DNA from: a virus
IMG/VR virus record: IMGVR_UViG_3300042539_000720
Location: 1 to 27,516 of that record
Reading direction: 5' to 3' (one strand)
Length of the DNA stretch: 27,516 nucleotides
Shown: positions 1 through 27,516 of the stretch, one piece after another
Numbering within the stretch: the stretch's first letter is position 1
Layout: each line of letters starts with the position of its first letter
The notes under the pieces: generated by a model
Seen by the model: only the letters and a program-made list of their open reading frames with translations
The model's database searches: none
Told to the model about the DNA's origin: nothing
Translations under genes and position numbers: made by a program

Positions 1-968
1 TGAGTCCACCGGCCCTGAAAGTCCGGGGTATCGTCTTCGGTCTTCCCGGTCGGGGTGCCGTCGGTCGTCACGTAGCCGAGACTCGCCGGGGTGAACGCGG
101 TCCACGCGGTGAAGTCGCCCGCCTCGTTGAACTCGTCGTAGAACCGGATGCGCCACTCGTAGGTCGTGCCACGGGTCAGCGTGGAGCCGCCGTAGGCGCG
201 GGCGATCGCGTTGTTCGTTTGCTCGGTGCCGGTCGCCGTGTAGGTCGCGCTCCACCGGTCGGCGGTCGCGCTCCCCTGCGTCCGGACCTCGATCGCGTAC
301 TTCGTCATCCGGTCGCCGGTGTCGACCCCGTTCCCGGAGGTCGTGCCGTATGCGCCGTTTAGGTCTTCGAAGTTCGCGACGAACGTCGGCGCGGTGTCGT
401 TGATCGTGCCCGACGGAGACAGGCTAGTCGCGACCTCCGGCTTGACGTTGAGGTATCCCTCCGCCCACACCGTCATGTGACCCTCTGTCGAGGCGGTGTA
501 GGTGCCGAACGGCGCGGGGAGGCTCGTCCCGGACTTGTTGTAGAACTGTTCGTTCGTCGCGGAGATCGACGCGGCGACGACCATCGAGTGGTCGGTGTTC
601 GCGGTCGTCGAGAGGATCGCGATCGAGTAGAGGCTGCCGGAGGCGAGTTTGATCGCGGTCTGTAGCGGCGACGAATCGGTCACCGACACCGACGCCGTCC
701 GCGAGGTCATGCTCGTCGAGGTCACGGAGATCGACGACGTGTAGCCCAGGCGGGTCGAGGGGTTGTTGCTCGTCGTCCCGTAGAGGCCGAAGCGGACGGT
801 CGAGTTCGTCGAGGCGCTCTTGCGAATCCACCCGCCAAGCGTGTGCACCCACACGTTCTGTGTCGCGCTGTTAAAGACGCACGCGCGGATCGCGGACGTC
901 CCGATGATGCCGTAGGCGGCTTCCGCGGAGGCGGAGTATCTGCCGTAGCGGACAGTAGTGAGGGCCAT
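1..968 (-). CDS. distal tail / minor tail protein, C-terminus beyond window
   Basis: The reading frame stays open from the ATG at 968 to the window edge, giving about 322 codons and no stop. The start forms TAATG with the tape-measure stop, and GAGGTG lies a suitable distance upstream. The protein begins MALTTVRYGRYSASAEAAYG and is rich in Ser, Thr, Gly and Asn, as expected for a beta-structured virion protein. Residues from about 160 on (APTFVANFED, then TYEWRIRFYDEFN) look like fibronectin-III or Ig-like modules found in distal tail proteins. Position just downstream of the tape measure fits a distal tail or tail-fibre role. I cannot assign it to a specific family, and the missing C-terminus may hold receptor-binding domains. 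Confidence 0.8.
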   Translation of the reverse strand, partial: MALTTVRYGRYSASAEAAYGIIGTSAIRACVFNSATQNVWVHTLGGWIRKSASTNSTVRFGLYGTTSNNPSTRLGYTSSISVTSTSMTSRTASVSVTDSSPLQTAIKLASGSLYSIAILSTTANTDHSMVVAASISATNEQFYNKSGTSLPAPFGTYTASTEGHMTVWAEGYLNVKPEVATSLSPSGTINDTAPTFVANFEDLNGAYGTTSGNGVDTGDRMTKYAIEVRTQGSATADRWSATYTATGTEQTNNAIARAYGGSTLTRGTTYEWRIRFYDEFNEAGDFTAWTAFTPASLGYVTTDGTPTGKTEDDTPDFQGRWT

Positions 969-3790
969 TAGATCGCACCTCGCAGACCGAGCTCGCGGGA
1001 GAACGTCGCGTAGACCTCCTGCGCGACTGTTTTCGGGCTATCGACCCCGGTCACGTTGATGTTGATCGTCGCGTTGATCACCTGCGCGCCACCCATGCCG
1101 AGGGCCTGCGCGACAAAGCCTCCCTGTCCACCGCCACTACCGCCGCCGCCGGGGATCGTGCTCCCGCCGCCGATCGTCGGGATGTAGGGGATGTCCACGC
1201 CGGGGAGCCTGTTCGCGTTCTCGATCCACCCGTTCACGGTGCGGATGATGCCGTTGATCTTCGTGATGATGTAGTCGCCGATCCCCGATAGGGCGCCGTT
1301 AAAGGCGGACTTGAGCGCGGCACCGAGTTGCGTGCCGATCGACCGCATGCTCGTCAGGGCGTCCGATCCCGCGCCGGTGACGGAGTCGAGGGCGTCGCTC
1401 GCCCCCGTCTTCACCCATTCGTAGAGCTTCCCGCCGAGCCCGCCCATCGCCGAAATCAGCGCGCCCGGGATCGCGGCGATCTGCGGCTTGACGTTGTCCC
1501 ACAGCTTCGACGCCTGGGTCCCGAGGTACGATGCGCCCGTCTTCGCCCATCCCCACAGGAACGAGCCGAGCGCGCCCGCTGCCGTAATGAGCCGTCCGGG
1601 GATCTGTCCGATCGTGTCTTTGTGCGCGTCCCAGAGCCCGGAGATTTTGCCGGCGAACCACTTCGCGCCGGTCTTCGCCCACGACCAGAGCAGCGCACCG
1701 ATCGCGCCTATCCCCGCGACGAATCGCCCGGGGAGTTGCGAGATCGTGTCCTTGTGCGCATCCCAAAGCCCGGAGACTTTTTTCGCGAACCACTTCGCGC
1801 CCGTCTCTAACCATCCCCAAAGCAACGCACCGACCGCGCCTATCCCCGCGATAAAGCGTCCCGGGAGTTGCGATATCGTCTGCTTGTGCGCGTCCCAGAG
1901 CCCGGCGAGCTTCCCCGCCATCCACTTCGCGCCTGTTTCTAACCATCCCCAGAGGAACGAACCGACGGCCCCTATCCCGGCGACGAACCGCCCCGGGAGT
2001 TGATTGATCGTGTCCCCGTGTTCGTCCCACAGCCCGGCGAGCTTCCCGGCCATCCACGTCGCGCCGGCTTGAATCCATCCCCAGAGCAGGAGCCCGACGT
2101 CGTCGATCTTGCTGACAAGGAACCCGGCGACCTCGCCGATCTTGCTCTTGTGGTCATCCCACAGCGTCGCGAGCTTCATCGCGAGGAACGTCGCCCCCGC
2201 CTTCGCCCATCCCCACAGGATGCCGCCCAGGTCGTCGATGTAGCCGAGGAGCTTGTACCCGAGCCCCGCGGCTCCGGAGACGAGCGCACCCCAGTCGATC
2301 CGGGAGGCGATCCCCTTGATCGCGTCCCACGCGAGCCGGAACGCCTCGAGGGCCGCGATGCTTGCGGCCTCGACGACGTTCTTGAACGCATCCCACGCCG
2401 CCGACCAGTCGCCCGCAAACAGCGCGCGAACGAGGGCGACGACCGCGTGGATGTACGTCCCGATCGCGTCGAGAAGCGGCTGGAGGCGGTAAAGGTTGTC
2501 CATCGCCCACCGGACCGCCTTCACCACACCGTCGCCGATGAGCTTCACGAACGAGCCTAGCGGCCCCTTGACGCGGTCCCAGAGCGCGACAAGGGCCTGC
2601 CGGAGACGATCGATCCCCGTACTCATCTTCGGCAGGGCTGCGCGATAGAGCCCGCCGAGCGTGTCCTTGAACTCTCCGAACTTCGCCTTGAGCCGGTCGA
2701 GTCCACCGCCCGGAGCCTTGAACACGTTGAACCATTTCGTGATCTTCGTCTTGATGCCGAACAGATCCCGTGTCCAGATAAAATAGATCGCCGCGATCGC
2801 GGCGACAACGAGGAGGATAGGGCCGAGGCTCGACAGCATCCCGGCGCGCAAAACGTTAAAGAACATCTTGATCTTTGGGAGCAGGGCGATGATGTTCCCG
2901 AGCGCACCGGCTGCGAATCCGAAGACAAGGAGCAGCGGCCCGATCGCGGCGGCGATGAGTCCGACGACCACGATGACGGTTTTCATCCGCGTGCTCATGC
3001 CGTCGAACCGCTCGATGAGTCGGGAGATAAAGCCGACGAGGCGGGTAACGTAAGGGAGCAGCACCTGCCCGATCGCGGCGGCGGCATTCGTCAACCGCGC
3101 GCGGAGGATCTTCATCTGGTTCGCGAGACTGCCGGACGTGTTCGCAAAGTCGCCCTGCGCGTTCGCCGCTTTCTCATTGATCAGCGCATTACGGGCTGCG
3201 ACTTTTTCTTGCTCGGTCAGTGCACCAGTTACGCCCTCCGCACGGTGCGCCAGGGCGTAGGCTTCGACCTCTGCTTCGCTGAGGACGATGCCGAACCGCT
3301 TCAGCGGCTCGTACTCGCCGAGGAGGCCTGCCCGGAGTGCGTCTAACGCCTCGCCGGTCGGGACGTTGTTGAACGACCCGAGGTCGGCACCGAGCTGCAC
3401 GATGTCGGTCGAGAGACCGGCGGCGGCCTCGCCGCTCATCCCCATCGACGTGAAGATATTGCCGAACGTCGATGCGAAGCCGAGGGCCTCGTTCTGTGAC
3501 AAGCCGAACGCCGTCGCCGAGTCCTCCGACCATGCGATGACCCCGGCGGAGGCGTCGTCAAAAACGACGTTCGTTTTGTTGATCGTCTCGTTGAGGTCGG
3601 AGGCGGCCATCACCGCGAGGGCGAACCCGCCGACGATCGGCGCGGTGACGCGCGTCGTCAGCGTGGTCCCGATGTCCCGGAGTCGGGTCCCGACGGCGTC
3701 GAGCTTACGCCCGACCTCGTCCATCTTCGTGTTGAACCCCGACGCGTCGAGGTCCATCTTGACGCCCATCGTCGAGATAACGGTCGCCAT
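968..3790 (-). CDS. tail tape measure protein
   Basis: At 940 aa this is the longest gene in the window and it directly follows the tail chaperone ORFs, the canonical place for the tape measure. The N-terminus (MATVISTMGVKMDLDASGFN) and the segment SDLNETINKTNVVFDDAS through GEYEPLKRFGI are typical of TP901-type tape measures. Two hydrophobic segments lie near residues 272-295 and 322-340, a common feature thought to help DNA cross the membrane. Six tandem 44-residue repeats occupy residues 525-788, and a Gly-rich linker lies near 880-900. At roughly 0.15 nm per residue, a tail of about 140 nm would be expected (inference). The start is ATG in a TAATG junction with GGAGGG upstream. Confidence 0.95.
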   Translation of the reverse strand: MATVISTMGVKMDLDASGFNTKMDEVGRKLDAVGTRLRDIGTTLTTRVTAPIVGGFALAVMAASDLNETINKTNVVFDDASAGVIAWSEDSATAFGLSQNEALGFASTFGNIFTSMGMSGEAAAGLSTDIVQLGADLGSFNNVPTGEALDALRAGLLGEYEPLKRFGIVLSEAEVEAYALAHRAEGVTGALTEQEKVAARNALINEKAANAQGDFANTSGSLANQMKILRARLTNAAAAIGQVLLPYVTRLVGFISRLIERFDGMSTRMKTVIVVVGLIAAAIGPLLLVFGFAAGALGNIIALLPKIKMFFNVLRAGMLSSLGPILLVVAAIAAIYFIWTRDLFGIKTKITKWFNVFKAPGGGLDRLKAKFGEFKDTLGGLYRAALPKMSTGIDRLRQALVALWDRVKGPLGSFVKLIGDGVVKAVRWAMDNLYRLQPLLDAIGTYIHAVVALVRALFAGDWSAAWDAFKNVVEAASIAALEAFRLAWDAIKGIASRIDWGALVSGAAGLGYKLLGYIDDLGGILWGWAKAGATFLAMKLATLWDDHKSKIGEVAGFLVSKIDDVGLLLWGWIQAGATWMAGKLAGLWDEHGDTINQLPGRFVAGIGAVGSFLWGWLETGAKWMAGKLAGLWDAHKQTISQLPGRFIAGIGAVGALLWGWLETGAKWFAKKVSGLWDAHKDTISQLPGRFVAGIGAIGALLWSWAKTGAKWFAGKISGLWDAHKDTIGQIPGRLITAAGALGSFLWGWAKTGASYLGTQASKLWDNVKPQIAAIPGALISAMGGLGGKLYEWVKTGASDALDSVTGAGSDALTSMRSIGTQLGAALKSAFNGALSGIGDYIITKINGIIRTVNGWIENANRLPGVDIPYIPTIGGGSTIPGGGGSGGGQGGFVAQALGMGGAQVINATININVTGVDSPKTVAQEVYATFSRELGLRGAI
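1427..2218 (-). repeat. six tandem 132-bp (44-aa) repeats inside the tape measure gene
   Basis: Units start at 2218, 2086, 1954, 1822, 1690 and 1558 on the minus strand, each exactly 132 bp. A degenerate seventh copy begins at 1426 (LYEWVKTGAS). Each unit begins LWGW or LWSW, carries a GAxW..GK..GLWD motif and ends with a PGRF..GIGA.G motif. The middle copies 2-5 are the most alike; the outer copies have diverged. The spacing was checked from the recurring ccatcccca (Trp-Gly-Trp) positions. Confidence 0.95.
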
Positions 3791-4110
3791 TAGCGGTACC
3801 CTCCGAGCGCGGCGCGGATCTTGTGAGCGAGCTGCTCGGGGGTCGGCTTCGGCTTCTCGTAATACGGCATGAAGTCCACCGGCTCGAACGCCTTCGGCTG
3901 CTTCTTCGCGTCGCGGTTCACGTTCGCGATCACCGACGCGACGATGCCGGAGCGCAGATCACCGCGCTCCTCACCCCACGGCTCGAGACCGTAGTACTCG
4001 CCCCACTCGAGGTACTCTCGCCACGTCATCCGGTCGAGCATCTCCTCTACCGGCATCCCGAGGGCGAGAGCGAGGCGGAACTGGAACCGGCGGTCGGGCC
4101 GGTCCCTCAT
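3790..4110 (-). CDS. tail assembly chaperone, T-like part (DUF4035-like)
   Basis: This 106-aa ORF carries FQFRLALALGMPVEEML, LEWGEYYGLEPWGEERGDLR and VIANVNRDAKKQPK. This pattern is known from the DUF4035 / lambda T-type tail assembly protein family. Its first codons overlap the stop of the preceding chaperone ORF by ATGA, and a GGGAAAA slippery heptamer ends exactly at the A of this ATG. It is therefore probably made mainly as the C-terminal part of a 218-aa frameshift fusion, as in lambda gpGT. No convincing ribosome binding site of its own was seen. It acts in the cytoplasm, bringing tail tube protein to the tape measure. Confidence 0.88.
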   Translation of the reverse strand: MRDRPDRRFQFRLALALGMPVEEMLDRMTWREYLEWGEYYGLEPWGEERGDLRSGIVASVIANVNRDAKKQPKAFEPVDFMPYYEKPKPTPEQLAHKIRAALGGYR

Positions 4111-4116
4111 TTTCCC
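4083..4116 (-). promoter_or_regulatory. programmed -1 ribosomal frameshift signal (slippery site plus hairpin)
   Basis: The minus strand reads GC G-GGA-AAA TGA at the end of the first chaperone ORF. Positions 4116-4110 are the heptamer GGGAAAA in correct X-XXY-YYZ phase, next to the UGA stop. A -1 slip makes the next codon ATG at 4110, exactly the frame of the T-like ORF. Downstream, GGGACCGGC (4106-4098) and GCCGGTTCC (4091-4083) form a 9-bp stem with one G-U pair and a 6-nt loop, starting 3 nt after the heptamer. Lambda G/GT uses the near-identical GGGAAAG. The efficiency cannot be judged from sequence. Confidence 0.87.
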
Positions 4117-4445
4117 GCGTCGTCGCTCCCGGTGATGCCGCTCACCTCGGCGACCGCCGTCGCCAGCCGGACGATCGGTCCGACCTCGAGCCCCCGGAGA
4201 TCGTCCGGTCCCGCGAACAGCGCGGCCCCGTCTTCGGTCACCGTCGCCGCTGCCACCAGGCGGAACGCCGCCTCGATGTTCTGCGAGAGGTCACGGTCGC
4301 CGGAAGCGAAGACCTCCGACATCCCCTGCACCTCGCCCGCCGTCAACGGTCGGACCAACACGTCGCCGCCCCACTCCGGGACGGCGACGGCCTTCGTCTT
4401 CGAGCGGCGGGTCGCGAAAATAGCCTCACGCGTGAGTAGCGTCAC
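4107..4445 (-). CDS. tail assembly chaperone, G-like part
   Basis: This 112-aa protein has the pattern VAVPEWGGDVLVRPLTAGEVQGM near residue 20, typical of siphophage tail assembly chaperones preceding the tape measure. The GTG start at 4445 has GAGAGGAG six bases upstream. It sits between the tail tube gene and the T-like ORF, and its 3' end carries the frameshift signal, so it is expected as both a short product and a fusion. The family binds tail tube and tape measure proteins during assembly and is absent from the virion. Confidence 0.9.
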   Translation of the reverse strand: MTLLTREAIFATRRSKTKAVAVPEWGGDVLVRPLTAGEVQGMSEVFASGDRDLSQNIEAAFRLVAAATVTEDGAALFAGPDDLRGLEVGPIVRLATAVAEVSGITGSDDAGK

Positions 4446-4485
4446 GGGTTACTCCTCTCGCTGGTCATCGACCGGCGAACGTGAA

Positions 4486-4929
4486 CTAGGCCCAGGTCAC
4501 CGCGCCGGTCACCTGCAACGTGACCGCAGCGGAAAGCACGCCTTCGACCGGAGCCGAGAGCTCGAACCCGGTGACGTAGGCGGTGAACGCGGCGGTGTCG
4601 TTCGCCGCGCCGACGCCGGTCGGGAGCACGAGCTGGAAGTTCCGCTTCGTCTTGTCGACCATGTCGTCGTAGAGCGATCCGGAGCCGAACCCCTGGGTCG
4701 CGTCGCCCTTGAAGTTGATGTCGAACGTGACCTCGCCCGCCTCGATGATCGTCGGGATGTGCTCGCGCCACCCGGCGGAGTCGTGATTCGTCACGTCCTC
4801 GGTCGCGAGGGCGAACGCGAAGCCGGAGATGTCCCGGACCTCGGCGATCGTCGTGAACGTCTCGGTCGGCGAGCCGCCGTTGCCGATCTTGAGCAGCGTC
4901 CCGAAGGACGAGAGAGCACCACTGGGCAT
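4486..4929 (-). CDS. major tail tube protein, lambda gpV-like
   Basis: This 147-aa protein carries TFTTIAEVRDISGFAFA near residue 24, then DVTNHDSAGWREHIPTI and EAGEVTFDINF. These are signature stretches of the lambda-type phage tail tube N-terminal domain family. It polymerises as stacked hexameric rings around the tape measure. The ATG at 4929 follows GGGAGGAAAACGAC, a strong ribosome binding site, and a stable hairpin lies just upstream of it. Position ahead of the chaperone pair is canonical. The length is slightly short for the family, with no C-terminal Ig-like extension. Confidence 0.93.
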   Translation of the reverse strand: MPSGALSSFGTLLKIGNGGSPTETFTTIAEVRDISGFAFALATEDVTNHDSAGWREHIPTIIEAGEVTFDINFKGDATQGFGSGSLYDDMVDKTKRNFQLVLPTGVGAANDTAAFTAYVTGFELSAPVEGVLSAAVTLQVTGAVTWA

Positions 4930-4943
4930 GTCGTTTTCCTCCC

Positions 4944-4961
4944 GAGCGGGACGCCCCGCTC
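4944..4961 (-). promoter_or_regulatory. hairpin upstream of the tail tube gene RBS
   Basis: GAGCGGG and CCCGCTC form a perfect 7-bp stem with a 4-nt loop, in the 42-base gap between the 115-aa gene and the tail tube gene. It ends directly beside the GGGAGG ribosome binding site. There is no U-tract, so an mRNA-processing or 5'-end-stabilising role for the highly expressed tube gene is more likely than full termination (inference). Confidence 0.6.
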
Positions 4962-4971
4962 CTCTAGTCTA

Positions 4972-5319
4972 CTACGGGAGTGCAATCACCCCGAACTTCA
5001 CCGCGGTGTTCGACGCTTGCAGATAAAGCCGTCCGTCGGTCTGCTGCCACCCGGCGAGCCCGAAGGGGCCGAGGGTGTGGATCGCCCCGGCGGCGATCGA
5101 CTGGGTCGTGATGTCACCGGTCCGCCCGTAGGGGTCGGCGACCGACGTGATCGTGTAGGTGTAGGAGCTCGCACCGGTGTTCTGAACGATGAGGACCTCG
5201 CGACCGGTCAGCGCGAACTGCTCGAAGTTGGTCGTGTCCGCCGCCGTCATCGTAACGGCGACCCCGGCGGACGGGTTCGGTCCCGGGCTGTTCGTGCGGG
5301 TCAGGGTGACGCGCGGCAT
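4972..5319 (-). CDS. small beta-rich virion-module protein, function unknown
   Basis: This 115-aa protein begins MPRVTLTRTNSPGPNPSAG and is rich in Thr, Ala and Gly, with alternating hydrophobic residues (VLIVQNTGASSYTYTITSVAD) typical of a beta-sandwich. There is no signal peptide or membrane segment. The ATG start at 5319 follows the previous stop by three bases, with GGGGAG just upstream. It sits between the zinc-finger gene and the tail tube gene, so a head-decoration, head-tail joining or tail role is plausible. I do not recognise the family. Confidence 0.8.
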   Translation of the reverse strand: MPRVTLTRTNSPGPNPSAGVAVTMTAADTTNFEQFALTGREVLIVQNTGASSYTYTITSVADPYGRTGDITTQSIAAGAIHTLGPFGLAGWQQTDGRLYLQASNTAVKFGVIALP

Positions 5320-5322
5320 GTC

Positions 5323-5571
5323 TTACTCCCCTGTCTCGAGCGCGGCGATGCGCTCACCGAAGGACGGCTCCTCGACGACGGGATCGGGCTCCGGCTTGCG
5401 CTTCGCCTTCACCGGCGCGGGGTCGGCGACGACCGGCGCGGGCTTCGTCTCGAGACGGTGCCGCCACAAGACGTGGTCGCGCGCGGTCTCCTGATCGCCG
5501 GTGTCGAACGCGCAGAGCGGACAGCCGTAGCGGAGCACGCCCCGCCACTCGTGGGTCGTGGGCTCGATCAT
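5323..5571 (-). CDS. small C2H2 zinc-finger protein in the tail module
   Basis: This 82-aa protein starts at the ATG at 5571, which overlaps the upstream stop by ATGA. Residues 17-38 carry Cys17-x2-Cys20-x12-His33-x4-His38, an exact match to the classical C2H2 finger spacing. The C-terminal half is a charged Pro/Lys/Glu tail (VKAKRKPEPDPVVEEPS). The in-frame extension upstream to 5943 is only the shadow of the neighbouring gene. Whether it binds DNA or simply uses zinc for folding is unknown. Confidence 0.82.
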   Translation of the reverse strand: MIEPTTHEWRGVLRYGCPLCAFDTGDQETARDHVLWRHRLETKPAPVVADPAPVKAKRKPEPDPVVEEPSFGERIAALETGE

Positions 5572-6044
5572 GGGATAGCCTCCTCCACCGCGTACTCGGT
5601 GGTAACGTCGAACGAGAACCCGAACGCGAGCGTATCGACGCCGCCGTAGTTCCCGTCGCCGAACTCGTAACGGATCGCCCCCGACGCTCCGGGCGACCGC
5701 GCATCGCCCAGGGCGACGACCGTGCCGCCGAAGCGGTCGCGGATGAAGCTGGCCATCAGGGCCGCCGGGATCGCGTCGGCGAACCCGAGGATGCGCTCGG
5801 TGTCGAACTCGAGGTCCTTGCGGGGCCAGTGGATGCGGATGCTGATCGTGTGGACGCCCCACGTCCCCGGGCGAGCGTGCGCCGTGTGCGTGGTCGCAAG
5901 GCGGACGGTGCCGCCCTCCGGGTAGGCGACGATCGCGGGCCACGGTCCGTAGACCTGATCGACCGGCGCGTCGTAGGCGGTGCCGAGGAGCGGGAGGGAG
6001 CGGACCGTCGCGACGACCTCGCGGATGATGTCAGGAACTGCCAC
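5568..6044 (-). CDS. tail terminator / tail completion-like protein
   Basis: This 158-aa protein starts with GTG at 6044, preceded by GAGGAGG, and overlaps the gp10-like gene by 14 bases. Features include VDQVYGPWPAIVAYPEGG and TISIRIHWPRKDLEFDTERI, followed by a C-terminal beta region (YEFGDGNYGGVDTLAFGFSFDVTTEY). The position directly after the HK97 gp10-like gene and upstream of the tail tube is where tail terminator proteins lie, and the size fits. The assignment rests mainly on context and fold impression. Confidence 0.75.
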   Translation of the reverse strand: MAVPDIIREVVATVRSLPLLGTAYDAPVDQVYGPWPAIVAYPEGGTVRLATTHTAHARPGTWGVHTISIRIHWPRKDLEFDTERILGFADAIPAALMASFIRDRFGGTVVALGDARSPGASGAIRYEFGDGNYGGVDTLAFGFSFDVTTEYAVEEAIP

Positions 6045-6543
6045 GCTTGTAGGCCTCCTCGAGCTCGTCCGCGAACGTGTAGACGTGCCGCTGGATAGCC
6101 GGTACCGCCGCTTCGAAGCCGTCGCGGAGGAACGGCTGCTCTTCCGTTCCCTTCTTCGCGATCTTCCACCGGATCGCCGTCACCGCAGCCGACACGTCGT
6201 CGGTCTTCTTTGCTTTACTCTTGCGCCGATACCACTTTTCGATAGCGTCTTTGGGCGGAAGCTTCCCCGGACCGCGACCGAACTCGACGAACGGCGCATA
6301 CTCGACGTTCGTGCCGACCTTGACGTAGGTCGGGACCGGTGTCGTCGTCGCGACTTCTTTGTCAATGCTCCGGTGGAGCGTCCCGAAGTTGACCGGCGTG
6401 AGCGGCTTCGCTTCCTTGATGATTTCGTTCCCGGACCGGGTAAGGAATCGTCGAGCCGGACCGGCGGCGGTCTTGCTCTTCAGCTTGCTCTTGAGCTTGT
6501 CGAGTCCCTCGATCTCGATCCGGACCTCGAAGTTTTCGCCCAC
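6031..6543 (-). CDS. HK97 gp10-like head-tail joining / tail completion protein
   Basis: This 170-aa protein contains the hallmark pattern of the HK97 gp10 family: EIIKEAKPLTPVNFGTLHRSI (residues about 40-60), VGTNVEYAPFVEFGRGPGK, and a C-terminal QPFLRDGFEAAVPAI. The start is GTG at 6543, overlapping the TAG stop of the connector gene by one base, with TGGAG upstream. The longer in-frame extension to 6948 is only the complementary-frame shadow of the connector gene. It probably acts at the head-tail interface. Confidence 0.9.
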   Translation of the reverse strand: MGENFEVRIEIEGLDKLKSKLKSKTAAGPARRFLTRSGNEIIKEAKPLTPVNFGTLHRSIDKEVATTTPVPTYVKVGTNVEYAPFVEFGRGPGKLPPKDAIEKWYRRKSKAKKTDDVSAAVTAIRWKIAKKGTEEQPFLRDGFEAAVPAIQRHVYTFADELEEAYKRGSS

Positions 6544-7130
6544 TAGATCGGCTCCAGGATCATGCGCCGGTAGGGAGCAAGCATCGCGGCGATGTCGGGA
6601 TCGACGCGCGGGAGCGTCGCGACGTTGCCGAGGTCCGTCGAGCCGACGATCCCGAACGGCGCGTCGGTGCGCTTGAACAGCCGGATGACCATGAGGATCG
6701 TCGCCTCGGTCACCGGCTGCGGGACAGCGGGCCAGCCCCAGATCCCCGCGATGCGGACCCCGCGCCGAAGCACCGGGAAAGAACGCGTCCCCTGCGGAGT
6801 GATCGCGATCGTCGTGTATGGCCAGCTCCGCCCGGCGGCGTTCACCGGCTCGAGCTCGTAGTCGTTCGCCGTCCACACCTCGGTATAGGTGCGGTTGCCG
6901 TCGATGTCGGTCGCGACGCTCGTCACCGAGACGAGGTCGTCGATCCATGTCCAGTACGTCCCGGACGGCGTGAAGTAGCGCGTCTCCGTAGTCTGGTCGT
7001 ATCGCCGGTTCGTCATCTCTTCGACCATGCGAGAGGCGGCGGTGATCAGCGCGGTGATCGTCGCGTCGTCGCGATCGTCCGTCCGCGAGAGCCGGGCCTT
7101 CACCTGGGCGAGCGTCGCGTAGTCCGCCAT
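6543..7130 (-). CDS. head-tail connector (gp6-like adaptor)
   Basis: The 195-aa product begins MADYATLAQVKARLSRTDDRDDATI and continues LITAASRMVEEMTNRRYD. The helical start, conserved Arg/Tyr stretch and later beta region are characteristic of HK97 gp6 / SPP1 gp15-type adaptor proteins. These form a ring below the portal. The ATG start at 7130 is preceded by GGGAGGCTAGCCG. The gene lies between the head genes and the gp10-like protein, as expected. Confidence 0.9.
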   Translation of the reverse strand: MADYATLAQVKARLSRTDDRDDATITALITAASRMVEEMTNRRYDQTTETRYFTPSGTYWTWIDDLVSVTSVATDIDGNRTYTEVWTANDYELEPVNAAGRSWPYTTIAITPQGTRSFPVLRRGVRIAGIWGWPAVPQPVTEATILMVIRLFKRTDAPFGIVGSTDLGNVATLPRVDPDIAAMLAPYRRMILEPI

Positions 7131-7133
7131 CGG

Positions 7134-7352
7134 CTAGCCTCCCGTGGTCGTCCGCGACCGGCGACCGGTCGGAGCCGTCACCTGTCGCGTCTGCATCGGC
7201 TCGGCAACGTCCCGCGCAGCGACCACCGGCGAGAGGACCCCGGGCGAGTCTCGCTCGAGGAACGCCGCCGTCTCCTCGTCGAGATCGACAACGGTGCCCG
7301 CCTCGAGGGAGATGCCCGGCGACTTGTATCGGTGGTTCACGCGGTACTGCAT
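7134..7352 (-). CDS. small head-module protein, unknown
   Basis: This 72-aa protein begins MQYRVNHRYKSPGISLEAGTVVDLDEE and ends with a basic Thr/Arg-rich tail. Short proteins with a YRV..RYKSPG....G.VVDL.EE..A start are common between capsid and connector genes of siphophages and have no settled function (recalled, not searched). The start is ATG in a TAATG junction with GGAGAG upstream. Confidence 0.78.
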   Translation of the reverse strand: MQYRVNHRYKSPGISLEAGTVVDLDEETAAFLERDSPGVLSPVVAARDVAEPMQTRQVTAPTGRRSRTTTGG

Positions 7353-7771
7353 TAGATCTCTCCGATGTCGTAGACGACGTACACGGTGACGAGGATGTCC
7401 GTGCTATTGCCGGAGAAGTCGCCCGTCGTCGTGTACTCCGCCCCGATCAGCGTCCCCGGCGCGAACTTCGTCCGCCACCGCGGCACGCGATAGTAGGACC
7501 GCGTCGATCCCGCCGGGACCGTGATCGTCGTGTCGGTGTCCTCGGTCCCCTCGAACGTCACGCCGATCGTCATCGACCCCGTCGAGATCGCGCCGTGAAG
7601 GTCGTAGACGATCGCGACGACGCGCCCCCGCCACGGCGCGGTATATCCGAAGATTTCCACGTCCGTAACGGTCGTGTGCATCTGCTGATCGGCCACCCCT
7701 TGCGAAAGGTTCTTCGCAGAGAAGAGGAGCGTCACCATCTGCCCGCGAGACGCGCCGCCGGTGATCTGCAT
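7352..7771 (-). CDS. capsid decoration-like protein, second paralog
   Basis: The 139-aa product starts at ATG 7771 in a TAATG junction with the upstream paralog, with GGAAGG before it. It shares blocks with the neighbouring 141-aa protein: GY.APW.GRVVA, TG..T.G.TF.GTED.DTT.T, FA.G..IG.E.T..G and YVVYD at the C-terminus. It is beta-rich with no membrane segment. Location just after the major capsid gene suggests a head decoration or head-fibre protein (inference). The longer in-frame extension to 8050 is a shadow of the paralog. Confidence 0.85.
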   Translation of the reverse strand: MQITGGASRGQMVTLLFSAKNLSQGVADQQMHTTVTDVEIFGYTAPWRGRVVAIVYDLHGAISTGSMTIGVTFEGTEDTDTTITVPAGSTRSYYRVPRWRTKFAPGTLIGAEYTTTGDFSGNSTDILVTVYVVYDIGEI

Positions 7772-8196
7772 TAGATGCCTTCCACGTCGTAGACGACGTA
7801 GATCTGCGCGGCGAGGTCGGCGGTCGTGCCGTCCCAGGTGCCGCTCGACGTGATCTCGCAGCCGATCACCGCACCCGCCGCGAACTCGGCAGCGGTGCGG
7901 AGGACCCGGACCGACTTCTCGGTCTCGGTCGTGATCGTCATCGTCGTGTCCGCGTCTTCGGTCCCGCCGAACGTCGCGCCGACGGTGAGCGTGCCCGCCG
8001 TCGCGGCAGCGGACAGCGACGCGGCGACGGCGACCACGCGACCGGCCCACGGCGCGACGTAGCCGGCGACGACCATCGACGCCTCGGCCATCGCGACCGG
8101 GAGCTGTACGTCGGTCTGCGACGCGGCGACCGCATCCTGTCCGAACGCGAGGGCGACGAGCTGCCCCTTGCTCATGTCTCGTGTAATCGTCGGCAT
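7771..8196 (-). CDS. capsid decoration-like protein, first paralog
   Basis: The 141-aa product starts at ATG 8196 after a strong GGGAGGCAAT ribosome binding site, downstream of the major capsid gene and a palindromic hairpin. It shares the GY.APW.GRVVA, TFGGTEDADTT and YVVYD blocks with the next gene, so the two arose by tandem duplication. Here the N-terminal half is Ala-rich. A capsid-surface decoration role is inferred from position, size and beta-rich composition. No named family is recognised. Confidence 0.85.
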   Translation of the reverse strand: MPTITRDMSKGQLVALAFGQDAVAASQTDVQLPVAMAEASMVVAGYVAPWAGRVVAVAASLSAAATAGTLTVGATFGGTEDADTTMTITTETEKSVRVLRTAAEFAAGAVIGCEITSSGTWDGTTADLAAQIYVVYDVEGI

Positions 8197-8216
8197 ATTG
8201 CCTCCCTATGCGGAGA

Positions 8217-8247
8217 CCCTAGGGCGACGATATCGTCGCTCCTAGGG
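8217..8247 (-). terminator. large palindromic hairpin after the major capsid gene
   Basis: CCCTAGG and CCTAGGG (8217-8223, 8241-8247) flank the perfect 16-base palindrome GCGACGATATCGTCGC (8224-8239), with one unpaired base at 8240. It lies in the 64-base gap between the capsid gene and the first decoration gene. There is no U-tract on either side. It could be a partial terminator or an mRNA 3'-end stabiliser setting capsid against decoration dosage. A second short palindrome, CTAGAG-C-CTCTAG (8252-8264), overlaps the capsid stop codon. Confidence 0.6.
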
Positions 8248-8260
8248 CCTCCTAGAGCCT

Positions 8261-9703
8261 CTAGAGGGCGATGTTGTAGATAACCGCCGCGCACTCGATG
8301 CCGGAGGCCGCACCCGTCGGGGTGAAGCGACCGAAGCCCATGCGCATGCTGTAGACGATGCGGGTCTGGTCGGTCGCCGGGATGCGCTCGACCTCGACGC
8401 GCACGCGCCGACGCCAGCCCGCCTTGAAGCCGCGGCGGTTGAACACCACGACCTGGCCCTTGGTGTTGTTCGCGCCGGTCGTCGAGACCTTGCCGTCGGC
8501 TTCGGTCTTCGACACCGCCATCGACGCGACCACCGGGTGCCCGATGATGCGACCGACTTCGCCGTTGAGGAGGTCGGCGTTGATGCCCGCGCCGTACTGG
8601 CGAGCGGTGATGACCTCGTCGAACGTCGCGATGTGGTCCGCCGTCTGCGGGTCCGCGACGTAGACCAGGTCGTTCATGTCGGTCGGGTGACCCCAGTCGG
8701 TCAGGCGGGTCGGGTCGAGGAGCAGACCGCGAACGTCGCGCAGGTCGGTGAACGCGAGCGCGCCGGCGGCGTCGAGGAGGTTCGCGGTGTTGTCCACGAT
8801 CGCCGCGTGGCGGATGCCGTCGAACGCAAGGTAGTGCTTCGTGTCGGCGGGATCGGCGTCGTCGAGGTTGATGTTGCCGGTGCCCGCGTTCGTGGTGTCG
8901 CCGTTGAGGACGAGGCTGTCGCTATAGTGGGCGATCGCCTTCGCCGCCTGCGCGCGCAGGAACGGGACGAACGGGATGATCGAGTCCTCTTCGAGCTCAC
9001 CCGACCACATCTGGTGGATGACGAACTTCGACGCCGACACCGCGACGCGCTGCGAGCCCGTCTTCGTGGTCGTGTAGTTGCTCGCGTTGTTCGCGGTGTT
9101 CTCGCTGACGAGGAGCACTTCCGGGATGTCGACCTCGACCGGCAGGTACGCGGTCGGCGCGGTCATCTCGAAGGTGTCGATGAGGTTGAAGACGCGGGAG
9201 TCCGGGCGGGCGGCTTCCCACAAATCGCCGACGTACTGCGCGCCGACGAGCTGCGAACCGAAGCCGCTCTCGGCGGTGTCCATCGCGCGGTAGGCGGCTT
9301 CGAGAGCGCGCGCCTGCTTCTTGTTCACGCGCGGGTAGAGCTCCTCGAGAGCCCGCCCGTCGATGCGCTTGATCTCGTCCTCGCTCAGGTAGTGAGCATC
9401 GGAGATCGCGCGGAACGCGCCCTCGAGCTCCTCTGACGGGCCGCGACCGATACCGGCGCGCGAGCGGGCGGACATGAGGTCGTACAGGAACTCGATGTCG
9501 GACGCGCCCAGGCCGTGGCGGCTGAACTTCGAACCGATCAGGCGGCTGTCGCCGGAGCCGAAGCGCATCTTGCGAGCGAACTCGCCGTCGGCGAGGATGC
9601 CCTCGACGACCTGGCGGATGCGATCGTCGGACACCGCCGCGCGGGTCTCCGCGTTCATGGACTCGATTCGGGCGACGATGTCGCTCACAACGTTATCGGA
9701 CAC
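8261..9703 (-). CDS. HK97-fold major capsid protein
   Basis: This 480-aa protein has a helical, charged N-terminal region of about 130-150 residues (probable scaffolding delta domain). It is followed by a capsid core with TAYLPVEVDIPEVLLVSENT, SKFVIHQMWSGELEEDS and a C-terminal FNRRGFKAGWRRRVRVEVERIP. The order protease-capsid-connector is canonical for HK97-like phages. Start is GTG at 9703, one base after the protease stop, with GGGAGAG upstream. The N-terminal region is probably removed by the neighbouring protease; the cleavage site was not determined. Confidence 0.92.
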   Translation of the reverse strand: MSDNVVSDIVARIESMNAETRAAVSDDRIRQVVEGILADGEFARKMRFGSGDSRLIGSKFSRHGLGASDIEFLYDLMSARSRAGIGRGPSEELEGAFRAISDAHYLSEDEIKRIDGRALEELYPRVNKKQARALEAAYRAMDTAESGFGSQLVGAQYVGDLWEAARPDSRVFNLIDTFEMTAPTAYLPVEVDIPEVLLVSENTANNASNYTTTKTGSQRVAVSASKFVIHQMWSGELEEDSIIPFVPFLRAQAAKAIAHYSDSLVLNGDTTNAGTGNINLDDADPADTKHYLAFDGIRHAAIVDNTANLLDAAGALAFTDLRDVRGLLLDPTRLTDWGHPTDMNDLVYVADPQTADHIATFDEVITARQYGAGINADLLNGEVGRIIGHPVVASMAVSKTEADGKVSTTGANNTKGQVVVFNRRGFKAGWRRRVRVEVERIPATDQTRIVYSMRMGFGRFTPTGAASGIECAAVIYNIAL

Positions 9704-9704
9704 G

Positions 9705-10664
9705 TTAGCTCTCCCTGATAGCGGACAGGATGCGAGTAAGCACCTCGTCCGGGGTCTCGACGACGGCGGCCTCCGCAGCGCGCGGGGTCATGTCGTCTTC
9801 GTCATAGTCGCCGCCCTTCGCCTTCATGCCGCGCTCGATTACACGTTGGATCGCGTTCACGGCATCCTGAAGGTCGGCGAGGTTCTCCCGCGAGAGGACG
9901 GCCCCCGCGCGGGATTCGAAGGCGTCCGGGAACATTTCCGGCTCCCCCTCGAGGAACAGGGCGCGAACGCCCTCGACGCCGAGGGCCTCGAGGGCCTCTG
10001 GCTCCAGGTACTCCGGCGCGATCTTCCCCGCGCGATCGTAGGCGCGAGCAAGGTGCCGGTATCGATCGGCGACGTCGTAACCCCGACCTTGTGCCGTGTC
10101 GCGGTACAGGGCCACCATCTCGGCGGCTGTACCCGACCATCCGGCGGTCGTCGGCTCCGGCGTCGTCGCAGGAACGTCCACGGCCTCGGCGATCGCCGCG
10201 AGCGCGCGAGCCTGTCGCGCGATCAGGGCGTTCGGGTCTCCGGGGACCGGGACGGCGGAGATGTCGAGGAGGTCGGCGCGGGTGACGCGCCCACGGCTAC
10301 CGGCGACCGGGCTCGGCTCCATCGCCTGGGTATCCCAGCCGACGGAGACGGAGTGCAGGAAGCCGCCGCGGTACTTCGCCTCGATGCTGCGGGCGAAGTC
10401 GTCGGACTGGTCGAAGACGATATCCGCCATCAAGCGGTCGCCGTCCACGAACACGTCGGCTTTCCCGATCGGGGGACGCTGTCCGGAGTAGTCGTGCGCC
10501 CAGAGGACGACCGGGTTCCGGCGGTAGTTGTCGAGGTTCCAGGCGTCCATGCCGATCTCGAGGCCGTCGCGGGCGACGCCCTCGGTCGAAGCGACGAACC
10601 GGAGCGGCTGCCCCTCGCCTTCGGGGGTCTCCGCGCGAGAGATCACACCACGGATGTACTTCAC
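9705..10664 (-). CDS. prohead maturation protease, S78 family
   Basis: This 319-aa protein has PVVLWAHDYSGQRPPIG with the probable catalytic His57, then GGFLHSVSVGW with the probable catalytic Ser at 107 (105 is the alternative). RADLLDISAVPVPGDPNAL follows, as in S78 peptidases. Residues after about 170 form an acidic, helical extension (LEPEALEALGVEGVRALFLEGE) that may serve as scaffold, since no separate scaffold gene is seen. Start is GTG at 10664 with GGGAGG upstream, overlapping the small upstream ORF by GTGA. It cleaves the capsid N-terminus and itself during head maturation. Confidence 0.93.
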   Translation of the reverse strand: MKYIRGVISRAETPEGEGQPLRFVASTEGVARDGLEIGMDAWNLDNYRRNPVVLWAHDYSGQRPPIGKADVFVDGDRLMADIVFDQSDDFARSIEAKYRGGFLHSVSVGWDTQAMEPSPVAGSRGRVTRADLLDISAVPVPGDPNALIARQARALAAIAEAVDVPATTPEPTTAGWSGTAAEMVALYRDTAQGRGYDVADRYRHLARAYDRAGKIAPEYLEPEALEALGVEGVRALFLEGEPEMFPDAFESRAGAVLSRENLADLQDAVNAIQRVIERGMKAKGGDYDEDDMTPRAAEAAVVETPDEVLTRILSAIRES

Positions 10665-10798
10665 TCTTGCCTCCCGTCGTCCCGCTTCCGGCGGGGAACG
10701 ACCGTGCGGTCGAGACCGAGGTAGGTCTCGATCGCCCCTAAACAGATTAGCATAGCCTGTCTAATGGCCAGAAGGAGGACGCGCTCACGGTCGCCCAT
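10661..10798 (-). CDS. 45-aa small protein between portal and protease
   Basis: The reading frame from ATG 10798 encodes MGDRERVLLLAIRQAMLICL followed by GAIETYLGLDRTVVPRRKR and a short charged end. Its TGA stop overlaps the protease GTG start as GTGA, the same coupling used elsewhere in the operon. It fills the only gap in this part of the operon. The sequence has one amphipathic or weakly hydrophobic helix (residues 7-23) and a basic tail. The ribosome binding site is weak. Function unknown. Confidence 0.68.
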   Translation of the reverse strand: MGDRERVLLLAIRQAMLICLGAIETYLGLDRTVVPRRKRDDGRQE

Positions 10799-10801
10799 GA
10801 C

Positions 10802-13261
10802 CTAGGAGCCCGCCTGCATCGCCGCCCACTCGGTATCGGAGATCGGGACCATCGTGCACCGGCAGTTGACGACGTTGCGCGCGCTCGGGAAGTCTCCCGG
10901 ATACATCCCCTGCTCGCCGCCGACGGTGAACGGCTCGTCCATCGCGACCGCCTGATCGTGCGCGGCGACGTGGTCGGGTCGCGTGCGGTCGTCGATCGCG
11001 GACAGCCACCGCTTCCCGCCGACGACGCCGGACTGTCGCCAGCCCTCCTCCTGCCCACCGTTGACGGCGGTGCCGACCTCGGTCCGCGCGATCGCCTCCG
11101 CACTCGACCGGATGCGGTCGCCCATGATCGTGTTGACGCGGTCGGCGGCTTTGAGGACGTCTTCGCCGGCGGCGATGCTCTCGCCGAGGGAGACCCGCAG
11201 CGCGTCCCACGTCGTCTGGTTCACCTCTTCGGCGAAGCGTTGGATCTGCCGCTCCATGAAGCGGACGACGCGCGGGTCGAGTACGTCGAAGGCCATCCCG
11301 ACGCCGGTCTGCGCGAGCCCATCCTGTCCGGCGGCGGCGATGATGTCTCGGTAGATCGGTCGCATCACGACGCGGAACTCCCGGATCCACCGCGCAAGCT
11401 CGAACGGGTTCTCGGCTGCATCCTCGATCGTGCGCGCGCTGCGCTCGCTCTTGACGCGTGCGAGGACCGCCTGCCGCTGTCGGCGCATGAGGTCGGCGAC
11501 GGCGTTCCCGAAGCGACGCTCCTCCGGCTCGAGGCGGCGGACCCACGCGGCGAACCGCTCGACGTGTTCGGGGTCGCCGTACTCGCGACCGGTGACGACG
11601 ATCGTCCGCCCGGCTTCCTGTTCGCGCTCGATCTCGAGCTGCTTCCGCTCCGCCCAGGCGCGACCCGGGTCGCCGCCCCACAGATCCCACGCGACGCGAC
11701 CGGGCGACGGGTAGCCGTCCTCCCCGTCGCTGAAGCCCTCGGCCTCTTTGTCGACCTCGTGGCGAGCGAAGAAGCTCTTCATCCGCGCGATCGTCTCCGG
11801 CGACACCCGCTCCCGGTTCGCGAGCTGGTTTGCGCGGGCGAGACCGACGGCGGTGCCGCCCGGTCGCCCGTCTTCTTTCCACGCGAGCGCGCGGCGGGCG
11901 ACGGCGGCGATCTCTTCGGTCGGTCGCAGGTCCACGTCGGCGACGGCGCGGTGCGAGCGCGGCTCCTCGACGGGCACGGGCTCCGGCGTCGGCGCGGGCG
12001 GCGGTGTTGGCTCGGCGGGCGGGATGCCGACACCAGTGTCGATCACCGGGACGAGCGACGCCTGCGCCCACCACGCCTCACCCCACGGCAGCGGGTCGAA
12101 GCCCTTCGACGCGCGCCATTCGTTCACGGTCAGCGCACCGGCGACGATCTGTTCTTTCTCGATCGTCCACTTCGCCGCCTCCGCTTCTTGCAGCACGGCG
12201 ACGCCGGAGAGGTCGAACTCCACGACGTCGGCGACGCCGGGGAACAGCGGCAGGAGCTGCTCGGTGAGCTCGGTCGCGATGAACCTCGCCTCCGGCTGGA
12301 TCGTGTCCGTCCAGATCGCGAGCCGCGCGTCCTTTTGGTTCGCGTAGGTGCGCTCGCCGCCGACAAGGTCGAGGGGGACGCCGTAGGCGCGGCAGATCTC
12401 CTCTAGGCTCCACTTGAGGGAGCCGAGGTATTCGGCGTCCTTCGGCGTCACCGACAGCGGCTGGAACTTCGCCTCGAAGCGGAGGACGCCCCACCGGTGC
12501 GCTTTGTCCGCGCCTTTGAACCGGCGGCTCATCGACTGCTCGAGCCCGCGCGCCTGCTCTTCGGTGAGCGTCTGCCCGTTCGCCGGTTGCACGACGCCGG
12601 CCAACTGCAAGCCGTTCCTGAACATCGCGGCGTTCGAGATCATCGCGGCCCGGCTGGTGTCGGCGGCGATCGCGGCGGAGGCGAGCGGCGACAGCCCGTC
12701 GAACTCGTCGAGCGGGTTCGGGTAGCGCAACCAGATCACCTCGTCGCGCTCGAAGCGCATCGGCTCTTGATCGCTCCCGACCTGGTAGAGGAAGTGGCTA
12801 ACGTAGGCTTCTTTGTCCGGGACGACGGTGACGCGGTCCGGGCGAGCCCACCACATCTCCATCGGTCGCCCGCGCCGGTTCGTCCCCCTGTCGAGGAAGA
12901 TGTACGCGGACCCCCACAAGCACAACGACAGCTCGGTCATTTCAACCATGCGCTGGAACGTCCAGAACGGGTTGACCTTCGACAGGAGCTCGACGAGCGG
13001 CCCCGCGGTGACCTTGTCCTTGCGACCGTCGGGACCGACGCGGTAGGCGACGATCGGCAGCGACGACAGGAGCGAGGCACGGATGCGCGCGGCGGTGTAG
13101 ACCGCGTTGCTCGTCTGGATGTACGCGCCGTAGTCGGTCCGGCTCTCCGGCTCGAGACCGAAGCCCGCGAGGTAATTCGTGATGCCGGGATCGGGGACGG
13201 CTCCCGGACCGGGGACGAATGCCCGGGCGACGTTCTCGGCGTACTTGCGCATGCGACTCAC
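10802..13261 (-). CDS. portal protein fused to MuF-like head morphogenesis domain
   Basis: This 819-aa protein is about twice a normal portal. Residues 1 to about 410 are an HK97 gp3-type portal (LWGSAYIFLDR, EVIWLRYPNPLDEFDGLSPL, SLEEICRAYGVPLDLVGG). Residues 413-435 are a Pro-rich linker. Residues 447-545 hold an uncharacterised phage module (RRALAWKEDGRPGG, FFARHEVDKEAEGF, GYPSPGRVAWDLWGGDPGRAWAE). Residues about 570-805 match MuF-type morphogenesis proteins (AEAIARTEVGTAVNGG, DDRTRPDHVAAHD, NCRCTMVPI). Start is GTG at 13261, overlapping the terminase by GTGA, with GGGAGG upstream. The dodecameric portal would carry an internal MuF domain. Confidence 0.93.
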   Translation of the reverse strand: MSRMRKYAENVARAFVPGPGAVPDPGITNYLAGFGLEPESRTDYGAYIQTSNAVYTAARIRASLLSSLPIVAYRVGPDGRKDKVTAGPLVELLSKVNPFWTFQRMVEMTELSLCLWGSAYIFLDRGTNRRGRPMEMWWARPDRVTVVPDKEAYVSHFLYQVGSDQEPMRFERDEVIWLRYPNPLDEFDGLSPLASAAIAADTSRAAMISNAAMFRNGLQLAGVVQPANGQTLTEEQARGLEQSMSRRFKGADKAHRWGVLRFEAKFQPLSVTPKDAEYLGSLKWSLEEICRAYGVPLDLVGGERTYANQKDARLAIWTDTIQPEARFIATELTEQLLPLFPGVADVVEFDLSGVAVLQEAEAAKWTIEKEQIVAGALTVNEWRASKGFDPLPWGEAWWAQASLVPVIDTGVGIPPAEPTPPPAPTPEPVPVEEPRSHRAVADVDLRPTEEIAAVARRALAWKEDGRPGGTAVGLARANQLANRERVSPETIARMKSFFARHEVDKEAEGFSDGEDGYPSPGRVAWDLWGGDPGRAWAERKQLEIEREQEAGRTIVVTGREYGDPEHVERFAAWVRRLEPEERRFGNAVADLMRRQRQAVLARVKSERSARTIEDAAENPFELARWIREFRVVMRPIYRDIIAAAGQDGLAQTGVGMAFDVLDPRVVRFMERQIQRFAEEVNQTTWDALRVSLGESIAAGEDVLKAADRVNTIMGDRIRSSAEAIARTEVGTAVNGGQEEGWRQSGVVGGKRWLSAIDDRTRPDHVAAHDQAVAMDEPFTVGGEQGMYPGDFPSARNVVNCRCTMVPISDTEWAAMQAGS

Positions 13262-14454
13262 AGGAACAACCTCCCCGCTAGACTCGGCGCGCTCAGGTGC
13301 ATCACCGCGTAGCGGAGAGCGTCGAGCGCGTGGTCGTGGTCCTTGATCGGCTTGTCCGACTCGGTGCGGGTGCCGTCAGGATACCGATACGATTCGAACT
13401 CCCCGATGAGGTTCGCGCACGCCGGGTCTACGGTCAGGCCGTCGGCGATCGCGGTCGTGAGCCGACCGATGCCTTCGGTGATCGCGTGGTCGCCCGGGGT
13501 GACGTGATACCCCAGCCGTCGGAGCTCGAGGATGTAGCCCGCCGCGCTCGGGTCGATGACGACGGTTTCGGCGGCGACGGCGTCGATCGCCTCGCGGATC
13601 GCGGCGACAATCTCCGCGCTCGATAGGTTGCGGCGGTAGACCTCGCGGGAGACGTGGACACGATCGTCGCCCGCCTGGTGCACGGTGAGGATCGCGGTCG
13701 GGTTGCGGGTGCCGACGTCCACGGTGACGAGCGTGCGCCACCCGGTGACGTCGGTCGCGGCGACGTTCGCGTCCCGGCTGAAGCCGGGGTAGACGAGCCC
13801 GTCAAACGCGACGAACTCCGCCTCGATCTCCTGCGCGGCGAACCGCCCGGAGTAGCCGAGGCCGGCGATGTAGTCCTCGGCGTTGATGTACGGATTGTCG
13901 CGGGTCGTGGCGCGGTAGAAGACATGCTGCGGGGTCGGGTTCACGACCCACTCGTCGTAGATGATGCGGCGACCCTTCGGCGTCGAGGTAACGAAGAGCG
14001 ACGGGTTCGCGCCGTCGCGGACCGCGCCCTTGAGCGCAGACCAGATGCCGCGGTCGGTGACGTACTCGACCTCGTCGATCCACGCCCAGGCGTAGTTCGG
14101 ACCGCGGACCCGGCTCTCGTTCTCGAGGGTCGCAAACCGGACCTCGGCCTCGATCGGCGCGGTGATCGTGACGACGCCCCGCTGCTGGTGAAGCTCGAAG
14201 CGGTACCGCTGCGCGCGCAGTCGCTCGAGGAAGGCGCGCTTCGCCCCGAACTCGAGCATCGGGAAGTCCGGGGCGGCGATGAGCCCGAGCCGGCCCGGGT
14301 TGAGGGTCAGGAGCCGGAGCGCGCGGACGGCCCCGCCGTAGGTCTTCCCGGAGTTGCGACCGGCGACGAAGGCGACGTTCCGGTGGTCATCGAGGATGAA
14401 CCGACGCTGCGACGGGTAGAACGTCTCCGCGCGCGGTTCGGCGAGGGCGACCAC
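13258..14454 (-). CDS. terL: terminase large subunit
   Basis: This 398-aa packaging ATPase-nuclease has a Walker A-like motif AGRNSGKT (31-38), Walker B WIDEVEY with Asp126/Glu127-Glu129 region, and coupling motif VTSTPKG (155-161). Nuclease-domain acidic positions are VTVDVGTRNPTA (Asp246), VVIDPSAAG (Asp301) and DHDHALDALRYA (372-383). The length is slightly short for the family but all motor and nuclease motifs are present. Start is GTG immediately after the small-terminase TAG stop. It cuts concatemers and pumps DNA through the portal. Confidence 0.96.
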   Translation of the reverse strand: MVALAEPRAETFYPSQRRFILDDHRNVAFVAGRNSGKTYGGAVRALRLLTLNPGRLGLIAAPDFPMLEFGAKRAFLERLRAQRYRFELHQQRGVVTITAPIEAEVRFATLENESRVRGPNYAWAWIDEVEYVTDRGIWSALKGAVRDGANPSLFVTSTPKGRRIIYDEWVVNPTPQHVFYRATTRDNPYINAEDYIAGLGYSGRFAAQEIEAEFVAFDGLVYPGFSRDANVAATDVTGWRTLVTVDVGTRNPTAILTVHQAGDDRVHVSREVYRRNLSSAEIVAAIREAIDAVAAETVVIDPSAAGYILELRRLGYHVTPGDHAITEGIGRLTTAIADGLTVDPACANLIGEFESYRYPDGTRTESDKPIKDHDHALDALRYAVMHLSAPSLAGRLFL

Positions 14455-14877
14455 CTACTCGCCACCCTCGGTCGCGGCGATGATCAACGGGATCGGGCGA
14501 TCGTCGATGCTGCCGAGCTTCTGCTCGACCCGGCGGGGAGCGTTGAGGCCATCGAGCTCGGCGAGGTCGGCGAGGGCCTTCTGACAGATCGCCGCCGCCT
14601 TCTCGTCACCGGACACCGCCTTGTCATAGTAGGCGGCGTAGATCGACTCGAGCCGATCGCGGTGCAGGTTGCGGTATTCCTCGGCGGGCTCGCGGAGCGT
14701 CTCCCGGAGCGCGGCGAGGACGGCCTTATGGGCTCCGGATGCGTTCGCGTATCCGAGGGCTTCGGCGATCTCCTCGAACGTCCGCCCGGCCTTTCGCATG
14801 CGCAAGGCGTCCGCCTGCCTCTCGTTGGCGGTCATCCCCCTTGTACTTGCTTTAGGTATACCTCGGGGTCTTGCCAC
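14455..14877 (-). CDS. terS: terminase small subunit
   Basis: This 140-aa protein has an N-terminal helix-turn-helix region (MTANERQADALRMRKAGRTF then EEIAEALGYANASGAHKAV), expected for DNA recognition by small terminases. Helices follow (YRNLHRDRLESIYAAYYDKA) with a short C-terminal tail. It directly precedes the large subunit. GTG at 14877 is chosen because GGAG lies five bases upstream; the internal ATG at 14835 has its purine tract directly abutting it. It is the first gene of the late operon and borders the large non-coding region, a natural place for its cos or pac target. Confidence 0.9.
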   Translation of the reverse strand: MARPRGIPKASTRGMTANERQADALRMRKAGRTFEEIAEALGYANASGAHKAVLAALRETLREPAEEYRNLHRDRLESIYAAYYDKAVSGDEKAAAICQKALADLAELDGLNAPRRVEQKLGSIDDRPIPLIIAATEGGE

Positions 14878-15455
14878 GGTTTCTCCATCGGCAACACTAA
14901 GCCGGGGTATAGTCCCCCTTTCTCTAGTCTACATCATGCCGTCTAGTCGCTTCGCGGGGGTCCGGATCGCGGCGACGCGTGACGAGATGCGCGGTGTAGT
15001 CGTTCGTCGTGTCTTGTCTGGGCCAGTCTTGTCGTGCGCGCCGTACCGGTCTGTCGAGTTCCGTGCAGTCGATCGGGGGTCGCGAGGGCATGGTGCGACA
15101 GGGTTGGCATAGTCGGTCGGGAGTGACATGTCTGGGCTCGGCTTGTGACGTCGGGTCGGGAAGGCGGGGCTTGTGGTGTGACGTCGTGCGGGCTGTTCTG
15201 AACGGCTACGGGCGGTCTGGGCTTGTCGTGTCGATAGCGGCGAGGTGGAAGGGCTTGACTAGGCCAGTCGATGAGGGACGTCGTGCCTGGGTCGGTCGCG
15301 CTCGGTTTGGGATCGTCGCAGCGCGTGGAGTTGTGGCGGGTAGAATAGTCGCGAAGGATGGGCGGGTCGCGGCTAGGGTAGTCGGGCGAGCTGCATGGTA
15401 GCGGGTGGTAACGTCGTTCGTCGTGGGGCGTACCGGTGCGTTATGTTCTGTCGGC

Positions 15456-15566
15456 GATCGACCGGTCGGGGCCGGGGGCCAGCGCAGGCGGCTCTTCACC
15501 GCCTTCGCCCGAGGAGCGCACCGGAGGCTCGCGTTGACGCCGTCCCCCGGCCCGGACCGGTCGATC
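15456..15566. repeat. long inverted repeat, 23-bp arms with one mismatch
   Basis: The arms are 15456-15478 and 15544-15566. They begin GATCGACCGGTC and end GACCGGTCGATC, matching at 22 of 23 positions. The 65-base interior contains a further 6-bp hairpin (AGGCGG 15486-15491 with CCGCCT 15499-15504, 7-nt loop). This is the longest inverted repeat found in the window. It could form a cruciform or a structured RNA in either direction. Confidence 0.85.
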
Positions 15567-15885
15567 TGTGGGTTGTCGTGCGCGATGTCAAGTCTAGGCG
15601 AGACCTGGCCCGTGTGGTCGCGAGAGACGAGCAGGTACGGGACGCGATGGCCAGTCGGCGCGACGTGTTTCGCGGGGGACGGGTAGGCTCGTTTTGTCGC
15701 GCGTAGTGAGCCGACGGGTGACGAGTAGCGTCGACTTGTCTTGTCGATAGCGGCGGGAGGTAGCGACGCGCAGCGAAGGGGATGGGTTAGTCGCTCGGGA
15801 AGAATAGTGACGCGATGAGGCGACAGGGATAGTCGGTCGAAAATGTTTCGTCGCGGCTTGGCTTGACTTGTCGTGTGGTATGCTT

Positions 15886-15954
15886 GCGTCATGCCTGGTG
15901 TGAACCGGTCATGTTCTACCCCGTAGGCGATTGTGCCTCCGGGGTTTCTTTTTT
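15886..15954 (+). ncRNA. candidate small plus-strand RNA: two hairpins and an intrinsic terminator
   Basis: The first hairpin pairs CATGCCTGGT (15890-15899) with ACCGGTCATG (15904-15913) around a GTGA tetraloop, with one mismatch and one G-U pair. The second is the terminator at 15918-15954. A possible extended -10 element, TGGTATGCT, lies at about 15875-15883 with no good -35 at normal spacing. The transcript would be about 70 nt. The 5' end is inferred; the hairpins and U-tract are seen directly. A very short ORF (MPGVNRSCSTP) spans it but lacks a ribosome binding site. Confidence 0.5.
15918..15954 (+). terminator. rho-independent terminator on the plus strand
   Basis: ACCCCGTAGGC (15918-15928) pairs with GCCTCCGGGGT (15935-15945) with one mismatch and a 6-nt loop, followed by TTCTTTTTT. 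It is the most classical intrinsic terminator in the window and points in the plus direction, opposite to all protein genes. On the minus strand the stem is not followed by a U-tract. Confidence 0.85.
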
Positions 15955-16101
15955 CCCCGTCGGTGGGATATGCGCAGTCGCGGCTGGTGGCGGCTAGTCG
16001 GCGGGCGGTGACCTGGGTTGACTTGTCTAGCGCGTCGTCGTGGCGTGAACCGGATAGTCGGGACGTTGCGATGTGAACAGCGGCGATACGTTGAGTCGAT
16101 G

Positions 16102-16127
16102 GGGGGAGGCGGGCGACCGCCTCCCCC
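16102..16127 (-). terminator. GC-rich hairpin ending the early gene block
   Basis: GGGGGAGGCGG and CCGCCTCCCCC form a perfect 11-bp stem around a 4-base loop, starting 7 bases after the TAA stop of the 247-aa gene. No U-tract follows on the minus strand. It marks the end of the early/middle transcription unit and is a plausible U-less terminator. Confidence 0.7.
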
Positions 16128-16133
16128 GCGATG

Positions 16134-16877
16134 TTAGAGCCTGTCGAACCCGACGACCTTGAACTGTCCGTGTGACTGCGAGCGGAGCGCGCCGAAGCCG
16201 GAGTCCTGCAAGTAAAGGAGGATCATCTTCCACTGGTCGGCGGTGATCCGCTCCTTGTGCTCGCTCGGGTCGATGATCGATCGGATCACGAACCGGATGC
16301 GCGCCTTTTCGACGTAGTCGTACTGTGTCAAGGTACTCCTCGCTCCCTGCGGCCCGGGGACGACGCCGTGCTGCGTCCACGTCCCGTCGGGCTCCGTCCG
16401 CCCCAAATGGATGCGCTGCCCTTCGACGAACACCCACTCCGCGAGCGCGTTCTTCGGACCCTTGCGCGTCTTCCCCCACCGGTCGCCGCTGAAAAGGACG
16501 GCGACGGCTTCCTTGAGCCCGGCCTTGAGCTGCCGGGACTCGAGGTAGAGCCCCTGTTCGTCGCGCTTGAACGTGTTGCCGTGCCGCTCCGCGCCGACCT
16601 TTTCGGAGGCGGCCATGATCTCCTCGAGCGTCGCGTTCTCCGGGGTCTCGACACCGAGGTCGAGCAGGGTCTGCCGGACGATGCTCGCGAGCTCGGCGTC
16701 CGAATCGGGGCCGAGACCCATCTTCGACCGAATCCACCCGGCGATCAGGTCCGGCTTCTGCGGGACACCGCCCATCACCTTGTCGAGGAACTGGCACTCG
16801 ACCTGGTACCGGATGTAGAGCCCGTCGGTCATCTCGTCGAACACGCCCACGATGGGCTCGGTGAACGTTGCGGTCAT
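16134..16877 (-). CDS. unknown early protein with RAMP-like C-terminal motif
   Basis: This 247-aa protein is the last gene of the early block. The N-terminus has GLYIRYQVECQFLDKVMGGV followed by PDLIAGWIRSKMG. The middle has GLYLESRQLKAGLKEAVAVLF. The C-terminus has VPGPQGARSTLTQYDYVEKA, then ARIRFVIRSI, then LLYLQDSGFGALRSQSHGQF. The last stretch resembles the glycine-rich loop near the C-terminus of RAMP (Cas6/Cas7-like) RNA-binding proteins, and the pattern of a strand, a K-rich helix and a late helix-G-loop also fits. This is resemblance by eye only. Start ATG has AGAGGAG upstream. Confidence 0.8.
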   Translation of the reverse strand: MTATFTEPIVGVFDEMTDGLYIRYQVECQFLDKVMGGVPQKPDLIAGWIRSKMGLGPDSDAELASIVRQTLLDLGVETPENATLEEIMAASEKVGAERHGNTFKRDEQGLYLESRQLKAGLKEAVAVLFSGDRWGKTRKGPKNALAEWVFVEGQRIHLGRTEPDGTWTQHGVVPGPQGARSTLTQYDYVEKARIRFVIRSIIDPSEHKERITADQWKMILLYLQDSGFGALRSQSHGQFKVVGFDRL

Positions 16878-16900
16878 CTGTCGCTCCTCTGTCCGCTAGG

Positions 16901-17500
16901 CTATCCCGCCCGGCGAATATCCGATATGCGCGCGTGTAGGATGCGGTTCGCGATCCGCTCGGCTTCCTCCTCGCTGACGACGTCCGAAGCGACCTGCCCC
17001 GGCTGGAGACGGCTGGCGATCTCTCGACAGAGTGTCGCCCGGCGATGCGCGACCACGGACTCGGTGTCGCGGATCTGCGCGGCGACGAGGAGCTCCTCGC
17101 GGGTCATCGAGAGGAGCGGAACCTCGACCGCGGTGTCCGGGTGACGCTCGAAGAACCTCGCGACCGCGTCGTCTTCGACACCCGAGCGGACCCGGGCGAC
17201 GATCTCGGCGCGCTTGCGTGCGTTGAGCCTACCATGACGGAATGGGGGATTGTCAACCGACGCGACCTCGACCGGCTTCGGTTCGTGATCCTCGACGGCG
17301 AGCGCGGTGTCCCCGGCGACGGCGCGGTGAGCGAACATCCGCAGCGACTCCATTACCAGAGACTCCAGGATCGCCGGAGACGCGCCGTACCGCTGCACTG
17401 CGAGGGAGACAATCTGTTCGACCGTCGCGCCTTCTTCGTGCCTCTTTTTGGCCCACTGCAAGTAGCCGTAGACGACGGGGAACTCGTCGGCGTTCTTCAC
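16901..17500 (-). CDS. unknown early protein, 199 aa
   Basis: The product begins with GTG at 17500, preceded by GAGGAGG seven bases upstream. It is largely helical, with an N-terminal segment EEGATVEQIVSLAVQRYGAS that looks like a small helical fold. A basic middle (GRLNARKRAEIVARVRSGVEDDAV) and LLSMTREELLVAAQIRDTES follow. No catalytic or metal motifs are evident. It lies between the RusA-like gene and the RAMP-like gene in the same transcription unit. Function not recognised. Confidence 0.8.
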   Translation of the reverse strand: MKNADEFPVVYGYLQWAKKRHEEGATVEQIVSLAVQRYGASPAILESLVMESLRMFAHRAVAGDTALAVEDHEPKPVEVASVDNPPFRHGRLNARKRAEIVARVRSGVEDDAVARFFERHPDTAVEVPLLSMTREELLVAAQIRDTESVVAHRRATLCREIASRLQPGQVASDVVSEEEAERIANRILHARISDIRRAG

Positions 17501-17502
17501 TG

Positions 17503-17880
17503 CTAGACCTCCTCGAGGGTGATCACGGTCACGCCCAGGCGGGACGTGCGGTCGATGTCGATGCCACGGATGCGGAGGATGCGGTCGTCGATGCCGAGGG
17601 CGTCGGCGATCCCGTCGATCGCCGCTTTACAGGATGCGAGGACGTTGTCTTCGTCCCGGAGCCCGACCCGGCGCGGCTCCCACGAGACGCGGATACGGTA
17701 GCCGATCGTCGTCGCCGTCGCGACTCGGGACCGCTCCGCCTGACTCATCGCGGCGAACGTCGCCAGTCGCGCGGCGGACCGGAACTTCGCCGCCGCCTTC
17801 GCCTTCGGTGCCCAATGGATGCGCGCGTTCGGCGACAGCGCACGCGGCGGGGTCATCGGGATCACGATGTCGATCACCAC
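17503..17880 (-). CDS. rusA: RusA-like Holliday junction resolvase
   Basis: This protein of about 125 aa has the RusA pattern: IPMTPPRALSPNARIHW near the N-terminus, DEDNVLASCKAAIDGIADAL (Asp76, Asp78, Lys85, Asp89) and a GIDDRILRIRG segment with Asp98-Asp99. RusA dimers cut four-way junctions before packaging. GTG at 17880 (7 bases from GGAGG) is preferred; the GTG at 17877, giving a 4-base GTGA overlap with the upstream stop, is the alternative. The longer in-frame extension to 18132 is a shadow. Confidence 0.9.
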   Translation of the reverse strand: MVIDIVIPMTPPRALSPNARIHWAPKAKAAAKFRSAARLATFAAMSQAERSRVATATTIGYRIRVSWEPRRVGLRDEDNVLASCKAAIDGIADALGIDDRILRIRGIDIDRTSRLGVTVITLEEV

Positions 17881-18194
17881 GGCGGGGCCTCCACGGTCGC
17901 GAGGTCGATCGCCGGGAGTGCTTGCCGCTGCACCGCGTCGATCGTCGCGTGACACTCGAGACAGAGCGGCGTCGAGTCGGCGAGCACGGCGAGGAGGATG
18001 TCCGACCGGCGGTTGAGCTGGGCGGCGTTGACGGTGAACGTCGTCCGCTCCGGGTGCCTCGGCGCGAGGACGCCAGCCGGTGCGCCGCAGATCTGGCAGG
18101 TCCCGTGTTGCTCTCGCACGCGCCGGAACCACTGCACCCGGCGGGTCCGGCGGGTCTGGTAGAACCTCTGGTATCGGGTATCTGTGACGGTCAC
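17874..18194 (-). CDS. HNH-like zinc protein, catalytic His not evident
   Basis: This 106-aa protein starts with GTG at 18194 after AGGAGACCAC. It has CQICGAPAG near residue 34 and LCLECHATIDAVQRQ near 77, the two Cys pairs that frame an HNH fold, with a basic N-terminus (RRTRRVQWFRRVREQHG). Between them, TTFTVNAAQLNRRSDI occupies the place where HNH enzymes normally show their His-His or Asp-His, and no His is visible there. It may be an inactive or divergent HNH protein. It overlaps the RusA-like gene. Confidence 0.75.
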   Translation of the reverse strand: MTVTDTRYQRFYQTRRTRRVQWFRRVREQHGTCQICGAPAGVLAPRHPERTTFTVNAAQLNRRSDILLAVLADSTPLCLECHATIDAVQRQALPAIDLATVEAPPW

Positions 18195-18202
18195 GTGGTC
18201 TC

Positions 18203-18658
18203 CTAGACTGCTAGACGGCGGACGGTGATCCCTGCACCGACGAGCTCCCGCTCGACAGCGTCCCACCCGGCGACCGATCCCGCGAGCGGGAACGTGACCG
18301 AGCGCACGCCGACGGCGATGAGGAGCAGGGCGCACGACGGACACGGCGCGAGGGTGACGAGCGCGTCGGTGCGGTTGAGCTCGACCCCGTTGCGGGCTGC
18401 GGTGGCGATCGCGTCGGCTTCGGCGTGGAGGTGGCGAGCGTGGTCGCGACCCGCGCCGGCGGACCCCTTCGGCACCCACGCGCACCCGACCTCGAAGCAG
18501 GTCTCGACGGGTCGCGGCGTCCGGTTGTAGCCGGTGGCGATGACGACGCCGGAGCGGACGAACGCCGCGCCGACCTCGGCGACGGGACACGTCGTCTCGT
18601 TCTTCGCCTGGTTCGCGAGCGCGCGGAGGAGGCGGGTCGCCTCGCTGTCACTGATCAC
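18203..18658 (-). CDS. dCMP/cytidine deaminase-like protein
   Basis: This 151-aa protein has the zinc-dependent deaminase signature HAE (78-80, in HLHAEADAI) and PCPSC (105-109), with GYNRTPRP in the substrate region. The known reaction for the phage family is dCMP to dUMP, feeding thymidylate synthesis, or a related nucleoside deamination. Start is GTG at 18658 with a weak purine-rich site (AAGGGG) upstream. Length is normal for the family. Specificity for dCMP rather than another nucleotide is inferred. Confidence 0.88.
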   Translation of the reverse strand: MISDSEATRLLRALANQAKNETTCPVAEVGAAFVRSGVVIATGYNRTPRPVETCFEVGCAWVPKGSAGAGRDHARHLHAEADAIATAARNGVELNRTDALVTLAPCPSCALLLIAVGVRSVTFPLAGSVAGWDAVERELVGAGITVRRLAV

Positions 18659-18661
18659 CCG

Positions 18662-18886
18662 CTACCCCTTCAGCCGATAGGGGACGCCGTCGTCGTCGAT
18701 CGCCCATCGGGTGTAGTCGCCTTCGCCTTCCTTCACGACGACCTGCGCGCGCTCTTTCGCCTCGCACTCGTTGCACGAGTACGCACGCCGCCGACGCTTG
18801 AGACACCGCGCGTCGATCCGGTAGGCGTCGTCGGGGAGCGTTCGCGAACACGTGTAGCACCGGAGCCCGGTCTCTGTTGCCGTCAC
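18662..18886 (-). CDS. small zinc-ribbon protein, 74 aa
   Basis: Starting at GTG 18886 (GTGA overlap with the upstream stop), the protein has CYTC near residue 10 and CNEC near 38, a four-cysteine zinc ribbon with a basic insert (CLKRRRRAYS). An acidic C-terminal half follows (VVKEGEGDYTRWAIDDDGVPY). It probably binds zinc and perhaps nucleic acid. The in-frame extension to 19141 is a shadow of the next gene. No specific function is recognised. Confidence 0.8.
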   Translation of the reverse strand: MTATETGLRCYTCSRTLPDDAYRIDARCLKRRRRAYSCNECEAKERAQVVVKEGEGDYTRWAIDDDGVPYRLKG

Positions 18887-19245
18887 TCGTCTTCCTCCTC
18901 GATCACCGTGAACTCTTCGGCTGTCGCCCATATGCGCCACCCGTCCATCGGGCCGCCGTAGATCTCGATGAGCCACCCGCGCTCGCGACCGGTCGCCGCG
19001 TACTCGACGATCTTCGCCTCCCGGCCCGCGTAGAGCGCGACCTCGTTCGGTGTCCAGTGCTTCGGCTTGTCGAGGATGCGGACCATGTCGCCGACGCCGA
19101 AGTCCTGCGAGTCCGCCCAGCATTGGAAGCACATCGTCCACTTGCTCGCATCGTCCGCGGTCTTCGGGTAGATCGCGAGCTCCGACCGCCGGTATCCGCG
19201 TTCGCAGAAGTCGCAGCGCAGGAGGTTCGGGTTCGGTCGCTCCAC
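18883..19245 (-). CDS. zinc-ribbon protein with SH3-like C-terminal part
   Basis: The start is GTG 19245, with GAGGAGG six to seven bases upstream, giving 120 aa. Residues 10-40 carry CDFC and CFQC, a second zinc ribbon. The C-terminal half (GDMVRILDKPKHWTPNEVAL, then GREAKIVEYAATG and WLIEIYGG) resembles a small SH3/KOW-like barrel, by eye only. The upstream in-frame extension to 19467 lacks a ribosome binding site and overlaps the next gene, so it is excluded. Confidence 0.8.
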   Translation of the reverse strand: MERPNPNLLRCDFCERGYRRSELAIYPKTADDASKWTMCFQCWADSQDFGVGDMVRILDKPKHWTPNEVALYAGREAKIVEYAATGRERGWLIEIYGGPMDGWRIWATAEEFTVIEEEDE

Positions 19246-19255
19246 GGCTTCCTCC

Positions 19256-19705
19256 TCAGAACGGACACGGATCGGAGCAGAGCTCCACGACGACCGCCCA
19301 CTGCTTCGCCAAGTCGGGACCCGTGTCCCCGGTCGTCTCCGAATAATCGAGACCGTAGCGCGAATAGAGCGTCTCCCGAACACCAGGCGATAGACGAATC
19401 GCGAGCACCCGAGCAGCGCGCTGATTGCGGAGGATAGCCTCCCGGATACCCTCCAGATAGAGAGCATCTCCTATCACCTTCCGTTGCCGTTCATCGTACT
19501 TGTCGTGTCCGTGGTTGTCAAGGTCGGCGACCCACTCCGCCCGCCCTTCGTAGAGCGGCTGGCGGATCGCGACGAGCTGCAGGAGGGGTATCGTATCGTA
19601 GACCAGTCGCTCGATCTCGGCGACCCGCCCCTTGTCGTCCGTCGTCACCGCGACCCGCTGCGGGTTGCCGACGGTGAGGACGAGCCGCTTCCGTGCCGTC
19701 GTCAT
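19256..19705 (-). CDS. unknown early protein, 149 aa
   Basis: The ATG at 19705 overlaps the upstream stop by ATGA, indicating translational coupling. The protein begins MTTARKRLVLTVGNPQRVAV and ends VVVELCSDPCPF, with two nearby cysteines at the extreme C-terminus. A middle segment (DLDNHGHDKYDERQRKVIGD) is rich in His, Asp and Lys. I do not recognise a family. Confidence 0.78.
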   Translation of the reverse strand: MTTARKRLVLTVGNPQRVAVTTDDKGRVAEIERLVYDTIPLLQLVAIRQPLYEGRAEWVADLDNHGHDKYDERQRKVIGDALYLEGIREAILRNQRAARVLAIRLSPGVRETLYSRYGLDYSETTGDTGPDLAKQWAVVVELCSDPCPF

Positions 19706-20061
19706 CGGGCGTCCTCCGGGAGCCGGTACAGCCCGGCGTAGATGTCGGTCGATGCCTTGATCGCGTCGCTCAGGATCTCGTATCGGGCGAGCCTCTGCAT
19801 CCACATCCGCTCCCGATCGTCCACCGGCGTCCCGTCGCCCAGGTCGCCGATGTCGTCGGCGGCGGCGTCGAGCCACTCGTGGAGCCGGAGCCGTTCTTCG
19901 TCGATCACCTGCCGGAGCGGATCGACCTTGCGCCGTCGCCGCGTCTCCCGTTGCGCGGCGTTCTTGACATCGGCGACCCCCTGCGCTTCGACGAGGAGCT
20001 GCCACGCTCCGATCATGCTCCGGAACCGCTCGACCGCTCCCTCGTCCATTTCAACCGTCAT
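19702..20061 (-). CDS. unknown charged helical protein, 119 aa
   Basis: ATG 20061 (MTVEMDEGAVERFRSMIGAW) is chosen because GGAG lies at 20071-20068. The longer frame to 20202 would run through an AT-rich repeat cluster that looks regulatory. The product is strongly charged and mostly helical, with ETRRRRKVDPLRQVIDEERL in the middle. It is the first gene of the block downstream of the operator cluster, so it may be regulated by it. Function unknown. Confidence 0.75.
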   Translation of the reverse strand: MTVEMDEGAVERFRSMIGAWQLLVEAQGVADVKNAAQRETRRRRKVDPLRQVIDEERLRLHEWLDAAADDIGDLGDGTPVDDRERMWMQRLARYEILSDAIKASTDIYAGLYRLPEDAR

Positions 20062-20082
20062 CGCGCACTCCAGGCGTTTAAT

Positions 20083-20210
20083 GTTTGACGTGTTTGAAAC
20101 CGTGTCAAACACGATTATCCGCGACCCATCCGTGGTTTTCTCCATGTGTTTGACGTTTGACGACTTGCAAGGTTTTTGGGTGTAACGCGTAAAACGTGTC
20201 AAACTTCAAA
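20083..20210 (-). promoter_or_regulatory. operator or iteron cluster built on TTTGAC half-sites
   Basis: The 151-base gap between the primase gene and the 119-aa gene is AT-richer than its surroundings. It holds about seven copies of TTTGAC/GTCAAA-like half-sites (20083-20090, 20089-20097, 20105-20113, 20148-20154, 20155-20161, 20197-20204, 20205-20211). CGTGTTTGA (20089-20097) and TCAAACACG (20105-20113) form a perfect 9-bp inverted repeat with a 7-base spacer. A perfect minus-strand TTGACA (20108-20103) lies in this repeat, with AACATT at 17-base spacing. Candidate repressor-controlled promoter or replication origin. Confidence 0.7.
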
Positions 20211-20212
20211 CG

Positions 20213-22531
20213 CTACCGGTCCGGGATGCCGATTTCCCCGCCGGCGACGACGATCATGTCGTTCCGGATCAGGCTGTCGACGGCCTTTCCAAAGTCTGAA
20301 GCCGTCCACCGCCTCGACCCACATTGCATCTGCAACGCTCGCCGGGGCATCGGACCGCGCCGGGTAAGGACATCGATGATGCGCGCCTCGAGCTTGTGGG
20401 TGACGCTGACACCCCACAGGCGCATGAGGTTCCGGATGTTCTCCCACGACCACTCGACGAGCGCGATCGCCGCCTCGAGGTGCGCGCGCTCGAGGTAGCG
20501 CGCGCCGTCGCTCACGGCGTAGACCGTCGCGATCTTGAGCCCGATCACCTGGTGGCGTTCGCGCATCGACGCTTCGGCCTCGTCGTAGCCCTTCGACCGG
20601 TTGATCCGGTCATACCACTCCGCGTTGAGGGCTTCGGCCTCCGAGGTCATCGGCATCGTGTACTGCGACCCGTAGGTCTGGTATCCGATGATCGCGCGCC
20701 TCAGGGCCTCGTAGAGCTCTACGGCGGCATCCTCGGGAAGTGCGCCTTCCTTCGCGAGCTTGCGGCTGAGCCCGCCGATGCCGGGGATGTAGAGCCACCG
20801 GTTCGCGAACCCGGAAAAGATGTCTTCGTCGCGGATCATGTCCGCGAACCGGCCCGGCTGGCCGGCGGCGATGACCGACACAAAGGGGAGGATCGCCCGC
20901 GATCCCTTGTCCGCCCTCGCCCGGATGCTGTTCACCTCGAGGACCGGCGGCGTGTCCCACGACTCGAGGAGCGTGTCGAGCACGCCGCCCGCCCCCTTGC
21001 GCTGCGCGATCGACAACAGCTTGTTGATCTCCGAGATGTAGCAGAGCTGGTTAGGTTGATCCGCTAGCAGGGCGACGAGACCCTCGCCCGATGTCACGTT
21101 GCGGGCCATCCCGTAGAACGGGGTCTCGGTCGTGCGCCGGACCTTCTCCCGGATGCCGGGGAGGGAGATCGCCCTTCTAATAGCAGAGTCTTTTTTCGAG
21201 CTCCCGGACAGCCCGAGCAGGAGGACGAACTGGTTCACGAACAGGCCCTCGCCGAAGTCGAGGGCGACCTGCCTCCCGATCATCGCCCCGGCGACGGCGA
21301 GCGCGCACCCGAGGTGATACTGCTCCGCCGCTTCGGTGGTCGGTTCGGCGATGTCGCGGTACTGACGGAACCACCCGTACCACGCCGCGTCGGGGAACGG
21401 GGTGACGGTGAACGACGAATCGAACGTCGGCGGCTCGCCCGGAGCCGCGCCGTCGCCGACCCGGTGCGTGCCCATCTTGAGGGTGACGCCGGTCGCCGGT
21501 CGCACCGTGTCGAGGATCGCCTCGATGGCCACGAGCTCTGATGCCGACAGCTGGTCCTTGATCGCGTACCAGCCCCGGGTATCTAGACCCCGCTCGTGTC
21601 GGCTGTAGGACGTCCGCACCGCGGTGCGCCGGTCTTCGCCCTCGACCCCGTCGGCGAGCTGCTCCACGATCGCGGCGGCGTCCTCTTCCTTGACCCCCGC
21701 CTTCGCGCAGAGCCCGCCGATCGCGAGCGCAACCTCGTGGCGATGGCCCTCGGTCCACAGTCGCCGGAAGTGACCGGCGAGCGCGGTGATGCCGTCGGAG
21801 GACAGGCTGCCGGTCGTCGGCGTCGGCAGCGCGCGGAGGCGATCCTGTCGCGGCTTCGTCGCCGTCCCCGCGATCTGTGCCAGCTCGTCGAGATCGACCA
21901 CGCCGGGGTGATCCCAGATCACCTCCGTCGGTCGCCGGTTGCCGCCCTTGCAATTGCGCGACAGCGGCAGCCGGAGGATGCGCGTCCCGGCGTCGCTCAC
22001 CTGCCGGTCGGCGAGCTCCTGCCCGGCGGCGGCGTTGATCCGGGCGATGATTGCCTTGTACGCCTCGCCGATCGCCGGGACGTCGTCCGGCCCGTTGTCG
22101 CCCAGGCGCATCACGCCGAGGAGCCCGTGGCCCGTGTAGGCGAGGGTGTGGACCGGGATCGCGGTCTCGGCGAGGATCTCTTCGACGTGCTTGCGCATGC
22201 TCTGACAGAGGCTGTGGACCTCGCCGTCGGACATCGCGAGCACGACCGCCGGCTGCTCATCGAGCCACGGCGCGAGGTCGAAGTCGAAGCCGAGGATCGC
22301 GACGCTCGCGAGATTCTCCGACCGGCGACCCGACGACCGCGACACCGTGCCCGGCGCGAACCGTCCCGACGCGACGTAGAAGTCGGCGTCCTCCGGGATC
22401 GGGTCGTCTGCGCAGTCGAGGAGCCGGACGTGGTGCATGCCCTTTTCGCCCTTGCGGACGACGATCGTCTCCTGTCCCTCGCGGTCGCTGACACCGAGGG
22501 AGGCTACCGCCTCCCGGAACGTCGCCATCAT
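20213..22531 (-). CDS. primase-polymerase / DUF3987-type helicase
   Basis: This protein of about 772 aa has N-terminal features of archaeo-eukaryotic primases: LGFDFDLAPW with Asp83 and Asp85, AYTGHGLLGVMRL, and RILRLPLSRNCKGGN. A DUF3987/YfjI-like ATPase follows from about residue 380, with LGCALAVAGAMIGRQVAL and a Walker A variant GLSGSSKKDS (440-449), then CYISEINKLLS and VIAAGQPGRF. The last 60 residues look like a winged helix. It is the likely replication initiator-helicase. ATG 22531 (or 22528) follows AGAGGAG; the frame to 22582 crosses a hairpin and is rejected. Confidence 0.87.
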   Translation of the reverse strand: MMATFREAVASLGVSDREGQETIVVRKGEKGMHHVRLLDCADDPIPEDADFYVASGRFAPGTVSRSSGRRSENLASVAILGFDFDLAPWLDEQPAVVLAMSDGEVHSLCQSMRKHVEEILAETAIPVHTLAYTGHGLLGVMRLGDNGPDDVPAIGEAYKAIIARINAAAGQELADRQVSDAGTRILRLPLSRNCKGGNRRPTEVIWDHPGVVDLDELAQIAGTATKPRQDRLRALPTPTTGSLSSDGITALAGHFRRLWTEGHRHEVALAIGGLCAKAGVKEEDAAAIVEQLADGVEGEDRRTAVRTSYSRHERGLDTRGWYAIKDQLSASELVAIEAILDTVRPATGVTLKMGTHRVGDGAAPGEPPTFDSSFTVTPFPDAAWYGWFRQYRDIAEPTTEAAEQYHLGCALAVAGAMIGRQVALDFGEGLFVNQFVLLLGLSGSSKKDSAIRRAISLPGIREKVRRTTETPFYGMARNVTSGEGLVALLADQPNQLCYISEINKLLSIAQRKGAGGVLDTLLESWDTPPVLEVNSIRARADKGSRAILPFVSVIAAGQPGRFADMIRDEDIFSGFANRWLYIPGIGGLSRKLAKEGALPEDAAVELYEALRRAIIGYQTYGSQYTMPMTSEAEALNAEWYDRINRSKGYDEAEASMRERHQVIGLKIATVYAVSDGARYLERAHLEAAIALVEWSWENIRNLMRLWGVSVTHKLEARIIDVLTRRGPMPRRALQMQCGSRRWTASDFGKAVDSLIRNDMIVVAGGEIGIPDR

Positions 22532-22552
22532 CGTCTCTCCTCTGTGTACCCT

Positions 22553-22602
22553 CTCGTCTGTGACGTCCCGGGATGCTACCACCCCGGGACGCGGCAGACG
22601 AG
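22553..22602 (-). promoter_or_regulatory. two-tier hairpin in front of the primase-helicase gene
   Basis: CTCGTCTG (22553-22560) pairs with CAGACGAG (22595-22602), and inside it CGTCCCGGG (22564-22572) pairs with CCCGGGACG (22583-22591). The inner loop is 10 bases and a 3-by-3 internal loop separates the stems. It fills the intergenic gap and ends about 20 bases upstream of the primase start. It could attenuate the primase message or stabilise the mRNA. Confidence 0.7.
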
Positions 22603-22605
22603 ACG

Positions 22606-23100
22606 CTACTCCGCGTCGTTCCAGAGATCCTTCTTCGGGGCCGCCTTCTTCGCCGGCCGACTCGAGACGTACTTCACGACGAGGTACCCCTTGCTGTTGA
22701 CCTCGCCCTTCGTCGACAGGATGATGCGCTTCCCGATGAGGTCGTCGAAGTCCACGTCTTCGCCGGTCTTGAGGTCGCGACCGATCGCGGCGACGATCAC
22801 CTCGCGGAGCCGCGCCTTCGGTCCGACCTTGAGGCCGAACATCGTCGAGAACAGGCCGCCCGCCTGTTCGTGTCCGCTGCCGATCTCCCAGAGGAGGCGG
22901 ACCATCGTCGAGGTCCCGAACGCTTCGGACGTGAGCTCGAACGGGTCGGAGTAGCCGACGAGGGTGACGGGCTTCTCGCCGTCCTCGACGTCCTCGAGCA
23001 TGACGGCCTGGCTGAACGGCTTCTCGACGACCCGGTCGCCGTCGAGGACGTGGAAGATGTTCTCGGTGTTCCCTGCGGTTGCGCTGATCGTGAGGCCCAT
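22606..23100 (-). CDS. unknown replication-module protein, possible ssDNA-binding protein
   Basis: This 164-aa protein starts at ATG 23100 with AGGAGACAGC upstream. A beta-rich core (EKPVTLVGYSDPFEL, then TMVRLLWEIGSG, then RIILSTKGEVNSKGYLVVKY) is followed by a basic linker (RPAKKAAPKK) and an acidic aromatic tip DLWNDAE. A flexible linker ending in an acidic tip is typical of single-stranded DNA-binding proteins. Position next to the primase-helicase supports this, but the family is not recognised and the role is inference. Confidence 0.8.
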   Translation of the reverse strand: MGLTISATAGNTENIFHVLDGDRVVEKPFSQAVMLEDVEDGEKPVTLVGYSDPFELTSEAFGTSTMVRLLWEIGSGHEQAGGLFSTMFGLKVGPKARLREVIVAAIGRDLKTGEDVDFDDLIGKRIILSTKGEVNSKGYLVVKYVSSRPAKKAAPKKDLWNDAE

Positions 23101-23160
23101 GCTGTCTCCTATGCTCTCGTTACGCTGCTACGATCCGATGTGCGCTGAGATCTGTAATTC

Positions 23161-24198
23161 CTATAAGTCGTCATCACCTCCTTTATTATCATCGTCCATG
23201 ATCCAGTCGTGTTCGACCTCGTCAGACTGCACCTCACTCCTGAACAGAGGAAGCGTATCCTCCTTCGGCAGCGTGGCGGACTCTACGTTTCGAACGGCTT
23301 GACGATAGTACGTCGGCTTGAGTTCAATGCCGACTCCGAAGCGACCACCAGCTACCGCTCCGAACACCTCTGATCCCACTCCCATAAATGGAGTCAGGAC
23401 GCGCTCGCCTGGATTACTCCAGAGAACCAGACATCGGTCAATAACGTCGAGTTGCAGCGGGTGAACATGCTTCTCATCCTGGTCGGCTTTAGCCTCGCGG
23501 AACGGAAGCACGCGATCGATGCGAATATCATCCCAGAAAGCCGATGCGTACTGTCTCCAGATCCAGTGCGAGAACCGATTCTCGATCTGCTTTCCTTGCC
23601 AGTTCCGATACCGATGCAGGTCCGTCGGCATCTGCCGCTCCCCAGCGTACTCGGTCAATCCGTTCGGGTGCTCGACGGGGACGGCATTGACGCCGTCCTT
23701 GCGGAACAAGAGGAGATAGTCGGCAGAGGCGACCGAGCATCGGGTCGAATCTTCGACGATCGTCTGATGCGCCAGGGCCTTCTTCATCGTCCGGTTACGG
23801 ACCGCCAGCGGCTCCTTCCAAATATGATAGCGAGCCGTGTATCGGAATCCGATCTCTTCGTGAAGGCGAATGATGTCGCCTGGGAAGTCCATCAGGTGGT
23901 CGGTCTTGCCGTTATTGCTACTGGGGATGTCCATGCAGTGCACGGCGGTCATTCGCCCCGGCATTGTCAGTCGGTGAATCTCCCGAATCACAAACCCGTA
24001 GTGCTGCATGAACTCTTCGTAGCTGCGGCTGTTGCTGAGATCGCGTTCGCTCGAACTGTACTGATACAGTCCGGCGAAGGGCGGGGAGTAGATGCTCAAG
24101 TGAATCGACCCGTCGGGGAGGATCGGCATGACCTCCATGCAGTCGCCGTTATAGAGGGCGTACTGTTTCGCGATCGTCTGGTCTAGGATGCGAGCCAA
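23161..24198 (-). CDS. beta-class DNA methyltransferase (N4-cytosine or N6-adenine)
   Basis: TTG at 24198 is the best start: GGAGGT lies six bases upstream, and no suitable ATG exists before the conserved region. The protein of 345 aa has motif IV SPPF at 38-41 near the N-terminus and the AdoMet motif I region LTPFMGVGSEVFGA at about 268-281, the order of beta-class exocyclic-amino methyltransferases. The target-recognition region lies between. The C-terminus is acidic (HDWIMDDDNKGGDDDL). It overlaps the helicase by 16 bases. The local G+C is lower than its surroundings. Target sequence unknown. Confidence 0.9.
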   Translation of the reverse strand: MARILDQTIAKQYALYNGDCMEVMPILPDGSIHLSIYSPPFAGLYQYSSSERDLSNSRSYEEFMQHYGFVIREIHRLTMPGRMTAVHCMDIPSSNNGKTDHLMDFPGDIIRLHEEIGFRYTARYHIWKEPLAVRNRTMKKALAHQTIVEDSTRCSVASADYLLLFRKDGVNAVPVEHPNGLTEYAGERQMPTDLHRYRNWQGKQIENRFSHWIWRQYASAFWDDIRIDRVLPFREAKADQDEKHVHPLQLDVIDRCLVLWSNPGERVLTPFMGVGSEVFGAVAGGRFGVGIELKPTYYRQAVRNVESATLPKEDTLPLFRSEVQSDEVEHDWIMDDDNKGGDDDL

Positions 24199-25559
24199 TT
24201 TGGGACCTCCGGCCTGACCTCGAACTCCTGGGATCGGGCGATCGCCAGACCCTGATGCATGTGGCGAACAAGATTCGTGAACATCTCGTCTGCCGCCTCG
24301 CTCTTGCGTTGCAGGTTCGCCATGACATCGACCTCGCCCTCGGTCGCGACTATATCGACCGTGACCGGGAGCCGCTGACCGAATCGCCAGCATCGACGAA
24401 CCGCCTGGTAATACTGCTCGTAACTGTGGCTCGGGAAGGTAACGATATGGTTGCAGTGCTGCCAGTTCAGCCCCCACGCGCCGATCTTCGGCTTCGTAAC
24501 TATCACGCGCGTCTGTCCGTCCGTGAATGCCTTGAACTTCACCTCCTTTGCATCGTCGCTGTCGTTGCCGCTAATCTGCACCGACTCGGGGATGAGACGC
24601 TCGAGCAGGTTGCCCTCGTCGTTGCGATGACACCAGACCACGGCGGGACGACCCGTGTCGCGAACCAGTTCGGCGGCCATCGCACAACGTTCGGAGACGG
24701 TCCGTACTCGCTCTTCGCGCTCTTCGCGCAAGCCTTTCGCCGGTAGCGTAAATAGCATGCCCGGTGCTGGCTTAGTCGCCGTCACGATATGCGTAATCGA
24801 TCGCAGTTCCGGCAAGACATAGCCCTCGTCCGAAAACCCGAGGTCTGAAGGGAACCGCAAGGCCCGCGCCCAGGATGAGACCCACCGCCAGAATCCCTCC
24901 TCGGCATGCCCCTTGAACCTCCATTCATCGCCCTTTAGTTTCCACTTGCCGTGATAACCGTAGGCGTTATGGCGTCGGTTCGTGAAGAACATGGACAGCA
25001 TGTCCATATAACCGAGGTATCCGAGTGCCTCGCTCGATGTCCCGAGCTCGATGTAATCGTTCGGAGCAGCCGTCGCGGTCCCCAGGAGACGGTATGGCAT
25101 AAGCCGCATAAACTCGGTGATCTGTTTCCGGTATACGCCGTCGAACGACTTGAGAATCGACGACTCATCACAGACGACGCCCCCGAAATCTGCAGGATTC
25201 AGAAGATGTAGTCGCTCGTAATTCGAGACGATCACATCCGACCGTTCCGATGATCCGGCCCGAGCCGCGCTCATGCCGAACTTTTTCGCCTCCTCGAGGA
25301 ACTGGTAGGTCACCGCGATCGGCGTCAAGATCAGCACGGGTTTTCCAGTCTTCTCGCGGACATTAGCCGCCCAGACCAACTCCATCACGGTCTTGCCCAT
25401 GCCACAGTCTGCGAAGATCGCGGCGCGACCCTTGCGAACCGCCCAGACCACTAGCTCGCGCTGAAACGGAAACAAGAACTCGGGAAGAATCGTAGCCTCG
25501 AAGCCGTGGTCTCCATCGAGCTGTAGTTTCCCCTCGAGGAACTCCTGGTAATTCTGCAT
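24183..25559 (-). CDS. SNF2/DEAD-type helicase-like ATPase
   Basis: This 458-aa protein has Walker A ADCGMGKT (50-57), motif II DESS (131-134), motif III-like GTATAAP (160-166) and motif VI QAVRRCWRFGQ (385-395), an SNF2-type set. No nuclease domain is evident. ATG 25559 follows AAGGAG. The stop overlaps the methyltransferase start, so the two are translationally coupled. The pair probably acts together in DNA modification, anti-restriction or replication, but the sequence does not distinguish these. G+C is lower than neighbouring genes. Confidence 0.9.
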   Translation of the reverse strand: MQNYQEFLEGKLQLDGDHGFEATILPEFLFPFQRELVVWAVRKGRAAIFADCGMGKTVMELVWAANVREKTGKPVLILTPIAVTYQFLEEAKKFGMSAARAGSSERSDVIVSNYERLHLLNPADFGGVVCDESSILKSFDGVYRKQITEFMRLMPYRLLGTATAAPNDYIELGTSSEALGYLGYMDMLSMFFTNRRHNAYGYHGKWKLKGDEWRFKGHAEEGFWRWVSSWARALRFPSDLGFSDEGYVLPELRSITHIVTATKPAPGMLFTLPAKGLREEREERVRTVSERCAMAAELVRDTGRPAVVWCHRNDEGNLLERLIPESVQISGNDSDDAKEVKFKAFTDGQTRVIVTKPKIGAWGLNWQHCNHIVTFPSHSYEQYYQAVRRCWRFGQRLPVTVDIVATEGEVDVMANLQRKSEAADEMFTNLVRHMHQGLAIARSQEFEVRPEVPNWLAS

Positions 25560-25740
25560 ACGCGCTCCTTAACTGGCCCTCTGCCGTTACCGTTGACGCT
25601 GACGGGTGTGCGCTAGCTCCTCCTATCCCAACGCGGCAGCCACCGCGCGAATTCGAACCATCGCCACCGCCGCCGTGGTCGGTGTGCATAGAGGTGGTCG
25701 GCTTCAGCCGAGCGGCGGAGCCGACCGCCTCCGGGGGAGA
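25560..25740 (-). other. intergenic gap with a hairpin after the 108-aa gene
   Basis: No gene is convincing here. GGTCGGCT (25696-25703) and AGCCGACC (25719-25726) form an 8-bp stem that encloses a smaller GCCG-CGGC stem, 15 bases after the stop of the upstream gene. It has no U-tract. The rest holds only the helicase ribosome binding site near 25565-25570. No clear promoter was seen. Confidence 0.6.
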
Positions 25741-26067
25741 TCATCGTGAACCGTAGAAGCCGCACGAGATGATCGACCGGTGAGCGACCCACCAACGCTT
25801 GCCGCTGCCGATCACGAGGACCCAGTCGCCCTCGATGTAGGCGGCGACGAACTCGATCGGCTCGGTCCCGTCGCACCGCAACCAGTACCGGCGACCCGAT
25901 GGCTGCTCGTTCGCTTGCGCCGCCCGGCCATCGATCGCGGCGATGCGGATCGGCTCCGGCCATCGGGGAGCGCAGTGGAGGCAGAAGCCGTCGATCCACC
26001 GATCCCCATCCCAGGCGTCCGAGACGCCGCACGAGAGACAACGTTCCGTGGTAGACTCCATCGTCAT
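25741..26067 (-). CDS. small zinc-ribbon protein, 108 aa
   Basis: ATG 26067 (MTMESTTERCLSCGV) follows GGAGGAACG, so the longer frame to 26130, which crosses a hairpin, is rejected. CLSCG and CLHCA near residues 10 and 32 form a four-cysteine zinc site. A beta-rich half follows (YWLRCDGTEPIEFVAAYIEG, then DWVLVIGSGKRWW). It sits between GC-rich hairpins in a row of small early genes. Function unknown. Confidence 0.8.
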   Translation of the reverse strand: MTMESTTERCLSCGVSDAWDGDRWIDGFCLHCAPRWPEPIRIAAIDGRAAQANEQPSGRRYWLRCDGTEPIEFVAAYIEGDWVLVIGSGKRWWVAHRSIISCGFYGSR

Positions 26068-26082
26068 CGTTCCTCCGGCTGG

Positions 26083-26104
26083 GCCGGGGCCACCCGGCCC
26101 CGGC
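26083..26104 (-). terminator. 9-bp GC hairpin between small early genes
   Basis: GCCGGGGCC and GGCCCCGGC form a perfect 9-bp stem with a 4-base loop, directly after the stop of the 99-aa gene and before the ribosome binding site of the 108-aa gene. There is no U-tract. It is probably a weak terminator or transcript stabiliser. Confidence 0.6.
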
Positions 26105-26113
26105 TCTGTCGTT

Positions 26114-26413
26114 CTAGCGCGGGTGTCCATCGTGCCCGCTAAGGACCTCGGGGAAGCGGCGACCGAACACGAGGATGTACTCGAGCCGGAGCCGGTGCGC
26201 TTCGTCGACGGCGTCTTGCCACCGGCGGTGCGCTTCGTGGATCTCGCGGAGCTCCGCCCGGTCGCGCTCGTGGCGGGCGACGCGGCGGTCGAACTCGGCG
26301 TCGGTCATGAACTCGAACTCGGTGCGCTCGGCGTCGTCCTCGAAGGGGACGACCGACGCCGCCTGTGCGCCGCTGAAGATCCGGACGAGCTGGGTCGAAA
26401 ACTTGTTGAGCAT
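26114..26413 (-). CDS. unknown helical protein, 99 aa
   Basis: ATG 26413 is preferred over the GTG at 26416 because of spacing from GAGGAGG. The first part is LNKFSTQLVRIFSGAQAASV. A long charged helix follows (DAEFDRRVARHERDRAELRE, then IHEAHRRWQDAVDEAHRLRL), likely coiled-coil, ending in a short basic tail. No family recognised. Confidence 0.78.
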   Translation of the reverse strand: MLNKFSTQLVRIFSGAQAASVVPFEDDAERTEFEFMTDAEFDRRVARHERDRAELREIHEAHRRWQDAVDEAHRLRLEYILVFGRRFPEVLSGHDGHPR

Positions 26414-26438
26414 CACGGCCTCCTCGATGCGATAGCGT

Positions 26439-26464
26439 AGCCCCGCCGGATTACCGGCGGGGCT
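26439..26464 (-). terminator. 11-bp GC hairpin after the 103-aa gene
   Basis: AGCCCCGCCGG and CCGGCGGGGCT pair perfectly around a 4-base loop, starting 10 bases after the TAG stop of the 103-aa gene. No U-tract follows. It probably ends or trims the transcript from the promoter at 26868. Confidence 0.68.
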
Positions 26465-26474
26465 GGTCGCTGTC

Positions 26475-26786
26475 CTAGTCTTCGAGCGTGTAGAACTCGT
26501 AGGTCCACGCGGCGTCGTCGGCGGTGCCGTTCGCCATGCGCTCGATCGTGGAGACGAGGTCGGCGTGCTGCATCGTGTTGAGGTCGCGGCGGATGCCCTT
26601 GATCGCGCGATCGACGGCGAGCGAGACGCCGGGCTGTCCGTTGTGGAAGTCGGTGACGATCGCGACGGCGAGGTCGTTCATGCGGATCGCGGTGTAGTCG
26701 TTGGTGTGGAGGATCTCGGCGGCGGCCTTCTGCATGTTCACGCCGCCCCGGGCGATGTACGCGGTCGTCGTCTCGATAGTCTTCAT
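26475..26786 (-). CDS. unknown small early protein, 103 aa
   Basis: ATG 26786 (MKTIETTTAYIARGGVNMQK) follows AGGAG, at the end of a 44-bp leader that is repeated in front of the next gene upstream. It contains AEILHTNDYTAIRMNDLAVA and a generally helical pattern, with an acidic C-terminus (YEFYTLED). It is driven by its own promoter (26868-26840) and followed by a hairpin, so it forms a single-gene unit, though read-through is likely. Function not recognised. Confidence 0.82.
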   Translation of the reverse strand: MKTIETTTAYIARGGVNMQKAAAEILHTNDYTAIRMNDLAVAIVTDFHNGQPGVSLAVDRAIKGIRRDLNTMQHADLVSTIERMANGTADDAAWTYEFYTLED

Positions 26787-26788
26787 CG

Positions 26789-26832
26789 TCTGCGCTCCTC
26801 GTTTGCGTTCGCGTTGTCGGCTCCCTGCCGAC
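26789..26832 (-). repeat. 44-bp 5' leader repeat, copy 2
   Basis: Identical to 27133-27176. It holds a stem-loop (GTCGGC / GCCGAC, loop AGGGA) at the predicted 5' end of the transcript and the AGGAG ribosome binding site at its 3' end. The hairpin lies about 8 bases after the -10 box. Confidence 0.9.
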
Positions 26833-26839
26833 ACAACGG

Positions 26840-26868
26840 ATACTAGCGGAACCCCGAACCATTGTCAA
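26840..26868 (-). promoter_or_regulatory. sigma-70-type promoter for the 103-aa gene
   Basis: TTGACA (26868-26863), a 17-base spacer and TAGTAT (26845-26840) read on the minus strand. It shares GGGGTTGACAATG with the other promoter at 27211. The -35 box overlaps the last two bases of the terminator stem of the preceding gene. Confidence 0.82.
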
Positions 26869-26897
26869 CCCCTCCGGGAAGAGATCCCGGAGGGGTT
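26867..26897 (-). terminator. 13-bp hairpin terminator after the 74-aa gene
   Basis: AACCCCTCCGGGA and TCCCGGAGGGGTT pair perfectly around a 5-base loop, starting 8 bases after the stop. No U-tract follows, and the stem runs directly into the next promoter's -35 box. Confidence 0.75.
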
Positions 26898-26905
26898 GTA
26901 TGCTG

Positions 26906-27130
26906 CTACGGAATGAGCCCGAGCACGCGACCAACCATCATGCCCGCGACCAGGGCGAGGCCGCGGACGATCTCGTCGTCGCTCTTCATGGCGGCCATGA
27001 TCGCCTCGGGTCCGGCGAGGATCATCTCGGCGATGACCCGGGCGGCCTTGGCGGCGTCGCCGGGGTCGATGTCGAACCGGTTCAGGTAGGCCTCGAGCTC
27101 GTGGATCAGGGTCGCGGTCGTCGTCGTCAT
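26906..27130 (-). CDS. unknown small early protein, 74 aa
   Basis: ATG 27130 (MTTTTATLIHELEAYLNRFD) follows the repeated 44-bp leader with AGGAG. The product is helical, with a moderately hydrophobic C-terminus (EIVRGLALVAGMMVGRVLGL) that might associate with a membrane. It has its own promoter and terminator, making it a separate unit. The in-frame extension to 27211 runs across the leader and promoter and is excluded. Function not recognised. Confidence 0.82.
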   Translation of the reverse strand: MTTTTATLIHELEAYLNRFDIDPGDAAKAARVIAEMILAGPEAIMAAMKSDDEIVRGLALVAGMMVGRVLGLIP

Positions 27131-27132
27131 CT

Positions 27133-27176
27133 TCTGCGCTCCTCGTTTGCGTTCGCGTTGTCGGCTCCCTGCCGAC
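27133..27176 (-). repeat. 44-bp 5' leader repeat, copy 1
   Basis: Identical to 26789-26832. The stem GTCGGC/GCCGAC with loop AGGGA starts at the predicted first transcribed base (27176), 7 bases after the -10 box. The AGGAG ribosome binding site is in the 3' part. Confidence 0.9.
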
Positions 27177-27182
27177 GAGAGA

Positions 27183-27211
27183 ATCATAGCAAGCCCCTGC
27201 GGCATTGTCAA
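27183..27211 (-). promoter_or_regulatory. strong sigma-70-type promoter for the 74-aa gene
   Basis: TTGACA (27211-27206), a 17-base spacer and TATGAT (27188-27183) on the minus strand match 11 of 12 consensus bases. It lies between the holin terminator and the 74-aa gene. Confidence 0.88.
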
Positions 27212-27236
27212 CCCCTAGCGGAGCGGGATCGATCAC

Positions 27237-27278
27237 AACAAAGCCTCCCGGAGCCGATCGGCTCCGGGGGGCTTTGTT
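27237..27278 (-). terminator. strong terminator after the holin-like gene
   Basis: AACAAAGCC-T-CCCGGAGCC (27237-27255) pairs with GGCTCCGGG-G-GGCTTTGTT (27260-27278) over 19 positions with one imperfect pair and a GATC loop. On the minus strand it ends in the U-rich stretch CUUUGUUGUG. The stem could also act on plus-strand transcripts. Confidence 0.85.
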
Positions 27279-27284
27279 TGTCCG

Positions 27285-27512
27285 CTACTTCAGCCCTCGT
27301 CGCCCGGTCGTCTCCTCGAGCGCATTCTGCGCGAACGAGACGACGGCGACGATGCCTGCCCAGGCCGCCGCGATCGTCGCGCGCTTGAGGACCTCGATGT
27401 CGGGGACCGAGTCAATGCCCATCGCCCCGCTCGTCGAGAGCGCGATGAAGACGCCGAGGAACGCCTGCAGGAACGTCCGAATACCACGAACCAACGGATC
27501 ACGCATCGCCAC
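27285..27512 (-). CDS. holin-like small membrane protein
   Basis: This product of 75 aa (GTG 27512) or 73 aa (ATG 27506) contains two hydrophobic helices, FLQAFLGVFIALS near residues 14-26 and ATIAAAWAGIVAVVSFAQNAL near 45-65, with a charged N-terminus (MRDPLVRGIR) and C-terminus (EETTGRRGLK). The pattern RTFLQAFLGV...LKRA.IAA..AG...V..F.QNALEE is typical of r1t-type phage holins. It would form membrane lesions for lysis. A lysis partner is not in the window. The ribosome binding site lies beyond the edge. Confidence 0.8.
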   Translation of the reverse strand: MAMRDPLVRGIRTFLQAFLGVFIALSTSGAMGIDSVPDIEVLKRATIAAAWAGIVAVVSFAQNALEETTGRRGLK

Positions 27513-27516
27513 GCTA

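Follow-up and report, generated by a model that had tools for sequence, protein, structure and literature searches.

A gene-free gap of about 1.2 kb (14920-16134) in the phage genome studied here was found to carry, over nearly its whole length, an array with an exact register of five nucleotides, in which each fifth base on the genes' strand is C and the motif CGAC re-phases the register. The genome, an IMG/VR virus record 27,516 bases long, was analyzed as a whole and is called the window below. Such arrays were revealed in five distinct phages (identical contigs were counted once), and in 5/5 of them a gene for a RAMP-like protein directly precedes the array. The explanation that we prefer, with a probability of roughly 0.4, is that the array, probably in the form of RNA, serves the phage RAMP protein as a nucleic-acid ligand and would be bound with one subunit per 5 nt, and that an intrinsic terminator lies within it. 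The explanations weighed in this work are not mutually exclusive, since some of them concern the terminator and others the array.

The gap and its five-base register

Every recognisable gene of the window is located on the minus strand. The late block, from 14877 downwards, includes the genes of the terminase large subunit, the portal, the tape measure and others, while the early/replication block starts at 16134 and extends upward; the gap separates the two blocks and contains the segment 15886-15954, which was initially described as a candidate small RNA. The sole ORF overlapping this segment (15206-15892, minus strand) was rejected as non-coding by its codon score (-0.21, compared with +0.11 to +0.58 for real genes), and the first-pass annotation was thus right that no gene overlaps the segment. 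An attP site was also considered for the gap and dismissed: no tyrosine integrase was found in the window, and that of the relative G002 is located far from the gap. The coordinates of the main features are collected in Table 1.

Table 1. Main features in and around the gap between the late and early genes of the window
Feature	Coordinates	Strand	Remarks
Small ORF, presumed terminase small subunit	14455-14877	-	first late-block gene; bounds the gap and adjoins the terminase large subunit gene
Period-5 non-coding array (C-N4)n with CGAC phase resets	about 14947-16100	-	hidden Markov model and autocorrelation
Large hairpin with 29-nt arms	15456-15566	.	breaks the register
Extended -10-like box TGGTATGCT	15876-15884	+	the only TGnTATnnT on the plus strand of the gap
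GTGA-capped hairpin	15890-15913	+	weak; inside the array register
Intrinsic-terminator hairpin with TTTCTTTTTT tail	15918-15954	+	z -4.47; out of the array register
Perfect 11-bp hairpin without U-tract	16102-16127	-	just past the stop codon of the RAMP-like gene; z -4.76
Early gene, predicted 247-aa Cas7/Csm3-like RAMP-fold protein	16134-16877	-	predicted fold, glycine loop
Gene of a 199-aa predicted all-helical protein	16901-17500	-	conserved neighbour of the RAMP-like gene; low-confidence model

It should be mentioned that the product of the small ORF bounding the gap matches phrog_645 (2.4e-29), and the label of this family, 'RNase E', is probably a misannotation of the terminase small subunit. 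Just upstream of this ORF lies GCCGGGGTATAGTCCCCCT (14901-14919), a possible operator or late promoter; it is identical in the relative L006, and the alignable sequence ends with it at the gap border.

The register was scored, in nats, as the log-odds of a hidden Markov model with a 5-nt phase. The period-5 values were +59.7 in the window, +48.7 in L006, +63.5 in L093, +31.1 in L138 and +16.9 in the Microcystis phage Mae-JY09. Periods of 3, 4, 6, 7 and 8 nt gave negative log-odds in all five arrays, and the remainder of the window reached +1.7 at most with period 5. Autocorrelation statistics for the five arrays were 13.5-23.1 vs. maxima of 5.3-7.4 in dinucleotide shuffles (17.5-23.1 for the gaps of the window, L006 and L093; 23.1 vs. 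7.4 for the window itself). When all fetched loci were scanned for any base and five periods, signals above the threshold came only from these arrays. In the relatives, the arrays were located at 3157-4530 (L006), 2127-3330 (L093), 4770-5330 (L138) and 4738-5130 (L139).

Steps between successive register C residues equal 5 nt in 501 of 566 cases, and 21 of the 22 three-nucleotide steps are CGAC, which identifies CGAC as the re-phasing element. Its copies are often 28, 33, 38 or 43 nt apart (3 + 5k), although the unit spacings are irregular. Alignment of CGAC[A/T] contexts from the five gaps (101 sites) revealed C at +8, +13, +18 and +23 in 86-93%; C at +3 follows from the motif definition, and most positions in between are near background. 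The motif is strictly oriented: CGACTA, as read along the genes (TAGTCG in plus-strand orientation), occurs 9, 8 and 8 times in the gaps of the window, L006 and L093 vs. 0.2-0.8 expected. Counts over the five arrays are 9/8/8/7/4 and those of the reverse complement are 0 in each, with 0/300 shuffles as high. In the window the register is lost in two places, at 15456-15566 and at the terminator (15914-15958). We found no description of such a five-base register in the open-access literature, and apparently it has not been described so far.

Relatives were gathered from IMG/VR by terminase and portal searches and formed two close groups. In the first one (L003, L004 and L006) the DNA is 96% identical to the window right up to the gap, and their own gaps are identical where they overlap; in the second (L093, L094, L096 and L100) identity is 85% in the portal gene, and the gaps are identical among themselves. 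The gaps of both groups are similar in size to that of the window but cannot be aligned with it. For L006 the comparison is especially clear: 70% of the third codon positions of the RAMP-like gene are common with the window, whereas the arrays have no alignable sequence. The free positions of the array turn over fast, which fits either a guide-like variety or rearrangement. An exact register kept over more than 1 kb, while the sequence in between diverges beyond alignment, behaves as a physical ruler and points to a repeating protein contact; a fixed base at each fifth position, combined with free bases and resets, suggests that this contact is made on a single-stranded nucleic acid.

The large hairpin is a candidate structured element. 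Its counterpart in L006 (at about 3380-3501) has different arms, which are nevertheless complementary in both phages, and short pieces of the core are shared (GCGTCAACGC, GGCGAAGGCG), and no counterpart was seen in L093. The idea that this core is a widespread element was abandoned, as it was found only in L006-type contigs. At the position matching the perfect 11-bp hairpin, hairpins were read by eye in both L006 and L093.

The adjacent RAMP-like gene

Two of the five phages, L138 (a 40.7-kb contig; 41% identity in the best segment) and Mae-JY09 (45%), were found by the sequence of the RAMP-like protein alone, and both turned out to carry a period-5 array directly after the RAMP-like gene. 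After the array, L138 has an integrase-like ORF in place of the terminase; thus, the array goes with the RAMP-like gene and not with the terminase.

The protein was modelled with AlphaFold2 on four sequences (mean pLDDT 64.8). Subunits of type III-A Csm complexes were the best PDB matches of the model in Foldseek. In a second structural comparison, 50/50 rows were RAMP or Cas7-type CRISPR subunits with Z up to 8.3, where according to the tool's own note values near 8 may be background; the best viral structural match was a 'Cas system-associated RAMP superfamily protein' (E 1.6e-5). The C-terminal glycine loop GxGAxRSxSxGQF is kept in 4/4 RAMP-like sequences, and a weak match to the PADLOC Csm4 profile (E 0.012) at residues 208-245 covers this loop. 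Pfam RAMPs (PF03787) and NCBIfam models gave no match to the protein; such models miss distant members. Provisionally, the product of the gene can be assigned a predicted RAMP fold. Searches of the four phage records, which are possibly incomplete, did not find cas1 (the search control was positive). Further Cas-type subunits were not recognised either. A Cas11-like label for the neighbouring all-helical protein was dropped since its model had no fold match.

Because the window, L006 and L093 all have the array between the early and late operons beside the terminase, it could instead be a DNA element (an origin, a primase-start region, or a packaging, partition or repressor binding array) with the RAMP-like gene as an incidental neighbour. 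The strong strand skew and the oriented motifs, typical of replication-related DNA, speak for this explanation as well. However, the L138 array precedes an integrase-like gene rather than the terminase and still follows the RAMP-like gene, and a 5-nt register suits a single-strand binder with one subunit per 5 nt better than a double helix with its 10.5-bp turn; we therefore consider a DNA element unlikely. A long Rho-loading (rut-like) region, causing Rho-dependent termination after the early operon and before the late genes, would explain both the location at the operon end and the C-rich, G-poor composition of the minus strand (C 41%, G 24%, T 13%). Yet such a region needs neither an exact 5-nt phase nor CGAC resets, and the linkage to one protein family would be left unexplained, which makes this explanation very improbable.

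Searches related to the host gave a best TerL match of 34%, no homologue of the RAMP-like protein in 400 genomes from the phylum to which a Chloroflexi MAG belongs, and no hit in plasmids.

Proposed mechanism and known systems

According to the ligand hypothesis, the array RNA would be made from the minus strand together with the early operon, as its 3' portion. The RAMP-like protein would assemble on the single-stranded array, each subunit covering 5 nt (C-N4) and contacting the C, while CGA may mark the start of each unit of 30-45 nt. In each of the five distinct phages the array follows a Cas7-like gene, which makes this idea directly testable; a connection between CRISPR backbone proteins and a phage function outside CRISPR might emerge.

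Each subunit of the known Cas7 filaments occupies 6 nt, of which the sixth base is flipped, and binds RNA irrespective of the bases (PMC7937560, PMC5965380). Type IV-B systems do without a CRISPR array and Cas1 and assemble on non-crRNA RNA (PMC7937560). The likeness of the phage protein to Csm3 (III-A) and Csf2 (IV-B) lies in its predicted fold, and the helical RAMP filament on RNA is the mechanism proposed here; in contrast to these systems, the phage array has a period of 5 with a fixed C, and no Cas1 was found. A C-specific footprint of 5 nt would be a departure from known Cas7 subunits.

A precedent for a 5-nt repeat is provided by TRAP, an 11-subunit ring for which the crystallised RNA was (GAGUU)10GAG (PMC4854314). 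Both cases involve a 5-nt period and an oligomer with one short motif per subunit. However, TRAP reads 11 (G/U)AG triplets in a leader, whereas the phage array reaches 1.2 kb, has one C per 5 nt and is re-phased by CGAC; no relationship between TRAP and the RAMP-like protein is indicated.

The array also resembles CRISPR arrays in having a short oriented motif, often each ~33-43 nt, with variable sequence in between and an adjoining Cas-like gene. It differs from them in the absence of a CRISPR-length repeat and of Cas1, in its irregular spacing and in that its 'spacers' keep the 5-nt register. CRISPR-type repeats (near-identical, at least 21 nt, with regular spacers) were not found in the gap, where only CGAC and the C register recur, and guide-like matches of array units to the phage's own genome or those of the relatives showed no excess over the control. 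More speculatively, and as a rather doubtful extension, these data may reflect a new phage ribonucleoprotein system, in which a Cas7-like protein whose 5-nt footprint is base-specific would assemble on a dedicated non-coding RNA of (CNNNN)n units separated by CGA, with N4 blocks that possibly pair with targets; one lineage would then have gained a plus-strand terminator or sRNA.

The plus-strand terminator inside the array

The hairpin at 15918-15954 represents a discrete intrinsic terminator, which is located on the plus strand in gene-free DNA. Each arm of its stem comprises 10 positions, and a single U.C mismatch is the reason why a pattern scan missed it; the stem is closed by a 6-nt loop, GATTGT, and the tail occupies 15945-15954. 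Folding energies were compared with those of shuffled sequence, as the first-pass annotation had suggested: for the terminator alone (15914-15958) z was -4.47, with 0/200 shuffles as good, and the whole segment 15886-15954 folds on the plus strand into two stem-loops of -28.6 kcal/mol (z -3.86, dinucleotide shuffles). The hairpin would form in a minus-strand transcript too, and its direction along the plus strand is given by the T-tract. The annotation had called it the most classical terminator of the window, pointing opposite to all genes. Its direction agrees with this, and in an energy-based scan its U-tract had the top score of the window's strong hairpins; a stronger stem, however, belongs to another terminator that also points along the plus strand, at 27242-27273.

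The segment 15914-15958 fits neither flanking phase of the array. Its upstream neighbours behave differently: with the phase extrapolated from the CGAC at 15873, 7 of the 9 register positions in 15873-15913 are C on the minus strand, and TGGYGTGAACCGG occurs again in the array at 16041. Thus, the GTGA hairpin and the -10 box look like array sequence, and the proposed two-hairpin sRNA appears as array sequence plus an inserted terminator. The GTGA hairpin, which had been noticed correctly, is weak when taken alone (15886-15915, z -1.83, 11/200 shuffles as good).

A covariance model of the module found no homologue in the gaps or whole contigs of L006-type and L093-type relatives. Rfam contained no family at the gathering threshold and nothing credible at relaxed thresholds, and blastn of the gap or the module against INPHARED and plasmids gave no homologue. 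Among IMG/VR DNA-pattern searches, the strict terminator and GTGA-hairpin patterns had 0 matches each, and the relaxed terminator pattern had seven, none with the rest of the module. A match in a Brevundimonas phage was discarded as an ordinary gene-end terminator. The two-stem-loop module is thus, as far as the compared sequences go, particular to the window phage. The arrays of L006 and L093 also yielded no plus-strand terminator, and the one described here, seen in the array of the window alone, is not part of the core element.

These results bear on the original suggestion of a free-standing sRNA, taken here as one of ~64 nt (from ~15891 to 15954) that would be transcribed from the -10 box and would act in trans or bind a protein. 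The extended -10 box is indeed present, and the box, the two stem-loops and the U-tract stand in the correct order and spacing. Post hoc, an equally good terminator with a TGnTATnnT box 35-110 nt upstream was reproduced in 2/3000 shuffled gaps, compared with 59/3000 for the terminator alone. Nevertheless, a conserved module was not supported: no relative contains it, its weak first hairpin is in the array register as is the box, and no clear -35 accompanies the latter. Trans targets also failed to emerge, since the pairing predicted for start regions of the phage itself was no better than in shuffles (26/200 as good). Such an sRNA is possible but not favoured. In size it is similar to two phage small RNAs, lambda OOP RNA (77 nt) and P22 sar RNA (68/69 nt; PMC12197685); unlike the proposed sRNA, which overlaps no gene and is not conserved, both of them are antisense to a phage gene.

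The terminator could also be a chance or passenger insertion without function. This agrees with its absence from the relatives and with whole-window shuffles, 13/60 of which hold a terminator as good, so that it is not rare at that scale; within the gap such terminators are rare (59/3000, as above), and this one breaks an otherwise kept register, so we regard its lack of function as doubtful. Alternatively, the functional array RNA might be the plus strand, with G at each fifth base, UAGUCG resets and a 3' end at 15954. The terminator does point in the plus-strand direction, and it is located in the right-hand part of the array, with most of the oriented motifs upstream. However, part of the array (15959-16100) is located beyond the terminator, no counterpart was found in the arrays of L006 and L093, and the gene strand, next to the stop codon of the RAMP-like gene, gives the natural reading of the resets; a plus-strand array RNA is thus quite improbable.

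If the array RNA is the minus-strand ligand of the RAMP-like protein, the terminator may keep antisense (plus-strand) transcription from running through the array, or else it may end a short plus-strand RNA started from the box at 15876. More generally, an apparent orphan sRNA can turn out to be a single insertion within a larger, unseen structure.

Two minor observations should be added. The start predicted from the TGGTATGCT box, near 15891, coincides with an ATG that opens an 11-codon ORF of the leaderless type (MPGVNRSCSTP, 15891-15926, plus strand), which ends in the terminator stem. The terminator at 27242-27273 is strong and bidirectional and is located just after a small membrane-protein-like gene (27285-27512, holin-like by eye).
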